Positions 1 to 64,000 of a stretch of 64,000 nucleotides of DNA are shown piece after piece. The stretch covers positions 2,356,001 through 2,420,000 of the forward strand of contig NZ_CP017718.1 in NCBI RefSeq assembly GCF_001854405.1, read 5' to 3'. A program made the translations under genes and the position numbers. The notes below the pieces were generated by a model. The model was not told the origin of the DNA, searched no databases, and saw only the letters and a list, made by a program, of their open reading frames with translations. How positions within the stretch are numbered: position 1 is the stretch's first letter; each line of letters opens with the position of its first letter. This stretch comes from Hyphomonas sp. Mor2. GTDB taxonomy: Bacteria; Pseudomonadota; Alphaproteobacteria; Caulobacterales; Hyphomonadaceae.

Positions 1-533
1 AAACCGTCATCCGCCAGTGTAATTGCCGATTCAAAATTGCTCGCCCATTCATTCTTGCCGTGGACGTCGTGCGCCGTTTTGTAGAGCGCAATCGCGCCCG
101 GAACGCCTGCCGACTTGCCCGATTGCCAGGCCTCGAGAAAGCCCAGAACTTCGCCATTTTCGACAAACAGGTTCTCGTCGATGGCCATCGGCGCCGTCTC
201 GCGGCCATCATAGACGGTGATCTCATCCTTCTCGCGCTCATAGACGACCATGAAGGCGCCGCCTCCAATGCCGGAGGATTGTGGCTCCACCAGACCTAAT
301 ACAGTGTGCACAGCAATCGCAGCGTCGACCGCATGACCCCCTCGGCGCAAGGCGTCCAGTCCAGCCTCGACGGCCCGAGGGTCAGCGGCAGCAACCATGG
401 CGCCATGGGTCCAGAGATCCTCTTCAACGACCGGCGGTTCCGGCGCTTCGATTTCAGAACTGTTATTGGCTTGCGCGCAGGCGGCCAGGCACAGGGCTGA
501 GGCGCCTACAAAAACAAGTGATCTTACTGACAT
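1..533 (-). CDS. ggt: gamma-glutamyltransferase, N-terminal part (cut by window edge)
   Basis: This is the first 177 residues of a protein running off the left edge. The family cleaves gamma-glutamyl bonds of glutathione in the periplasm. The N-terminus is a lipoprotein signal with lipobox LAAC (Cys19). After a short acidic/proline linker comes the family core: a GLDALRRGGHAVDAAIA segment, and then SSGIGGGAFMVVYE, the conserved glycine-rich loop. The catalytic threonine lies in the missing C-terminal half, so activity cannot be judged. A CGGAG sequence lies about 10 bases before the ATG at 533. The gene is divergent from the P1-family peptidase that starts at 606. The family call is firm; the substrate is inferred. 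Confidence 0.85.
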   Translation of the reverse strand, partial: MSVRSLVFVGASALCLAACAQANNSSEIEAPEPPVVEEDLWTHGAMVAAADPRAVEAGLDALRRGGHAVDAAIAVHTVLGLVEPQSSGIGGGAFMVVYEREKDEITVYDGRETAPMAIDENLFVENGEVLGFLEAWQSGKSAGVPGAIALYKTAHDVHGKNEWASNFESAITLADDG

Positions 534-605
534 TCGGTTACGCTCCGACTTGGCGAATTCATTACAGCACCGTAGAGCGGTTATCGAATGCAGGAAAGGC
601 TATGC

Positions 606-1583
606 ATGTCCAAGCCAGGTCAAAAAAATCTGATCACGGATGTTCCCGGACTTCGCGTCGGCAACGCTCAGGATGAAGCGGTTTTGACCGGCACCACCGT
701 CATCGCTTGCGATGAGGCTGCGGTCGCCGCGGTCGCGGTCGCTGGCGGTGGGCCCGGCACACGAGAAACTGACTTGCTGAGCCCTGACAAGCTGGTCGAA
801 GCGATCAATGCAATTGTGCTGTCTGGCGGCAGCGCCTATGGCCTCGCCGCCGCCGATGGGGTAGCCGCTCGGCTCGGTCAACAGGGAATCGGCTTCGCCA
901 TGAGTGAAGCGCCAGGGGTCCCCAAAACGCCGATCGTACCTGCTGCCATTCTCTACGACCTTGCCAATCGCGGCGACAAGAACTGGCAGGACAACCCGCC
1001 CTATGCCGCCCTTGGTCGCGCCGCACTGGACGCGGCGAATGAGACGTTCGAGCTTGGCCGCGCTGGCGCAGGTTTTGGCGCCAGGGCCGGACAGCATCGC
1101 GGCGGGCTCGGTTCGGCCTCGATCGTGACCCATGACGGAATGACCGTCGGGGCCATCACTGCCGTCAATAGTTTCGGCTCTGTCTATATGCCCGGCACAG
1201 ATGCCTTCTGGGCCTGGCCGTTCGAGATTGATGGTGAGTTTGGCGGCGCCCGCCCGCCTGCCGACTATGCCGCTGACGCTGAAGACTGGGGCGCGGCCAA
1301 GCAGAATCCTCAGCCGCGCGAGAATACGACAATTACCTGCATTGCCACCGATGTCGCGCTCACGCCGGGCCAGGCGAGCCGGGTCGCTCAAATGGCTCTA
1401 TCCGGCTTTTCGCGCGCCATCCGGCCGGTTTTCGCACCGTTCGATGGCGATGTGGTCTTCGTCGTTTCAACCGCGCAGCAGCCGCTGCCAGACCCGGCTC
1501 CACTGACCCTCGCCCGGCTCGGCGAACTCGCCGCCGGCACCCTCGCCCGCGCGATTGCCCGCGGGGTTCACGAAGCACAGTAA
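606..1583 (+). CDS. P1-family (DmpA/NylC-type) N-terminal nucleophile hydrolase
   Basis: A 325-residue member of peptidase family S58 (P1 family), which includes DmpA aminopeptidase and the nylon-oligomer hydrolase NylC. The N-terminal ITDVPGLRVGNA and the VLSGGSAYGLAAADGV segment are family hallmarks. These enzymes mature by self-cleavage that frees a nucleophile. Here the likely cleavage lies before Thr241 in ENTTITC, an Asn-Thr bond as in NylC rather than the Gly-Ser bond of DmpA. An AGGAAAGG ribosome site sits 7-8 bases before the ATG at 606; an upstream in-frame ATG at 588 lacks one. There is no signal peptide, so it is probably cytoplasmic. The substrate is unknown. Confidence 0.85.
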   Translation: MSKPGQKNLITDVPGLRVGNAQDEAVLTGTTVIACDEAAVAAVAVAGGGPGTRETDLLSPDKLVEAINAIVLSGGSAYGLAAADGVAARLGQQGIGFAMSEAPGVPKTPIVPAAILYDLANRGDKNWQDNPPYAALGRAALDAANETFELGRAGAGFGARAGQHRGGLGSASIVTHDGMTVGAITAVNSFGSVYMPGTDAFWAWPFEIDGEFGGARPPADYAADAEDWGAAKQNPQPRENTTITCIATDVALTPGQASRVAQMALSGFSRAIRPVFAPFDGDVVFVVSTAQQPLPDPAPLTLARLGELAAGTLARAIARGVHEAQ

Positions 1584-1600
1584 TTTCCTGAGTTCAGGTG

Positions 1601-1629
1601 TTGCTTTCCGGGAAACCGAAGAGTATGTG
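1601..1629 (+). promoter_or_regulatory. candidate promoter of tRNA-Arg
   Basis: TTGCTT (1601-1606) and TATGTG (1624-1629) are separated by 17 bases. They place a start site about five bases before the tRNA. Seen by eye only. Confidence 0.4.
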
Positions 1630-1640
1630 ACCTCTTCCGC

Positions 1641-1717
1641 GCTTCGGTAGCTCAGTTGGATAGAGTACTTGGCTACGAACCAAGGGGTCGGGGGTTCGAA
1701 TCCTCCCCGAAGCGCCA
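1641..1717 (+). tRNA. tRNA-Arg (anticodon ACG)
   Basis: A complete cloverleaf can be drawn. The acceptor stem GCTTCGG pairs perfectly with CCGAAGC. The D stem is GCTC/GAGT, the anticodon stem CTTGG/CCAAG encloses loop CTACGAA with anticodon ACG, and the T arm has TTCGAAT in its loop. The discriminator base is G and the CCA end is encoded (1715-1717). ACG, read as inosine, decodes the common CGU/CGC arginine codons. It stands alone, not in a tRNA cluster. Confidence 0.95.
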
Positions 1718-1740
1718 TTTTCTTGATTTTCATAAACCCC

Positions 1741-2406
1741 TTATTCCTCAGAGGCGGGCGGATCCGTCTTCAGCCGGATCGGGGGGCAGGCTTTGCGCGC
1801 TGCGAAGATCTTGCGTGAGTCGATGGCAATCCCGGCTTCGCTCAGCATGTTGCGCCCCACCAGAAGGGGATAATTGAAGCCGGAGCGGTCGGCGAGATTG
1901 ACCTCGCCATTGACGCGGATGCCGCCAATGCACAGGTCCATGTTCACCACCGGGCGGACAATCGTGCCGCCGCCGCGGCGGCGGATTGAGACCCAGCGCA
2001 CGACAGGCTCTGTGTAGATCACCTCACGACCGCGCCGACTGGTCAGCTTGAAGGTGATCATTTCCGGCATCGGGTCTTCCATCGATGTGTCGAAAATCGG
2101 CGCGATCTCGGCGGCTGGGGGATCGTCGGGCGCGTCGCCGCCGCCCATATCCTCATCGTCCAGCTCAGTGTCGCCAATCAGGACGGCCATCTCCTCGTCC
2201 GGGGCCGTATTCACGGCGAATTCGGGGGGCAGGATTTCGGCGTGAATAGACGTGGTCTTGGCGCCGCTATCGAGCTTGGCACGCATCAACAGGCCGTGCG
2301 GCATCACGCGCGCGTGCTCGAGCCAGCCGCGGGTGTGAAGCACGGGGGCATCAGATGCGCTGGTCAAGCTCACCGCCAAGGAAAGAAGAATCGATTGTCC
2401 CAACAT
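1741..2406 (-). CDS. retropepsin-like 'ATP-dependent zinc protease' family protein (secreted)
   Basis: A 221-residue protein with an N-terminal signal sequence (MLGQSILLSLAVSLTSASDA) and a domain of the RimK-associated zinc protease / retropepsin-like family (PF05618). The family's aspartate motif is seen as KLDSGAKTTSIHA, and a late LLVGRNML element matches the second half of the fold. An unusually acidic stretch of about 45 residues (TELDDEDMGGG and on) is inserted after the motif. The proteins are usually linked to cell-envelope or tail-processing roles, but no reaction has been settled. It lies downstream of ilvE on the same strand with a 34-base gap. Confidence 0.75.
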   Translation of the reverse strand: MLGQSILLSLAVSLTSASDAPVLHTRGWLEHARVMPHGLLMRAKLDSGAKTTSIHAEILPPEFAVNTAPDEEMAVLIGDTELDDEDMGGGDAPDDPPAAEIAPIFDTSMEDPMPEMITFKLTSRRGREVIYTEPVVRWVSIRRRGGGTIVRPVVNMDLCIGGIRVNGEVNLADRSGFNYPLLVGRNMLSEAGIAIDSRKIFAARKACPPIRLKTDPPASEE

Positions 2407-2440
2407 TGGCGCCCCTAATTGTAGAATTATGCGGCATTAT

Positions 2441-3325
2441 TTAGGCAGGCATTGGGATCCGTCTGTAGACCAGATCCGCATAGTCATGCACCAGCGCTTC
2501 TGACGTTTGCCCCGGCGTATATCGGAACTCGCCAATCTCCGCGACGGGCGTGATCTCAGCGGCGGAGCCTGTGATGAAGCACTCATCAAACGTCCCAAGC
2601 TCATCTGGCATGATCGCCCGTTCAATCACTTCAATCTGGCGCGCTTTGGCGAGCTTGATCGCCGTCTGGCGCGTGATGCCGTTCAAGAAGCAATCCGGGG
2701 TCGGCGTATGGATCGCACCGTCGCGCATGAAGAAAATGTTCGCTCCTGTCGCTTCAGCCACCTGGCCGCGATAATCGAGCATCAGGGCGTCTGCATATCC
2801 GTCATTCTCCGCTGCATGTTTGGAGAGGGTGCAGATCATATAGAGTCCCGCAGCCTTCGCGTGACAGGGGGCGGTGAGCGGGTCGGGACGGCGATAAATC
2901 GCGTGCGTCATCCGAATGCCTTTCATCTTATCTGCGAAATAGTCGCCCCAAGCCCAGACGGCGACGGCCAGGTGAATCGTGTTGTTTTGCGCTGACACGC
3001 CCATCATTTCGCTGCCACGCCAGGCGAAAGCGCGGACATAGGCATTCTCCAGGCCAGACTTGGCAAGCGCCTCTTCCTTGATCTTCTCAAGCTCATCAAC
3101 CGATACCGGGAGCTCGAAACCCATGATCTTGGCAGAGTTTGCCAGGCGCTCGGAATGGCGTCGCGACGCATAGATGACGCCGCCATAGGCCCGCTCACCT
3201 TCGAACACGCACGAGGCATAGTGCATGGCATGCGTCAGCACGTGCACTTTCGTATCCCGCCACGGGACGAACTCACCGTCCATCCAGATGTAACCGTCCC
3301 GATCATCATAGGCTTGGTCTGCCAT
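2441..3325 (-). CDS. ilvE: branched-chain amino acid aminotransferase
   Basis: A fold-type IV PLP aminotransferase of 294 residues. It transfers amino groups between glutamate and the keto acids of leucine, isoleucine and valine. The PLP lysine is Lys157 in CHAKAAGLYM, and the phosphate-binding part is seen in TGSAAEITPVAEIG. The chosen start, MADQAYDD, has an AGGAAA site about 7 bases upstream. An in-frame ATG at 3355 would add ten residues without a better site. The gene is divergent from the MarR-type regulator. D-amino acid aminotransferases share the fold, but length and motifs favour IlvE. Confidence 0.92.
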   Translation of the reverse strand: MADQAYDDRDGYIWMDGEFVPWRDTKVHVLTHAMHYASCVFEGERAYGGVIYASRRHSERLANSAKIMGFELPVSVDELEKIKEEALAKSGLENAYVRAFAWRGSEMMGVSAQNNTIHLAVAVWAWGDYFADKMKGIRMTHAIYRRPDPLTAPCHAKAAGLYMICTLSKHAAENDGYADALMLDYRGQVAEATGANIFFMRDGAIHTPTPDCFLNGITRQTAIKLAKARQIEVIERAIMPDELGTFDECFITGSAAEITPVAEIGEFRYTPGQTSEALVHDYADLVYRRIPMPA

Positions 3326-3378
3326 TGGCTTTTCCTGTCTTGCACTTTTACTCAATTCACGGGCATTCTCAGATCACC

Positions 3379-3852
3379 ATGGTGTATGTCAACCAAATAC
3401 GGGCAAATGCGCCCGGCTTCGATCCGCGACTGTTTCTTCGCGATGAGGAACTGGATTATGGAATCGCCTTGCTTCTGGCCGGAGAACGCGCGCTGATGAA
3501 GGCTGCGGGCGAGATCGCGCGCGACTTTGACCTGCCGCCTTTGGCCGCGCGCGTCCTCATCACAATCCGGTTTCAGCCTGGCCAGACCGTGACCGGTTTG
3601 CGCGAGCAACTGGACTCCACCACCCCGACACTCGCCCGCATTCTCGGCGATCTCGATCAGCGCGGACTGATTGAGCGGCGCCAAAGAGATGATGGCGATC
3701 GCCGGACACGGTCTCTCTATCTCAGCCATGAAGGCAAGCGGATGACAGATCAGGCAACGCTGACCATGCGCGACCGGCTGCGTGCGGCGTATCGGGCCGC
3801 CGGATCAGGTGCTGTCAGCGGCGTTCGGGCTGTGTTAGAGGCGCTGATATGA
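3379..3852 (+). CDS. MarR-family transcriptional regulator (PetP-like)
   Basis: A 157-residue winged-helix protein. The core reads TGLREQLDSTTPTLARILGDLDQRGLIERR, followed by the wing RDDGDRRTRSLYLS, the usual MarR pattern. The stop codon overlaps the next ATG (ATGA at 3849-3852), so it is translationally coupled to an OmpR-type response regulator. This MarR/OmpR pair matches the PetP/PetR pair described in Rhodobacter, though no petABC genes are nearby. The start at 3379 (MVYVNQIRAN) is chosen because earlier codons overlap the ilvE start region; no strong ribosome site is visible. Confidence 0.85.
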   Translation: MVYVNQIRANAPGFDPRLFLRDEELDYGIALLLAGERALMKAAGEIARDFDLPPLAARVLITIRFQPGQTVTGLREQLDSTTPTLARILGDLDQRGLIERRQRDDGDRRTRSLYLSHEGKRMTDQATLTMRDRLRAAYRAAGSGAVSGVRAVLEALI

Positions 3853-4526
3853 GGGCTGAAACGCATCTTCTTATTGTCGACGATGATGATCGGATCCGCG
3901 ACCTGCTCAAGCAGTATCTGACGCGCGAAGGACACAGCGTCACCACCGCGCCGGATGCCGCGGCTGCGCGCAAGCTGTTCCAGACGTTCAGCTTCGATCT
4001 GGCCGTGTTCGACATCATGATGCCGGGCGAGGACGGGCTCAGCCTGCTCAAGGCCTTGCGCGATGAGGGCAATGATACGCCGGTCATGCTGTTGACCGCT
4101 CGCGGTCAGGCCGATGACCGGATTGAAGGGCTTCGCCTCGGCGCCGACGATTATCTGCCTAAACCATTTGAACCCGAGGAGCTCGCCCTGCGCGCCGCCG
4201 CGATCCTCAAACGCAGCCATGTGCCGCCGCCACCGGAAGAGATTGAAATGTCCGGCCTGGTCTTCGAACCAGCCAAGGGTCTGCTGCATGGCCCGGAGGG
4301 TCACATCCGCCTCACCGACAGCGAGCTTCAGCTGCTCAGCTTGTTGGCGCAAAAGCCTGGCGATCCGATTTCGCGGGAGGATCTTGCCGCGCAGGCCTCG
4401 AACGGAACGGAACGCAGCATTGACGTTCAGGTCACCCGCCTGCGCAAGAAAATCGAACCTGACCCGAGGAACCCCATTCACATCCAGACGGTGCGCGGTA
4501 TCGGATATCGGCTGATGCCGGATTAA
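3849..4526 (+). CDS. OmpR-family response regulator (PetR-like)
   Basis: A 225-residue two-component regulator. The receiver domain (about residues 5-118) has the acidic cluster Asp11-14, the phosphorylation site Asp55 in VFDIMMPG, Thr83 and Lys105 in YLPKPFE. The C-terminal winged helix (about 130-222) ends in RSIDVQVTRLRKKIEPDPRNP and VRGIGYRL, typical of OmpR/PhoB proteins. It overlaps the MarR gene by four bases. No kinase is in the operon; the EnvZ-like kinase at 6486-7784, on the same strand 2 kb downstream, is a possible but unproven partner. Confidence 0.9.
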   Translation: MRAETHLLIVDDDDRIRDLLKQYLTREGHSVTTAPDAAAARKLFQTFSFDLAVFDIMMPGEDGLSLLKALRDEGNDTPVMLLTARGQADDRIEGLRLGADDYLPKPFEPEELALRAAAILKRSHVPPPPEEIEMSGLVFEPAKGLLHGPEGHIRLTDSELQLLSLLAQKPGDPISREDLAAQASNGTERSIDVQVTRLRKKIEPDPRNPIHIQTVRGIGYRLMPD

Positions 4527-4543
4527 TCGAAGGGACGACCTCC

Positions 4544-5155
4544 ATGCTGAAACTCCACCATCTGCGCGTTGGGCGCTCGATCTTTACCGTCTGGCTGCTC
4601 GAGGAACTCGGCGCCGAGTACAAGATGGACATCTATGATCGTAATGAAATGGGCCGTGCGCCGCCGGAACTGAAAAACGCACATCCGCTCGGCAAGTCAC
4701 CCGTGATTGATGATGATGGCTTTGTCCTGGCAGAATCCGGCGCGATCGCACTCTACCTGCTCGAGAAGTTTGACCCGGACAACAAGTTTGGCCCGCCTGC
4801 CGATCCCAAGGGTCACGCCGAGTGGATGCAATGGTTGATGTATACCGAAGCGTCTGCCTTCGCACCGATGCTGATCAAACTGCTGCTCTCCCGCAGCGAA
4901 GACAAGCCGCCCGTCTTTGACATGTTCGCGGCGGGCGAGGTGGCTTTACAGCTCGGTTATGTCGAGGCCCGGTTGGCCGACCGCGACTATGTCATGGGCG
5001 ATGCGTTCTCGGCGCCGGATATCGGCATGACCTATGTTGCGGAAATGGCGGAGCGCCTTGGCGAGCTTGGCCCGTATCCCAAACTCAGCGCCTATCTCGC
5101 CCGCAACAAAGCCAGACCCGCCTTTCAACGAGCCCTGGAAAAAACGGGCGGCTAA
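4544..5155 (+). CDS. glutathione S-transferase family protein
   Basis: A 203-residue soluble protein with an N-terminal thioredoxin-like domain and a C-terminal helical domain. LHHLRVGRSIFTVWLLEELG and NAHPLGKSPVIDDDGFVLAESGAI are the glutathione-binding parts (the SP motif and ESGA). An AGGGA site stands about 10 bases before the ATG. It lies 17 bases after the response regulator and may be co-transcribed. Such proteins conjugate or reduce electrophiles with glutathione. The usual catalytic Ser/Tyr near residue 10 is not obvious; Arg-Ser (residues 9-10) is the nearest candidate. Confidence 0.88.
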   Translation: MLKLHHLRVGRSIFTVWLLEELGAEYKMDIYDRNEMGRAPPELKNAHPLGKSPVIDDDGFVLAESGAIALYLLEKFDPDNKFGPPADPKGHAEWMQWLMYTEASAFAPMLIKLLLSRSEDKPPVFDMFAAGEVALQLGYVEARLADRDYVMGDAFSAPDIGMTYVAEMAERLGELGPYPKLSAYLARNKARPAFQRALEKTGG

Positions 5156-5212
5156 GCGCCGGTCTGGCGCACCTGATCTTTCAGCGTGAACGTCTCTTCG
5201 TTCAAGCTGTCC

Positions 5213-5395
5213 CTAGCTCTTGCCGCGGCGAACACGGCGGCGACGCCAGCCACGGCGCGACTCTGGTTTTGGGGTCGGCTCAGCCGTGACGAACTCGTCC
5301 ACATCGCCAATGGCATTCACAAGCGAGCGGGAACGCTCGAGCAGGTGCTCTGGCTGTGAACTTGGCGAGATCCTATTTCCTTCAGTCCGATACAT
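5213..5395 (-). CDS. small hypothetical protein with arginine-rich tail
   Basis: A 60-residue open frame in the 330-base stretch between the glutathione transferase and the OxyR-like gene. In its favour is a good ribosome site, AAAGGA, about 8 bases before ATG 5395. The N-terminal half is polar with a short amphipathic segment (LLERSRSLVNAIGDVDEF). The C-terminus is strongly basic (RRGWRRRRVRRGKS), which could bind nucleic acid or phospholipid. I recognise no family. Otherwise this stretch shows nothing but a weak hairpin near 5186-5205. Confidence 0.4.
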   Translation of the reverse strand: MYRTEGNRISPSSQPEHLLERSRSLVNAIGDVDEFVTAEPTPKPESRRGWRRRRVRRGKS

Positions 5396-5492
5396 AACTT
5401 TTTCCTTTCAACTTGACCGCAGCGGAAATGGGTCCAGATACATGATAATTCCAATCTAAAGATACTGATTTACCGATAGCTCAGGACTATTG

Positions 5493-6407
5493 ATGCGCCC
5501 GACCCTTAGACAGCTCCAATATATCGTCGCCGTCGCCGATACCGGCCGATTTCACGAGGCCGCCAAACGCCTTCATGTCAGCCAGCCCAGTCTCTCTGCA
5601 CAGATTGCCGAGGTTGAGAAACAGCTGGACATCCAGCTAATCGAACGGGGCCGCAATGGCGCCTTGATGACGCCGCTCGGGATCGAGTTTGTCCGCCGCG
5701 CCAGACTTATTTTGCGCGATGTCGAAGATCTGAAATCTGCCATGCAGGTCAGCGATGAAGCGTTTGCAGGCCGGATCCGCATGGGCGTGCTTCCTTCGGT
5801 CGGCCCCTATCTCCTACCACCTGTGGTCACCGACCTGCACCGGTCCTATCCGAACCTGCGTCTGATCATCCAGGAGCATTGGGCTGATGATCTCGACCGT
5901 CTGATCAAGGAAGGCGCGCTCGATTGCGCCATATCTGCGCCGGAAAACCACAAGGATCTGGCGAGCGAACTGCTGTTTGAAGAGCCGCTCTGGATCTGTA
6001 CCGCACCGGACGACCCCCTTGCTGGCCAGGGCGCCGTCCCGCTCGAAGCCTTGCGCGACCGGGAGCTGCTCAGCGTTGGACAAAGCCACCGCTGGAACGG
6101 TACGATCGAGCAGCTGGCCGAATTGGCGGGCGCCAAGATGAGCGGGGTGTTTACCGGCACCAGCCTCGACGCCATTCGCCACATGTCCGCGACCGGTGCA
6201 GGGATCGCCATCCTGCCAGCTATCTATGCGTTGGCGGAGGCCCGCCGCGATGCGGATCTGGTCCTGCGTCCGCTCGATCATCAGCTGGCCAGACGCGCGG
6301 TCGCCCTGGTCTGGCGCCCGACTTCCCCACTTGAGCCAAGCTTTCTGAAGATCGCCGAGATCCTGCAACAGGACGCGAAAGCGATTCTCAGCGAAACTGG
6401 CGGCTGA
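5493..6407 (+). CDS. LysR-family regulator, OxyR-like but without redox cysteines
   Basis: A 304-residue LysR-type regulator. The N-terminal helix-turn-helix is at about 5-60 (LRQLQYIVAVADTGRFHEAAKRLHVS). The effector domain carries OxyR-like segments such as TSLDAIRHMSATGAGIAILP. In OxyR the peroxide-sensing cysteines lie in GHCLRDQ...C; here the aligned stretch is VGQSHRWNGTIEQL, with Ser198 at the first position and no second cysteine. The only cysteines are Cys145 and Cys169. It may sense a different signal or be constitutive. A TTG precedes the ATG at 5493, which has AGGA 6-7 bases upstream. Confidence 0.85.
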   Translation: MRPTLRQLQYIVAVADTGRFHEAAKRLHVSQPSLSAQIAEVEKQLDIQLIERGRNGALMTPLGIEFVRRARLILRDVEDLKSAMQVSDEAFAGRIRMGVLPSVGPYLLPPVVTDLHRSYPNLRLIIQEHWADDLDRLIKEGALDCAISAPENHKDLASELLFEEPLWICTAPDDPLAGQGAVPLEALRDRELLSVGQSHRWNGTIEQLAELAGAKMSGVFTGTSLDAIRHMSATGAGIAILPAIYALAEARRDADLVLRPLDHQLARRAVALVWRPTSPLEPSFLKIAEILQQDAKAILSETGG

Positions 6408-6485
6408 CCCGGACCCTACCCAAGGCAGGCGCGTCTGCTTATAGATTCTCCTTGTTGCCGGATGCGGCCATGGGAACCGGAATTG

Positions 6486-7784
6486 ATGAGCAGTTTTCGC
6501 CTGCGAGATTATACGCCGAAGAGCTTGTATGGACGGCTCGCCACTTTGGTGGCGCTGCCGGTTATCGCCATCTTCGCGATATTCGCGCTCTATTATTATC
6601 AGGAACACATTCGCGACGTGAACGAAAAGCTGTCGCAATCGATCGCGCGCGAGGTCGGCTTGATGGTCGATGTCTGCCAACGTTCGAACCTCGCGCCAAA
6701 CGACGAAGCGCGCGTGGAAATGCAATTGGGACTGCAGCTCGATTGTGATTATGAAAATGCGATGACCTGGCCCATGGGCGCCAGAGAAAGCTTCAGCTAT
6801 GACGATGTCTTGCGTGGTCAGATCAATGCGGTGACCGAGCACGATCTTCAGGTCCGGGTCATCGAATCCGGACGGGTGCTGGATTTCAGACATGCGGGTG
6901 AGGATAAGACGGTGCGCGTGGTGGTCGACCGCAAGCGAGCGCTTGCCGCGAACACGCACTTCACGATTGTCTGGGTCCTTCTCGGGGCCCTGTTCATGCT
7001 TACGCTCGCCTTTGCCTTCCTGCGCAACCAGGTCCGATCGATCCTGCGCCTGACCGAAGCGGCGAAGGCCTTTGGGCGTGGCCGCGATGTCCCGGGTTTT
7101 CGTCCAAGCGGCGCCACCGAGATTCGCGACGCCGCTCGTGCAGTAACGGATATGCGCGCGCGCCTGACGGCCTTCACCGACCAGCGCACCGCAATGCTCG
7201 CTGGGGTCAGCCATGATCTACGCACGCCGCTCACGCGGCTGAAATTGCAGCTCGCGATGATGGAACAGAGCGAAGAGATTACCGGCGCGCGCGCCGACCT
7301 CGATGATATGTCCAAGATGCTCGACGAGTATCTGGCCTTTGCCAGCGGCGAGGAAGGCGAGCGGGCCGAGGTCCTGCGCCTTGATCATATCACCCGTACC
7401 GTTGCTGAGCGAATTGATGGCGTCCAGGTTCAGGAGGCCCCCGAAATCACGCTCACTACCCGCCCCATGGCGTTGACCAGGACCCTGTCCAATCTGATGT
7501 CGAACGGCGTCGGATACGGAAATCGCTGCGAGGTGCAGCTCGTCAAAGGCCCGCGCATGGCCGAAATCTTGATCGATGATGACGGACCCGGAATCCCGGA
7601 AGATAAACGCGAGGACGCCTTCCGACCGTTTCACCGTCTTGACGATGGCCGGTCACAAAATGTGTCCGGCACCGGACTGGGTCTGACTCTGGCGCGGGAT
7701 TTCGCCCGCAGTCATGGCGGCGATATTCGCCTTGAAGACAGCCCGATGGGTGGTCTTCGGGTTCGGTTGAGATTGCCTTACTAG
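6486..7784 (+). CDS. EnvZ-like membrane sensor histidine kinase
   Basis: A 432-residue sensor. Two membrane segments (about 16-37 and 160-180) flank a periplasmic loop of roughly 120 residues. A HAMP-like linker follows, then the H-box GVSHDLRTPLTRLK with His243. The ATPase part shows NLMSNGVGYG (N-box), DDDGPGIPED (G1) and GTGLGLTLARDFA (G2). The family autophosphorylates and passes phosphate to an OmpR-type regulator. No regulator gene is adjacent; 3849-4526 is the nearest candidate. An in-frame ATG lies at 6462. The stop overlaps the convergent COQ9-like gene by four bases. Confidence 0.9.
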   Translation: MSSFRLRDYTPKSLYGRLATLVALPVIAIFAIFALYYYQEHIRDVNEKLSQSIAREVGLMVDVCQRSNLAPNDEARVEMQLGLQLDCDYENAMTWPMGARESFSYDDVLRGQINAVTEHDLQVRVIESGRVLDFRHAGEDKTVRVVVDRKRALAANTHFTIVWVLLGALFMLTLAFAFLRNQVRSILRLTEAAKAFGRGRDVPGFRPSGATEIRDAARAVTDMRARLTAFTDQRTAMLAGVSHDLRTPLTRLKLQLAMMEQSEEITGARADLDDMSKMLDEYLAFASGEEGERAEVLRLDHITRTVAERIDGVQVQEAPEITLTTRPMALTRTLSNLMSNGVGYGNRCEVQLVKGPRMAEILIDDDGPGIPEDKREDAFRPFHRLDDGRSQNVSGTGLGLTLARDFARSHGGDIRLEDSPMGGLRVRLRLPY

Positions 7785-8389
7785 GTCTCGGCTTCTCCGT
7801 CCGGCGCGGCTCGCCATTTTTGCCTTCGGGCGCTGATCCATTCCAGACGCTCTTCAATCTTGATCAGTTCGGCATCCAACGCCGCCATGGTGCGGCTGAG
7901 ATCGGGACTGGTTTCCTGGCGCCAGGCGCGCTCTGCCTGCGCAATGACCCAGGCGAGTGCCGTGATCTGAACACCGCGCGGCAGCTTGCTGGCGCCATCC
8001 AGCCCGGCGCAGACCAGAGCCCATTTCGCTGTCGCCGCGCGGGCTTTCACGCGAAGCGCGAGGCCATCCAGGGAGCGATCCCGCCAGCGCAGATAGGACA
8101 TGGCGCCGTCGCGCACCTCTTCCATCGCTTCAAACCGCATCATGATGACGTCAAACAACCGGGTGCGGGCGGTTTCGTCTGCGTCGACCGACCCTTCACT
8201 CATCGCCGCGTCGAAAAGCGGCGCGACCGCTTCCGAGAGATCTTGCTTGTCGGCAACGCCGTGAAAGTCTTTCAGACCGAGCCCGGCTTCTTCCGCAATG
8301 GCCGCAAGCGACAAGTTGCCCCACTTTTCGGTCTCAGCCAGCGACAAGGCCGCGCGGACGCCTTTCTCGATGATCTTGCTGGACTTCAT
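7781..8389 (-). CDS. COQ9/TetR-like protein
   Basis: A 202-residue all-helical protein. The N-terminus resembles a TetR helix-turn-helix (LSLAAIAEEAGLGLKDFHGVADKQDL). The rest follows COQ9, a lipid-binding ubiquinone biosynthesis factor: a WRDRSLDGLALR segment and a C-terminal SPDLSRTMAALDAELI matching the COQ9 ending. It overlaps proC by four bases (ATGA at 8386-8389), so the two are co-translated. A ubiquinone role fits the nearby ubiK, but a regulator is possible because COQ9 descends from TetR proteins. Confidence 0.7.
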   Translation of the reverse strand: MKSSKIIEKGVRAALSLAETEKWGNLSLAAIAEEAGLGLKDFHGVADKQDLSEAVAPLFDAAMSEGSVDADETARTRLFDVIMMRFEAMEEVRDGAMSYLRWRDRSLDGLALRVKARAATAKWALVCAGLDGASKLPRGVQITALAWVIAQAERAWRQETSPDLSRTMAALDAELIKIEERLEWISARRQKWRAAPDGEAET

Positions 8390-9189
8390 TCGGTCTCCCT
8401 GGACAGCTCATTGTCCCTTGCAATGGCCGCTGCAATGGCATCTCTGAATGCAGATGGCATGGCGGAATCCGACATCAAGACCTCAAGCGCCGCCTGCGTT
8501 ACGCCATTGGGAGACGTCACGTTCTGGCGCAGCGTTGCCGCATCCTCTTCTGACGCCTCCATCAGCGCCCCTGCGCCTTCCACGGTTTTGCGCGCGAGGC
8601 GCATAGCAAGCTCCGCGTCGAGGCCGTGAGCCGCTCCGGCAGCGGCCATGACTTCCGCCAGCAGGAACCCATAGGCCGGTCCACAACCGGATACGGCGGT
8701 GGCAGCGGGCAACAATTCCTCGCCAATCGGCCCCTCAACAGCGCCCAGCGGTGTGAGCAGGTTTTTCAGCATGGCGACGGTCGCGTCCGATGTCCCAGGC
8801 CGGGTGCACAGGATGGTCACGCCTTTACCGACAAGGCCTGGCGTGTTCGGCATGGCGCGGGCGACACGCGCGGTTCCGAGCTTCGCCTCAAGGGTCGCAA
8901 GCGACACACCCGCCATGACGGACAGGACCTGCGTGTTGGAACCCACGCGCGCAGAAATGTCCGCTGCCAGGTCGCCAAACACTTGCGGTTTGACAGCAAT
9001 GACCAGCATATCCGCCGTCGAGACATCCGGGTTGAGCCGCACCTCGCCCTGCTCTGCCCAAGCGTGCACAGTGTCTGGCGCGTATGGATCAACAATATCG
9101 ATCGCCCCGGCAAACCCGGCTTTCAGCCATCCGCCCGCCAAAGCTGATCCCATCCGGCCGGCACCGATCAGTGTCATGGTCTGTGTCAT
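8386..9189 (-). CDS. proC: pyrroline-5-carboxylate reductase
   Basis: A 267-residue enzyme that makes proline from pyrroline-5-carboxylate with NAD(P)H. The Rossmann motif IGAGRMGSALAGGWL is at the N-terminus. The conserved signature falls in RLARKTVEGAGALM and TSPNGVTQAALEVL near the end, and VSGCGPAYGFLLAEVM also matches the family. Length is normal. It is in a leftward group of UbiK, YbjN-type protein, membrane protein, proC and COQ9-like genes, with the last two overlapping. Confidence 0.95.
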   Translation of the reverse strand: MTQTMTLIGAGRMGSALAGGWLKAGFAGAIDIVDPYAPDTVHAWAEQGEVRLNPDVSTADMLVIAVKPQVFGDLAADISARVGSNTQVLSVMAGVSLATLEAKLGTARVARAMPNTPGLVGKGVTILCTRPGTSDATVAMLKNLLTPLGAVEGPIGEELLPAATAVSGCGPAYGFLLAEVMAAAGAAHGLDAELAMRLARKTVEGAGALMEASEEDAATLRQNVTSPNGVTQAALEVLMSDSAMPSAFRDAIAAAIARDNELSRETE

Positions 9190-9196
9190 TGCTTCG

Positions 9197-9703
9197 CTAC
9201 TTTCTGCGATACGCTTCCAGGTCTCTCGCCATTTGCGACGGCCTTAGCCCTTTTCCGGCCAGAAGTCGCTTGAAATCCGGACCATGGTCAAAGTGCTGCA
9301 GCTGGCGATGATAATAGTTGATGTATTCGAGCCCCGCGAGCACAGCCGAAAAGGTCGCGCCGCCTTTGTCCCAGGCGCCGGTGAATGACCCGGGTGTGAG
9401 CCAGCCATAGATGACGATCGCGCCGCCCAGCAGGGTAAGCAACAGGGATGGCCACTGTGCCAGTGAGATCACGCGCATGGTCGGGCCGAATGGGTAAGCC
9501 CGGTCTTCCATCTGCTTGAGCTTGGCGCGCCAGTAATAGGCGCCAATGACCAGGAGCAGCATCATCGGCACGAAACTGACCAGCAGCACCCAGCTCGGCG
9601 TCCAGCCGGTCAGCATGATCAGAACGCCGGGAACCAGCAGCACGTTTGCCGCTTCCATCTTCCAATAACCGGAGAGACGTCGCTTCAGTTTGGCAGCAGC
9701 CAT
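9197..9703 (-). CDS. conserved membrane protein of unknown function
   Basis: A 168-residue protein. Two adjacent hydrophobic stretches at about 18-55 (NVLLVPGVLIMLTGW and VLLVSFVPMMLLLVIGAYYW) and one at about 80-102 (SLLLTLLGGAIVIYGWL) predict three membrane helices, with a polar C-terminal tail of about 60 residues rich in Tyr and His. I recognise no named domain. It ends seven bases before proC and starts nine bases after the YbjN-type gene, so it is probably part of the same operon. Confidence 0.7.
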   Translation of the reverse strand: MAAAKLKRRLSGYWKMEAANVLLVPGVLIMLTGWTPSWVLLVSFVPMMLLLVIGAYYWRAKLKQMEDRAYPFGPTMRVISLAQWPSLLLTLLGGAIVIYGWLTPGSFTGAWDKGGATFSAVLAGLEYINYYHRQLQHFDHGPDFKRLLAGKGLRPSQMARDLEAYRRK

Positions 9704-9712
9704 ATTGAGATT

Positions 9713-10219
9713 CTAGGCTTCGCCCGCCGTTTCGAACAGCGCCGCTTCCAGGGCCTCGCGCGGGGTCTTGCCAGCCCAGATGACGAAGTTGAACGCCGGA
9801 ACGAACATGTTCACCGCATCCAGTCCAGCTGCGAGAACCGCACGGATCTCGCCAATCTCGGGCTCAACCCGATCAAGCATGGGCAGGGCATGGCGGAATA
9901 TGATGACGCCTTCGTCGGCCCAGTAATCGAAGTGGCCGAGCCAGAGGCGTTCATTCGCCATCATCACCAGCTCCGCGATGGCCGAGCGGCGGGATTCCGT
10001 TGGCTTGACGTCCAGCGTGATCGAAAAATGCATGGCAGGCGGCTCATGGCGATGCGCAAACATGCCACCCATGTCGCCCCATTTCGATGCCGTTATGCAC
10101 TGGATGGTGTCATCCTCTTCATCGCGCTGAAAATCCCAGCCAGCCTCTGTCAGGCAGCTTTCGACAAGCTCAAGCGCGTCGCTCTCAAATGTCTGGGAAC
10201 GGTCTAAGGATAGGCTCAT
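9713..10219 (-). CDS. YbjN domain-containing protein
   Basis: A 168-residue soluble protein of the YbjN family, which shares the type III secretion chaperone-like fold. The segment GWDFQRDEEDDTIQCITASKWGDMGGMFAHRHEPPAMHF matches the family's early strands. AIAELVMMANERLWLGHFDYWADEGVIIFRHALP matches the central part. The molecular function is not known; E. coli YbjN affects stress responses and motility. It is first in the short leftward run ending with proC and the COQ9-like gene. Confidence 0.8.
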   Translation of the reverse strand: MSLSLDRSQTFESDALELVESCLTEAGWDFQRDEEDDTIQCITASKWGDMGGMFAHRHEPPAMHFSITLDVKPTESRRSAIAELVMMANERLWLGHFDYWADEGVIIFRHALPMLDRVEPEIGEIRAVLAAGLDAVNMFVPAFNFVIWAGKTPREALEAALFETAGEA

Positions 10220-10321
10220 GGGCTCCCCCTTCCGAATCAGTCAGGCCTTCTTGCCTCGGGGTCAGGCTAACCATGCCCGACTCAGCGCGCAAGAGTCTTG
10301 GTTAAAAAGCAGTGGAAACGC

Positions 10322-10558
10322 CTATTTCTCGAGCTTCTCGAGGCGCTTTTCGAGGGCCTCGACGCGCTCCAGAGCCTGCACAGCAATTGCCTTCAACGCT
10401 TCGACTTCCTCGCGGCTGGCGAGATCCATATCGGCAATCATCGCACGCACGCGCGACTGGCCAGCGGTTTTCACTTCCTCACCGGCGGCGCGGGCGGCGC
10501 CCATCGCTCCGGTCATCAATCCGGCGAGATCATCCAGCATCGGGCTTTTGGCAGACAT
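10322..10558 (-). CDS. ubiK: UbiK-type accessory factor (BMFP domain)
   Basis: A 78-residue protein with the BMFP arrangement: an amphipathic N-terminal helix (LDDLAGLMTGAMGAARAAGEEVK) and a C-terminal coiled coil (ALKAIAVQALERVEALEKRLEKLE). UbiK assists the soluble ubiquinone biosynthesis complex and binds lipids. AGGAG lies seven bases before ATG 10558; a longer frame from 10621 has no such site. It is divergent from lgt. The nearby COQ9-like gene makes a ubiquinone role likely here. Confidence 0.82.
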   Translation of the reverse strand: MSAKSPMLDDLAGLMTGAMGAARAAGEEVKTAGQSRVRAMIADMDLASREEVEALKAIAVQALERVEALEKRLEKLEK

Positions 10559-10644
10559 GTTGCGGACTCCTATACGCGTCTTGAACCTGTAACCATTTGT
10601 GCCTAGCAGATGGGAACACAAAAGCCGACAGGAAAGACCGCCGC

Positions 10645-11598
10645 ATGAGTCTTCTCGCCATAACTGCCCAGCAAGCGGCCATGAGCTTCCCGGAAATGTC
10701 TCCGGCTATTTTCCAGATTGATCTCGGTTTTCTCGGCCTCGGCAAGTTCCCGCTTCGCTGGTATGCGCTCGCCTATATTGGCGGCCTGATCATTGGCTGG
10801 CGCTATGCGCTATCCCTGGTCAAACGCCCGGCGCTCTGGGGCGGGACGAGCCCGGCGACGCGCGATGATATAGATGACCTGCTGTTTTACGTGACCCTGG
10901 GCGTCATCCTGGGCGGACGGATCGGCTACATCTTATTCTATCAGTTGCCGTATCAGTGGGATCAGACCATGGCCGACCCAGCGAGCCTGCTGCGAATCTG
11001 GGAAGGCGGCATGAGCTTCCATGGGGGCTTGTTGGGGGTCGCCATCGCGATCTGGTGGATCGCCCGCCAGCGCGGCGTTTCCCTGCTGTCGATTGGCGAT
11101 ATCGCTGGCGTGGTCACCCCGATCGGGCTGTTCCTTGGGCGGATGGCGAACTTCATCAATGCCGAGCTATACGGCCGCCCAGTCCCGGAAGGCAGCACCT
11201 GGGGCATGGTCTTTCCCGAAGGCCGCGTCCCCGGCTCGACCCCGCCTGCCTATGACTGGAACACCGGCGAGTGGGTGTATCGCGGCGATGAATTGGCGCG
11301 CTATCCGAGTCAGGTCTATGAAGCGGTTCTGGAGGGCCTGATCCCCGCGATTGTGCTGTCAATCATGGTCTGGCAATTCAAGGCACTGCAGCGACCAGGA
11401 CTCATCGCCGGTCTGTTCCTGCTCTTCTACGCCTTTGGCCGCACCGTTTCAGAACAGTTCCGCCAGCCCGATGCGTTTGTCGAGGGCCTGCCTGCCTGGA
11501 TCACCATGGGCCAGATCCTGTCGCTTCCGATGTGGTTTGGCGGCGCCTGGCTGGTCTGGAATGCGCTCAAGGCCACGGGCGTGACTTCGAAAGCGTGA
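10645..11598 (+). CDS. lgt: prolipoprotein diacylglyceryl transferase
   Basis: A 317-residue inner-membrane enzyme that attaches diacylglycerol to the lipobox cysteine of prolipoproteins. Seven hydrophobic segments are seen. Conserved parts are SFHGGLLG and the signature GRMANFINAELYGRP, where the usual Gly before Asn-Phe is Ala. Many lipoprotein substrates occur in this window. ATG 10645 follows GGAAAG. The stop overlaps the GTG of the next gene, a common pairing of lgt with a MidA-type methyltransferase. Confidence 0.95.
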   Translation: MSLLAITAQQAAMSFPEMSPAIFQIDLGFLGLGKFPLRWYALAYIGGLIIGWRYALSLVKRPALWGGTSPATRDDIDDLLFYVTLGVILGGRIGYILFYQLPYQWDQTMADPASLLRIWEGGMSFHGGLLGVAIAIWWIARQRGVSLLSIGDIAGVVTPIGLFLGRMANFINAELYGRPVPEGSTWGMVFPEGRVPGSTPPAYDWNTGEWVYRGDELARYPSQVYEAVLEGLIPAIVLSIMVWQFKALQRPGLIAGLFLLFYAFGRTVSEQFRQPDAFVEGLPAWITMGQILSLPMWFGGAWLVWNALKATGVTSKA

Positions 11599-12647
11599 GC
11601 GCGCTCAAAGATCGTCTAATCGCAATGATTCGCGCGAGCGGACCGATCTCGGTCGCCAGCTATATGGATCTCTGCCTGCATGACCGGCAGCACGGTTATT
11701 ATGCCACTCGTCCGGGGCTCGGCACCGACTTCATTACAGCGCCGGAAATCAGCCAGGTATTTGGCGAGCTGCTTGGCCTGTGGCTGGCGCATGAATGGCA
11801 ACATATGGGCGAGCCGAGCTCCTTTTCTCTGGTCGAGATCGGCCCCGGGCGCGGCACGCTGATGACGGATGCCCTGCGTGCAGCCAACTCGGTTCCTGGA
11901 TTTAGCGATGCATTGCGGCTGCACTTCATCGAACCGAGCCCGGTTCTTCGCAAACGGCTCATGACCCAGTTCAAATCAAGCGATCCGGTCTTTCTGGATC
12001 AACTGGAGCAGCTCCCCACGCAAGCGCCGGTCCTTGTCCTCGCGAATGAGTGGCTCGATTGCCTGCCGGTGCAGCAATATGTGCGCGTCGGCGAGGCCTG
12101 GCATGAGCGCGTCATTGGCCTCGATGACAACAGCGCCCTGACCTTTGGACTCAGCGATACGCCCGCGGCTTTCGAGCCGGACGTTCCGGACACGCAGACC
12201 GCGTTCGAAATTCAGCCGGGATTGAAGACCCTGACAGACACGCTGCAAGGCATCTTGTCTCAGACACAAGGCCGGGCGCTGCTGATTGATTATGGCCTGT
12301 CATCAGGCGTCCCGGGCGACACGTTGCGATCCTACGAGAATGGCACGCAGATCAGCCCGCTCGCTGCGCCTGGGGCCAGTGACCTGACGTGCGATGTCGA
12401 CTTCGGTCGCCTGAAGCGCCTGGCCGATGCGGCCGATCTCGCCACCTACGGCCCGATGTCTCAGAGCCAGTTTCTGCTGGCACTCGGCGCGGAGGCACGG
12501 CTCAATCAATTGGCAAAGCTGCATCCGGACCAGGCCGATGCCTTGTATGCAGGCGTGAAACGCCTGGTCGACCCGGCAGAGATGGGCACACGCTTCCAGG
12601 TTCTTTGTCTGTCTGCGCTGAAAACCCCGTCACCTGCGGCATTTTGA
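11595..12647 (+). CDS. SAM-dependent methyltransferase, MidA/NDUFAF7 family
   Basis: A 350-residue class I methyltransferase (former DUF185). In mitochondria NDUFAF7 methylates an arginine of complex I during assembly. The SAM motif is FSLVEIGPGRGTLMTD, preceded by the family segment HGYYATRPGLGTDFITAPEISQ; LVLANEWLDCLPVQQY is the later conserved part. Start GTG 11595 overlaps the lgt stop (GTGA), implying coupling. The role in complex I assembly is an inference from the eukaryotic homologue. Confidence 0.88.
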   Translation: MSALKDRLIAMIRASGPISVASYMDLCLHDRQHGYYATRPGLGTDFITAPEISQVFGELLGLWLAHEWQHMGEPSSFSLVEIGPGRGTLMTDALRAANSVPGFSDALRLHFIEPSPVLRKRLMTQFKSSDPVFLDQLEQLPTQAPVLVLANEWLDCLPVQQYVRVGEAWHERVIGLDDNSALTFGLSDTPAAFEPDVPDTQTAFEIQPGLKTLTDTLQGILSQTQGRALLIDYGLSSGVPGDTLRSYENGTQISPLAAPGASDLTCDVDFGRLKRLADAADLATYGPMSQSQFLLALGAEARLNQLAKLHPDQADALYAGVKRLVDPAEMGTRFQVLCLSALKTPSPAAF

Positions 12648-12675
12648 GCAGAAACGTGATAAATTCGCGCCAAAT

Positions 12676-12695
12676 TGACCTTGACGTCAAGGTAA
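12676..12695. promoter_or_regulatory. palindromic operator candidate for etfBA (MerR/LiuR-type)
   Basis: The sequence reads TGACCT-TG-ACGT-CA-AGGTAA, with a perfect 16-bp palindrome inside it (12678-12693). It shares the 20-bp layout TGACGT-N2-ACGT-N2-ACGTCA with sites before the fad operon and merR. It begins within a TTGACC hexamer (12675-12680) that could be the -35 element. Confidence 0.6.
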
Positions 12696-12765
12696 GCCTT
12701 GCGTTTCCTGTCTGTCCTGCTACCTGCGACGCAACGTAAAACCAAGCCAACTCTGGGAGTCGCCG

Positions 12766-13512
12766 ATGAAGGTCCTCGTGCCTGTCAAACGGGTCATCGA
12801 CTATAACGTAAAGGTCCGCGTAAAATCGGACCAGACCGGTGTCGATCTGGCCAATGTCAAAATGTCCATGAACCCCTTCGATGAGATTTCAGTCGAAGAA
12901 GCCGTTCGTATGAAAGAGGCCGGGACCGCGACCGAAGTCGTCGCTGTTTCCATCGGGCCTCAGCAGGCGCAGGAAACCATCCGCACCGCGCTCGCCATGG
13001 GCGCTGACCGCGGCATTCTGATCAAAACTGACGACGATGTTGAGCCACTCGGTGTGGCCAAGCTCCTCGCCAAAGTCGTCGAGGAAGAAAGCCCCGATCT
13101 GGTGATCTTGGGCAAGCAGGCGATTGACGATGACAGCAACCAGACAGGCCAGATGCTCGGGGCTCTGCTCGGCTGGCCTCAAGGGACATTCGCGTCTGAA
13201 GTCAAAGCTGAAGGCGGCAACGTCAATGTGACCCGCGAAGTCGATGGCGGCCTGCAAACCGTGGCCCTCGACGGCCCGGCGATTGTCACCACCGACCTGC
13301 GCCTGAACGAGCCACGTTATGCGTCTCTGCCGAACATCATGAAGGCCAAGAAAAAACCGATCGATATGAAAGAGCCGGGCGATTATGGCGTCGATATTTC
13401 TCCGCGTCTGACCGTGGTCAAAGTGACGGAGCCTGCCGAGCGTGAAGCCGGCGAGAAGGTCGAAGACGTCGCCACGCTGGTTGAAAAACTCAAAGCTGCG
13501 GGAGCTGTATAA
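12766..13512 (+). CDS. etfB: electron transfer flavoprotein beta subunit
   Basis: A 248-residue subunit of ETF, which takes electrons from acyl-CoA dehydrogenases and passes them to ETF-ubiquinone oxidoreductase. It binds AMP. The start [19 protein letters not shown] and the segment [26 protein letters not shown] are typical, and the signature around [12 protein letters not shown] is present. GGGAG precedes the ATG. Its last base is shared with the etfA start. Two acyl-CoA dehydrogenases in this window are natural partners. Confidence 0.96.
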
Positions 13513-14441
13513 TGGCTGTTCTGGTAATTGCTGATCACGATAATGCGGCTCTGTCTGATGCAACCGCAAAAACTGTCACCGCGGCGAAAGCCTTTGGCGG
13601 TGATGTAGACGTTCTGGTTGCCGGAAAAGGCGCTGGTGATGTCGCTGCCGCTGCTGCTGGTCTCGACGGTGTTCGCAAAGTCCTGCACGCGGATGGCGAT
13701 GCTTATGAAAAGCAGCTCGCTGAAGCCATGGAAGCTCTGATCGTTCCTCTGATGGACGGCTATGACGCTCTGTTCGCGCCGGCCACCACGATGGGCAAGA
13801 ATGTCACGCCTCGCATCGCAGCTAAGCTCGATGTGATGCAGCTGTCCGACATTATCGGCATTGAAGGTCAGGACACATTTGTGCGTCCGATCTATGCCGG
13901 TAACGCGATCATGACGGTTAAATCCGCTGACGCCAAAAAGGTCGTCACCGTTCGCGGAACGGCCTTCGAAGCGGCCGGGTCTGGTGGGTCTGCAGCGGTC
14001 GAAGCTGTCGACGCGCCAGCCGGACCGTTCAAGTCTGCCTTCGTCTCTGAAGAGATTGTCGAAAGCGACCGTCCGGAACTCACGGCTGCCAAGCGAATCG
14101 TGTCGGGTGGCCGGGCTCTCGGTTCTGCCGAAGAGTTTGAGCGTCTGATGAACCCGCTGGCGGACAAGCTCGGCGCTGCTGTCGGCGCTTCTCGCGCCGC
14201 TGTTGATGCCGGTTATGCGCCCAACGATTATCAGGTCGGTCAGACCGGCAAGATCGTAGCGCCTGAGCTGTACATCGCGATCGGTATTTCCGGCGCGATC
14301 CAGCACCTGGCCGGAATGAAGGACTCCAAGATCATCGTCGCGATCAACAAGGACGAGGAAGCGCCGATCTTCCAGGTCGCTGATTACGGCCTGGTCGCGG
14401 ACCTGTTCAACGCCGTGCCGGAGCTGACCGACGCGCTTTAG
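13512..14441 (+). CDS. etfA: electron transfer flavoprotein alpha subunit
   Basis: A 309-residue FAD-binding subunit of ETF. The C-terminal signature (from [19 protein letters not shown] through [19 protein letters not shown]) holds the FAD. The N-terminal half is the domain that packs with EtfB. It starts on the last base of the etfB stop (TAATG) and is followed within 25 bases by a strong terminator, so etfBA is a two-gene unit. Confidence 0.96.
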
Positions 14442-14465
14442 GTCCTGAAGACTTTTCCAATGAAC

Positions 14466-14499
14466 AAACCCCGGCCCAAGGCGGCCGGGGTTTTTCTTT
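14466..14499 (+). terminator. Rho-independent terminator of etfBA
   Basis: A ten-base-pair stem, AACCCCGGCC (14467-14476) with GGCCGGGGTT (14483-14492), closes a six-base loop and runs into a T-rich tract. Confidence 0.9.
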
Positions 14500-14539
14500 G
14501 CGCGCAGTACCCTAATGTCCTCTATCGAGGGAGAGCTCC

Positions 14540-15259
14540 ATGCGCGATTCGATAGCAAAACACCTGGATCACGATCCGCACTTCGAGTGGCGCGGCAAGA
14601 ATGTCACCCGGATCGAGAACCTGTCGGACATCGTGTTCGCGCTTGCCCTTGGCATGTTGCTCCTGACCGGGGTGCCACCGCAAACGTTTTCAGAACTCGT
14701 CCTGTTCCTGATCTCAATCATTCCTGTGACGGCGAGCTTTGCGATTCTGGTGCTGATCTGGAACGCGCATTTCGTGTTCTTTCGGCGCTATGCCCTGGCC
14801 GACAATACGATCGTTCTGATCAATTCAGTGCTGCTCTTGATGGTGCTGTTCACCGCCTATCCCTTGCGGTTCATCTTCGATGGCCTGTTCTGGTACATCT
14901 ATGGCGTCGCTTCGGGCGACTATACACACTTGCTCGGAAAGGAGATGGACTTCACCAACTCCGGACGGAGCATGGCGTTTTTCGGGGCCGGGTATGCGGT
15001 GATCTACGCCTTGATGAGCCTGATGTATGCCCATGCTGTGAACAAGGCCGAGTTGATTGGCCTGTCTGCCAAGGAGATCCTCCTCACACGCCGGTCGGTC
15101 TGGCGTCATCGCGGCGAAGTGTTGATCGGCATTGTTGTTGCGCTTAGCGCCTGGCTATCGCCCATCGGGCCGTTTGCCGGATTCCTGATGGTCCTGAATT
15201 GGCCCGCCGCGCATCTGATCGACGCGATGATCAAGGACGCGGGAGACCCAGTGGAGTAA
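14540..15259 (+). CDS. TMEM175-like (DUF1211) integral membrane protein
   Basis: A 239-residue protein with about six hydrophobic helices. The first helix begins RIENLSDIVFALALGMLL, which fits the TMEM175/DUF1211 motif (R-x3-FSD-x-VFAI) of potassium-channel proteins, but with Leu in place of the Phe of the FSD filter motif. HFVFFRRYALADNTIVLINSVLLL also fits the family's second and third helices. GAGGGAGAG lies before the ATG. A potassium channel role is inferred from family only. Confidence 0.7.
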   Translation: MRDSIAKHLDHDPHFEWRGKNVTRIENLSDIVFALALGMLLLTGVPPQTFSELVLFLISIIPVTASFAILVLIWNAHFVFFRRYALADNTIVLINSVLLLMVLFTAYPLRFIFDGLFWYIYGVASGDYTHLLGKEMDFTNSGRSMAFFGAGYAVIYALMSLMYAHAVNKAELIGLSAKEILLTRRSVWRHRGEVLIGIVVALSAWLSPIGPFAGFLMVLNWPAAHLIDAMIKDAGDPVE

Positions 15260-15289
15260 TTTGCTCCATCACATGTGTCGTGGATTGAC

Positions 15290-15709
15290 CTACTGGCTGA
15301 GGTGCGCCACGACGCGTCGCGTATGCGGCTGGATGCGATGCTCGAACAAGTAGATGCCTTGCCAGGTGCCGAGCGCGAGCCGCCCTTCTGACACTGGAAT
15401 CGACAAGGAAGTTTGCGTCAGCGCCGCCTTAATGTGCGCGGGCATATCGTCCGGACCTTCGGCGCGATGGCGTAGATAAGACATGGACGGATCATCCGTA
15501 TCGGGGACCAGGCGTTTGAAGAACGCATCGAGATCCCGCTGCACATCAGGATCGGCATTTTCCTGAATGACCAGCGAGCAGGACGTGTGCTGGCAGAACA
15601 AGGTGAGAAGCCCTGTCGCTGTGTCTTCACCTCGGACAAACATCTCAATGTCACGGGTAAATTCGTACAACCCAGAGCCTGTAGTGGAGAGTTCGAACGT
15701 GGCTTGCAT
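15290..15709 (-). CDS. YjbQ/UPF0047 family protein
   Basis: A 139-residue single-domain protein. The core LLTLFCQHTSCSLVIQENADPDV and the ending PLALGTWQGIYLFEHR-type sequence (RLALGTWQGIYLFEH) are family signatures, with the conserved histidine and cysteine of HTSCS. Members have been reported to have weak thiamine-phosphate synthase activity; the physiological role is unclear. It sits just downstream of the rpoD terminator and must use its own promoter. Confidence 0.88.
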   Translation of the reverse strand: MQATFELSTTGSGLYEFTRDIEMFVRGEDTATGLLTLFCQHTSCSLVIQENADPDVQRDLDAFFKRLVPDTDDPSMSYLRHRAEGPDDMPAHIKAALTQTSLSIPVSEGRLALGTWQGIYLFEHRIQPHTRRVVAHLSQ

Positions 15710-15724
15710 GTTGAGGTCTACTCC

Positions 15725-15753
15725 AAAAAAAGAGCGGCCCGAGAGCCGCTCTT
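15725..15753 (-). terminator. Rho-independent terminator of rpoD
   Basis: Read leftward, a nine-base-pair stem AAGAGCGGC/GCCGCTCTT encloses a six-base loop and is followed by a run of T. It lies seven bases beyond the rpoD stop. Confidence 0.88.
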
Positions 15754-15759
15754 CTTGTT

Positions 15760-17694
15760 CTATGTATCCAAGAAGCTCCGCAATTTCCGGGATCGGCTTG
15801 GATGCTTCAGCTTGCGCAGCGCCTTCGCCTCAATCTGGCGGATCCGTTCGCGGGTCACCGAGAATTGCTGGCCGACTTCTTCTAGCGTGTGATCGGTGTT
15901 CATGCCGATGCCAAAACGCATGCGCAGCACGCGCTCCTCACGGGGTGTGAGCGAGGCAAGTACACGCGTGGTGGTCTCGCGCAAGTTGGACTGGATCGCT
16001 GCATCGACAGGCAGAAGCGCCGCCTTGTCCTCGATAAAGTCGCCGAGGTTTGAATCCTCATCGTCGCCAATCGGCGTTTCCAGAGAGATCGGCTCCTTGG
16101 CGATTTTCAGAACCTTGCGGATCTTTTCCAACGGCAGGCCAAGCTTTTCAGCCAGCTCTTCCGGGGTCGGCTCACGGCCAATCTCGTGCAGCATCTGACG
16201 CTGTGAGCGGACGATCTTGTTGATCGTCTCGATCATGTGCACCGGAATTCGGATCGTCCGGGCCTGGTCCGCAATCGAGCGCGTGATCGCCTGACGGATC
16301 CACCAGGTCGCATAGGTCGAGAACTTGTAGCCGCGGCGATATTCAAACTTATCCACCGCCTTCATCAGGCCGATATTGCCTTCTTGGATCAGATCGAGGA
16401 ATTGCAGGCCGCGATTGGTGTACTTCTTGGCGATCGAGATCACCAGGCGAAGGTTGGCCTCGACCATTTCCTTCTTGGCGATGCGGGCTTCGCGCTCGCC
16501 TTTTTGGACGCGCTGAACAATCTTGCGATAGTCATCAATCGGAATACCGATCTCTTGCGCAACCATCTGGATCTCGCCGCGAATGGCTTCGATCTTCTCG
16601 GCCTCGCGTTCGGTGAAGCGCTCCCACTTCTTCGACATGCCGGAGACTTCTTCGACCCAATTCGGATCTAGCTCGCGGCCAAAATAGTTTTTCAGGAACT
16701 CAGAGCGCGGCACACCATGCGCATCCGCGAGACGCATGAGCTGGCCTTCCAGGCCCATCAGCTTCTTGTTGATCGCATAGAGCTGCTCAACCAGAGCCTC
16801 GATCCGGGCATTGTTGATGTGCATGGTCTTGAGCGCATCGACGATGTTGGCGGAAATTCCGTCATAGTTTTCCTGGTCTTTCGGCGTCAGGCCTTTGCCT
16901 TCCATCCGACGTCCGACCAGTTTTTCCTGCAGCTTGCGGAACTTGGCGAAACCGGTCGCCATTTCGTCGAGTTTTTCCAGAACGCCTTCGCGAAGTTCGG
17001 CTTCCATGCCCGACATGGACATGGCGGCGCCTTCTTCCTCATCCTCGCGCTCTTCGCGCGCATGGCGCTCTTCGACGGTTTCGTTTTCGCGGGCTTCGGC
17101 CTCTTCCTCGTCGAGCTCTTCTTCCTCAGGCGGCGGGTTTTCCGCGCCGTAAGTGGCTTCCAGATCGATCAGGTCACGCAGCAGGATACGCTCATTCACC
17201 AGCTCGTCGCGCCAGACCATCATCGCTTCGAAGGTCAGAGGCGATTCACACAGGCCGCGGATCATGGCGTCGCGGCCGGCCTCGATCCGCTTCGCGATGG
17301 CGATCTCGCCTTCGCGCGACAAGAGCTCCACCGCCCCCATCTCACGCAGATACATGCGCACGGGATCATCGGTCCGGTCGGAACCGCGCGCATTGCCCTT
17401 CTTGGTCACCGCGCCGGTCGTGCCGGTTGTCGCCACAGCGGTCGATTTGGCCGCCGCTTCGCCCTCTTCTTCATTGTCGACAACAGTGATGCCCTGCTCG
17501 GACAGCATGGCCATCGTGTCCTCGATCCGATCAGATGAGAGCTCATCCTCGGGCAGAACTTTATTCAATTGCTCAAGCGTCACATAGCCCTTGGCTTTGG
17601 CGTCCTTGAGGAATTTTTTGACTTTGGTGTCGCTGAGGTCGAGGACCGGACGGTCTTCGCCTTCTTCGAGTACTTCCGCTTTGGCTTTCGCCAT
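15760..17694 (-). CDS. rpoD: RNA polymerase primary sigma factor (sigma-70)
   Basis: A 644-residue housekeeping sigma factor. Region 1.1 is at the N-terminus, followed by a long acidic non-conserved region (about 190-230, [14 protein letters not shown]). Region 2 is seen in [37 protein letters not shown], region 3 in the [14 protein letters not shown] segment, and region 4 in [16 protein letters not shown] and [20 protein letters not shown] lies before ATG 17694. It follows dnaG by 63 bases, the standard macromolecular-synthesis order. Confidence 0.97.
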
Positions 17695-17757
17695 GTATTG
17701 CTCCTGTCCGCTGCGAGCCGCATCGCAGCATACACTTTTTATCCCGTTAAAGCCGGA

Positions 17758-19581
17758 TCAATCCTGATCTGCTTTCTCCGCTGCCTCATTGAGACGCGCT
17801 GTGCGAGCCCTTCTCTCTGATACTAAACGGTGCCGGTAACGCGCATCTTCCGGCGTTGCAAAAGCTTCGCCAGAATTGCGGCCGGACCCATCCGTACCTT
17901 CCGGGCGTGCATACTGTTCCAGGGCGATCAGCCATTCCCGTTCCTCTGGCCCGCCTCGGGCAATCTCTGGGGTGTCGGGATAAGTTGTTAGCAGTTCTGC
18001 AGCGCGCGATTTTCCAAGGCTCTCTAAATGGTCACTGAGTCCCTTGCGGTCAACACCTGATTCTGCAGTATTTTGGCTGATCAGGGCGTCGCGAATGGCG
18101 GAAACATCCGGGTCTGGCAAATCTGCAACAGCCAGGGCCTCAAATCCGATCTCGGCAAGGTGGTGATGATCCACCGCCCGCACAACCAGACCGAGCCCTC
18201 TTGTCTTGGCGGGCGCGCCGCCTCGTAGGGACGCGTCCAGCAATTTGCCACCACGTGTGGGGACCCGACCGCCGCTACGCCCCGCCGACCTCAATTGCCA
18301 GAGATAGTCCCGCATCCGAGATTTCAGTTCGCGTTCATAGGCTGACTTGACTGCGCTGTGTTGGATCGCGCTGGCAGCTTGCATCAGGCGCTGTTCGAGG
18401 CCCGCCTGACGCTCCGGTGTATCGACGGCTTCGGCATCGCGTTCGCGCCGCCAGAGCACCTCGACCAGCGGCAAGGCATTGTCCAGCAGCGTGCCCATTG
18501 CTCCTGGGCCGCGCTCGCGGATGAGATCGTCCGGATCCATGCCATCAGAGAGCAGGCAGAAAAACACGCTACGTCCCGGCTGAAGACCAGGCAGCGCTCG
18601 CTCGATCGAGCGATACGCGGCGCCGAGGCCGGCGCGGTCGCCATCGAAACACAGGACTGGCTCCGGCCCGGCGCGCCAAAGCAGACCGAGTTGGTCCTCT
18701 GTGAGGGCCGTCCCCAGCGGCGCCACTGCGTGACCGAAACCCGCTTCGCACAGGGCAATGACGTCCATATAGCCCTCGCAGACAATCAGTCCGCCTTCCT
18801 CCGTGCCGCCAAAAGCTTCGCGCGCGGCCTTGTAGCGATAAAGCACCCGCGATTTGTGGAAGAGCGGTGTATCCGAAGAGTTGAGATATTTCGGCTTGGC
18901 GTCAGGCTGCAACGCGCGGCCACCAAAGGCGATGACCTGACCGCGCGCATCCTCGATCGGAAACATCAGTCGGCCACGGAAGCGATCATAAGGATCGCCG
19001 CCGCCATCTTTCTCGACGGCGAGTCCCGCCTCGATGATTTCGCTTTGGGAGAAACCCTTTGATCGGAGGTATTCGAACGTCTGGCGCCAATCGTCCGGGC
19101 TGTAGCCCAGTCGATACTTGCCCCAGCTGTTTGGCTTGAGCCCCCGTCCTTCCAGATAGGTCCGCGCTTCTGTCCCCTCGCTCGCCCGCAAACGTTCCTC
19201 ATAGAAGGCTGCGGCGGCTTCACAGGCTGCGATCAGGCGCAGGCGACGGTCATACTGTTCCTGACTTTCCGGCGTTGCCTTGGGCAGCTGCATCCCGGCC
19301 TCGTCGGCGAGCTTTTCCACCGCTTCCATGAAGGACAGACGCTCGGTCTCCATGACAAAGGAAATCACGTCGCCCCCAATCCCGGAGGAGAAGCACTTGA
19401 AGATCTTCTTCTGGTCGTTGACGTAGAAACTGGGAGTCTTCTCATTGGTGAAGGGCGACAGGCCGACCCATTCCTTGCCCTGCTTTTTCAGCTTCACCTT
19501 ACGGCCAATCACATCAGACGGGCGAATGCGGGCTTTCAGCTCGTCAACAAAACCGTCAGGGATGCGAATAGGGGCGCTCAT
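17758..19581 (-). CDS. dnaG: DNA primase with a degenerate zinc-binding domain
   Basis: A 607-residue primase that makes RNA primers at the replication fork. The TOPRIM core is clear: LIVCEGYMDVIALCEAG and CFDGDRAGLGAAYRS. The N-terminal CHC2 zinc domain keeps its frame (NEKTPSFYVNDQKK) but loses ligands: the usual CPFH is SPFT (Ser42, Thr45) and CFGC is CFSS (Cys63, Ser66). Three of four zinc ligands are therefore gone. The C-terminal helicase-binding part is present but diverged. It is upstream of rpoD in the usual order. Confidence 0.95.
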   Translation of the reverse strand: MSAPIRIPDGFVDELKARIRPSDVIGRKVKLKKQGKEWVGLSPFTNEKTPSFYVNDQKKIFKCFSSGIGGDVISFVMETERLSFMEAVEKLADEAGMQLPKATPESQEQYDRRLRLIAACEAAAAFYEERLRASEGTEARTYLEGRGLKPNSWGKYRLGYSPDDWRQTFEYLRSKGFSQSEIIEAGLAVEKDGGGDPYDRFRGRLMFPIEDARGQVIAFGGRALQPDAKPKYLNSSDTPLFHKSRVLYRYKAAREAFGGTEEGGLIVCEGYMDVIALCEAGFGHAVAPLGTALTEDQLGLLWRAGPEPVLCFDGDRAGLGAAYRSIERALPGLQPGRSVFFCLLSDGMDPDDLIRERGPGAMGTLLDNALPLVEVLWRRERDAEAVDTPERQAGLEQRLMQAASAIQHSAVKSAYERELKSRMRDYLWQLRSAGRSGGRVPTRGGKLLDASLRGGAPAKTRGLGLVVRAVDHHHLAEIGFEALAVADLPDPDVSAIRDALISQNTAESGVDRKGLSDHLESLGKSRAAELLTTYPDTPEIARGGPEEREWLIALEQYARPEGTDGSGRNSGEAFATPEDARYRHRLVSERRARTARLNEAAEKADQD

Positions 19582-19785
19582 AGAGCTTCTATAGCCCGGA
19601 GCGAAGCGGTTGTGTTAACAATTCGCATTGCTTTTTTTGGGCCAGATGACGCATTTTTCATCTCAATCACGCGAACGGGTCCCCTAAAAATACCACAAAA
19701 TCCGCCTGTTCGATCAAATTTCACAGGTCCTGGAAACCGTATTCTAGTTTGCCCGCGATAATGTCCGTTCGTGGTGGAAAATTGC

Positions 19786-20544
19786 GTGAAACAGAAGAAC
19801 GAAATTCGATCTGTACCGAGCGAACGGGAGTTTGCATCGAACCTGATTATGGTCGCCGCGATCATGCTCGTGATCGCGACTGTGATTGCTGTCGCCACAA
19901 CCTGGTACACAACCCGCCATTATGAGCCGCAGATTCATCATCGTGCCTTGCGCACGGCGACCATATTGCCGCTGATCATTGTCCCGCTCTGCACGTCGAT
20001 TGTCGGGTTCCAGAGCATCCTCAACCATCGCCGCATGCTTCGCATCTTCCACCTCGCGCATACGGACGAAATGACCAGCCTCGCCAATCGGCGCGCTTTC
20101 ATGCAGGAGGCCCGGCACCGGTTCCATTCGATTGACCTCGAATATCATGGCTTGTCGATCTTCATCATCGATCTCGACCACTTCAAGAAGGTCAATGATG
20201 CCTATGGCCACGAAGCGGGCGATGAAGTCCTCATCCACGCCTCACAGCAAATTGTTCAAGCTCTGCCGGAAGACGCCATGGTCGCGCGGCTTGGCGGCGA
20301 GGAATTTGCCGTGCTGCTGCCTTATGCCGATATCTCGCAAATCTATCATTATGCCGAGGCGATCCGCCACCGCGTTGCGTCGAAGCCGTGTGCCTACCAG
20401 GAGCACCGGATCCAGGTCTCTGCCAGCGTCGGCGTCGGCATAGCCCATCCGCGCGATGATGTGCGCTCGGTCATGACCCGGGCAGATGACGCCCTCTATG
20501 ACGCCAAGGATGAAGGCCGAAACCGCTTCGTCATCGCCGCTTAG
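19786..20544 (+). CDS. membrane-anchored diguanylate cyclase (GGDEF)
   Basis: A protein of about 252 residues with two N-terminal membrane helices (MVAAIMLVIATVIAVATTW and TILPLIIVPLCTSIVGF) and a cytoplasmic GGDEF domain (about 95-250). The active-site motif is GGEEF, with DLDHFKKVNDAYGHEAGDEVL before it, so cyclic di-GMP synthesis is likely. The product-inhibition motif RxxD, normally just before GGEEF, is absent. There is no ATG near the N-terminus; GTGs at 19771, 19774 and 19786 are options, and the last has GGTGGA upstream. The gene interrupts the common yqeY-dnaG order. Confidence 0.88.
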   Translation: MKQKNEIRSVPSEREFASNLIMVAAIMLVIATVIAVATTWYTTRHYEPQIHHRALRTATILPLIIVPLCTSIVGFQSILNHRRMLRIFHLAHTDEMTSLANRRAFMQEARHRFHSIDLEYHGLSIFIIDLDHFKKVNDAYGHEAGDEVLIHASQQIVQALPEDAMVARLGGEEFAVLLPYADISQIYHYAEAIRHRVASKPCAYQEHRIQVSASVGVGIAHPRDDVRSVMTRADDALYDAKDEGRNRFVIAA

Positions 20545-21803
20545 GGCGCGTCGGTTGCGCTGATCTCCGGCTCGGCTGACCCCGTTTCTTTGACCACAAA
20601 CCAAGCCGCCAGTGCTTTGTACAGATCGAAGCTCTGGTCATCATGTTCGCGCACATAGCCTTCCGGCCAAGCGCTTGAACGAGCCACGACAATGTCATTG
20701 TCGCGGTCGACATAGAGGGTCTGACCATTGGCGCCAGACGCGGTGAATGTTCCATCCGCATAGGTCCACCAATGCCAGGCATAACCGCGATTGGGATTGG
20801 TATGAACGATTCCCGGGAGCAAATGCGGTTCATCCGAGACGGTGGCGCGGTTGACCCAATCGAATGGCAGGATCTGTTCGCCATTCCAGGCCCCGCCTTG
20901 CTCGATGAACAATCCGAAGCGGGCCCAGTCGCGCAGGGCGGCGTTGAACATCGCCCCACCCACTTCAGCGCCGTCGGCCCCGGCCGCATCGATGATCCAG
21001 CCCGCATCATGTTCCATGCCCAGCGGCCGCCAGATCTTTTGCTCCAGATAATCAGCAGCATTCATCCCGGTCGCGCGGCGGACCAGCTCCAGCAAAACCT
21101 GGCTCTCCGCTGTGTTGTAATTGAACTTGGTACCGGGCTCAAACTCTCGCGGGTAGCGGATTGCAAGGTCGAATGACGGGGCCTGACCGGTGACCACGCT
21201 TTTGGTCAAGAACTCGACCGTATCGTCCAACTTGCCTTCCCACAGGTCGGGGTCGTAGCGAATGCCGGATGACATTTGCAGCGCCTGTTTGATGGTCACG
21301 CCATCATAGGCTGTGCCTACCACTTCAGGCAGATACTTAGACAAGGGATCGTCAACGCTTTCAATCTTGCCGTCCGCAACCGCCACCCCGACCAGAGTCG
21401 ACGTGATCGACTTGACCAGCGACCAGGTGGTGAAGCGCGTTCCAGCATCGGCCCCACGGCCATAGCTCTCATGAACGATGCGGCCATCGTGGATAATGAT
21501 CAGGCCGGACGTTTCCATATCTGTATAGAGCTCTGCGAGCGTACGGGTCTGGCCGCCATGCTCGTAGGTAAACCCATCGAGAGCGCCCTCGACAGCGGGC
21601 AATGGCGTCGAAGCTTCGGGTCCCGATACGGTCCGCGTCGGATAGAGCTCACTGGCATTTTGGAAGAAATAATCCTGATCACCTTCAAACGCCTGCGCTC
21701 GGGCGATGACATCATTGGGAGGCGGCACAAACCGCGTATAGGCGAACACACCCAAGACAGCGCCCAGGACAAGGGCAGCAACCGCAATCAAAATCGACTT
21801 CAT
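20541..21803 (-). CDS. serine hydrolase, class C beta-lactamase family
   Basis: A 420-residue protein with an N-terminal membrane anchor or signal (LIAVAALVLGAVLGVFAYTRFV). The catalytic SxxK motif is SLVK in TTWSLVKSITSTLVGVA, and the YxN-type motif is YNTAES. Such proteins act as esterases, peptidases or penicillin-binding-like enzymes in the periplasm; true beta-lactamase activity is not implied. The end overlaps the convergent cyclase gene by four bases. Substrate unknown. Confidence 0.85.
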   Translation of the reverse strand: MKSILIAVAALVLGAVLGVFAYTRFVPPPNDVIARAQAFEGDQDYFFQNASELYPTRTVSGPEASTPLPAVEGALDGFTYEHGGQTRTLAELYTDMETSGLIIIHDGRIVHESYGRGADAGTRFTTWSLVKSITSTLVGVAVADGKIESVDDPLSKYLPEVVGTAYDGVTIKQALQMSSGIRYDPDLWEGKLDDTVEFLTKSVVTGQAPSFDLAIRYPREFEPGTKFNYNTAESQVLLELVRRATGMNAADYLEQKIWRPLGMEHDAGWIIDAAGADGAEVGGAMFNAALRDWARFGLFIEQGGAWNGEQILPFDWVNRATVSDEPHLLPGIVHTNPNRGYAWHWWTYADGTFTASGANGQTLYVDRDNDIVVARSSAWPEGYVREHDDQSFDLYKALAAWFVVKETGSAEPEISATDAP

Positions 21804-21857
21804 GACAAGTCTCCCGCAACCTTGGCGAGAGAGATGCCCTGAAATTTAGGGGTTCGT

Positions 21858-22346
21858 CTAGCCTATCGCCGCGCGAACAGCCTTGCTGGCTGGACCACAC
21901 TCGATCCGTCCAGGGTACTTCTGTCGCAAAGCGGTCATGCAGCGACCGACATCTTTGAGCTTACGGGCCTGCAATTGCGTCACCACTTCAGCAGCAGCGG
22001 ATTGCAGAGCGTCACCAGACAGGGGTTCGGGCAGGAAACTCAGGATGATTTCAAGTTCTTCGCGCTCACGCTCGGCGTCGGCGATACGACCTGCATCGTC
22101 AAATTGCTTGATCGAGGTCTCGCGTTGCGCCGCCATCGTTTCCAGCAAGTCTTCAATGACTTCGTTATCACAGCCGGAGCACTTACCCCGTTTGCGCGCG
22201 ATCACATCGCGATCATCCATGGCACACTTGATCAATCGCAGAGTTTGCGCCTCGACACCGCAAGAATCCTCGGATTCGGCCTGTAACAAGGCCGCATCGA
22301 TGCGGTTACGAAGTGTGATATGGATGGTTTGATCCATCTGACCCAT
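21858..22346 (-). CDS. yqeY: GatB/YqeY domain protein with CxxC motif
   Basis: A 162-residue all-helical protein of the YqeY family, related to the tRNA-binding tail of GatB. EDLLETMAAQRETSIKQFDDAGR and EREELEIILSFLPEPLSGDAL are clear family blocks. The loop before the first block, usually GDGIS-like, reads GKCSGCDNE, adding a CxxC pair; three or more further cysteines are scattered. It is divergent from carA, an arrangement common in alphaproteobacteria near dnaG and rpoD. Exact function unknown. Confidence 0.85.
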   Translation of the reverse strand: MGQMDQTIHITLRNRIDAALLQAESEDSCGVEAQTLRLIKCAMDDRDVIARKRGKCSGCDNEVIEDLLETMAAQRETSIKQFDDAGRIADAEREREELEIILSFLPEPLSGDALQSAAAEVVTQLQARKLKDVGRCMTALRQKYPGRIECGPASKAVRAAIG

Positions 22347-22388
22347 ATTTGACGCCTCAAAAGCCTCATTTTTATGCGCCGAATCCGC

Positions 22389-22417
22389 TTGACGGCTCGG
22401 CCCGCAACACTCTATCA
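22389..22417 (+). promoter_or_regulatory. candidate carA promoter
   Basis: TTGACG (22389-22394) and CTATCA (22412-22417) are 17 bases apart. Downstream, TGGAC (22452-22456) and GTCCA (22464-22468) can form a small leader hairpin before the ATG at 22494. No attenuator T-run is seen. Confidence 0.4.
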
Positions 22418-22493
22418 GCCACCCGTTTGCCCCAAAATCATTAAGGCAAAGTGGACCTCAAGAGTCCAGCGAAGTCGCGGAGATAAGCGTAAG

Positions 22494-23663
22494 ATGGACA
22501 AAAATCAATCCAACTTTGCCAGCCAGGCTACCGGCGCCCTCGCCTTGGCGGATGGGACAGTATTCCTAGGAACGGGCTCAGGTGCAGTAGGTACGGCGGT
22601 CGGAGAGCTGTGCTTCAACACGGCCATGACCGGATATCAGGAGATTCTGACAGATCCGTCATATGCTAAACAAGTGGTCCTGTTTACCTTTCCGCACATC
22701 GGAAATGTGGGTGCGAACCCGGAAGATCACGAAGAATCGAGCGAAAATGCCGCCAAAGCCGCTGTTGGAACAGTTTTTCGCGAATCTATCACACCGCCGT
22801 CAAACTGGCGCGCCGACGATCATTTTGACGCCTGGCTCGCCAAAAAAGGCATTGTCGGCCTCTCGGGCGTCGACACCCGCGCTCTGACACGCCTGATCCG
22901 CGAAAAAGGCATGCAGAAATGCGCCATCCAATATGCGCCCGATGGCGATATCGACACGGCGTCGCTCATCAAGGCCGCAAAGGCCTGGGAAGGCCTGGAG
23001 GCGGCGGATCTGGCGGCCAATGTTGATGCGGATGCGGCCTATGACCATTCTGAGCGCCTGTGGGACCTGGGAACGGGCTTCGCCGGCGATAGCAGCGGCG
23101 AGAAACATGTCGTCGTCGTGGATTTCGGCGTGAAGAAAAACATTCTTCGCAACCTGGCCGAAGTCGGTATTCGCGCGACCGTTGTGAACGGAGACACCAC
23201 GTTCGACGCGATTGCTGCCCTCAACCCCGATGGCGTTGTGCTGTCAAACGGCCCAGGCGATCCTGCGGCGACGTTTGAACGGTCCGGCAAAATGCTGAAA
23301 GCCCTTGTCGAGAGCGGGCTGCCCATCCTCGGAATCTGCCTCGGCCATCAATTGCTGGCCCTCACGCTTGGGGCGAAGACGATGAAGATGGAGCAAGGCC
23401 ATCATGGCGCCAACCATCCGGTCAAGGACCTGGCGACTGGCAAAGTCGAAATTGTCTCTATGAATCATGGATTTACTGTCGACGTGGCGACGCTACCCAA
23501 AGGTGTTGAGGAAAGCCATCGCTCTCTGTTTGACGGCACAAATTCGGGCCTGAAAGTGGCCGGCAAACCGATCATCTCGGTCCAGCATCACCCGGAAGCG
23601 AGTCCTGGTCCGCAGGACAGTTTCTATTTGTTCAAGCGCTTCGCCGATCTGATGGACGCTTAA
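22494..23663 (+). CDS. carA: carbamoyl-phosphate synthase small subunit
   Basis: A 389-residue glutaminase subunit that feeds ammonia to CarB for carbamoyl phosphate, used for arginine and pyrimidines. The N-terminal domain begins [17 protein letters not shown], and the GATase domain has VLSNGPGDP, the nucleophile Cys in GICLGHQLL and the His/Glu pair in [13 protein letters not shown] lies upstream of ATG 22494; a longer frame from 22374 is not supported. carB is not in this window. Confidence 0.96.
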
Positions 23664-24250
23664 CGCAGGCTTTTCACGAGCGTTTCAAACGCCTTGTAGA
23701 ATCCCTCCGCCGAGACGCCCTCATCGCCGCGCAGAAGTGCAAACCCGGCCCCGTTGAGCGCGCTTTGCAGCATGATGGCGAGCGGTTCGATATTCTCTGG
23801 CGCCACCAGACCTTTTTTGGACAGGTAGCGCACACCCGCCTGCACATTCTGAATGCCAAGATCGTGATCGCTCTCATACCAGCCCTTCATTCCAAGGACG
23901 GAGGGTCCGTCAATCAGCACAATCTGCTGAAAGTCCTGGCGCGCAACGTATTTCAGATAGGTTCGCGATCCGGCCATGAACGCGGCGTACGGATCGGTCC
24001 GGCTTCGCGCTGCAATCGCCGCGGTGCGGGCTTCGGTGTCCATCTCGACCTGTAACCGGGTCCAGACTTCCCGAAACAGCGCGTCCTTGGTCTTGAAATG
24101 GTGAAACAGGGCCCCCTTGGAAATGTCGAGTTCGGCACAGATATCGGCGATGGACGTATCGGCGTAGCCGCGCATGCCGTACAGACGCGCCGCCACGTCG
24201 AGCAATTGCTCGCGTGTCTTTTCTGCATCAGCTTTCGATCTTCGAGCCAT
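23660..24250 (-). CDS. TetR-family transcriptional regulator
   Basis: A 196-residue repressor-type protein. The N-terminal helix-turn-helix is typical: [44 protein letters not shown]. The C-terminal ligand domain is helical and not diagnostic. Its end overlaps the convergent carA stop by four bases. A perfect 17-bp palindrome lies 28 bases before its start, so self-regulation is likely. No transporter is adjacent, so the ligand cannot be guessed. Confidence 0.9.
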
Positions 24251-24277
24251 CAGCCAGCCATTGGTAATTGACGTTTA

Positions 24278-24294
24278 ACATACCGTTGGTATGT
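24278..24294. promoter_or_regulatory. perfect 17-bp palindrome, probable TetR operator
   Basis: ACATACC-GTT-GGTATGT, two perfect seven-base arms around three bases. It overlaps a rightward TTGACG (24268) to ATGTAT (24291) promoter-like pair with a 17-base spacer. Position just upstream of the TetR gene and arm type fit an AcrR-like operator. Confidence 0.65.
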
Positions 24295-24388
24295 ATAACT
24301 TGTACAGAGCCTGCATCGCAGGTGCGCAGATTTGCCAGTACGTACAACTTTTGTTCGTGAGTCGTGGGGACGTAACGCGGACCTGAGG

Positions 24389-24420
24389 AAAGGCCAGACC
24401 GGTTGCCCGGCCTGGCCTTT
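24389..24420. terminator. hairpin terminator, probably for the LolA-like gene
   Basis: AAAGGCCAG (24389-24397) pairs with CTGGCCTTT (24412-24420), with an inner CCGG/CCGG pairing. It is flanked by short T runs on both strands, so it could also work rightward. It lies 24 bases beyond the leftward LolA-like stop. Confidence 0.65.
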
Positions 24421-24443
24421 TCGCATTCTATTCAGCTGCTTTA

Positions 24444-25331
24444 TTAGCGCTCGTCTTCTTCATCCTCCGCCTCGTCGAGGCGGAACAGGCGGGGGTCAAC
24501 GCGAACGTTGGTTTCCACGTCGACCAGATCGACCACCGTGGTCTGCAAATTTCCATCCATGGCCAGCCAGCCCAGCAAGTCATAGCTTTCGGCATCGAAG
24601 ACCATGGTCAGCGTGCCCTCAAGCTCGCCCGTGGCATCACTGACCCGCACGCCGACCCGATCCGCATTTCGCATCACGCTCAACACCTCGACATCCTCAT
24701 CGAATTGCAGATCGGTCGACAGAATCAGTCCCAGTGGCGTCGCGCCGATCGGCACACGGTCAACGGTTTCCAGCTCGCTGTCTTCCATTGCCACCGTGGT
24801 CCCGTCCGAGACAATCAGAATCGGCGTCGGATCGTCATAATCGAACCGCATCCGCCCCGGCCGGCTGAGCGCAAATGTGCCGGTCATGACGCTGCCATCT
24901 GCATTGGTTTGAGCAAAGTTGCCCGTTGCGGTTCTCGCTGAGGACAGCGCCGTGCTGACCTGCCCGAGGATGGCTGGCCATTCCGCTTCTGGCACCTGGC
25001 TCGACCGCACCGTCGGCGCTACCTCAGCTTGAGACTCCGTGATGGCCGGATCGGGGTCAGCCACCGTCGGCAGGTCGACCTCAGGTTCATCGATAATTGC
25101 GTCGACCGGGTCCTCCGAGAGATCGGAGATTGGCTCGGTCGATTCCTCGGTCCCCGCCGTGCGGTTCTGGTCTTCACTTCCGGCTACAGACACAGACGGC
25201 GTCACTGTATCGCCCGGGATGACCGTCTCGGTCGCGGGCTGCGCCTCATCAATGGCAGCCTGTAGACTGACCTGCAAATGCGGGCCAATCGCCAGGGCCA
25301 GAGCGATGGTGGAAATCGCGGCTGATAACAT
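24444..25331 (-). CDS. LolA-like lipoprotein carrier domain protein with acidic linker
   Basis: A 295-residue protein. A hydrophobic N-terminus (MLSAAISTIALALAIG) looks like a weak signal or anchor. An acidic, Thr/Pro-rich linker of about 85 residues follows. The LolA fold occupies roughly residues 118-290: TATGNFAQTNADGSVMTGTFALSRPGRMRFDY is the clearest block. LolA carries lipoproteins from the inner to the outer membrane. The linker makes it longer than usual LolA (about 200 residues), so it may be tethered or a paralogue of the true carrier. Confidence 0.75.
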   Translation of the reverse strand: MLSAAISTIALALAIGPHLQVSLQAAIDEAQPATETVIPGDTVTPSVSVAGSEDQNRTAGTEESTEPISDLSEDPVDAIIDEPEVDLPTVADPDPAITESQAEVAPTVRSSQVPEAEWPAILGQVSTALSSARTATGNFAQTNADGSVMTGTFALSRPGRMRFDYDDPTPILIVSDGTTVAMEDSELETVDRVPIGATPLGLILSTDLQFDEDVEVLSVMRNADRVGVRVSDATGELEGTLTMVFDAESYDLLGWLAMDGNLQTTVVDLVDVETNVRVDPRLFRLDEAEDEEDER

Positions 25332-25471
25332 CGGGACACTCCTGTTTGAGCGTCAGACATAAGCGGTCTTCCGCAACAAAAACAGGGCTGAATCAGGGCA
25401 TTTTGGCCCGGTTTCGTTGCCGGGTGTTCAGGCAGCTGCCATTCAATCAACCTGCAACTGATCGTGTGAGA

Positions 25472-25849
25472 TCAATCCGAGTGCACCCGCTCCACTTCAG
25501 TGACGATATAGGTGAGCGGGTCTTCGCCATGCGAAGCAATGGTCACATACTCTCCGGGTCGAAATTCATGGTCTCCAAGCCGGAAACCGCCCTCGTCCGG
25601 GCCTTCCACATCCTCATCATAATGGAAACGCCATTGATTGCCGCGATGCGTCAGCCAGCCGTCTGCTGTCTCGGCGGGGTCTGGATGGAACCGATCCACC
25701 GTGCATTTGGCCCGCAGCGCACGCCACAATTCAAGATCGATCTTTCCGCCCGCATCCAGCGGCGCGACGAGCACATAGCCTTGTTGGTCATCTCCCTCAG
25801 GAACACCTGGATTACGGGCCAGTCTCAGGACAATTCGTTTCAAAGGCAT
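25472..25849 (-). CDS. conserved hypothetical protein
   Basis: A 125-residue acidic soluble protein without signal peptide. The central HPDPAETADGWLTHRGNQWRFHYDEDVEGPDEGGFRLGDHEF segment and the final YVTIASHGEDPLTYIVTEVE strand suggest a small beta-rich fold. I recognise the general type from alphaproteobacterial genomes but no function. It starts 16 bases after the universal stress protein gene ends, so they may form an operon. Confidence 0.65.
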   Translation of the reverse strand: MPLKRIVLRLARNPGVPEGDDQQGYVLVAPLDAGGKIDLELWRALRAKCTVDRFHPDPAETADGWLTHRGNQWRFHYDEDVEGPDEGGFRLGDHEFRPGEYVTIASHGEDPLTYIVTEVERVHSD

Positions 25850-25864
25850 TGGTCTATCTCTCCT

Positions 25865-26701
25865 CTAATGCGCCAGCGCCAGGGCGGGACCGACTTCGGC
25901 ATTCATCAAGGCCCGGCTGGTGCCGCCAAACAGCATCTGGCCAATCCGGCTATGCCCGTAGGCTCCCATGACGATCGGGCCAGCCTTGTGCGTACCCGCG
26001 ATCTTCAACAGGCCGTCGGAGACTTTCCCGGAGAATGTTTCGACTCTCGCGGTTACCCGCTCATCGTGCAGCCAATCAGACAACGCCTCAGGCGTCGTGA
26101 TTTCAGGGGCCCCGCCCAGTTCGCGGTCCTTGTCCGGATTGTGGGCGACAATGGCTTCGCCCAGCGACTGAATCAGCGGCAGATGCGCCCGCACGGCGCG
26201 CATGGCGCGCGGACTGCCATCCCAGGCGATCACAGCCGGACCCGTCAGTTTTCCCGATGAGGACGCCAAAATCGCGGGCAGTCTCTCTTCCATCAGAGCG
26301 TATTCGAATACCGGGTTCAGCGCATGACCCGACTGAGCCGCTTCGCGCGGGAATACAGTCGCATCGCTCAAAATAGCGTGATTGGCGACCAGGGTCTGAA
26401 CATGCCCGGTTTCGTGCTTGAGATCGGCGTTCAGCCAGCTCCCGGCTTCTGAAACAGCCGACTTGAAGGCCGCATCATAGTCCTTTCGCAGCGTGGTTTG
26501 CGCCGCCGAAACCGCACTGACACCGGACGCGCCAGCCATGACCGCCTCCGCCGAGACGAAATACATGGCCGTATTGGCCGGGTCGGGCATGGCCAGCAAG
26601 CCATCCATTCGCGTAGCAAGCTGTTTTGCAACGGAAATAGATGTCTCAAGATGGGGCACACAACGATCCACATCGCCGCCCAGAACGCACAGAACTGCCA
26701 T
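25865..26701 (-). CDS. universal stress protein (two UspA domains)
   Basis: A 278-residue protein made of two UspA-like halves. The C-terminal half ends with the ATP-binding pattern GAYGHSRIGQMLFGGTSRALMN (G-2x-G-9x-G-S/T). The N-terminal half keeps the fold but its nucleotide loop is degenerate. Such tandem proteins support survival under starvation or oxidative stress. A good AGGAAAAGGAG-like purine run lies just upstream of ATG 26701. Confidence 0.87.
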   Translation of the reverse strand: MAVLCVLGGDVDRCVPHLETSISVAKQLATRMDGLLAMPDPANTAMYFVSAEAVMAGASGVSAVSAAQTTLRKDYDAAFKSAVSEAGSWLNADLKHETGHVQTLVANHAILSDATVFPREAAQSGHALNPVFEYALMEERLPAILASSSGKLTGPAVIAWDGSPRAMRAVRAHLPLIQSLGEAIVAHNPDKDRELGGAPEITTPEALSDWLHDERVTARVETFSGKVSDGLLKIAGTHKAGPIVMGAYGHSRIGQMLFGGTSRALMNAEVGPALALAH

Positions 26702-26873
26702 AGTTTCGCTCCTTTTCCTCTCTTGAATCAGGTAGGAACGCGCCCGTAATGGCGAAATAAGGGGAAATACTTGCTCATCGCCGACGGATCAGATGATCCA
26801 CAACGTTTCCAATAATTCACTTGGAAAAATTGAGTCGTAATGGCGTGTTCAATTTGAAGCTGGGAGTTTATCC

Positions 26874-27509
26874 ATGAAAACCACACTTACTATTCTGGCC
26901 GCGGCGAGCTTGCTCGTTGGTTGTCAGAACGTATCGAACCGGACGCTGGGGACGACAGCGGGCGGCGCCATTATCGGCGCGGGCGTCGGCATGATGGCCG
27001 GCGGCGACGATAAGAGAAACGCCGCCATTGGCGCCGTGGTTGGCGGCCTCGCGGGCGCAGCCGTCGGCGTCTATATGGACAAGCAGGAAGAAAAACTACG
27101 TCAGCAAACCGCTGGCACAGGCATTGGCGTTGAGCGCGTCGGTGACCAGATCGCACTCTCTATGCCGTCTGGCCTGACCTTTGATGTCGATAGCTCAACC
27201 ATCAAGGGCGACTTTTACGGTCCGCTCAATGATGTCAGTGCAACACTGTTAGAATACCCCAAGACTGCGGTCGATGTGGTCGGTCACGCGAGCTCCGATG
27301 GCGACGATTCCTATAATCAGGGATTGTCGGAACGTCGTGCCTCATCCGTGCAGACCTATTTGGCCAATAGCGGCGTTCAGCCCGTACGACTGAACGCAAT
27401 CGGAATGGGAGAGACCCAGCCCATCGCCGATAACGCGACCCCTGAGGGCCGAGCTGCCAACAGACGCGTTGAGATCCTTCTCACGCCGATTGTTGAAGAC
27501 GGCGCTTGA
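26874..27509 (+). CDS. OmpA-family lipoprotein with glycine zipper
   Basis: A 211-residue outer-membrane lipoprotein resembling YiaD. The lipobox is LLVGC (Cys16). A glycine-zipper region (about 25-70, AGGAIIGAGVGMMAGG and IGAVVGGLAGAAVGVYMD) inserts in the membrane, and an OmpA C-terminal domain (about 95-205) has NQGLSERRASSVQTYLANSGV and ANRRVEILL, which binds peptidoglycan. It links outer membrane and cell wall. It stands alone, followed by a terminator. Confidence 0.9.
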   Translation: MKTTLTILAAASLLVGCQNVSNRTLGTTAGGAIIGAGVGMMAGGDDKRNAAIGAVVGGLAGAAVGVYMDKQEEKLRQQTAGTGIGVERVGDQIALSMPSGLTFDVDSSTIKGDFYGPLNDVSATLLEYPKTAVDVVGHASSDGDDSYNQGLSERRASSVQTYLANSGVQPVRLNAIGMGETQPIADNATPEGRAANRRVEILLTPIVEDGA

Positions 27510-27515
27510 TCAGAA

Positions 27516-27548
27516 AAAGGCCGGAGTAGAACACTCCGGCCTTTCTTT
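27516..27548. terminator. bidirectional terminator between convergent lipoprotein genes
   Basis: GGCCGGAGT (27519-27527) pairs with ACTCCGGCC (27533-27541), extended by AAA/TTT on the outside. T-runs lie on both sides, suiting both the OmpA-like gene and the leftward lipoprotein gene. Confidence 0.88.
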
Positions 27549-27580
27549 TTGTCTCTTGTTCTGGTTGCTGGACTGCTCGT

Positions 27581-28132
27581 TTAAGAGCCGCCCGCCAATG
27601 AATCGAAGGCTGGGTCGGCGATGGCTTTGCCGATCAATTCCTGAACCGCTGGCGTAAAAGCATCGATGACGTTCTGGCAGGCGCTCAGGGCGCTGAAACT
27701 GGTTTTGAAGCTATACTCGGTCGAAACGGTGTAACCTTCAGGGTTGGACGCGGAGCTGAGATTCAAACCGATATTCCACGAGCCGGTACCGAAAGAATTG
27801 AAGCTGAGCTCTTCAACAACCCCGTTTATGGTTTGACCATCTGCATCGATGGCACCCGCAGCAAAAAGCTCATCTCTGAGCGCCCCTTCTATAAACTGCA
27901 CCGGCGTCTTTCCCGGCGCCACTTCGAGAGCGCCTAGCGCCCGGCAAGTCATATTGTCGCTTACGCCTTCCGCTGTCGTGAAGTCACCCACTTGAACCTT
28001 GGTATCCCCAAGCGCTTTCTGAAACGCCATGACATTCTGCGTTGAGACGGTGTAAGGCCGACTAGAAGTTGTCTCGCATGCCCCCAAGAGCAGCACGCTC
28101 AATGTTGCCGCGCCCATAATGATCTTTTTCAA
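27581..28132 (-). CDS. lipoprotein of unknown function (TTG start)
   Basis: A 183-residue predicted lipoprotein. The best start is TTG at 28132, seven bases after GAGGGA. It gives MKKIIMGAATLSVLLLGAC, a textbook signal with Cys19 acylated. An in-frame ATG at 28117 would truncate the charged part. The mature part has VGDFTTAEGVSDNMTCRALG and a final ACQNVIDAFTPAVQELIGKAI region. I recognise no named family. Divergent from nothing close; it ends at a shared terminator. Confidence 0.72.
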   Translation of the reverse strand: MKKIIMGAATLSVLLLGACETTSSRPYTVSTQNVMAFQKALGDTKVQVGDFTTAEGVSDNMTCRALGALEVAPGKTPVQFIEGALRDELFAAGAIDADGQTINGVVEELSFNSFGTGSWNIGLNLSSASNPEGYTVSTEYSFKTSFSALSACQNVIDAFTPAVQELIGKAIADPAFDSLAGGS

Positions 28133-28215
28133 TTTATTATCCCTCAATTTTACCCAACCGTGAACAGGTTGTAACACTTGATTGCTGCCCAAGATTGAGT
28201 CGTCAACAGACGAAA

Positions 28216-28247
28216 TAAAAAAAGGGCCAGGAATACTTCCTGGCCCT
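28216..28247 (-). terminator. Rho-independent terminator of the fad operon
   Basis: Read leftward, AGGGCCAGGAA and TTCCTGGCCCT (11 pairs) enclose a three-base loop and are followed by seven T. It lies 22 bases beyond the fadB-type stop. Confidence 0.92.
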
Positions 28248-28268
28248 AATACTTTGATGTATACTAGT

Positions 28269-30503
28269 TTACGCAGCTACTTTCTCTTTCACGCCCCCAG
28301 GAGGAAAGCGTGAGTAGAAAGTCTCGCCCTTCGCAGCCATGTCGCGTAGCAACTGTGGAACTGCGAAGCGCTCACCATATTTCTCGGCCAGGCGATCTGC
28401 CTCGGCGACGAATTCCGGGATGCCCCAGATCAGATCCATGTAGGATGCACACCCGCCGGTATATGGCGCAAAGCCCCAGGCGAGGATGGAGCCGATATCG
28501 GCATCGCGGGCATCCGTGATAACGCCCTCTTCGAAGCAGCGTGCAACTTCAACCGCCTGGCGGACCAGGAAACGATTGGTCAGGTGCTTTTTGAGGTCTG
28601 GTGGGCACTCATCGACTTTAACGTCGATCCGAGAGTTCAGATCCGGCCAAAGGCGAGCGGGTTTGCCCTTCTCATTATAGTCGTAGAAGCCCTTACCGGC
28701 TTTGCGACCCACACGGCCCTGATCTTCAACCAACCAGGCCATCATCTGACCGAGCTCATTGGCATTGTAGTCGACGCCCGCAGCCTGCGCCATTTGGCGA
28801 CCGACCTTGAGCGCTGTGTCTAGACCGACAGAGTCAGACACTTCCAGCGGCCCCATCGGCATGCCGGACTGGCGGCCAACATTCTCGATGATGGCAGGCT
28901 TGATGCCTTCGGCCAGCATGGCCATGCCTTCCTGCGTATAGGTGCCGAAACAGCGCGAGGTGTAGAAGCCGCGGCTATCGTTGACGACGATTGGCGTCTT
29001 GCGGATGGCCAGCACATAATCGACCGACTTGGCGAGCGTCTCTTCGCTGGTCTTGTCACCGGTAATGATCTCAACCAGACCCATCCGCTCAACTGGCGAG
29101 AAGAAGTGGATACCGATAAAGTTCTCAGGGCGCTGCGACGCCTCCGCGAGCCCTGTAATCGGCAGGGTCGAGGTGTTTGATCCGAAGACGGCATCGGCGC
29201 TCAGGACATCTTCCGCCATTTTGGTGATCTTGGCTTTCAGCTCAGGATTCTCAAACACCGCTTCGACGACGAGATCAGCGCCTTTAACGTCATCATAGGA
29301 ATCGGTCGTGGTGATCAGGTCGAGCAGCGCGTCACCTTTTTCCTGAGTCGACTTGCCACGCGAAATGTCCTTCTCGACCAGGCGGCGAGAATAATCCTTT
29401 CCTTTCTCAGCATTCTCTTTCGAGATATCGACCAGAACGGTTGGAATGCCGGCCTTGGCCTGGACATAGGCAATGCCTGCCCCCATCAGTCCGGCGCCGA
29501 TAACCGCAATTTTCTTGAACTCGGTCTTGTCATACCCTGCCGGGCGGTTGCCGCCTTTTGACAGTTCTTGCATCGACAGGAAGAGCGAGCGAATCATCGC
29601 TTTCGCTTCCGGGCGCTGCTGGGTGTTGATGAAGTAGCGGGTCTCGATCCGCAGACCGGCATCAATCGGCACCTGCGTGCCTTCATAGATGCAAGACAGG
29701 ATGTTCTTCTGCGCCGGGTAATTGCCATACGTATTGGCGGCCAGCATCGCATTCGACATGGTCGCAACCTGGCCAGCACCTGGGCTGCGGTGGACGACGC
29801 CACCTGGCAGTTTGAAGCCTTTTTCATCCCATGGGGCTTTCGCATCCGGGTTGGCTTTGATCCATTCCTTACACTTGGCGACGGTGTCAGTGCCTGCTGC
29901 AAGCTCGTTCACCACGCCCATTTTGTGGGCTTTTTCAGCGTTAAAGCTCTTGCCCTGAAGGATCAGCGGCAGGGCTTCCTGAACGCCAATCAGGCGTGGC
30001 AAACGCTGGGTTCCACCGGCACCCGGCAGAAGGCCGATCTTGGCTTCCGGCAGACCGAACTGGATCTTTGGATTGTCGTTGGCTGCGACACGGTAATGCC
30101 CGGCAAGCGCCACCTCGAGACCACCGCCCAAGGCGAGTCCGTTTAGCGCCACCGCAACCGGCTTGCCGCAGGTTTCCAGCTCGCGCAGGGTCTTGTTGAG
30201 CGAGAAGCCGCGCTCAAATTCCTGTGCGTTCCGCTCGGCCTCAGACAGTTCCGTCTTGGCCTTGCCGCCACCAGCGCTTTCATTCATCTCACCAAGGTCT
30301 GCCCCGGCGCAAAAGCCGGAAGGCTTGCCTGAAGACAGGACCAGGCCTGTGATCTTGTCATTGGTCGCAACTTCGTTCGTGATCGCGATAATGTCGGCGA
30401 TGGCTTTGGCGGTCAGCGTGTTCATGCTGCGGCCTGGCACATCAAAAGTGGCATGCGCGATGCCATCACCATCAATGTCGAAAGAGAATGTTTCGAGTTT
30501 CAT
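28269..30503 (-). CDS. fadB: multifunctional enoyl-CoA hydratase / 3-hydroxyacyl-CoA dehydrogenase
   Basis: A 744-residue beta-oxidation enzyme. The N-terminal crotonase domain (about 1-200) has [12 protein letters not shown] and [19 protein letters not shown] with a [11 protein letters not shown] loop. The NAD-binding dehydrogenase domain starts near residue 330 with [20 protein letters not shown], followed by [18 protein letters not shown] and the C-terminal domain [13 protein letters not shown]. It hydrates enoyl-CoA and oxidises 3-hydroxyacyl-CoA. It is last in a five-gene leftward operon. FadJ is an equally fair name. Confidence 0.93.
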
Positions 30504-30508
30504 TGTAA

Positions 30509-30712
30509 TTATTCCTTATGGGGCAAATTGCCCTCATCCGTGTTTTCGTCTTCTGAATCTGATCCGGCTGCCATCAATGTCGTGCCAAGAGCGGCACCGA
30601 TCGCGACCCCCAAGGGGAGCCAGATGGCGATGTCGCCCGTGGCAGCGCCCACCGCCGCGCCGATCGCGACGCCAGCACCGATACCAATTGGTAGCGCGGA
30701 TTTCTTCGCCAT
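30509..30712 (-). CDS. small glycine-zipper membrane protein inside the fad operon
   Basis: A 67-residue protein with two short hydrophobic segments of glycine-zipper type (IGIGAGVAIGAAVGAATGDIA and LPLGVAIGAALGTTLMA) and an acidic tail (SDSEDENTDEGN). It fills the gap between thiolase and the FadB-type gene with three- and five-base spacers, so it must be co-transcribed with them. Thus it is probably real. Function unknown; it may anchor or organise the beta-oxidation enzymes at the membrane, but nothing proves that. Confidence 0.7.
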   Translation of the reverse strand: MAKKSALPIGIGAGVAIGAAVGAATGDIAIWLPLGVAIGAALGTTLMAAGSDSEDENTDEGNLPHKE

Positions 30713-30715
30713 GAT

Positions 30716-31921
30716 TTAGACGCGCTCGATAATCGTCGCGGTGCCCATGCCGGCTCCAACGCAAAGCGTGACCAGAGCGGTCTCTTTGTCTGCGCGCTCC
30801 AGCTCATCCACCATGGTGCCAAGGAGCATGCCGCCGGTCGCCCCCAGCGGGTGACCCATGGCAATCGCGCCACCGTTCACGTTCATCTTCTCGTGCGGGA
30901 TATTGAGCAGGTGCATCATCAGCATTGGCACAGAGGCGAAAGCTTCGTTCAGCTCGTACAGGTCGATATCATCGACTTCCATGCCGGCTTTCTTGAGCGC
31001 TTTCAGTGACACTGCGGTCGGTCCGGTCAGCATGATGCCGGGCTCCGATCCGATCGAGGCCATTTGCTTCACACGGGCGCGCGGCTTGAGGCCCAGACGC
31101 TCGCCCATTTCTTTCGATCCGAACAGAACGGCGGACGCGCCGTCTACGATGCCAGACGAGTTGCCCGCGTGGTGCACGTGGTTGATCGCTTCCAGTTCGG
31201 GGTAGCGCTGCTTGATCACTTCATCGAAGCCCATGGCGCCCATCCCAGCAAAGCTGGGGTTCAACGCGGCGAGGCTCTGCATATCCGCATCCGGGCGCAT
31301 GTGCTCGTCATGATCGAGCTGGATACCGCCCATCTGGTCTTTCACGGCAACGATGGATTTGGAGAAGCGACTTTCTTCCCAGGCTTGCGCGGCGCGGCGC
31401 TGAGACTCGACGGCATAGGCGTCGACATCATCTCGGGAGAAGCCCCACTTCGTGGCGATGGTATCAGCACCGACACCCTGCGGCGAGAAGTAGGATTTCA
31501 GGGCGATCTGTGGATCCGAAGACCAGGCCCCACCGGCAGCGCCCATGGGGACGCGGCTCATGCTTTCAATCCCGCCGCCAATCGCCATGTCGGCTTCGCC
31601 GGTCATGACTTTTGCCGCCGCCATGTTGCAGGCCTCCAGGCCAGAGGCGCAGAAGCGGTCAACCTGAACACCAGCTGTGGTTTCGGCATAGTCTGCGTTC
31701 AGTACGGCAATCCGGGCGATATCGCCGCCTTGCTCGCCAACTGGTGACACACAGCCAAGAACAACATCGTCGACATATTGGGTGTCGAGATCGTTGCGGT
31801 CACGGATCGCTTCCAGGGTTTGGGTCGACAACTCGAGCGCGGTGATTTCGTGCAAGCTGCCAGATTTCTTACCTTTACCGCGCGGGGTGCGCACGGCGTC
31901 GTAAATATAGGCTTCAGTCAT
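30716..31921 (-). CDS. fadA: acetyl-CoA C-acyltransferase (thiolase)
   Basis: A 401-residue thiolase that cleaves 3-ketoacyl-CoA to acetyl-CoA and a shortened acyl-CoA. The nucleophile is the Cys of [16 protein letters not shown]. The conserved C-terminal motifs are [20 protein letters not shown] and [11 protein letters not shown]. Biosynthetic thiolases share these, but the operon with FadB and acyl-CoA dehydrogenase points to degradation. GAGAGGTCTC-like purine run precedes the ATG. Confidence 0.94.
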
Positions 31922-31954
31922 GGGAGGTCTCTCCTGTCGTTAACTTGTGAATAC

Positions 31955-32386
31955 TCATTTTGCTGGCGCCTTCATCGGATTGATGGCGAGCGAAGCTCGC
32001 GCCCGGGCAGCTTCCTTGCCGCGAGAATCGTAGAGGTCGGCTTCGGCAAAAATAACTTGTCGGCCAATGTTGCGAAGCCGAGCGGCGACTTCAATCGCAC
32101 CGACTCTCACAGGTCGTAAAAAGGTTGTGTGCAGGTCGATCGTGGATGGGAAGGCCCGCGTGCCGGTCTTCATTGTCGCGAGCATTCCGATCGTGTCGTC
32201 CAGCATGGCAGAGAGGTAGCCGCCTTGAACGTAACCTGCCGGATTCGTGAACTCCTTCTTGCCCACAAAGGCGACGCGGGTTTCCATCTTGCTCATATCG
32301 AGCGAGATCAGCTTGAAACCGAGAGATTTGGAACTCTCGGCCGGCTTGGGGAAAACTTCCGCGAGAAGGTGGGAATCGTCGGGCAA
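31955..32386 (-). CDS. PaaI-type hotdog thioesterase
   Basis: A 143-residue hotdog-fold protein. NPAGYVQGGYLSAMLDDTIGMLAT holds the catalytic region of the PaaI/YdiI type (the usual HGG-like motif is QGG here), and TIDLHTTFLRPV is the typical second part. It probably releases acyl groups from CoA. The TTG at 32386 is preferred because it follows directly after the acyl-CoA dehydrogenase stop; a TTG at 32404 is another option. Second gene of the fad operon. Confidence 0.8.
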   Translation of the reverse strand: MPDDSHLLAEVFPKPAESSKSLGFKLISLDMSKMETRVAFVGKKEFTNPAGYVQGGYLSAMLDDTIGMLATMKTGTRAFPSTIDLHTTFLRPVRVGAIEVAARLRNIGRQVIFAEADLYDSRGKEAARARASLAINPMKAPAK

Positions 32387-32387
32387 G

Positions 32388-33551
32388 CTACAGCGTCCTC
32401 GCAATCAGCATTTTCATCACTTCGTTGGCGCCGCCATAGATGCGCTGGACGCGGGCATCCTGGTACATCTGGCCAATCGGATACTCGTCCATATAGCCCC
32501 AGCCGCCATGCAGTTGCAGGCATTCATCGATGATCTTGCACTGCAGATCCGAGATCCAGTATTTCGACATGGACGCCGTCGCCGCATCGAGTTCGCCCTT
32601 AAGGAGCAGCTCAGTGCAGTGATCGGCAAAGACCTTGGCCACCGTCGCTTCCGTTTTGCATTCGGCCAGTTTGAACTGAGTGTTCTGGAAATCGAAAATC
32701 GTGCCGCCAAAGGCTTTGCGCTGCTTCACATAGGCGACGGTTTCTTTAATCGCGCGCTCGATCATGCCGATGCCCTGGATGCCGATAATGTGGCGCTCCT
32801 GAGGGAGCTGCTGCATCAGCTGAATAAAGCCCTGGCCTTCTTCAGGGCCGAGCAGAGCCGACGCGGGCACTTTCACATCATTGAAGAACAGCTCGGACGT
32901 ATCGGCCGCTGGCTGCCCGATCTTCTTCAGGTTGCGACCGCGCTCGAAGCCTTCCACCTCGTCGGTCTCGACCATAAGGATCGAAATCCCCTTGGCGCCT
33001 TTGGACGGGTCAGTCTTGGCGCAGACCAGGATCAGGTTTGCGGTCTGACCATTTGTGATGAAGGTCTTGGACCCATTGATCACATAACCATTGCCGTCTT
33101 TCTTGGCCGTGGTCTTGATGTTTTGGAGGTCAGAGCCTGTGCCGGGCTCTGTCATCGCGATCGCGCAGACCATTTCGCCACTGGCCAGTTTTGGGAGGAG
33201 ACGCTGCTTTTGTTCTTCAGAGCCATAATGAATGATGTAAGGCGCGACGATCGCATTGTGCAGGCCGAGACCGAACCCGGCAATGCCCTGCTTTTCCAAT
33301 TGCTCGATAATCACCGCGTCGTGGCGGAAATCACCCCCGGCACCGCCATACTCTTCTGGCGCAGACACCAGCAACAGACCCTGCTCACCGGCCTGTTTCC
33401 AGACCTCGCGTGGCACCACACCGGCCTCGCGCCAGCCTTCAACCTGCGGCTTCAATTCTTTCTCGAAGAATTGCGAGACCGCATCGTCAAAGATTTTGAT
33501 TTCCTCATCCTGACGCCAATTCGCTGGCGGAACATTGAGGATATCGGTCAT
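32388..33551 (-). CDS. acyl-CoA dehydrogenase
   Basis: A 387-residue FAD enzyme for the first step of beta-oxidation, giving electrons to ETF. CAIAMTEPGTGSDLQNIKT and the final LQLHGGWGYMDEYPIGQMYQDARVQRIYGGANEVMKMLIA are the two PROSITE-like signatures of the family. It begins the operon that continues with a thioesterase, a thiolase, a small protein and a FadB-type gene. A 20-bp palindrome lies 22 bases upstream of its start. Confidence 0.94.
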   Translation of the reverse strand: MTDILNVPPANWRQDEEIKIFDDAVSQFFEKELKPQVEGWREAGVVPREVWKQAGEQGLLLVSAPEEYGGAGGDFRHDAVIIEQLEKQGIAGFGLGLHNAIVAPYIIHYGSEEQKQRLLPKLASGEMVCAIAMTEPGTGSDLQNIKTTAKKDGNGYVINGSKTFITNGQTANLILVCAKTDPSKGAKGISILMVETDEVEGFERGRNLKKIGQPAADTSELFFNDVKVPASALLGPEEGQGFIQLMQQLPQERHIIGIQGIGMIERAIKETVAYVKQRKAFGGTIFDFQNTQFKLAECKTEATVAKVFADHCTELLLKGELDAATASMSKYWISDLQCKIIDECLQLHGGWGYMDEYPIGQMYQDARVQRIYGGANEVMKMLIARTL

Positions 33552-33572
33552 GAGGCAACTCCAGAAGATGTG

Positions 33573-33592
33573 TGACGTTTACGTTCACGTCA
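33573..33592. promoter_or_regulatory. operator candidate for the fad operon (MerR/LiuR-type)
   Basis: A 20-bp inverted repeat with half-sites TGACGT and ACGTCA and a central ACGT (TGACGT-N2-ACGT-N2-ACGTCA). Read leftward it starts inside TTGACG, a possible -35 element. Related sites stand before merR (36078), etfB (12676) and the second dehydrogenase (35512). Confidence 0.7.
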
Positions 33593-33696
33593 ATTTAGGC
33601 GCAAATGCCCGTCTTGACCAGCGGTGACGCTACGGGAGGGCACTGTGAAAACAGCCAATCCAGGCGGGATTGGCTGCTTCATCATGGCTCAGGCTG

Positions 33697-35478
33697 CTAG
33701 AAGCGGTCGGCGGGCAGGGCCATCAGATATTCGGCGCCCGTCTTCAGCTTCGCCAGGTGAGATGCGGTCTCCGGCAGGACACGCGCGATATAGTACCTGC
33801 CCGTGACGATCTTGTCGTCATAGAATGGATCGCTGCCCCGCTTCTCAAGCGCCACGTTTGCCATTTTGGCCCACATATAGGCGAGCGCAGTCAGACCGAA
33901 GAGCTGCAGGTAGTCCGTTGAGGCTGCACCTGCATTGTTGAAATCGGTCATGCCGTTTTGCATGAGCCAGGTGGTGCCTTCCTGCAATTGGGCTTTGGCG
34001 CTGGCGAGGCCCTCAAGGAAAGGCTTCAGCTCGGCATTTCCTTCATTCTCGCCGATGAAATCATCAATCTCGGCAAAGAAGCTAAACACGGCGCGACCGC
34101 CATTGGCAGCAAGCTTCCGGCCGACAAGGTCGAGCGCCTGAATGCCGTTGGTGCCTTCATAAATGAGCGTGATCCGGCAATCGCGCACAAACTGTTCGAG
34201 CCCCCATTCCTGGGTGAAACCAGACCCACCATGAATCTGCAGCGCCTCGTTCGCCATCTTGAAGCCGCGATCCGTCAGGAACGCTTTGATCACCGGCGTC
34301 AGCAGAGCCATATAGTCGCCTGCCTTCTCGCGAACTTTCTCGTCCTGCGATTTGTGGTGCAGATCGCCATGCAGCGCTGTCCAATAGGTAAACGCCCGCG
34401 CGCCTTCGATGAAGGCTTTCTGATCCATCAGCATGCGGCGCACGTCCGGATGAACGATCACTGGATCGGCAGGTTTGTCCGGCGCTTGAACGCCTTTCAA
34501 CGAGCGGCCTTGCAGCCGATCATTGGCGAAATCAACAGCATTCTGATACGCGACTTCGGCCTGGCTGAGGCCCTGCATGCCAACGCCGAGGCGGGCCTCG
34601 TTCATCATCACGAACATGGTGCGCATGCCCTTGTGCTCTTCACCGACCAGCCAGCCGGTTGCGCCGTCATAATTCATCACGCACGTCGCATTGCCGTGAA
34701 TTCCCATTTTCTCTTCGAGACCACCGCAAGACGCCGCATTGCGTTCACCGAGCGAACCATCGTCATTGACGATATACTTTGGCACAACGAAGAGCGAGAT
34801 GCCCTTGATGCCTTCTGGCCCACCCTCGATGCGGGCCAGGACCAAATGAATAATGTTCTCGGTCAGATCCTGCTCACCGCCGGAAATCCAGATCTTCTGG
34901 CCGGTAATCTTGTAAGAGCCGTCAGGCTGAGGCACCGCCTTGGTCTTGATCAGACCGAGATCGGTCCCGCATTGCGGCTCGGTCAGGTTCATCGTGCCGG
35001 CCCACTTGCCGGATGCCATATTGGGTCCGTATTTGGCTTTCTGCTCGTCTGAGCCACCCGCCATCAGCGCTTCAAACGCACCAGAGGTCAGGCCGGGATA
35101 CATCGCGAAGGCCATATTCGCCGACGAGGTCATCTCGCTGGTTGCCATATTGACCACGTGCGGCAGGCCCTGCCCGCCCATTTCCGGTGACTTGCCAAGC
35201 AGTGGCCAGCCATTCTCGACCATTTGCTGATAGGCTTCCGGGAAGCCATCCGGCGTCTTCACGCTGGCATCGGCATTGCGGATACAACCCTGTTCGTCGC
35301 CGACCTTGTTCAACGGAAACAAGACCTCCTTGGCGAACTTGCCGGACTCTTCGAGGATGGCATCGATCAGGTCCGGCGTAGCTTCCTCGAAGCCTGGCAG
35401 GTTGGAATAGTTTTGCAGCGACAGAACATCATGCAGGATGAATTTCATGTCGCGGACGGGTGCATCATAGCGTGGCAT
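33697..35478 (-). CDS. acyl-CoA dehydrogenase, long form (DmdC/FadE-like)
   Basis: A 593-residue acyl-CoA dehydrogenase with a C-terminal extension of about 150 residues, the layout of FadE5- and DmdC-type enzymes. GTMNLTEPQCGTDLGLIKTKA is the FAD/substrate part and LQIHGGSGFTQEWGLEQFVRDCRITLIYEGTNGIQALDLVG the C-terminal signature. The long form often takes medium-chain or methylthio-acyl-CoA substrates; here it is unknown. It is transcribed separately from the fad operon, behind its own palindrome, 99 bases after merR. Confidence 0.9.
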   Translation of the reverse strand: MPRYDAPVRDMKFILHDVLSLQNYSNLPGFEEATPDLIDAILEESGKFAKEVLFPLNKVGDEQGCIRNADASVKTPDGFPEAYQQMVENGWPLLGKSPEMGGQGLPHVVNMATSEMTSSANMAFAMYPGLTSGAFEALMAGGSDEQKAKYGPNMASGKWAGTMNLTEPQCGTDLGLIKTKAVPQPDGSYKITGQKIWISGGEQDLTENIIHLVLARIEGGPEGIKGISLFVVPKYIVNDDGSLGERNAASCGGLEEKMGIHGNATCVMNYDGATGWLVGEEHKGMRTMFVMMNEARLGVGMQGLSQAEVAYQNAVDFANDRLQGRSLKGVQAPDKPADPVIVHPDVRRMLMDQKAFIEGARAFTYWTALHGDLHHKSQDEKVREKAGDYMALLTPVIKAFLTDRGFKMANEALQIHGGSGFTQEWGLEQFVRDCRITLIYEGTNGIQALDLVGRKLAANGGRAVFSFFAEIDDFIGENEGNAELKPFLEGLASAKAQLQEGTTWLMQNGMTDFNNAGAASTDYLQLFGLTALAYMWAKMANVALEKRGSDPFYDDKIVTGRYYIARVLPETASHLAKLKTGAEYLMALPADRF

Positions 35479-35505
35479 ATCGGGCTCCCCTCAGGAATCA
35501 TTATT

Positions 35506-35537
35506 AAACCGTGACGCTTGATCTAGCGTCACGGTTT
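35506..35537. promoter_or_regulatory. long perfect palindrome between merR and acyl-CoA dehydrogenase
   Basis: Thirteen-base arms, AAACCGTGACGCT and AGCGTCACGGTTT, around a six-base loop. Its core (35512-35531) has the layout TGACGC-N2-GATC-N2-GCGTCA, the same 20-bp frame as the other MerR-type sites here. It could be an operator, the merR terminator, or both; a T-run after it is weak. Confidence 0.55.
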
Positions 35538-35577
35538 TGAAAGGTCATTCAACTCTCGCGCGTCAAACTGTAATTGA

Positions 35578-36072
35578 TCACGCGTCGTCGAGCTGCCGGC
35601 GGGCAACTTCATCATAGGCTTTGAGATTTTCGGCTTCAGCGGCGCCGGGACCGATCTTGTCGAGTTGCTCTTCCAGCCACTCGATCCCGCGATGCAGTTC
35701 CTGCAGCGCCATTTCGATATCCTCGCGCTGGCTTTCCAGCTCCTTGATCTGGTTTTGAAACTTGACCAGGGACATGCGCATTTGCGCGCGCTGACCATCT
35801 TCCAGACCATAAAGGTCAAGAATCTCGCGAATATCCGCCAGGGGCAAACCAAGGCGTTTCAGACGAACAATTATCTTAACGCGGCCACGGTCACGATGAG
35901 AGTAGACGCGGGTCATGCCGTCCCGAGCCGGGTGGAGCATGTCCTTGTCTTCATAGAAGCGCAGAGCGCGTGGGGTGATTCCAAACTCGCGAGCCAGTTC
36001 TGAGATAGAGAAGGTCCGTGAATCAGCGATAGAAAGAGAAGAAACGGTATCAGGCATGAGCTCAGTATGCAT
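35578..36072 (-). CDS. MerR-family regulator (LiuR-like), likely controls acyl-CoA catabolism
   Basis: A 164-residue MerR regulator. The DNA-binding part is at about residues 20-90 (FSISELAREFGITPRALRFYEDKDMLHPARDG, then RVKIIVRLKRLGLPLADIREILDLY). A dimerising coiled coil follows (about 105-145). No cysteine cluster for metals is present, unlike MerR itself. LiuR, of the same type, controls branched-chain and fatty acid breakdown in proteobacteria, which fits the neighbours. ATG 36072 or 36057 (MPDTVSS) may be the start. Confidence 0.82.
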   Translation of the reverse strand: MHTELMPDTVSSLSIADSRTFSISELAREFGITPRALRFYEDKDMLHPARDGMTRVYSHRDRGRVKIIVRLKRLGLPLADIREILDLYGLEDGQRAQMRMSLVKFQNQIKELESQREDIEMALQELHRGIEWLEEQLDKIGPGAAEAENLKAYDEVARRQLDDA

Positions 36073-36077
36073 CGTCT

Positions 36078-36097
36078 TTACGCGAACGTCAACGTCA
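36078..36097. promoter_or_regulatory. operator candidate upstream of merR (self-control)
   Basis: TTACGC-GA-ACGT-CA-ACGTCA, matching the fad-operon palindrome at 14 or more of the 16 half-site and centre bases. A further TTGACGTAAA half-site lies at about 36109-36118. It stands just before the MerR gene. Confidence 0.65.
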
Positions 36098-36163
36098 CCT
36101 GCCTCGCGTTGACGTAAAGGGTATGAACAAATCTTACGAAATTGGCCGCAAACGTTTACCTTT

Positions 36164-36178
36164 TTAACTCGGAATTAA
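36164..36178 (+). promoter_or_regulatory. CtrA binding box upstream of podJ
   Basis: TTAACTCGGAATTAA is a perfect TTAA-N7-TTAA. It lies 84 bases before the podJ ATG. A GANTC (CcrM methylation) site, GAATC, is at 36230-36234. Both are cell-cycle signals in Caulobacter relatives. Confidence 0.75.
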
Positions 36179-36261
36179 GAGCGCTCACGTCATCTCAGGG
36201 TTGAAAATGGGTAATTCTGTCTGTCTGACGAATCAGATGGGCCAGTGCTGGAGTACCGGGC

Positions 36262-39200
36262 ATGAGCCAATACGGGTCCTGGAGCGTGAAAGGTGTGGAT
36301 GACCGCGCCCGCGCCGTCGCAAAGGAAAAAGCGCGCCTCAAAGGCGTGACGCTAGGCGATTATATCAACAACCTTCTGCTCGAAGGCCACAGTGAAGCCG
36401 GCCCCCGGGATCTTTACGGATCGCCCTTCCAGTCCGAACGCAGCCCCGCTTCGCATGGTGGCGCGCTTGATTCGCTGGCCCAACGGATCGAAGCGGTCGA
36501 AGCGCGCAGCACCCTTGCCATTACCGGCATCGATCAATCGGTTCTCGGAATGCTGGCCCGCCTGGAGGGCACCGAGAACTCGACCGCGGCAATGGCGGCC
36601 GAAGTCGAAGGCATGATCGATGAGCTGCGCGAGACCCATGAAACGCTGCATGCGAAAGTTGGCGCACTGGAATCCGACAAAAGCGGTCAGCAAAGCTTGG
36701 AAGCCATGAAGGCGCTGGAAGACGCGCTCGGAAAGCTCGCGTCTCACGTCTATGAAGAAGGGCGCATGACCCAGGACGAGACCCTCGCCATGAAGGGCCG
36801 GGTCGAAGCGGGCTTCAATGAATTGAGCGACCGGGTCGAAGGTATCGAGGTCAAAGTCGAATCGACGCTGGCCGGCGCAGCGCAACGCGTCGAGAAAGCC
36901 GTCGAGCAGGCCGAGCTTCGCGCCGAAGGCACGTCCCGACACTTGTCTGAACGGTTCTCGGCAATTGAATCCACCGTCGCCTCCAAGCTCGCCAAGGTGG
37001 ATCAGGTCGACGCCCGGATGAGCAGCGTCGAAGGCGATGTATCCGGCGCCATCACCTCAATGGAAAGCACACTGTCGCGTATTCAGGACCGGCTTAGCCG
37101 CGCCGAGATGACGACTGATACGGCGCTCAAGGCCCTGGAACAAACCTTTGCCAATCTCGATGAGCGCATCGACACGGTCGCTGAGCTTGCGAACCCGGAA
37201 AAAGCCAGTTTGCTCCGCGAGGAGCTGGAACAAAGGTTCAACGAACTCGCCACCGATTTGCGCACCAGTGTCGAACAGACCCGCCAACACCTGGCAGCGG
37301 AAATCGAGCGCGCAGCGGATCAAGCCAAACCGGAAATCGTCGACAGGCTCGAAGCCCGCGTCGCTACTCTGGAGGCCGACACTCCGGCAGACGCGATTAA
37401 TGGGTTCGGCGATCAGATTGCACGCCTGTCCAGCTCTCTGGATCAGCGCATCGTAGAAAGCGAAAGCCGCAGTGCCGCCGCGATCGAACAGGTCGGCGAA
37501 CAGGTCGCCAGCGCCATCAAGCACGTGCAGGCCCGCCAGGAGCAAGGCCAACGCGAACTCGCTGAAAAGGTCGACGCCCTGGAAGAGCGCCAGGCCACCA
37601 AGCTGTCTGAGGCGATTAACAATGTCTCGGATCGCCTGTCCGAAATGCAGGCGCAAACATCGGCATCTGTCTCGCCGGTCCAGAAAGCAATTGTGTCTCT
37701 GGCCTCGCGTCTGGAAGCGCTGGAAGATTTCAACGCCCCGCCGCTGGTTGAGCCTGAAGCCGAAGCTCTGCCAGAAATGCCGGAACTGCCCGCTGACGTG
37801 GAGCCGCTGGCCGCAGAGTCCGAGCCAGAAGCCGACCTGATTCCGGACCTCGCAGCCTTCGAGGATATCGCGCCCGAACCGGTTAAACCTGATCTGCCTG
37901 CACCAGCTAGCGCGGAAGAGCCGGAGGATTATGACTTCATCGCCGGTCTGCCGGACTTCGATGAGGATCCAAACGTGGTCGGCGCCGATGCTCCGGATCT
38001 CGCTCCGGAGTCCGAACCCGCCGCGACCAGCTTTGCGGAAAGCGCCCATGAATGGGAGGCGGCCACCGCTCAAGCAGATGATGACTATCTGCCTGAGAGC
38101 GAGCCTGTTGAGGCCTTCGACCCCTTTCAACCGGAAGAGAGCGCGCTGCAGGACACGCCTGAGCCAGCTGAAGAAGACCCTCTGGCCGAACTTGGCAGCT
38201 GGGACGAAGCGCATCAGGAGGCACGCGATTCGGACATCTTCTCAGATGCTGAAGAGCCTGGACCGATGGAAGAGCCAGTCCTCACTGATACACCAGACGA
38301 AGCGGAGGAGGCCCTCGCTCACAATCTGGATGATACCTTCGATCCGGATCTTGAAGAAGAGGATCCCCTTCTTGAACCCGATGATGACGCCACGGACTAT
38401 CTGAGTCGTGCGCGCAAGGCTGCGATTGCAGCGTCGGATCCTGCAACCAGTGATTCAAAACCCATGCTCGGTCGTCGATCAGCTGCTTCAAACGCACCAA
38501 AATCCTCCGGTGGGGGACGCAAGGTTCCGGTGATCGCGGCAGCCTCCGTACTCGCTCTGGCGGCCGCAGGTGCGACGGGCTGGATCGCCTTGCGCGGTAA
38601 GACCAGTTTCACCGGAGCCGATAATCCAAGCTTTGCCGCAACGGATCTCGCCGATCAGGCTGCAGCAGAGACGGTCGCGGAACCAACCTTGAGCGGGATC
38701 GAGTTCGCCGAAGAGGTCTCGCCCCTGGATGAGACTTTGTTCGAGGAAGAAGGCAGTGTCGCCGGGATGCCTGAGGCAGAGCTGGAGGCCGCCACCGCTC
38801 CGACCATGGCGCTCAGTCTGCCAGAAATTCCGAAAGCACTTTCCTTGGAACGCGCTGCCGTGGAAGGCGATCCGATTGCGCAGTTCAAATGGGGTGAATC
38901 CCGCCTCGCCGCCCAAGATTTCGCAGCCGGAGCTGACTTTGTCCGCCGCGCTGCGCGCCAGGGTCTGCCCGCCGCGCAATACCGGCTTGCCAAACTGCAT
39001 GAGCGCGGCATAGGTGTCCCGCGCGATTTCTTCGAAGCGCGCAGCTGGACAGAGAAGGCCGCGATCGGTGGCAACACGAAAGCGATGCACGACATCGCCG
39101 TCTTCTATGCCGATGGCGAAGGCGGTCCACAATCCTATGCCGCAGCGGCCGAATGGTTCCGCAAGGCCGCCGATTACGGCGTTGTAGACAGTCAGTACAA

Positions 39201-39642
39201 TCTCGCCCTTCTGTATGAGAATGGACTTGGCATTTCACCGAGCCAGACCGAGGCGCTTTACTGGTATGAAATCGCCGCCGCGAGCGGTGATGCCAGCGCC
39301 CCGGGCAATGTCGCCACATTGAGAGAAGCCCTGCCGTTGGAGCAAGCGCAACAGGCACAACGTCGGGCATCCAGCTGGACGGCGACGCCCGTTGATCAGG
39401 CCGCAAATGGCGCATTTGGACTGCAGGACTGGGACCGCTCCACACAGACGCAAATCGCGACTCTGCAAACGGTTCTGAATGGGCTCGGCTACGACACGGG
39501 CACGCCAGATGGTATTGCCGGATCAGGGACGCGCGCGGCAGTGGAAGCCTATCAGGCGGCGAACGGTCTGGACGCCAATGGTGTTATCGACGAGCTGCTG
39601 ATCGAAACGTTGAACCGTCAGACTCAAGGCTTGGCGGGATAA
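36262..39642 (+). CDS. podJ: PodJ-like polar organiser with Sel1 repeats and peptidoglycan-binding domain
   Basis: An 1126-residue protein. The first 42 residues (SWSVKGVDDRARAVAKEKARLKGVTLGDYINNLLLEG) match PodJ of Caulobacter. Long coiled coils follow (about 60-490), then an acidic Pro/Glu-rich linker (about 490-740) and one membrane helix (about 755-775, VPVIAAASVLALAAAGATGWIAL). The periplasmic part has Sel1-like repeats (about 860-1020, for example AAEWFRKAADYGVVDSQYNLALLYENGLG) and a C-terminal peptidoglycan-binding domain (about 1056-1115). PodJ marks the flagellar pole and recruits other polar proteins. GGAG lies before the ATG. It overlaps the TspO-like gene's end by 19 bases. Confidence 0.9.
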   Translation: MSQYGSWSVKGVDDRARAVAKEKARLKGVTLGDYINNLLLEGHSEAGPRDLYGSPFQSERSPASHGGALDSLAQRIEAVEARSTLAITGIDQSVLGMLARLEGTENSTAAMAAEVEGMIDELRETHETLHAKVGALESDKSGQQSLEAMKALEDALGKLASHVYEEGRMTQDETLAMKGRVEAGFNELSDRVEGIEVKVESTLAGAAQRVEKAVEQAELRAEGTSRHLSERFSAIESTVASKLAKVDQVDARMSSVEGDVSGAITSMESTLSRIQDRLSRAEMTTDTALKALEQTFANLDERIDTVAELANPEKASLLREELEQRFNELATDLRTSVEQTRQHLAAEIERAADQAKPEIVDRLEARVATLEADTPADAINGFGDQIARLSSSLDQRIVESESRSAAAIEQVGEQVASAIKHVQARQEQGQRELAEKVDALEERQATKLSEAINNVSDRLSEMQAQTSASVSPVQKAIVSLASRLEALEDFNAPPLVEPEAEALPEMPELPADVEPLAAESEPEADLIPDLAAFEDIAPEPVKPDLPAPASAEEPEDYDFIAGLPDFDEDPNVVGADAPDLAPESEPAATSFAESAHEWEAATAQADDDYLPESEPVEAFDPFQPEESALQDTPEPAEEDPLAELGSWDEAHQEARDSDIFSDAEEPGPMEEPVLTDTPDEAEEALAHNLDDTFDPDLEEEDPLLEPDDDATDYLSRARKAAIAASDPATSDSKPMLGRRSAASNAPKSSGGGRKVPVIAAASVLALAAAGATGWIALRGKTSFTGADNPSFAATDLADQAAAETVAEPTLSGIEFAEEVSPLDETLFEEEGSVAGMPEAELEAATAPTMALSLPEIPKALSLERAAVEGDPIAQFKWGESRLAAQDFAAGADFVRRAARQGLPAAQYRLAKLHERGIGVPRDFFEARSWTEKAAIGGNTKAMHDIAVFYADGEGGPQSYAAAAEWFRKAADYGVVDSQYNLALLYENGLGISPSQTEALYWYEIAAASGDASAPGNVATLREALPLEQAQQAQRRASSWTATPVDQAANGAFGLQDWDRSTQTQIATLQTVLNGLGYDTGTPDGIAGSGTRAAVEAYQAANGLDANGVIDELLIETLNRQTQGLAG

Positions 39643-40385
39643 CTGCCGCTCGCCCCGAACCGGATCCGCCGGAACAGGATATAGACCCCGACAATCGCCG
39701 CTGCGATGGCGAGCGCATGAGTTTCCAACCGGGTCCAGTTATTGACGACAATGCCCAGCAGGCCCCAGCCCAGGGCAACAAAGTACCAACCGCTGCGGCT
39801 TACATGGTTCGCAAACACCGTTGCCAGGATTACGGCTGGGACGAGGGTCATCCACAGCGACTGCCACACCGCATCGCTGGGTCCGCGCCCGAGCAACCAC
39901 CGCCCGACATCCGGTACGCTGATTGACACCGCCACGGTGAGCCAACCGGCCAGCATTCCAACGGTCACTCCATACAGAACACTGCGCAGCGACCCGTCAT
40001 AAGTCTGGGTCTGGTCGAGGCGATAGGCCGCTTCCCAGGCGAAAAAGCCGATCGGTAACAAGAGCAGAAAATCCAGCCAGACCGAGCCGATGCTCTGCGC
40101 CGATATCATCCAGATCACATTTCCAAATCCCGCCAGCGCCAGCGGAGCTGCAACTTGCCGTGTCGCATGATCCGGCTTCTGCAAATGCAGCAGCGCCATC
40201 GCAAAGAATCCCAGGAAAATCACACTCCAGATCGCGAAAAATATGCCGATGGGAAGCTCTGGAGGAATACCATCGGCAACCGCGCGGGCACCAATGCTCT
40301 CTCCGAATCCCAGGCTCGGCAGAGCGGGCGCCAGGAATTGACCCAGCGCAGCCAGTAGAAGTGCGTATCGATTAAAGTCAGTCAT
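39624..40385 (-). CDS. TspO/MBR-related membrane protein
   Basis: A 253-residue protein with about seven or eight hydrophobic helices. FFAIWSVIFLGFFAMALL resembles the FxPPGWVFPIVWT/IWS-IxxG region of the TspO/MBR (tryptophan-rich sensory) family, of which long 250-residue members occur in bacteria. TspO proteins bind tetrapyrroles and cholesterol-like ligands. No specific ligand residues can be assigned, so function is inferred only from resemblance. Its end overlaps podJ. Confidence 0.6.
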   Translation of the reverse strand: MTDFNRYALLLAALGQFLAPALPSLGFGESIGARAVADGIPPELPIGIFFAIWSVIFLGFFAMALLHLQKPDHATRQVAAPLALAGFGNVIWMISAQSIGSVWLDFLLLLPIGFFAWEAAYRLDQTQTYDGSLRSVLYGVTVGMLAGWLTVAVSISVPDVGRWLLGRGPSDAVWQSLWMTLVPAVILATVFANHVSRSGWYFVALGWGLLGIVVNNWTRLETHALAIAAAIVGVYILFRRIRFGASGSYPAKP

Positions 40386-40451
40386 ACAAAGCCTCTACCT
40401 ACTCCATGGCAAAGCTTGCAAAAAACTTCCAGTCATCGATTCGTGATCGGC

Positions 40452-41483
40452 TTATGCCGCCTTGGCCGCAGCTTTATACAGCGCCAGGAACAATTCCCGC
40501 GTTGCCGGTTCTGCGAGCCCCGCGCCGCCTGGCGATTTTGCCATCAGCTCCAGATCGTGCAGGCGCTCGATCAGGCGGGTCAGACGCGGTGTCGGCCATT
40601 TGCGAAGGCGGGCCTGAAATGCGGGCCAATCGGATTTCCAGACCGGCGGCTTCAGCTTCATCCCGACATTCGCCGCGCCGCCCTCGCCCTGCAAAGCCTG
40701 GGCATCAAGCATGCGGCTCGCTTCCATTTCAAACATGCGCACCAGGCTGATCGGCGACAGCCCGGCATCCAGCACCCGGTCCATCTCCGCCTGCGCTGAA
40801 GCCGGCTCACCATTCAGCGCCAAGAGGACGGCGCGGCGGGCATTCTCGTCGGCATTGGTCTCGCACAGCGCTTGCACGTCCGCCAAACTCACGGCGCGCC
40901 CAAGGTCATGGGCATAGATGGCAAGCTTCTCCATCTCTGCATTGGCGAGACTGCGATGTCCGGGCAAACCTCCTACGAATTCAGACAGCGCATCTGGCTC
41001 GATCTCGACTTCCTGCTGTTTGAGAAAGGATTGAACCAGCTCTGACATATCCGAGTCGCTATCGGCGAAGAGATGCAGCGCAGCGGCGTGCGGCGCCGCT
41101 TCGAATGCCGTGCGCAGTTTTGAACGCGTATTGAGACCGCCATTCTGGATCACAAGCTTTGCCGCCACTCGCTCGATGGGCAGATCCAGCACCTCTTTCA
41201 TCAGCGTGAACAGTTTCTCGCCTTTGGCGCGGATGCGGATAATCGTGCCTTCGCCGAGCAGAGAGACAGCTTCCAGCGCATCGAACAGTTTGGCGGGCTC
41301 GCGTTTAACGTCATCTTCATCGAGGGTCACGACCGTGGCCGGATCGGAATGTGTCCAGGCCTTGATCAACGCAGTCGCCGCATCCGCGACCACGCCTTCA
41401 TCGTCTCCGAAGATCAGCACAAACGGACAGGCAGGATCAGGCTTCTTCGCAAAACGTTCCGCGCGGTCGCCTTGCAGCTTCAT
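40452..41483 (-). CDS. holA: DNA polymerase III delta subunit
   Basis: A 343-residue clamp-loader subunit that opens the beta sliding clamp. The start FVLIFGDDEGVVADAATALIKAW and the segment LVIQNGGLNTRSKLRTAFEAAPHAAALHLF fit the AAA-like N-terminal domain. The SLADVQALCETNADENARRAVLLAL part and C-terminal region fit the rest of the family. It overlaps lptE by four bases in the conserved leuS-lptE-holA order. Confidence 0.92.
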   Translation of the reverse strand: MKLQGDRAERFAKKPDPACPFVLIFGDDEGVVADAATALIKAWTHSDPATVVTLDEDDVKREPAKLFDALEAVSLLGEGTIIRIRAKGEKLFTLMKEVLDLPIERVAAKLVIQNGGLNTRSKLRTAFEAAPHAAALHLFADSDSDMSELVQSFLKQQEVEIEPDALSEFVGGLPGHRSLANAEMEKLAIYAHDLGRAVSLADVQALCETNADENARRAVLLALNGEPASAQAEMDRVLDAGLSPISLVRMFEMEASRMLDAQALQGEGGAANVGMKLKPPVWKSDWPAFQARLRKWPTPRLTRLIERLHDLELMAKSPGGAGLAEPATRELFLALYKAAAKAA

Positions 41484-41944
41484 TCGGCGCTCGCCGTCTT
41501 GATCCGCAAATCGTCAGCAATGCGCCGGGCCAGAATCAGCATGGCTCGATCCGTCGCATCGATTTGCGCCGCAATGTCCGAGAAAGGCGCGTCCGGCACC
41601 AGGAAGCTCGTCTCTGCGGATGAGCGTCCCGAAATCGCGGTGTCGCCATAGGCGAAGACATAGTCGGCGCGGACGATAATGTCGGTCCGCGTCGCGGCTT
41701 CGTCGGGTTGCAGGGCGAGCCGTCCGATCCGTTCATCGAGTTCGATTTCCAAGCGGCCGCGTGTATCAACCCCGGGCAATCCAGGCGCGAGCTCCTGCAG
41801 CAGTGCTTTGCGCAGGGAATGACCCGCACGGCCATCGATCGTGCCGATCTGGATGTTTCCAGCGGTCGCATCGCTCGCATAAAGCGGCGTAAATCCGCAG
41901 GCCGAAAGCGTCAGCGCCAGAAGAGCAATCGCAAACTGTCTCAT
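41480..41944 (-). CDS. lptE: LPS-assembly lipoprotein LptE
   Basis: A 154-residue outer-membrane lipoprotein that plugs LptD and helps deliver LPS to the surface. Signal and lipobox are LALTLSAC (Cys16), followed by GFTPLYA, a mark of LptE in alphaproteobacteria. The ATG at 41944 is chosen; a GTG one codon upstream is in frame. It overlaps the leuS stop by one base (TGATG) and holA by four, so all three are co-translated. Confidence 0.88.
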   Translation of the reverse strand: MRQFAIALLALTLSACGFTPLYASDATAGNIQIGTIDGRAGHSLRKALLQELAPGLPGVDTRGRLEIELDERIGRLALQPDEAATRTDIIVRADYVFAYGDTAISGRSSAETSFLVPDAPFSDIAAQIDATDRAMLILARRIADDLRIKTASAE

Positions 41945-44529
41945 CACACCACGATATTCACGATCCGGCCGGGAACCACAATCACTTTCTTGATGTCTTT
42001 GTCAGCGATGAAGGTCTGCAGCGCGGGGAGTGCCAAGGCCGCGGTCTCAACTTCGTCCTTGTTCGCCGTCTTGGAAACAGAAATCTCTGCCCGGCGCTTG
42101 CCATTGACCTGGATCGGTAAGGTCACGCTGTCTTCGGCCAGCAAGCTTTCCTCCACCTCTGGCCAGGCGGCCGCAGAGCAAAGGCCTTCGCCGCCGATCA
42201 GCGCCCAGCACTCTTCTGCAAGATGCGGCATGAACGGCACCAGACAGCGCGCCAGCATGGAGGCGCCCTCAAAGCGGGCTTGCAACACCGCGTCGCCGCC
42301 CTGCTCGGCTTTTTTCAAGGTGCTCACCCATTCGTGCACGGTGGCGATGGCCGAATTGAACCTGAACTCTTCGATGGCCCGATCTATCGCATGAACGGCC
42401 TTATGCGATGCACGTCGGAGATCGATCGCCGAATCGTGCGGGGCCGCGTCACGCGGCGCTTCGCTGAGCGCATTGAACACGCCCCAGACGCGCTGGACGA
42501 ACCGCCCGGCGCCTTCGGCACCCGATTGCGTCCATTCGACGTCTCGTTCTGGCGGGCTGTCCGACAGGACGAACCAACGGGCCGTGTCGGCACCGAACGT
42601 AGCAATGATATTGTCGGGGTCGACCGTATTCTTTTTCGACTTGGACATTTTTTCGATCGCACCGACGGTCACAGGCGTACCGGATTCGCGTTCGATCCAA
42701 GTGCCATCCTGCTGCTCGATCTCAGACGGTTGGAGCCAGCGACCATCTTCGGATTTATAGGTCTCGTGCGTCACCATGCCTTGCGTAAACAGGCCCGCGA
42801 ACGGCTCACCGCTGGGCAAGTCTACCTCCCCGACATCGCGCATGGCGCGCGTGAAGAAGCGGGCATACAGCAAGTGCAGGACGGCGTGTTCAACGCCGCC
42901 GACATATTGATCTACCGGCAACCAATAGGCGCGCTCCGCCGGATCATCGACGCTCGCAAAGCGGGCGAAATACCAGCTGGAATCATTGAACGTGTCGAGC
43001 GTATCTGTCTCACGCAACGCCGCTTTTCCGCATTTCGGGCAATTGCAATGCTTCCAAGTCGGATGATGCTCCAGCGGATTGCCCGGCTTGTCGAAGCTGA
43101 CATCGTCCGGAAGCTTGACCGGCAAGTCTGCCTCAGGGACGGGCACGATGCCGCAATCCTCGCAATGGATGACCGGGATTGGGCAGCCCCAGTATCGCTG
43201 CCGCGACACGCCCCAGTCGCGCAGGCGATAATTCACCGTCCCCTGGCCGAGGCCCATTTCTTCAATTCGAGCAATCGCCAGTGAAATCGCTTCGTCGACC
43301 GGTTTCCCATCCAGGAAGCCCGAATTCATGATCGACCCCGGTCCGGTATAGGCGGCGTCCATGTCCGCGCCCTCGCCGGAGCTGACCCAGGCAGCGGAAG
43401 CAGCCTCTTTGTCGGATGGCTTCACGACGGGCAGGATTGGCAGGTCATACTTGCGGGCAAAATCGAAATCGCGCTGGTCATGCCCCGGACAGGCGAAGAT
43501 CGCCCCGGTGCCATAGCCCATCAGGACAAAATTCGCGACATAGACCGGAAGCGTCTGTCCTTTCATGAAAGGGTGAGTGACTTTGAGGCCTGTATCGAAG
43601 CCCATTTTCGGGGCCTTTTCGATATCGGCTTCCGACGTTCCAACCTTGACGCACTCGGCGCGAAAATCCGCCAGCGTGCCATTCGATTCGGCCATTGCGA
43701 TGGTTAAAGGATGGTCGGGCGACAGTGCCAGAAAACTCGCCCCGAACAGTGTGTCCGGGCGGGTGGTGAAAATTTCGATCCCGTCGGCATGCCCATCCGG
43801 AGAATCTCCGGCCCACTCGAAGCGCATCTGCAAGCCTTCCGAGCGGCCGATCCAGTTGGCCTGCATCGTCCGCACCTTTTCCGGCCAGCGGTCGAGCTTC
43901 TGGACCTTGTCCAGCAAATCCTCGGCATAGTCGGTGATCCGGAAGAACCATTGCACCAGTTCGCGCTGCTCAACCTCCGCGCCGGACCGCCAGCCTTTGC
44001 CGTCAATCACCTGCTCATTGGCGAGCACGGTATTGTCGACCGGGTCCCAATTCACTTTGGCCTTCTTCTGATAGACGAGGCCCTTGTCCATGAATTTCAG
44101 GAACAGGCGCTGTTGTTCGCCATAATAGTCGGGGTCGCAGGTCGCGAACTCGCGCGACCAGTCCAGAGACAGGCCGAGTTTTTCGAATTGGGCCTTCATC
44201 GCGGCGATATTCTGATAAGTCCATTCGCCCGGATGTACGCCTTTCTCCATGGCGGCATTCTCCGCCGGCATGCCAAACGCATCCCAGCCCATAGGGTGCA
44301 AAACATTGTAGCCCTTGGCTTTTTTGTGCCGCGCTACGACATCGCCCATGGCATAGTTTCGGACATGACCCATGTGCAACCGGCCGGACGGATAGGGAAA
44401 CATTTCCAGCACATAGGCTTTTGGCATATCGCCCGCCTCCGCCGGAGATTTGGCTTTAAACAGCTCAGCCTTTTGCCAGGCCTCACGCCATTTGGGTTCC
44501 GCTGCTTGCGGATTGTATCTTGAGGCCAT
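41944..44529 (-). CDS. leuS: leucyl-tRNA synthetase
   Basis: An 861-residue class I synthetase that charges leucine onto tRNA. The HIGH motif is the HMGH of [15 protein letters not shown] and KMSKS is in [16 protein letters not shown]. The editing domain and a zinc-type cysteine cluster (CNCPKCGKA) are present. Start 44529 follows GGGGGAGG closely; the ATG at 44541 falls within that site. It heads the leuS-lptE-holA group, downstream of a DUF3576 lipoprotein. Confidence 0.97.
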
Positions 44530-44552
44530 GGCCTCCCCCATAAATTTTAAAA

Positions 44553-44984
44553 CTAGTCGAGTTCAGAAGCTTTGAGATTACGCGCGCGAGATAGGATCGC
44601 GTTCTCTAGCTGGATACCGGTCTCGGGATCTGCATCTGCATCCACCCAGGTGCCATCCTGATTCACCTGACGGAAGACAGAGACTTTCACGCCGTCTGCT
44701 CGCAACCGGGAATCGAGGATGTAGACCGTGGCCTTGACCCGTTCATTCGGCGCGCTCTCAAATGCCCGCCAGTCATAGATGATCGTCCCGCCATAGGGGT
44801 CAGCGGTAACCAGCGGCAGCGAATCTAACGTGTCCAGACTGGCCCGCCAAAGATACGGATTGGCCCCACCGGAAATTTCCTCAACCACACGGGTCTCGAC
44901 ACTGCCGCCACCGCCGCCGAAGACACAACCTGATAGCGCGACGGCGCCGATGGCTGCTGTGATCAGGGTAGATACTGCCTTCAT
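44553..44984 (-). CDS. DUF3576-family lipoprotein
   Basis: A 143-residue predicted lipoprotein with signal [13 protein letters not shown] and Cys acylation after it. The mature protein has [31 protein letters not shown], the family hallmark. This family is normally next to leuS in alphaproteobacteria, as here (23-base gap). Function is unknown, but an envelope role is likely. Start ATG 44984 is preferred over 45005. Confidence 0.82.
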
Positions 44985-45101
44985 ATTGTCATTTCCCGTT
45001 GGCAAGGTCTTGTTGATTAACAGTCTCTATAGCACCTGAAACTGAGCCTGCCAGTGCCGATATGTTATCGGGTTCATCCGCATCGAAGGAAGCCACATGA
45101 T

Positions 45102-46274
45102 ATGAGACAATTCTGCGTTTTCGCTCCCTGTCTGCTGCTGGCCCTACCAGCCCTCGGGCAAGGATCCGCGCCGCTTGAAACCGAGTTTGATCTCGAAGCC
45201 GTAACGTTGATCATGCCGCTCGCAGATCGGGACTCCGATATCGCGACGGAGCCGGTCCTGGGCGAGCTGTCGATCAATGGATTGAGTGAGAAGGTTCTGG
45301 AAAACGGGACGCGCGTACGCGCGCGCGGCACGCTGCGGCTACAACGCGATCATCCCGCTCGCCCCGGTGGCATAGGCGGTTTCGGAGATCTCACAACTGC
45401 GCCCACAGGCGCTTTTTCCGGCCTCTCGGCGGCGGCGTCTATCGAGACCAGCGATCTGCGCGCGCGGCTGGAAACGGCTTATCTGCAGGTCGATGGCGGC
45501 TATGGTGAGCTGCGGATCGGCAAGGATCGAGGCGTCGCCAGCCGGTTCCATGAAGGGGCGAAATCTGTCCTCTCGCATGGCCGTCTCGACAGCGCTCTGC
45601 TTGACCCAACCGGCCTTTCAGCAATCCGCACGCGCCACGATCTGACCGGGCCCAGCGCCAAGATTTCCTTTGCCAGTCCGCGCCTGATCGGGTTTCGCGC
45701 CGGGGCGAGTTTCACCCCTGAGGTAGATGCTGACGGGCTCGACCGCCGTCCGGCCGCATCGGCAGGCGGGCTCGCACCCGAGACGCAGAATGCCATCGAA
45801 CTCGCCTTGAACGCGAGTCGGCGATTTCGTGAGTCGGGCTGGCGAGTCGATATCGGCCTTGGCTGGTCCAGCGCGGATGTTTCCTCAAACGGATTGACTT
45901 CGCCTTACGGCTCCGTCGAAACCTGGTCAGCGGGTACGCGGATCGAGCGCGACGACTGGACCTTCGGCACCTCCTGGTTGGAGTCGGATAATGGCCTTTC
46001 GAATGGGGCCTATTCGGCCTGGAGCGCCGGGCTTCACCGAGAGGCTTACAACACTGAATTTTCTGCAGAATATGGGGAATCCGCTGAAGATTCGGCCAGT
46101 CTGGATGCGGCGAGTTGGCGGATCGGCGCGGCCCGTCAATTTACCCCGAACACCCGACTTGCGATCGCCTATCTCAGCGATGAGATCGAATCACCACTGC
46201 AAACCCAGCGTTCACAGGGCATTGTTGTCGAAATCACACTCTCACAGAAAATTGTGCAGATAACTGGAAATTAA
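45102..46274 (+). CDS. porin-like outer-membrane protein
   Basis: A 390-residue protein with a signal peptide (FCVFAPCLLLALPALG). The mature part alternates charged and hydrophobic residues in many short strands, with aromatic-containing turns (GWRVDIGLGWSSADVSSNG, WTFGTSWLESDNG), as in 16-stranded alphaproteobacterial porins, and RARGTLRLQRDHP near the start. The last residues end in Asn rather than the usual Phe. It should let small solutes cross the outer membrane. The start ATG 45102 lies 11 bases after GAAGGA. Confidence 0.75.
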   Translation: MRQFCVFAPCLLLALPALGQGSAPLETEFDLEAVTLIMPLADRDSDIATEPVLGELSINGLSEKVLENGTRVRARGTLRLQRDHPARPGGIGGFGDLTTAPTGAFSGLSAAASIETSDLRARLETAYLQVDGGYGELRIGKDRGVASRFHEGAKSVLSHGRLDSALLDPTGLSAIRTRHDLTGPSAKISFASPRLIGFRAGASFTPEVDADGLDRRPAASAGGLAPETQNAIELALNASRRFRESGWRVDIGLGWSSADVSSNGLTSPYGSVETWSAGTRIERDDWTFGTSWLESDNGLSNGAYSAWSAGLHREAYNTEFSAEYGESAEDSASLDAASWRIGAARQFTPNTRLAIAYLSDEIESPLQTQRSQGIVVEITLSQKIVQITGN

Positions 46275-46285
46275 GGTTCTATTAA
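46271..46285 (+). promoter_or_regulatory. CtrA binding box upstream of the NtrZ-like gene
   Basis: TTAAGGTTCTATTAA is a perfect TTAA-N7-TTAA. The first TTAA overlaps the porin stop codon. The next gene begins 38 bases downstream. Confidence 0.65.
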
Positions 46286-46323
46286 CTGATGTGACTGCTA
46301 TCTATTGGGCAGGAGTATCTGAC

Positions 46324-46758
46324 ATGCGCATTCTTGCGGCGTCTCTTGTATTATTTGGTGGCTGCACCCTTCCGGCGATGGCCCAGCAAGACGTGCCGGA
46401 AATGCCTGCTCCGACCATGGCTGAGACCGATCAGGCCGAGCCTGACTGGTTCCAGAAGTTCAGCCTCAGTGGTGCCAGCCTGGATTCTCCTGTGTGGGAG
46501 TCGCGACCATCTCAGACCTTTAACCTGGCCTGGATCAAGGGCGACCGTTGGAGCCTCAGCCTGGACCTCACCTCGCGCGGTGAGGACTCGCCTCTGCCAC
46601 GGGAAGAGATGATGGCGGAAGCCGAGTTCCGGATCACACCGCGCATCACCGTCGGTGGTGAGCTGACCATCGGGGCGGAAGAACTCGATGATACGGCTCA
46701 GTGGGAAGATCAGGAAATCGAAGCAGGTATCCGGCTTCGCTCCGCCTTTAAATTCTAG
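46324..46758 (+). CDS. NtrZ-like periplasmic protein
   Basis: A 144-residue secreted protein. The signal peptide is [20 protein letters not shown], cleaved before QQ. The mature domain resembles NtrZ of Caulobacter, a periplasmic inhibitor of the NtrY kinase: [27 protein letters not shown] and the ending IRLRSAFKF. The order and spacing of these blocks fit, but identity is modest. No ntrY is nearby. A CtrA box precedes it. It overlaps the convergent tsaD by four bases. Confidence 0.6.
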
Positions 46759-47852
46759 GCTTTCGCGCCTTTCTTACCCCCACCATAAGCAGGATCCGCC
46801 GCGGCGGAGGCTTCGTCCAATGGCCATCTGGGACGGGCGGCGAAGTCCAATCCCATGCCCGTGACCATCCCCGTCTGTAAGCGCTCGGCGCCGGCCTGGG
46901 CGATCATGACGGCATTGTCGGTACAATGGCGTAGGGGCGGTGCGATCAGGCGGGCCCCCGCGGCTCTAGCGACATGTTCAAGCGCCGCGCGAATGGTCTG
47001 ATTGGCGGCAACGCCCCCCGCTACAACCAGTCGCTGAGCGTCGCTGAAATGCGACTGAAATGCCGCCAAAGCGCGCTCGGTCTTGCCGGCGAGGCACTCC
47101 GTGACCGCAAGTTGAAACGCCGCGCACAGATCGGCGCGACCTTGCTCATCGAGCGCTTCCTTTTCGACCACCCGCGCGGCCGCGGTCTTGAGTCCGGCAA
47201 AGCTCAAATCGAGATCTGGCCGGTTGAGGAGCGGACGCGGCAGGTCGAACCGCGAGGCATCCCCTTGCCGCGCCAGGCGCTCGACCGCCGGGCCGCCTGG
47301 AAATCCGATGCCCAGCGTTTTTGCCAGTTTGTCGAAGGCTTCCCCGGCCGCGTCATCAATGGTCGAGCCAAGACGGCGATAGGCGCCAAGCCCGGTCACT
47401 TCCAGAAACTGGCAATGCCCACCGCTGACCAGCAGCAGCAAATAGGGGAACGGGCAGGCTTCAGCGATCCGCGGCGACAAAGCGTGGCCCTCGAGATGGT
47501 TGATCGGTATGAAGGGCTTGCCGGCAGCGAGGGCGAGCGCCTTGCCGGTCATCATGCCGACCATCACACCCCCGATCAGGCCGGGCCCCGAGGTGGCCGC
47601 CACCGCGTCCATGTCTGCGAGATTGCATCCGCTTGCCTCGAGGGTTTGGGCGATGACGCTGTCAGCAATATCAGCATGCGCCCGGGCCGCGATCTCCGGC
47701 ACCACGCCGCCATAAGGCGCATGTTCCTCGATCTGGCTGTGCACGGTCTCAGCCAGGATTTCCGAACGCCCGTCGGCATGACGGCGCAGCACCGCGGCGG
47801 CGGTCTCGTCACAGCTGGTCTCAATACCGAGAAGGGTTACAGGCGCATTCAT
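46755..47852 (-). CDS. tsaD: tRNA N6-adenosine threonylcarbamoyltransferase
   Basis: A 365-residue enzyme that finishes the t6A37 modification of ANN-decoding tRNAs with TsaB and Tsa[17 protein letters not shown] starts the ASKHA fold, [26 protein letters not shown] is the metal-binding stretch, and [21 protein letters not shown] and [16 protein letters not shown] are further family marks. In alphaproteobacteria it is often beside hemC, as here (separated by one GH5 gene). Confidence 0.95.
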
Positions 47853-47892
47853 CAGGCGGATATAGACAGTTCAGGCCCGGGTTGAAACCGGG

Positions 47893-48894
47893 TCAGTCCA
47901 GCAAGGCCGCTCGCAATTCCGGGATCCAGGTCTCGGTAAATGTGTCATAGGCTCTGAGCTCCCCCGCATAATCCCAATAGCACCAGGACATGCCGCGCGC
48001 CTCGGCGGCCTCTCGCAAGGCTTGTGTCCAGCGCGCGCGCTGGTCGAGTGGCACCTTCCGGAACACGCCGAACTCTCCCAGGAATACCGGCATGCCTGTG
48101 CTGGCTTGCACCTCGGCGGCGGCGTCCAGGCGGGCTTCCATTTCTGCCTCGTCTTTTGCCGTGCCCCAGACCAGGCCGGTGCGCGTGCGGTCCGTCCAAT
48201 GCGCCCCCTGGTGGGTGAAATCGAACGGCTGATATTCATGGAAGGTCAGGATGACGCGTTCAGCACGCTCTGGTTCGGATGCCAGCAATCCTTCCAGTTG
48301 CCCCCAATCGGCCGTCCCAAGAATGACCCAGCGATCCGGGTGATCTCGCCGGATCCGTTCCAGCAATCGCGCGTTGATGGCGTCCGTACGCTTCACGGAC
48401 ATCCGTCGATGCGGCTCATTGATCGTTTCGAAGATCAAATGATCGGGCGCGCCGATAAAATGCGTCGCCAACTGATCCCAGATCGCTTCCAGAACCGGCT
48501 CATATTTTCCGGGGTTCTGATTCAATCGACTAAAGTGATGCACATTGACGATGATCTTCAGATCGATTTCCGCCGCCCATCTGACGATCTGATCGACTCG
48601 GGCCAACATGGCAGGATCAATTGTATAAGGAGCCTCTTCCTCCATATGGGCCGTCCATCTGACCGGCAGCCGGATCGTGTCAAAACCGGCTTGTTTCAGA
48701 CGCACCAGATCCCGTCGGCGCACGACATAGCCCCACTGCCCCTCGAACGTGGCTTCCAAAGCGCTGCCGAGATTCATGCAACGGGCAATCGGGGACGATT
48801 GGAACGGAACAATGGATGGCTGCCCGGGAGACACACCCTCACGCTGCACGCAGGCCGCCAGAAACAGGCATAGCGACAGTACAAGTTTGCGCAT
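47893..48894 (-). CDS. glycoside hydrolase family 5 lipoprotein
   Basis: A 333-residue predicted lipoprotein (signal LCLFLAAC, Cys15). The mature protein is a GH5 cellulase-type barrel. The acid/base glutamate is in HLIFETINEPHRR, and the nucleophile glutamate in MPVFLGEFGVF. It probably cleaves beta-1,4 or beta-1,3 glucan links outside or in the periplasm. Two cysteines lie far apart (Cys near MNLG and CYWDYAG). It sits between tsaD and hemC and is divergent from hemC. Confidence 0.88.
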   Translation of the reverse strand: MRKLVLSLCLFLAACVQREGVSPGQPSIVPFQSSPIARCMNLGSALEATFEGQWGYVVRRRDLVRLKQAGFDTIRLPVRWTAHMEEEAPYTIDPAMLARVDQIVRWAAEIDLKIIVNVHHFSRLNQNPGKYEPVLEAIWDQLATHFIGAPDHLIFETINEPHRRMSVKRTDAINARLLERIRRDHPDRWVILGTADWGQLEGLLASEPERAERVILTFHEYQPFDFTHQGAHWTDRTRTGLVWGTAKDEAEMEARLDAAAEVQASTGMPVFLGEFGVFRKVPLDQRARWTQALREAAEARGMSWCYWDYAGELRAYDTFTETWIPELRAALLD

Positions 48895-48972
48895 TTAGCC
48901 CCTCCTGTCAGCCACCGCTTGCACGCGGATAAGATCGCCCTTAGCTGGACCCTACGCAGAATCGGAGCCGCA

Positions 48973-49920
48973 ATGTCAAGCGCCATCACCGTCCGAATTG
49001 GGACACGAGGGTCTCCCCTGGCGCTTTATCAGGCAAATCTGATTGCCCGCACGCTCGAACACGTCAGCGATGGCGCCTTGCGCGGTGAGATCGTCACTTT
49101 CTCGACCAAGGGTGATCAGCTGACCACGGAACGTTTGATCAATTCAGGCGGCAAAGGCCTGTTTACCCGAGAGATCGATCATGCGGTTGATACAGGCGAA
49201 GTGGACCTCGGAGTTCACAGTCTGAAAGATGTCCCGAGCCTGCTTCCAGACGGACAAAGCCTCGTCGCCTATCCCGAACGCAATGATCCACGCGATGGAT
49301 TCCTGACGACAAACGGACTCACGCGCCTTCAGGACCTGCCAGACGGCGCGGTGCTCGGGACAGCAAGTCTCCGGCGAGAATCGCAGGCGCTGGCGCTCCG
49401 TCCGGACCTCAAGCTTGTTCCATTTCGAGGGCGGGTTGAAACCCGGATCGAAAAGCTGAAACGCGGGGAAGCAGATGCCACTTTCCTGGCCATGGCCGGG
49501 CTGAAGCGCCTGGAGCTGGATCATCTCGCCCACCCGGTTCCGATGAGCGATATGCTGCCGGCGGCCGGGCAAGGCATCATTGCGGTCGCGGCGCGCGACT
49601 CAGCCCTGCAGCCAGATCTCCAGACGGCCCTCGCAAAACTGGATCACGCGGCGACCCGCGCCATGGCCACGGCGGAACGGGCCTTTCTGGCAGAGCTCGA
49701 CGGGTCCTGTCGCACAGCCATGGCGGCGCAGCTAGAGAACATGGACGGCGCCTGGCACCTGCGCGGCGAAGTGCTGACGCCGGATGGGCAGACCAAATGG
49801 ACCGCGCAGGCCACCGCCTTGTTGTCAGCCAGCCTTGAAGACCTGGCGCGGCTCGGGCGACAGCTCGCGATGAATATTCGCGACCAGGCAGGCGGCGACC
49901 TGCCGGTTTTTACTGACTGA
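48973..49920 (+). CDS. hemC: porphobilinogen deaminase (hydroxymethylbilane synthase)
   Basis: A 315-residue enzyme that joins four porphobilinogens into hydroxymethylbilane for heme. IGTRGSPLALYQANLIA opens the fold. The catalytic Asp is in HSLKDVPS, and the cysteine that binds the dipyrromethane cofactor is in AELDGSCRTAMAA. CGGAG precedes ATG 48973. It starts a hemC-hemD-mitofilin-hemY run with short gaps or overlaps. Confidence 0.96.
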   Translation: MSSAITVRIGTRGSPLALYQANLIARTLEHVSDGALRGEIVTFSTKGDQLTTERLINSGGKGLFTREIDHAVDTGEVDLGVHSLKDVPSLLPDGQSLVAYPERNDPRDGFLTTNGLTRLQDLPDGAVLGTASLRRESQALALRPDLKLVPFRGRVETRIEKLKRGEADATFLAMAGLKRLELDHLAHPVPMSDMLPAAGQGIIAVAARDSALQPDLQTALAKLDHAATRAMATAERAFLAELDGSCRTAMAAQLENMDGAWHLRGEVLTPDGQTKWTAQATALLSASLEDLARLGRQLAMNIRDQAGGDLPVFTD

Positions 49921-49927
49921 TCCGATC

Positions 49928-50656
49928 GTGGCCGATCTGCCTCCCATCCTGATCATTCGCGCCGAGCCTGGCGCGCGCGAGTCCGCGCAGCGGGTTGAAG
50001 CCCTCGGTCTGCGCGCGGTGGTGTCGCCTGTCTTGTCCATGAAGACACTGGCCGCACCCGAGCAGCCCACCCCTCAAAGTCTTGCGGGTCTGGTCTTCAC
50101 CAGCGCCAATGGCGTGCGCGCATACGCGGCGCGAGCGGTGGACGTCTCGCTTCCGGCCTGGTGCGTTGGCCCAGCCACCGCCGCGGCGGCGCGAAGCGCG
50201 GGCTTCACTCATATTCATGAATCAGCTGGAAATGCGGTCGACCTTGCGCACTTTATCGCGCAGCGCAGCGTACCATCCGGCAAACCGCTGCTGCATATCG
50301 CCAATGCGGCTGCAAAAGGCGATCTGAAGCGACAGCTCGAAACGCATGGGTTTAGCGTCGCGTTCGCGCCGCTCTATGAAATGCAAGGCGCGGAAACCTT
50401 GTCCGAAGAAGCCGTACACGTCCTCAGGGAAGGTGGGCCCGCTTGCGTCCTGATCCATTCCGCCAAAGGGGCGACACGGTTCGCCGAACTTGTCGCTGAC
50501 CTCCCGACGGATCACCTCACTGCGGTGGCCATCTCAGAACCTGCGATCGCACCGCTCCAAACGATGACTCTCGCTGCGAGATACGTCGCCTCGACGCCAA
50601 ATGAGGACGGCGTGATCGCGGCGCTGCAATCTGCAATTGCCACACTTTCGGCCTGA
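49928..50656 (+). CDS. hemD: uroporphyrinogen-III synthase
   Basis: A 242-residue enzyme that closes hydroxymethylbilane to uroporphyrinogen III. The family is weakly conserved; FTSANGVRAYAARA and WCVGPATAAAARSAGF are its typical segments, with AISEPAIAPL later. A GTG start at 49928 lies seven bases beyond the hemC stop. Position in a hem operon supports the call. Confidence 0.9.
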   Translation: MADLPPILIIRAEPGARESAQRVEALGLRAVVSPVLSMKTLAAPEQPTPQSLAGLVFTSANGVRAYAARAVDVSLPAWCVGPATAAAARSAGFTHIHESAGNAVDLAHFIAQRSVPSGKPLLHIANAAAKGDLKRQLETHGFSVAFAPLYEMQGAETLSEEAVHVLREGGPACVLIHSAKGATRFAELVADLPTDHLTAVAISEPAIAPLQTMTLAARYVASTPNEDGVIAALQSAIATLSA

Positions 50657-50704
50657 AGCGACACAATATAAGGTGCGCAAGCCAGCCAGATCGGAGACCT
50701 GCTC

Positions 50705-51835
50705 ATGACCTCATCCGCCCTGCCACCTGAAACAGGGGATGAGGCACCGATTGATGCGGAGTTCGAGCCGGCACCGTCTGCCCCGCAATCAGACAAGGCG
50801 TCTGGACGCGGACCAGGATGGGCGGCCTTTGGCGGGCTTGGTCTGATTGCGCTGGTCAGCCTGATCCTGGCTGCCGCGGGCGCAGGTTTGATTCCCGGAC
50901 TCGCGCCGGGCACTAGCAAAGTCGCCGCGCTCGAGACCCGATTGAGCGAGCTCGAAACTGCACGAACCGCGTCGAATGATCAGGCGACTGAGCAAGCCGC
51001 CGAAATCTCGGCCTTGAAGGGTCGCGCCGACAGTTTGAGGGCCGATCGCACGCGTTCGGTCACCGACCTGCGGGCGCTGCGCGACGAGATTGACGAGATC
51101 CAGACCGATCTTGCCGCCTTGCAGCGCGCCCGAGTGGCGACCCTGGCCGATGAAGGCACGAGCGACGGAACCGGTTCGAGCAATCTCGCCGCATTAGAGA
51201 CGCGTATATCTGCCCTTGAAGATGCTCTGGTCTCGCAGCTCGATGGCTACAATTTGGCCCTCGACCTGATGAAAACCCGCGTCGATGCGCTCGAGGAAAA
51301 AGCCGGTGCGGAAGGCCTGACCGCGACCGCTGCGACCAACAGTCGAACCGAGGCGGCCCTGGCCCTTTCCGCGATTGAAGCCGCGGCGCGGCGCGGGCGT
51401 CCGTTCCTGTCGGCCCACCAACGCCTGCAAGCGGCCATGCCGGGGAATGAGGCGGTGAGCGCGCTCGCACCGGTGGCGCCAAAGGCCATTCCGACGCTGA
51501 CGGAATTGACGGCGGACCTGCCGCAGTTGATCGACGCGGCACTTGATCAGGAAGCCGAAAGCTCGACCGGCGGCTCGGGCTGGATGCGCAGCCTGTTCGG
51601 CGACGGCATTCAGGTCCGCCGAGACGGCGCAACGACGACGCGTGACCATTTGAGCCTGGCCTCTGCGGCGCTCGACTCCGGCGAACTGGCTGAAACAATT
51701 GAACATATTCGCGCCATCGACGCAGATCTTCAGCCTGTCTTCACAGATTGGTTGCAAAATGCGCAAGACCGACACCTGTTGGAAGAGACCCTTGAGGCGC
51801 TGCGCCTCACCATGATTGCGGAAGAGCGCCCATGA
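50705..51835 (+). CDS. bacterial mitofilin (Mic60-like) membrane protein
   Basis: A 376-residue protein. An acidic N-terminal tail, one membrane helix (about 38-68, AFGGLGLIALVSLILAAAGAGLI), a long periplasmic coiled coil (about 75-215) and a C-terminal helical domain match alphaproteobacterial Mic60/mitofilin. That family is known to lie in hem operons between hemD and hemY, as here, and to shape intracytoplasmic membranes. The stop overlaps hemY by four bases (ATGA). No intracytoplasmic membranes can be inferred from sequence. Confidence 0.78.
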   Translation: MTSSALPPETGDEAPIDAEFEPAPSAPQSDKASGRGPGWAAFGGLGLIALVSLILAAAGAGLIPGLAPGTSKVAALETRLSELETARTASNDQATEQAAEISALKGRADSLRADRTRSVTDLRALRDEIDEIQTDLAALQRARVATLADEGTSDGTGSSNLAALETRISALEDALVSQLDGYNLALDLMKTRVDALEEKAGAEGLTATAATNSRTEAALALSAIEAAARRGRPFLSAHQRLQAAMPGNEAVSALAPVAPKAIPTLTELTADLPQLIDAALDQEAESSTGGSGWMRSLFGDGIQVRRDGATTTRDHLSLASAALDSGELAETIEHIRAIDADLQPVFTDWLQNAQDRHLLEETLEALRLTMIAEERP

Positions 51836-53259
51836 TCATCCTGTTTTTGATCATCTTGCTGATCGTCCTGGCGGGCATCTTCGTGATGTGGGCCTCGCGC
51901 CTGCCCGGCGGCCTGACGCTCGATCTGGGCGGTGGCACCGTCTACGAGTTCGAGATTGTCTGGGCCCTGCTCGCCATTCTTCTGGTTGGGGCCGCCATGG
52001 CGCTGGTCTGGTCACTGCTGACCGGCCTGGTCACGCTGCCGAGCCGGTTCAGCCGCTCGCGCAAGGCGTCAAAGATCAAAGCCGCCAACAAGGCGCTGGC
52101 TGAGGGCCTGCTCGCCGCCGAAGCGGGGGATGCGGCCCTGGCCAAGAAACTGTCCAAGAAAGCCGCGCAATTTGCCGATGATGACCGGCTGAAACTGCTG
52201 CTCGAAGCCCGCGCGGCGGAAATCTCGGATGACTGGTCCGGCGCTGAGCGCGCCTGGGGACAGTTGGCCCGACTTCCCGGCGGACAGCTTGCGGGCCTCC
52301 GCGGCGCAGCCTCTGCAGCTAGCGCCCGCGGCGATACGCTATCGGCCGAGACCCGGACCCGCGAAGCGCTGGAAATGAAGTCCGGCGCGGACTGGCCATT
52401 CAATACGCTGTTCGACACCCAGGTCGCGGCTGGCAACTGGAATGAAGCGCTGAAGACGCTCAGCATTGGCGAAAAACGCGGCCAGATCAGTGGAGAGAGC
52501 CTGCGCCGCCGCCGCGCTGTGCTCTACACCGCTCAGGCCGCCGCGCTGCAGCATAATGAACGCAAGGAATCGCAGCGCTTGCTTGCCGATGCGATCCGCT
52601 CCGCCCCGTCCTTCCCGCCCGCTGCCTGGCATGGCGCGCGGCAATTGATGATCGATGACAAGATCAAGGCTGCCCAGGGCGTGCTCGAGCTTGGCTGGAA
52701 GGCCCGGCCACACCCCGCCCTCGCTCAATTGGTGCGCCGCCTCGACGACAAGGCCTCTCCCGCAGCAATCGCCGGACGCTTGAAAGCGCTGGCCGCGGCC
52801 AATCCGGATCACCGCGAAAGCCGGATCCTGACCTCAGAACTCGCCATGCAGGAGCGGGATTGGCTGAGCGCTGTGAAGACCCTGGCGCTGCTGGTCGAGG
52901 AGAAGCCCACGGCGCGGCTCTGCCTGTTGCTCGAAAGGGCTTTGCGCGGCTATGGCGACCTGACGGAAGCCGATCGCTGGGGCCGGATGGCGGTGACCGC
53001 GGCCCGCGAACCGGAATGGTCTGACATCGACCCCCGCGGCAGCGCGTTCCAGTATGCGCGAGGCGACTGGGCCCGCCTGGTCTATGCCTTTGGCGATGCC
53101 GGAAACCTTGTGCATCCCCGCTATGAATCCTCCGAACGCGAGCTGGATGCAGGCCGTCCGATTGCCCTGCCGGCGCCCGTCTCCGGCCCGACCGAGGCAA
53201 AAACCCCTGAAACAGAAGTTGTGACCCCGCCGCTCGATTACGTGCCGAGCGACGATTAG
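51832..53259 (+). CDS. hemY: HemY-type membrane TPR protein
   Basis: A 475-residue protein of the HemY N-terminal family (not protoporphyrinogen oxidase). Two membrane helices (about 1-25 and 42-65) precede a long TPR-like solenoid, e.g. ERAWGQLARLPGGQLAGLRGAASAASARGD and AHGARQLMI. The family lies at the end of hemCD operons and is thought to help heme synthesis, though its role is unclear. Overlaps the mitofilin gene by four bases. Confidence 0.85.
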   Translation: MIILFLIILLIVLAGIFVMWASRLPGGLTLDLGGGTVYEFEIVWALLAILLVGAAMALVWSLLTGLVTLPSRFSRSRKASKIKAANKALAEGLLAAEAGDAALAKKLSKKAAQFADDDRLKLLLEARAAEISDDWSGAERAWGQLARLPGGQLAGLRGAASAASARGDTLSAETRTREALEMKSGADWPFNTLFDTQVAAGNWNEALKTLSIGEKRGQISGESLRRRRAVLYTAQAAALQHNERKESQRLLADAIRSAPSFPPAAWHGARQLMIDDKIKAAQGVLELGWKARPHPALAQLVRRLDDKASPAAIAGRLKALAAANPDHRESRILTSELAMQERDWLSAVKTLALLVEEKPTARLCLLLERALRGYGDLTEADRWGRMAVTAAREPEWSDIDPRGSAFQYARGDWARLVYAFGDAGNLVHPRYESSERELDAGRPIALPAPVSGPTEAKTPETEVVTPPLDYVPSDD

Positions 53260-53306
53260 GCGGTTTCCGGCCCAAACTGTCCGGACACTTTTCAGCACGC
53301 CGACGC

Positions 53307-53366
53307 CTTCCATAACGGCATTGTCATCCCCATCTATGCAAATTCGCGATAGGGACTATTCGCGAT
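53307..53366 (+). promoter_or_regulatory. candidate sigma-32-like promoter and direct repeat before rpoH
   Basis: CTTCC (53307) and CCCCATCT (53328-53335), 16 bases apart, resemble a heat-shock promoter. Next, ATTCGCGAT is repeated at 53342-53350 and 53358-53366. The rest of the 218-base gap shows no gene; an AAGGAGGA site (from 53463) serves rpoH. Confidence 0.4.
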
Positions 53367-53477
53367 TGAGGGAAAGACGCTGCCGATGATCGGGGCTATG
53401 ACCCTCACCAACGATAGAACTGGAACGGTTGCCTCAACGTAGAGGGGTCGTGAAGGGGACATAAGGAGGACCAGTAA

Positions 53478-54374
53478 ATGGCCAATACAACTGCGAGCCG
53501 TGCGCTCACGCTGAGCCCAGAACAGGGCCTTAGCCGCTACCTCTCAGAAATTCGAAAATTCCCCATGCTCGCCAAGGACGAGGAGTTCATGCTCGCCAAG
53601 CGCTGGCAGGAGCATGAAGATTCCGAGGCCGCCGAAAAAATGGTGACCTCTCACCTGCGCCTCGTCGCCAAGATCGCGATGGGCTATCGCGGCTATGGCC
53701 TGCCCATGGCTGAAGTGATCTCCGAAGGCAATGTCGGCCTGATGCAGTCGGTGAAGAAGTTCGATCCCGACAAGGGCTTCCGCCTCGCCACTTATGCGAT
53801 GTGGTGGATCCGGGCGAGCATTCAGGAATACATCCTGCGCTCGTGGAGCCTGGTCAAACTCGGCACGACGGCTGCGCAGAAGAAACTGTTCTTCAACCTG
53901 CGCCGGATGAAAGGCGAGATTGATGCGCTCGACAATGCCCAGCTGAAGCCCGATCAGGTGAAGCACATTGCCGACAAGCTGAACGTCTCGGAGAAAGACG
54001 TGATCTCGATGAACGGTCGGATGAGCGGCTCTGATGCCTCGCTGAACGCCCCAATGGGCGCCGAAGGCGATATGGAGTGGCAGGACTGGCTCGAGGATGA
54101 CGAACCGAACCAGGCCGAAGAGTTTGCCCGCACGCAGGAATTCGATGCCCGGATGGAGCTGCTCCAGACGGCCATGGCCGACTTGTCCGAGCGCGAGCAG
54201 CATATCCTGCAGGAACGCCGCCTGACCGACGAACCAAAGACGCTCGAAGAGCTGTCTGAGGTTTACAATGTCAGCCGCGAACGCATCCGCCAGATCGAAG
54301 TGCGGGCGTTTGAGAAGCTGCAAAAAGCCATGCAGAAAATGGCCAAGGAATCTGGCCTCCCCATGGGGGCCTAG
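53478..54374 (+). CDS. rpoH: RNA polymerase heat-shock sigma factor (sigma-32)
   Basis: A 298-residue sigma factor. Regions 2 (EVISEGNVGLMQSVKKFDPDKGFRLATYAMWWIRASI), 3 and 4 ([33 protein letters not shown]) are clear. The RpoH box appears as QKKLFFNLRRMK in the characteristic place. It directs heat-shock genes such as chaperones. A near-perfect ribosome site AAGGAGGA precedes the ATG. No thermosensor stem is evident. Confidence 0.96.
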   Translation: MANTTASRALTLSPEQGLSRYLSEIRKFPMLAKDEEFMLAKRWQEHEDSEAAEKMVTSHLRLVAKIAMGYRGYGLPMAEVISEGNVGLMQSVKKFDPDKGFRLATYAMWWIRASIQEYILRSWSLVKLGTTAAQKKLFFNLRRMKGEIDALDNAQLKPDQVKHIADKLNVSEKDVISMNGRMSGSDASLNAPMGAEGDMEWQDWLEDDEPNQAEEFARTQEFDARMELLQTAMADLSEREQHILQERRLTDEPKTLEELSEVYNVSRERIRQIEVRAFEKLQKAMQKMAKESGLPMGA

Positions 54375-55579
54375 CGCTCTCCCGGCGGCTGATCTTCAGT
54401 CGCCGGATTTGCCTTTGGATCGATAAAATCCGGCGGCTTGATGCCGAGCACCAATGTGCCGATCAGGGCCACCACCATCACCACAAAGACCACGACGGCG
54501 ACGAGCCCGCCGCCGACCCCGAGCGTGCGGCTGAGATAGCCGATAATCTGCTCATATTGGAGCACGCCCAGACCGGCTGCGACGACGCCGAGAAACTTCA
54601 GCGCCATCTCGGTTTGCGACGGAAATGTCCGGAAGTGGAAGAACACCAAGAGCAGCACCCAGACCCCGAAGCCGAGGGCGTAGAGCGGCGCCGTGACCCG
54701 GTAAATGTTCGATGATCCGTCTGCGGTGAGCAAGGCAAATGTGTCCAGGTAGGAGGCATTCATCAGCGGCCAGAGCAACATCAGCGCGCCGCCCATTGCG
54801 ATCGGGAACGAGACGTCCTGGACAGCCGATCCGTACAGATTCGCAAGAGACTTGCGCAGCCGCACCAGCAGGATGCCGACCATGAGCAGCATGAACAGCA
54901 TAAGCAGCTTCACCGGCATCACCAGGCGATGGACAGAAGACAAGGTCGCCGGGTTGTCCGCCTGCATCGTGTTTACAAATTCCCGAAACCGGGTGCGGGC
55001 CTGGCAACACTCGGTAATCGTGACCAGGTTCCCGGTCGGAAAACAGGTCTGTTCCTGGGCCGCGCTATCGGCAAACTCCAACCAGAGGGGATCGCAATTG
55101 GCATAGAATTCTGACAGGCCGCCTTCGCTATTGGCGTTGATTTTCAGCTTGATCAGAATCTCCTGCACAGACGCCCGGCGCAGAGCCGGATCGTCTGCTT
55201 CAACCCCTTCATCCGCCATCAGTGCGGCGGGCGCAATTTCGAACAGGGACCGCGTATTGGAATTGTTGAACGCACTCGACATCGCCCACGAGGCCACGGC
55301 CAGCAACAGAATAACGCCGCCAAACGCGATGCGCCCGAATCGAACCTTGTTCCAGAACAGCGCATCGACCAGCATCACTGTCGGCTTCCAGAACGCCACC
55401 AGAGCCAGCAAGCCAACGATGGGAAAGAACAGGAAATTATGCGCAAACAGGGTCGCGAAACTGAGCCCCAGTCCATGCGGTCCGAATTCGGCGAACAAGG
55501 TCACGGTTTCGATCAGGATCGCCGCATAAATCACTCCAAACACGATTGTGACCATGACTCGCGAGCTGGCTTTTGTCAT
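54371..55579 (-). CDS. polytopic membrane protein of unknown function
   Basis: A 402-residue protein with about eight hydrophobic helices, several at the N-terminus, and a soluble loop of about 140 residues (about 115-215) between the third and fourth. The loop has Cys pairs (NCDPLWLEFADSA, ITECCQARTRF). GAGGA lies five bases before ATG 55579, the start that avoids overlap with the next gene. Family not recognised. It overlaps the rpoH stop by four bases, convergent. Confidence 0.72.
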   Translation of the reverse strand: MTKASSRVMVTIVFGVIYAAILIETVTLFAEFGPHGLGLSFATLFAHNFLFFPIVGLLALVAFWKPTVMLVDALFWNKVRFGRIAFGGVILLLAVASWAMSSAFNNSNTRSLFEIAPAALMADEGVEADDPALRRASVQEILIKLKINANSEGGLSEFYANCDPLWLEFADSAAQEQTCFPTGNLVTITECCQARTRFREFVNTMQADNPATLSSVHRLVMPVKLLMLFMLLMVGILLVRLRKSLANLYGSAVQDVSFPIAMGGALMLLWPLMNASYLDTFALLTADGSSNIYRVTAPLYALGFGVWVLLLVFFHFRTFPSQTEMALKFLGVVAAGLGVLQYEQIIGYLSRTLGVGGGLVAVVVFVVMVVALIGTLVLGIKPPDFIDPKANPATEDQPPGER

Positions 55580-55633
55580 ACCGTCCTCACCCGAAACCGG
55601 GTGCCCTCTCCAATCCCTAACCGTATAGATCAT

Positions 55634-56446
55634 ATGGCTTTTTCACCTGCAATCCAGATCACAACCGCGGATGATCCGCGAATTGCGCCCTATACTGCGA
55701 TCCGGGAGCGGGATCTGACCGGCGGCACCGATGGGCGCTTCATTGTCGAAGGCAAGGTCACGCTGAACATTCTGCTGTCCCTGTCCCGGTTCGAGGTGGA
55801 TAGTCTGTTCCTGAGCGAAACGCGGCTTGAGCCCCTGGCGGACCTGCTTGCAAATGTGCCAGATTCGGTCCCGGTCTATGTCGCCGGACAATCCCTGATG
55901 GACGAGATTGCGGGATTTCCGATCCATCGCGGCGTGCTCGCCTGCGCGCGGAAAGGTCCGCGGGTTGAGCTGGACTCCTTGCTCGCAGCTGAGGGCGCTC
56001 GGACCTTGCTGGTGCTCAACCAGATTTCCAATCACGACAATGTCGGCGCCGCTTTCCGCAATGCTGCGGCCTTTGGCGCGCATGGCGTCATCCTCGATGG
56101 CGGCAGCTGCGACCCGCTCTATCGCAAATCCATTCGGGTCTCCTCCGGTAGCAGCCTGTGGCTGCCCTACCATCATGGCGGCACCGGTGCAGCGCACATC
56201 GCGGCCTTGAAAGCGGCTGGATATGCTGTCTGGGCCATGACCCCGCGCGGCGATGCGGCGTCGCTCAAAGGGCTGCAGCCGCCCGACAGGCTCGCCATCC
56301 TGCTCGGCGCAGAAGGCCCGGGGCTGCCGGATGAGCTGATTGCCGCCTGTCAGCCGGTCCGGATCCCAATGCAGACCGGCTTTGACAGTGTTAATGTCGC
56401 GACCGCTGGCGCGATCGCGCTATCACATGTATTCAGGCCTGACTGA
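55634..56446 (+). CDS. SpoU/TrmH-family RNA methyltransferase
   Basis: A 270-residue SPOUT enzyme that 2'-O-methylates RNA. The trefoil-knot motifs are NHDNVGAAFRNAAAFG, AILLGAEGPGLPDELI and DSVNVATAGAIALSH. An N-terminal substrate-binding domain (about 1-100) precedes them. The RNA target (rRNA or tRNA) cannot be told. The ATG at 55634 is the first reasonable start; an earlier frame extends in from the divergent gene and is not credible. Confidence 0.9.
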   Translation: MAFSPAIQITTADDPRIAPYTAIRERDLTGGTDGRFIVEGKVTLNILLSLSRFEVDSLFLSETRLEPLADLLANVPDSVPVYVAGQSLMDEIAGFPIHRGVLACARKGPRVELDSLLAAEGARTLLVLNQISNHDNVGAAFRNAAAFGAHGVILDGGSCDPLYRKSIRVSSGSSLWLPYHHGGTGAAHIAALKAAGYAVWAMTPRGDAASLKGLQPPDRLAILLGAEGPGLPDELIAACQPVRIPMQTGFDSVNVATAGAIALSHVFRPD

Positions 56447-56502
56447 GGCCGGGGACGGCAGGGGCTGGACCTGACGGGGCGAGACGAGAAACGGGAGTTT
56501 CC

Positions 56503-57519
56503 ATGCGCTATATCGTGACCGGAGGCTATGGCTTTATCGGCTCAGCCGTCGTCCGCCAGCTCTGCGCCGCCGGGCACGAAGTCTTCAATCTCGACAGCAA
56601 GACCTATGCGGCCAATCCGAACGCGATCGCCGATTGTGACGTCCAGAATGTGCATGCCTGCATCACTGACCGCCAGGCCGTTTCGGCCTTGTTCAAGGCC
56701 GCCCGCCCGGACGCGGTCATCCATCTCGCCGCTGAAACCCATGTCGACCGCTCGATCGACGGCCCGAGCGCCTTCATGAAGACCAATGTCGACGGCACGT
56801 TCAGCCTGCTCGAGGCCGCGCTCACGCATTGGCAGGCCGCCGGGGCACCGGCTGAGTTCCGCTTTGTGCATGTCTCGACCGATGAAGTCTTCGGCGATCT
56901 TGACCCGCAGGACCCGCCCTTCAACGAACACACGCCTTACAAGCCGTCCTCGCCTTACTCGGCCAGCAAAGCGGCGAGCGATCACCTGGCACGGGCCTGG
57001 CAGCGCACCTATGGTCTGCCGACCGTGATCACCAATTGCACAAATAATTTCGGCCCCTGGCAAAATGGCGAGAAGCTGATCCCGACCGTGATCCGCAAGG
57101 CCGTGCTCGGTGCGCCGATCCCGATCTATGGTGACGGTCAGAATGTGCGCGACTGGCTCTATGTCGAGGATCATGCCCGCGGCCTGATCGCGGCGTGCGA
57201 GGCAGAAGCGGGGACGACGCTGCTCTTCGGGGCGCGGGCGGAACGCGGCAATCTTGACCTGGTCCAGACGATTTGCGCCTTGCTGGATGAGGTCCGCCCG
57301 AAGGATCGGCCTCATGCCGACCAGATTGAATTTGTCACCGACCGCAAGGGCCATGATCGCCGCTATGCAATCGATCCGATCAGCGCCGAGCGGGAGATTG
57401 GCTGGTCGCCGCAGTTAAGCCTGGAAGATGGCCTGCGGGAAACTGTGGCCTGGTATCTGGCGAACTTGTCAGAAGACCTGGTCGATCAGGATGACCGTCT
57501 GGGGCTGGCCCGGACTTGA
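56503..57519 (+). CDS. rmlB: dTDP-glucose 4,6-dehydratase
   Basis: A 338-residue SDR enzyme of the extended type that makes dTDP-4-keto-6-deoxyglucose for rhamnose and other sugars of surface polysaccharides. The Rossmann motif is GGYGFIGSAVVRQL. The catalytic Tyr-x3-Lys is in YSASKAASDHLARAW, and HVSTDEVFGDL and GDGQNVRDWLYVEDHARG are family marks. rmlA, C and D are not nearby. GGGAG lies before the ATG. Confidence 0.92.
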   Translation: MRYIVTGGYGFIGSAVVRQLCAAGHEVFNLDSKTYAANPNAIADCDVQNVHACITDRQAVSALFKAARPDAVIHLAAETHVDRSIDGPSAFMKTNVDGTFSLLEAALTHWQAAGAPAEFRFVHVSTDEVFGDLDPQDPPFNEHTPYKPSSPYSASKAASDHLARAWQRTYGLPTVITNCTNNFGPWQNGEKLIPTVIRKAVLGAPIPIYGDGQNVRDWLYVEDHARGLIAACEAEAGTTLLFGARAERGNLDLVQTICALLDEVRPKDRPHADQIEFVTDRKGHDRRYAIDPISAEREIGWSPQLSLEDGLRETVAWYLANLSEDLVDQDDRLGLART

Positions 57520-57658
57520 GCTTGGAGTTCGCATTCCTGACGCAAGTCAGGACCCATGGCGATTGAGAAGCCACGCAAAGACTCCTCCCAGCCGCCATGA
57601 GTGCCAACTTACGTTGGCAGCGCGGAAGCGTATATTTTCTTCAATTTCGATGGAGATC

Positions 57659-58597
57659 TCACGACACAGACCCGCTCATCTGCCGGATCGTCTCCGCCAC
57701 CTCTGCCCCAAAGGCATGATGCGGCATGTGTCCACCATCTGCGAGTTTGACCAGTTCCAGCCCCTCCACCTGATGCTTCAACCGGCCGGCATGCAGCTGT
57801 GGACTGATCACCGTGTCCAACGCGCCGGAAAAGACCACGGTGGGCACCTTGATCTCTTCATAACGCGTCTGCTGCGCTGCAAGCTCCGCCCGCAATCCGT
57901 TCACATCCTTGGCATTCGCGGCAAAGTTTGACGGGCGAAACAGCAAGCCGATGCCGGACTTGTCGAAATAGCCCTCAGGGGCGGGTTTCGGAGAGAACAC
58001 ATTGGTCACCCCGCCGCGTACCTGGCTCGGGCCAACAATCGGCACCAATTGAGTGAATGCCGGACCGATCAGCGGATGCGAGGCATACTTGTTGTACCAG
58101 GCCTCGCCGCCGCCGCCCCAATCATGCGAGACCGGTGCGAGCAGCACCAGGCCCTCCACCAGCTCCGGATGATCCAGCGCCACACGCAAGGAGACCGCGC
58201 CGCCAAAACTGTGACCGACCAGGATCGCCTTCTCTCCAGGCGCCAGTGCCTTGAGCGCACCAGCCACCTGAGCCGCCTGCACGGCCAGCGTGTCGGCGTC
58301 CTCAAGTCGCTCCGAATGCCCGTGCCCTGGCCGATCGACCATCAGGATGCGGTGCGAATCAGCCAGAAGCGGCGCCAGCGACCAGTCAAACTCTCGCGCA
58401 TTGGCCGAGGCCCCATGCACCATGACGACGACCGGCCCGGTCTCGCCTTGCTGCAGGACGTGGACATCGGCCCCGTTCACATCGATCAGCGCACCGGATG
58501 CCGGGTGTTGCTTATTGATCCGTCCCGCATAGAGCGCGCTGTTCACACAGGCGCCCAGCCCGGCCAGGATCAGGATCCCAATCGTAATTGTCAGCAT
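57659..58597 (-). CDS. alpha/beta hydrolase
   Basis: A 312-residue hydrolase with an N-terminal anchor (ITIGILILAGLGACVNSAL). The nucleophile serine is in ILVGHSFGGAVSL. The lipid-like substrate is not predictable. Asp and His complete the triad near the end (SGALDTVISPQLHAG, ADGGHMPHH). ATG 58597 is chosen; TTG 58603 in frame would overlap the previous stop. The 139-base gap before 57659 holds nothing I can name. Confidence 0.85.
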   Translation of the reverse strand: MLTITIGILILAGLGACVNSALYAGRINKQHPASGALIDVNGADVHVLQQGETGPVVVMVHGASANAREFDWSLAPLLADSHRILMVDRPGHGHSERLEDADTLAVQAAQVAGALKALAPGEKAILVGHSFGGAVSLRVALDHPELVEGLVLLAPVSHDWGGGGEAWYNKYASHPLIGPAFTQLVPIVGPSQVRGGVTNVFSPKPAPEGYFDKSGIGLLFRPSNFAANAKDVNGLRAELAAQQTRYEEIKVPTVVFSGALDTVISPQLHAGRLKHQVEGLELVKLADGGHMPHHAFGAEVAETIRQMSGSVS

Positions 58598-58599
58598 CT

Positions 58600-59130
58600 T
58601 CAAACAGGCCGGCCTTCTCTGTCACGCCGGATACGACTTATGCCGCGTTTGGCAGACGGAAAGAGCGGATAGATTTCCAGCGCCCTTTCATAGGCGCTGA
58701 TCGCCTCATCTTCCGAGCCGAGGCGTTCCAGCACCGCGCCGAGACCGCCCCAGGCGCCGAAATGGCGGGGCTCGAGGCGGAGGGCCTCATTCACGTCGCG
58801 CAGGGCTTCGGAATAGTTCTCCTGCGCCAGGAACACGGTGGCGCGGCGATTCCAGGCTTCAGCATAGTCCGGCTGGATCGCGATGACCCGGTCATACAGC
58901 GCGCGGGCATGCTCAAGATCGCCAAAGGCCTGCGCCTGAACGGCGCGTTCCATGACCAGGTCCGCCGCATCCGACCCGCTTTCCATCCAGGAGGCCCAGA
59001 TATCGAGGGCGATATCATTGGCTTCTTCTTCGGTTGGCGCGGTTTTTAGCTCATCGAACATCTTTTCAGACGGCCCGAAATCCGGGCTGCTGACGAGAAG
59101 AAGACCTGAAAAGGCGAGCGCTTTGAACAT
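58600..59130 (-). CDS. periplasmic TPR-repeat protein
   Basis: A 176-residue protein with a signal peptide (ALAFSGLLLVSS) and TPR-like repeats (about 75-165: ALYDRVIAIQPDYAEAWNRRATVFLAQENYSEALRDVNEALRLEP and on). TPR proteins hold partner proteins. It ends against the hydrolase gene with a two-base gap or overlap. Function unknown. Confidence 0.8.
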   Translation of the reverse strand: MFKALAFSGLLLVSSPDFGPSEKMFDELKTAPTEEEANDIALDIWASWMESGSDAADLVMERAVQAQAFGDLEHARALYDRVIAIQPDYAEAWNRRATVFLAQENYSEALRDVNEALRLEPRHFGAWGGLGAVLERLGSEDEAISAYERALEIYPLFPSAKRGISRIRRDREGRPV

Positions 59131-59151
59131 GGGTCAGAGTATGGGCTGTTG

Positions 59152-59191
59152 AAGAGAGGGTGCCAAGGTGATTCCTGTATCCCCCTCTCTT
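59152..59191 (-). other. strong inverted repeat between the TPR and PfpI genes
   Basis: AAGAGAGGG (59152-59160) pairs perfectly with CCCTCTCTT (59183-59191). The loop is 22 bases and no T-run follows. It could slow or end PfpI transcription. Confidence 0.5.
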
Positions 59192-59206
59192 GACAGCAAA
59201 ATGGGG

Positions 59207-59902
59207 CTAAAATCCGAGCGCTTCCGCGATCGCCTTCACTTTGGCGTCGCGGTCCGGCATCGCGGTGGCAATCATCTTGTGATAGCGCGCCAGGATTTCC
59301 GGCGAGACCTTGTCCGGACTGCCGGCATCGAAGGGCGGGTTTGGATCATACTCGATGCTGAGCTGGATGAAGCGGGCAAAATCGTCACCGCGAATGCGCG
59401 CCGCCAGGGCGAGCGCAAAGTCGATGCCTGAGGTCACGCCGCCGCCGGTGAAGCGATTGCGATCCTCGACAATGCGCGCGCGCACCGGCACCGCGCCAAA
59501 ATAGGACAGCTGGTCGATGGACGCCCAATGGCAGGCGGCCTGGTAGCCTTTCAGAAGACCGGCTGCGCCGAGCACCAGCGAACCGGTGCAGACGCTGGTC
59601 ACCCAACGGGCTTCCTCGGCCATCTTGCGGATCCAGGTCAGCACGGTCTCATCCTGCATGATCTCCATCGTGCCGAGCCCGCCCGGAATACAGAGAATAT
59701 CGGCTTCTGTGATCTCATCGAATGTGGCGGTGGGCAGAAGCGGAAATCCGGCATCGGTGGGCACCGGATCCTTGTCCTTCCAGACCAGATTCAACGTCAC
59801 ATTGCCAAGCCGTGACAGGACTTGCGCCGGCCCGGTCAGATCGAGCTGGGTGACATTGGGAAATACGAGGAAAGCGACAGATACAGGCGAGCGTTCAGGC
59901 AT
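59207..59902 (-). CDS. DJ-1/PfpI-family protein, isonitrile-hydratase-like
   Basis: A 231-residue DJ-1/PfpI protein. The nucleophile is the cysteine of VTSVCTGSLVLGAAGLLKG, followed by ACHW, as in isonitrile hydratase InhA. IPGGLGTMEIMQDE holds the conserved glutamate-bearing loop. The true start is ATG 59902 with AAGGAG seven bases upstream; the earlier ATG (59908) is part of a helix that can mask it. It follows a ZTP riboswitch, so it is probably made when ZTP/ZMP is high. Substrate unknown. Confidence 0.86.
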   Translation of the reverse strand: MPERSPVSVAFLVFPNVTQLDLTGPAQVLSRLGNVTLNLVWKDKDPVPTDAGFPLLPTATFDEITEADILCIPGGLGTMEIMQDETVLTWIRKMAEEARWVTSVCTGSLVLGAAGLLKGYQAACHWASIDQLSYFGAVPVRARIVEDRNRFTGGGVTSGIDFALALAARIRGDDFARFIQLSIEYDPNPPFDAGSPDKVSPEILARYHKMIATAMPDRDAKVKAIAEALGF

Positions 59903-59926
59903 GGCCATCTCCTTTCAAGAGTGAAT

Positions 59927-60002
59927 GGCCCAGGCGAACGGCTCTGTTGGTCCTATCCGACGCTCCCCGGTGGTGCTCCACCTTATCTCGCCAGTCGCGT
60001 CG
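59927..60002 (-). promoter_or_regulatory. ZTP (pfl) riboswitch controlling the PfpI gene
   Basis: Read leftward. P1: CGACGC (60002-59997) with GCGTCG (59963-59958). The conserved GACTGGCG (59996-59989), then GGTGG-AGCA-CCACC hairpin, GGGGAGCG and the final GCCTGGGC (from 59936) match the class consensus in order. Downstream, GGCCAT (59930-59925) can pair with ATGGCC (59908-59903) around AAGGAG, masking the RBS. Ligand binding to the aptamer would free it: a translational on-switch. All the key conserved blocks are visible. Confidence 0.88.
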
Positions 60003-60011
60003 ATGCCGGAA

Positions 60012-60041
60012 AGATTAGCGCAACGAAAAAGCCGCGTCCAT
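60012..60041 (-). promoter_or_regulatory. candidate promoter for the riboswitch transcript
   Basis: Read leftward: ATGGAC (60041-60036) and TAATCT (60017-60012), with an 18-base spacer. The start site would fall near 60004, just before the aptamer. It overlaps the mtnA stop. Confidence 0.45.
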
Positions 60042-61141
60042 CATGCCACCACCAATTCTGGAAACAGCGCGCCCAGAGCCTGCTCATTGGCATCGCAGAC
60101 ACCGCGTTCGGTGACCAGGCCGGTAATATATTTTCGCGGCGTGACATCGAAGGCATCATTGCGCACCGGCGTCTGGTCCGGCTTGATGCTGACGGCCGTC
60201 ACCTCTCCGGCTGCCGTGCGGCCGTGCAGCAGAGCGACTTCGTCACCGCCGCGTTCCTCAATCGGGATTTCTTTCAGGCCATCCTTCATCTTCCAGTCAA
60301 TCGAGGAAGAGGGCGCGCAGACATAGAACGGGACGTCATTATCATGCGCCGCCAGCGCCTTGAGATAGGTGCCGATCTTGTTGCAGACATCGCCTGTGTG
60401 CGTCGTGCGATCCGTGCCGACAAAGCAGAGATCGACGAGGCCATGCTGCATCAAATGTCCACCGGCATTGTCGACGATCAGCGTGTGCGGGACACCGTGC
60501 TGAGCCAGTTCCCAGGCCGTGAGATGCGCGCCTTGATTTCGCGGCCGTGTTTCGTCGACCCAGACATGCACGTCGATGCCTGCATTATGGGCTTTGTAGA
60601 TGGGCGCAATTGCTGTGCCCCAATCGACGGTGGCAAGCCAACCGGCATTGCAATGGGTGAGAATGTTGACCGGCCCGGCAGTCGTCTTCGCCGTCTGCGC
60701 CGCTTTGACCAGCGCAACACCATGTTCACCGATATTAGAACACACCTCGACATCATCATCGCAAATCCTGGCAGCATGAGCATAGGCAGCGGCGGCTCGT
60801 TCGCTTTCCGGCAAGCCATAAAGCGGTGTCACGACGCGTTCGACGGCCCATTGCAAGTTCACCGCTGTGGGTCGCGCCGCCATCAGCATGTCTGCGGCGT
60901 GCGCCAGCGCGCCATCGCTCGGATCCTGCTTCGCGGCCAGAGCGACCCCATAGGCGCCCGTGGCCCCGATCAAAGGGGCCCCGCGCACCAGCATATCAGC
61001 GATGGCGCGGGTGGCGTCCTCTACGGTTCTCAACGTCTCTATGCGCCATTCATGCGGCAACACGGTCTGGTCGATAATATCCACTGACCAACCATCCGCA
61101 TTCAGCCAGATCGTTCGATATGGGCGTCCATCAACTTTCAT
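60041..61141 (-). CDS. mtnA: S-methyl-5-thioribose-1-phosphate isomerase
   Basis: A 366-residue isomerase of methionine/adenosyl salvage (methylthioribose-1-phosphate to methylthioribulose-1-phosphate). TRAIADMLVRGAPLIGATGAYGVALA and LTHCNAGWLATVDWGTAIAPIYKAH are family motifs with the catalytic Cys (HCNAG). The Asp and later residues in LCFVGTDRTTHTGDVCNKIGTY also fit. AGGTGG precedes ATG 61141; the longer frame from 61333 is not real. It is divergent from an aldolase fusion. Confidence 0.94.
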   Translation of the reverse strand: MKVDGRPYRTIWLNADGWSVDIIDQTVLPHEWRIETLRTVEDATRAIADMLVRGAPLIGATGAYGVALAAKQDPSDGALAHAADMLMAARPTAVNLQWAVERVVTPLYGLPESERAAAAYAHAARICDDDVEVCSNIGEHGVALVKAAQTAKTTAGPVNILTHCNAGWLATVDWGTAIAPIYKAHNAGIDVHVWVDETRPRNQGAHLTAWELAQHGVPHTLIVDNAGGHLMQHGLVDLCFVGTDRTTHTGDVCNKIGTYLKALAAHDNDVPFYVCAPSSSIDWKMKDGLKEIPIEERGGDEVALLHGRTAAGEVTAVSIKPDQTPVRNDAFDVTPRKYITGLVTERGVCDANEQALGALFPELVVA

Positions 61142-61213
61142 ATTGGTTCCACCTGTGTTGCCTGACCAAGGCAATGAGCAAACGCCATGCCGCATGCGCG
61201 TGTGGCGACCACC

Positions 61214-61249
61214 GATCAATGATTGACGTTGATCAGCCCAGCATGTCAA
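61214..61249. promoter_or_regulatory. mtnA/aldolase divergent region: -35 box and inverted repeat
   Basis: The leftward TTGACA (61249-61244) is a good -35. Between it and mtnA lies GATCAA-N9-TTGATC (61214-61234), a possible operator. The remaining 206 bases hold a small TTGCC/GGCAA hairpin but no riboswitch that I recognise. Confidence 0.4.
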
Positions 61250-61347
61250 TTCCGCAGTCGAGCGCGGGAACACGGCGATAAGTGTCGGCGCATGGCCCGT
61301 AATATGCAGACCCAAGATAGGATCTGAGAGCAAGTGAGTGGTGAGTC

Positions 61348-63402
61348 ATGAGAAATCGTTGGTCAGATCAGGACGCCAAGGACATGATTGCGCATTATGG
61401 CGCGCAGGGCGTGAATGAAGATCTGGCGCTGCGGGTCTATACCAGCCGCCTGATCGGCGTTGAGCCTGAACTCGTCATCCATGGCGGCGGCAATACGTCG
61501 GTCAAAACCATCATTCCGGACTTTCTGGGCAAGGAGCGCGAAGTTCTATGCGTCAAAGGCAGCGGCTGGAATCTCGACACGATTGAGCCAGCGGGTCTGC
61601 CGGCGGTGTTGCTCGAACCGATCACGGGCCTGCGAACGTTTGACTCTCTGACTGACGAAGACATGGTCTCGTTCCAGCGCGCCAATCTGCTGGATCCGGC
61701 GTCACCCAACCCCTCGGTCGAGACCCTGCTGCACGCCTTCCTGCCTCACAAATTCGTCGATCATTCGCATGCGACCGCGATTCTGGCGGTTTCCGATCAG
61801 CCCCAAGGAGAGACTCTCTGCCGAGAGATTTTCGGCGATCGCCTCGCCTATCTTCACTATGTCGCGCCTGGCTTTGACCTCTCCAAAGCCACAGCAGCGC
61901 TGTATGACCAAAATCCGGACGTTGAAGGCGTGCTGCTGCACAAGCACGGCCTGTTCACCTTCGGGGAGACCGCCAAACAATCCTATGACCGGATGATTGA
62001 ATTTGTGTCCATGGCGGAAGCCTTCATTGGTGACGCAGCGCCCTTTGCGCCAACCACAAGACCCATGGCGGCGCCGACGGCATCTACCGCGCAAGTCGCG
62101 CCCATCATCCGAGGGGCCTGTTCGACCGATCTGGGCTATGGGCGCCACCATAACATCGTCACGACGTTCAGAACGTCCCAAGCCATTCGGACATTTGTCG
62201 ATGGCGAGCATGTCGCGTCCTATGGCACGCGGGGCGTCGTCACGCCCGATCATGTCATCCGCACCAAGCGTCAGCCACTTGTCACGCCTGCGCCTTTGGC
62301 CAGCGATTTACCCGCCTTCCAGGCAGACGTGACGGCGCTGGCCGCGCAATACCGCACAGACTACCAGGCCTATTTCGACCGCAATAATGACCGCGTCGGC
62401 GGCGATAAACGCATGCTCGACCCGTCCCCCCGCGTGGTTCTGGTCCCAGGTCTCGGGCTGTTCGGGGTCGGCACATCCAAGAAAGCTGCGAACATTGCCG
62501 CTGATCTGGCAGAAATAACCATCGACACCGTGTCCCTGGCCGAACGCGTCGGAACCTTTGAAGCCCTGCCGGAAACCGATCTGTTCGACATGGAATACTG
62601 GTCGCTTGAACAAGCCAAGCTGGGTAAAGGCGTGGCCAAACCCCTGGCCGGGCAGGTCGCCATCGTGACGGGCGGCGGCGGGGCTATTGGCGCAGCGACG
62701 GCAAAGCTCTTTGCCCAAAACGGCGCGGAAATCGCCGTCCTCGATATTGATGCTGACGCTGCAAACACCGTCGCGCGCGAGATAGGCGGTCACGCCCTGG
62801 CCCTGGCCTGCGATGTGACCGACCGTCAGGCCATCGACGCGGCCTTCGCACAGGTCTGTGAAACATTTGGCGGCGTCGACATCCTTGTCTCCAATGCGGG
62901 CGCGGCGTGGCAAGGCGAGATCGGAGCGCTCGATGACGCGGTTCTGCGCAAGAGTTTTGAACTCAACTTCTTTGCCCACCAAAATCTCGCCCAGGCCGCG
63001 GTCAAGATTATGCAGAACCAGAAAACCGGCGGCGCGCTCCTTTTCAATGCTTCCAAACAAGCCATCAATCCTGGCGCGAATTTGGGCGCTTACGGCTTGC
63101 CCAAGGCGGCGACTCTGTTCTTGTCGCGCCAATACGCGCTTGAATATGGCAAGCACGGTATTCGCGCGAATGCCGTCAATGCAGACCGCATCAGGAGCGG
63201 GCTGCTAACCGAAGACATGATCGAAAAGCGCGCCAAGGCGCGTGGCCTGTCAGAAGGGGAATATCTCGCGGGGAACCTGCTGGGGCAGGAAGTTCGCGCA
63301 GGCGATGTAGCCCAGGCGTTTCTGCATCACGCGCTATCGCCGCGCACAACCGGAGACGTCACAACCGTGGATGGCGGGAATATTGCCGCGGCTCTGCGCT
63401 AG
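61348..63402 (+). CDS. class II aldolase / short-chain dehydrogenase fusion
   Basis: A 684-residue two-domain enzyme. The N-terminal half (about 1-400) is a zinc class II aldolase of the RhaD type: HGGGNTSVKT, the HSH of FVDHSHATAIL, and LHKHGLFTFGE supply metal and acid residues. The C-terminal half (about 430-684) is an SDR with TGGGGAIGAATAK and catalytic YGLPK (YxxxK). Such fusions serve L-rhamnose breakdown (cleaving a ketose-1-phosphate to DHAP and an aldehyde, then changing the aldehyde). Next to mtnA, the ketose could instead be methylthioribulose-1-phosphate. Confidence 0.88.
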   Translation: MRNRWSDQDAKDMIAHYGAQGVNEDLALRVYTSRLIGVEPELVIHGGGNTSVKTIIPDFLGKEREVLCVKGSGWNLDTIEPAGLPAVLLEPITGLRTFDSLTDEDMVSFQRANLLDPASPNPSVETLLHAFLPHKFVDHSHATAILAVSDQPQGETLCREIFGDRLAYLHYVAPGFDLSKATAALYDQNPDVEGVLLHKHGLFTFGETAKQSYDRMIEFVSMAEAFIGDAAPFAPTTRPMAAPTASTAQVAPIIRGACSTDLGYGRHHNIVTTFRTSQAIRTFVDGEHVASYGTRGVVTPDHVIRTKRQPLVTPAPLASDLPAFQADVTALAAQYRTDYQAYFDRNNDRVGGDKRMLDPSPRVVLVPGLGLFGVGTSKKAANIAADLAEITIDTVSLAERVGTFEALPETDLFDMEYWSLEQAKLGKGVAKPLAGQVAIVTGGGGAIGAATAKLFAQNGAEIAVLDIDADAANTVAREIGGHALALACDVTDRQAIDAAFAQVCETFGGVDILVSNAGAAWQGEIGALDDAVLRKSFELNFFAHQNLAQAAVKIMQNQKTGGALLFNASKQAINPGANLGAYGLPKAATLFLSRQYALEYGKHGIRANAVNADRIRSGLLTEDMIEKRAKARGLSEGEYLAGNLLGQEVRAGDVAQAFLHHALSPRTTGDVTTVDGGNIAAALR

Positions 63403-63510
63403 CAGGCGCAGGGCGCAGTGGTACTGGTTGCCAATCGACACCCACATTGCCAAGATCGAAAAGGACGCTGCAAGCCCTCACCAAATGAGGCTCAGCTGTT
63501 CATTTAGGGC

Positions 63511-63636
63511 TCAGCCCTGCTTTGCTTTAAAGCGGGGATCAGTCTTGTTGATGACATAAGTCCGGCCACGACGGCGAACGACCTTGCAGTCACGGTGGCG
63601 CGACTTGAGTGCTTTGATCGAGGATTTCACTTTCAT
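63511..63636 (-). CDS. rpmJ: ribosomal protein bL36, YkgO (zinc-free) type
   Basis: A 41-residue ribosomal protein: [20 protein letters not shown] is followed by [21 protein letters not shown]. It has one cysteine instead of the four zinc ligands of the classic form, as in YkgO. The ATG at 63636 is clear. It stands alone and is divergent from the lytic transglycosylase. The 108 bases between it and the aldolase gene (63403-63510) hold no recognised feature except an AGGGCTCAGCCCT hairpin. Confidence 0.93.
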
Positions 63637-63745
63637 GGCTTTGGCCCAAACGTTAGAACAGTTTTTACGAAAGCGCGGGACATACACAGGTGACCTGATG
63701 GAGTCAATCACGGCTTACAGGCAGTGGCGCAAAGGGGTGCGCAAG

Positions 63746-64000
63746 ATGAGCGAATTTGTCTGGAAAAGACCACTTTACGGTGTGGTTGCCAGTGCGGCCT
63801 TGATGACGGCCTGCGCCGCCTCTCCGCAGACAGCCCCCCCAGATGTCAGCCCGGTTCAGCCCGTCAATGGCGGAAGCACAGGGAATACGCCCGTCTCACT
63901 CGCCCCATTTGATGCGTCCGGACATACGGATATGGACAGCTGGCGCCAGGACTTTGCGGCGCGCGCTGTGGCGGCCGGACGCGATCCGGCGGTTGTCCAT
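63746..64000 (+). CDS. lytic murein transglycosylase, N-terminal part (cut by window edge)
   Basis: The first 85 residues of a predicted lipoprotein, running off the right edge. Signal and lipobox are VASAALMTAC (Cys23). After a Pro/Ser-rich linker comes the start of the MltB/SLT-2-type domain, DMDSWRQDFAARAVAAGRDPAVV. These enzymes cut peptidoglycan glycan strands. The catalytic glutamate is beyond the edge. Confidence 0.72.
   Translation, partial: MSEFVWKRPLYGVVASAALMTACAASPQTAPPDVSPVQPVNGGSTGNTPVSLAPFDASGHTDMDSWRQDFAARAVAAGRDPAVVH

Follow-up and report, generated by a model that had tools for sequence, protein, structure and literature searches.

Riboswitches of the ZTP class sense a signal of purine and folate shortage. 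The main targets described in the accessible part of PMC2864571 are purH, fhs, pfl, glyA and folD. A non-canonical target, moeA, is preceded by a tandem pair of ZTP riboswitches that is predicted to act as an OFF switch (accessible part of PMC9481103). Isocyanide hydratase (ICH), a member of the DJ-1/PfpI superfamily, converts isocyanides to N-formamides with a catalytic cysteine; its presumed purpose is protection from isocyanide natural products (accessible part of PMC10792529). In the 64,000-nucleotide stretch of DNA analysed here (the window), a ZTP-class aptamer stands directly upstream of a gene for an ICH-like protein. A paper on this pairing was not found in the open-access literature by title and start of abstract, and supplementary gene lists may already tabulate it; the available part of PMC9481103 does not mention PfpI/ThiJ, and that of PMC10085676 does not mention PfpI. 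We consider it probable that the locus contains a genuine ZTP-class riboswitch that, upon build-up of ZMP/ZTP, switches on the translation of a DJ-1/PfpI enzyme resembling isocyanide hydratase.

The aptamer is located on the minus strand at 60008-59921, where an Rfam covariance search of the window matched RF01750 (ZMP-ZTP) with 59.1 bits (gathering score 39, E 4.9e-7) over the full length of the model (positions 1-86 of 86). This is the one match in the 3.63-Mb single-contig host genome; a second RF01750 match is absent from it. A chance match as the origin of the signal is ruled out by the score and by the single copy in the genome. The window sequence, one of 30 in our alignment, holds the invariant aptamer core ACUGGCG ... 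GGGGAGCG ... GCCG..CGCCUGGGC. The first-pass annotation had assigned the element to the ZTP (pfl) class from its conserved blocks, read in order, and proposed a covariance search with the Rfam ZTP model; the above-gathering match over the whole model and the preserved core confirm that assignment. The locus resembles RF01750 in sequence and structure along its full length, with a platform at the 3' end of the aptamer. It differs from the main targets described in the accessible part of PMC2864571 in that the sole switch of the host genome precedes a DJ-1/PfpI gene. As an RNA, the switch is typical of an established class; the novelty is its target.

The aptamer begins 33 bases past the mtnA stop (60041) on the minus strand, and its end is separated by 18 nucleotides from the likely pfpI start at 59902. 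A promoter had been proposed ahead of the aptamer, and both elements are present on the minus strand: a -35-like TGGACG (60035-60040), weak on its own, and a -10-like GCTAAT (60014-60019), which would plausibly place the transcript start near 60008. Scored singly against an alphaproteobacterial consensus, the window promoter is not significant (shuffle test, p about 0.13), and the same scan, applied locus by locus, gives p<=0.05 at three of 21 loci of the host genus. Spacing is more regular. GAC and TA lie exactly 21 bases apart in 18 of the 21 genus loci, the window locus included, at nearly fixed distances before the ACTG of the aptamer (40-43 bases for GAC, 19-22 for TA), within search ranges picked post hoc after inspection of the loci; GAC is missing at L009, L010 and L020. 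A C at -39 that stood out in a column count was dropped on recount, since in the window row it is not the C of GAC.

A Shine-Dalgarno sequence, AAGGAG, is read on the minus strand at 59909-59914 and is similar in relatives. The listed open reading frame starts at ATG 59908, which directly touches AAGGAG, while ATG 59902 is spaced from it by six bases. In most genus relatives the position equivalent to 59902 opens the protein with M-P-E or M-P-D. Because of this spacing and of the relatives' starts, ATG 59902 is more likely than ATG 59908 to be the pfpI start codon.

The putative expression platform is a 7-bp helix in which GGCCAUU (59930-59924, which shares bases with the 3' strand of P3 in the aptamer) pairs with GAUGGCC (59909-59903, the last Shine-Dalgarno G and the spacer up to the start codon), both on the minus strand. 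The final pair is U-G, its G being the last G of AAGGAG. A helix of 59930-59925 with 59908-59903 that brackets AAGGAG had been noted before; it is present at that place and touches the ribosome site, but is one pair longer than then described. The isolated helix segment has a predicted energy of -12.7 kcal/mol (z -1.72), matched by nine of 200 dinucleotide shuffles, and on the window sequence alone is modestly above chance. RNAfold of the leader forms the helix instead of full P3. At each of the 21 genus pfpI loci we scored the best helix that the aptamer tail can form with the 34 bases after it: the mean is 16.5, against 11.1 in mononucleotide shuffles, with p<=0.05 at 17 loci (exceptions L008, L010, L017 and L018). 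The paired place and its letters vary by clade: GGCCAU pairs with the spacer AUGGCC here, and GGGCAUG with the start-codon CAUGCCC in the other clade, and counterparts are GGGUAUCA with UGAUGCCU at L020 and GGGCGUG with CAUGCCC at L021. At Sphingomonas-type loci, compared without shuffles in all but the last two rows, the helix varies and in many cases is short. The predicted helix becomes convincing once relatives are compared, and a translational ON switch is likely because comparable helices with different letters recur in them.

On this model, the 3' end of the unliganded aptamer (59930-59924) would pair with the stretch between Shine-Dalgarno sequence and start codon (59909-59903) and block initiation. 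Ligand binding would close P3, which would take up the same GGGC strand and free the ribosome site, so that a build-up of ZMP/ZTP, as in a shortage of 10-formyl-tetrahydrofolate, would turn on pfpI translation. The binding of the ligand, the direction of switching (ON) and the promoter with its transcript start are inferences. Several observations count against the model as a whole: ZTP switches are not all ON switches, as the predicted OFF pair before moeA illustrates (accessible part of PMC9481103); the helix taken alone is modest, is no better than shuffles at four of 21 loci and changes its paired place between clades; and not every PfpI relative has a switch or an intact gene, as detailed below. 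Two other leader arrangements were seen. Six loci (L025, L026, L028, L041, L042 and L043) share a CCGGGCGTTT stretch just past the aptamer that could pair with the core CGCCUGG and form a different platform, and at L080 (2852-2981) the two halves of a ZTP aptamer upstream of pfpI are split by a long hairpin-like insert.

The pfpI gene (59207-59902, minus strand) encodes a 231-residue protein that matches PF01965 (DJ-1_PfpI) with 97.7 bits (cut-off 26.6). Its closest solved relative is the Pseudomonas isocyanide hydratase InhA/ICH (PDB 3NON; E 6.3e-63), with 48% identity over 209 aligned residues. D21, C105 and T106 align with the ICH site of 3NON; C105 corresponds to the cysteine that is catalytic in ICH (accessible part of PMC10792529). 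The earlier description of the target as PfpI/isonitrile-hydratase-like is thus well founded. The Asp and Thr of the ICH site are catalytic residues as well. Here the gene stands under a ZTP-class RNA, in contrast to InhA/ICH, and hydratase activity is predicted. Switch-linked proteins keep the three residues almost without exception (D 56/57, C 57/57, T 56/57), and proteins without a switch do so equally (D 43/43, C 43/43, T 41/43), so that, on these alignments, the triad would not be a marker of ZTP-linked function. In NCBIfam the top match is the choline regulator GbdR, with 70.3 bits against a cut-off of 480. DJ-1 glyoxalase (58.3 against 131.25) and PfpI (51.1 against 139.05) likewise fall short of their curated cut-offs. 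DJ-1 glyoxalase III and PfpI deglycase share the superfamily and the nucleophilic cysteine with our protein.

The switch occurs in 22 of 29 genomes of the host genus (apparently Henriciella, Hyphomonadaceae) and, under stricter filters, was not found in 72 other sampled genomes of the host family. It directly precedes a PfpI gene in 21 of these 22 genomes; in the remaining one (L003, genome G020) it precedes a DSP-PTPase-like gene, and a close PfpI ortholog is absent. No close PfpI ortholog was found in the seven genus genomes without a switch, three of which have a completeness of <=90%: the best identities are 48% (G067), 35% (G087), 30% (G069) and 29% (G003), and three have no match. Because genus genomes that lack the switch also lack a close ortholog, switch and gene behave as a cassette, which within the genus is probably a single inheritance event. 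The genus PfpI clade sits inside Sphingomonas sequences, which suggests transfer from Sphingomonas. At two of the 21 genus loci (L016 and L019) the pfpI copy is not one open frame, a point against our main explanation. An uncultured Hyphomonadaceae genome (L054) has the pfpI gene without a recognised switch.

The proximity of pfpI to mtnA, to which the first-pass annotation had also drawn attention, is true of the host genome, but a meaning for it is not supported, as mtnA lies <=1.5 kb upstream at none of the 19 other genus pfpI loci with at least 1.5 kb of upstream sequence (L014 has only 132 bases). The link was rejected. In the window, 60041-63402 holds mtnA and a divergent 684-residue fusion of class II aldolase and short-chain dehydrogenase upstream of pfpI. 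Judged by eye, the open reading frame at 63584-64000 resembles a gene that stands nearer pfpI in relatives such as L050, and 60041-63402 may therefore be an inserted methionine-salvage-like block. On the downstream side, the neighbours of 80 PfpI loci, called with a rough ORF caller, were clustered; the 25 largest clusters contain no gene that follows pfpI on its strand in Henriciella as well as in Sphingomonas.

Beyond the genus, we took as target the longest frame starting <=260 to 400 bases from the aptamer and named it by similarity to a small panel. A class survey found the switch in 21 of 385 genomes, with 23 matches including the window locus. The other 22 precede GlyA (9), PfpI (4), PurH (3), LysE-type (3) and FolD (2) genes, and L043 is unreadable at a contig end; the PfpI cases (L025, L028, L034 and L040) belong to families f31 (two), f16 and f94. 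In a phylum survey 38 of 398 genomes carried the switch, three matches, all upstream of GlyA, being under the gathering score. Its 36 new loci comprise GlyA (18), PurH (10), PfpI (3, all in family f14), LysE-type (2), FolD (1), PTPase-like (1) and one unclear target. The Sphingomonadaceae-like family f14, that of genome G680, whose PfpI is nearly identical to the PfpI of a named Sphingomonas, has the switch in 21 of 249 genomes. PfpI is the target in 14 of these 21 (three of the 14 being the phylum-survey loci), followed by RpiB (4), FolB (2) and LysE-type (1). Pfam was used to name one RpiB example, one FolB (L185) and two LysE targets (L030 and L036), the other RpiB and FolB genes being named by eye.

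With PfpI taken as about one gene in 1000, assuming one gene per kb with genes uncounted, the binomial chance of 14 in 21 is about 1e-37, a figure that ignores shared descent. PF01965 has one to four matches per genome in 11 genomes. In all, PfpI is the target class behind the switch in five family codes. The survey of PfpI genes behind ZTP switches that had been proposed thus found the pairing to be recurrent: 21 of 22 in the genus, 14 of 21 in f14 and four more in three families. The pairing is real, non-canonical and more than a local curiosity.

A complementary scan of 80 PfpI loci from named genomes, with a covariance model built in this analysis, places a switch right upstream of 37, namely 36 found by the model and the split copy L080. 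All 36 lie right upstream on the strand of the gene; 13 of them are genus loci, several from genomes that had been used to train the model, while 23 and L080 are outside the genus. The other 43 PfpI relatives, close Sphingomonas ones among them, are without a recognisable switch, which counts against our main explanation; by eye, no other riboswitch type was recognised in switch-less leaders, only the split copy at L080 being picked out from the 80. A quick tree was built from 100 PfpI proteins, of which 57 are switch-linked. On it the switch label needs 13 changes, at least five of them forced by well-supported branches, with SH-aLRT support only, several long linked branches, and gains and losses indistinguishable. 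The linked proteins fall into distinct parts of the tree: the Sphingomonas/Henriciella group, two other f14 groups, L177/L182, L040, and L025/L028/L034.

Other uncommon targets were observed. A DSP-PTPase-like gene directly follows the switch in two families (L003 in G020 and L125 in G532; 159 and 156 residues, 64.5% identical) and is another uncommon ZTP target. LysE-type exporter genes follow it in several families (L030, L036, L037, L143, L149 and L194), and their recurrence fits a theme of disposal, without being proof of it. In four of four Sphingomonadaceae-like loci (L178, L179, L180 and L184) the order is switch, rpiB, glyA, and at L185 and L187 the switch lies upstream of folB (dihydroneopterin aldolase).

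These data bear on what the enzyme might do under such control. That the switch originally belonged to another gene and was carried in front of pfpI by a rearrangement of no functional consequence is very unlikely: the genus cassette is probably a single inheritance event and L003 has its switch before another gene, but the same target class recurs in five family codes and at several separate places in the tree, against an estimated background of about one gene in 1000. Almost as improbable, and largely refuted, is that the PfpI protein substitutes for a missing folate enzyme, either the methenyl-THF cyclohydrolase of FolD or 5-formyl-THF cyclo-ligase (5-FCL). Hydration of a methenyl carbon is, by reasoning only, chemically near isocyanide hydration, and both of the genomes, among 58, that show no match to 5-FCL (G071, and G089 with 84% completeness) have switch and pfpI. 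Against this, the FolD family is found in 14 of 14 genomes, with two full-length matches in the host genome, and 5-FCL in 56 of 58, the host included. Somewhat less remote, though still doubtful, is a role in one-carbon supply, in which the enzyme would make formamides that yield formate for 10-formyl-THF or purines during shortage. PurT, which uses formate, is present in the host genome. The N-formamide products of isocyanide hydratases (accessible part of PMC10792529) and the known ZTP targets in formyl-THF supply (accessible part of PMC2864571) would suit this role, but the one-contig host genome has no Fhs match, and among 11 genomes with switch and PfpI four have Fhs and five others PurT over the cut-off, while G129 and G260 have neither. 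As a separate observation, Fhs and PurT alternate in the genus genomes G000, G013, G053, G071, G003 and G069 (one each, never both), and G020 has neither over the cut-off.

Two further readings are of equal and rather low probability. The protein may act generally as a DJ-1 glyoxalase or deglycase, keeping carbonyl damage in check while purine stress upsets the flow of sugar phosphates. The shared superfamily speaks for this, with DJ-1 glyoxalase and PfpI scores that lie far under their cut-offs; the nearest solved family, however, is isocyanide hydratase, and the protein has Asp, as in ICH, at a position where the DJ-1 family has a functional glutamate. Alternatively, the enzyme may defend against foreign isocyanide natural products, as ICH is thought to do (accessible part of PMC10792529), with poisoning of metalloenzymes raising ZMP and the switch reading damage rather than metabolism. 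Here the link from isocyanide to ZMP is a guess, Henriciella and Sphingomonas loci have different neighbours, and the 25 largest clusters contain no common same-strand gene after pfpI. The first-pass annotation had proposed that the target deals with a by-product arising under folate or purine stress, and this is our working hypothesis too. Because the Fhs/PurT, FolD/5-FCL and operon-partner tests do not explain the enzyme, we favour clearance of a reactive compound linked to a stall in purine formylation; confidence in any one substrate is low. The likeliest role, though a tentative one, is hydration, via the nucleophilic cysteine, of an isocyanide or of another electrophilic one-carbon/nitrogen compound like it that appears along with purine-folate stress.

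Clearance of such a compound raises the possibility, which we put forward tentatively, of a second, undescribed arm of the ZMP/ZTP regulon in Alphaproteobacteria. In it, DJ-1 enzymes resembling isocyanide hydratase would clear a reactive by-product of stalled purine formylation, with LysE-type exporters and a small DSP-PTPase-like protein as further members of the arm; that by-product would be the missing physiological substrate, and the arm would be the only ZTP output in most Henriciella genomes. As the target turns up repeatedly across distinct branches of the protein family and accounts for 14 of 21 switches in the Sphingomonadaceae-like family, we assign isocyanide-hydratase-like enzymes to the purine/folate stress response in that family. 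The pairing hints at a natural job for the poorly understood isocyanide-hydratase-like proteins, whose natural role becomes directly testable.
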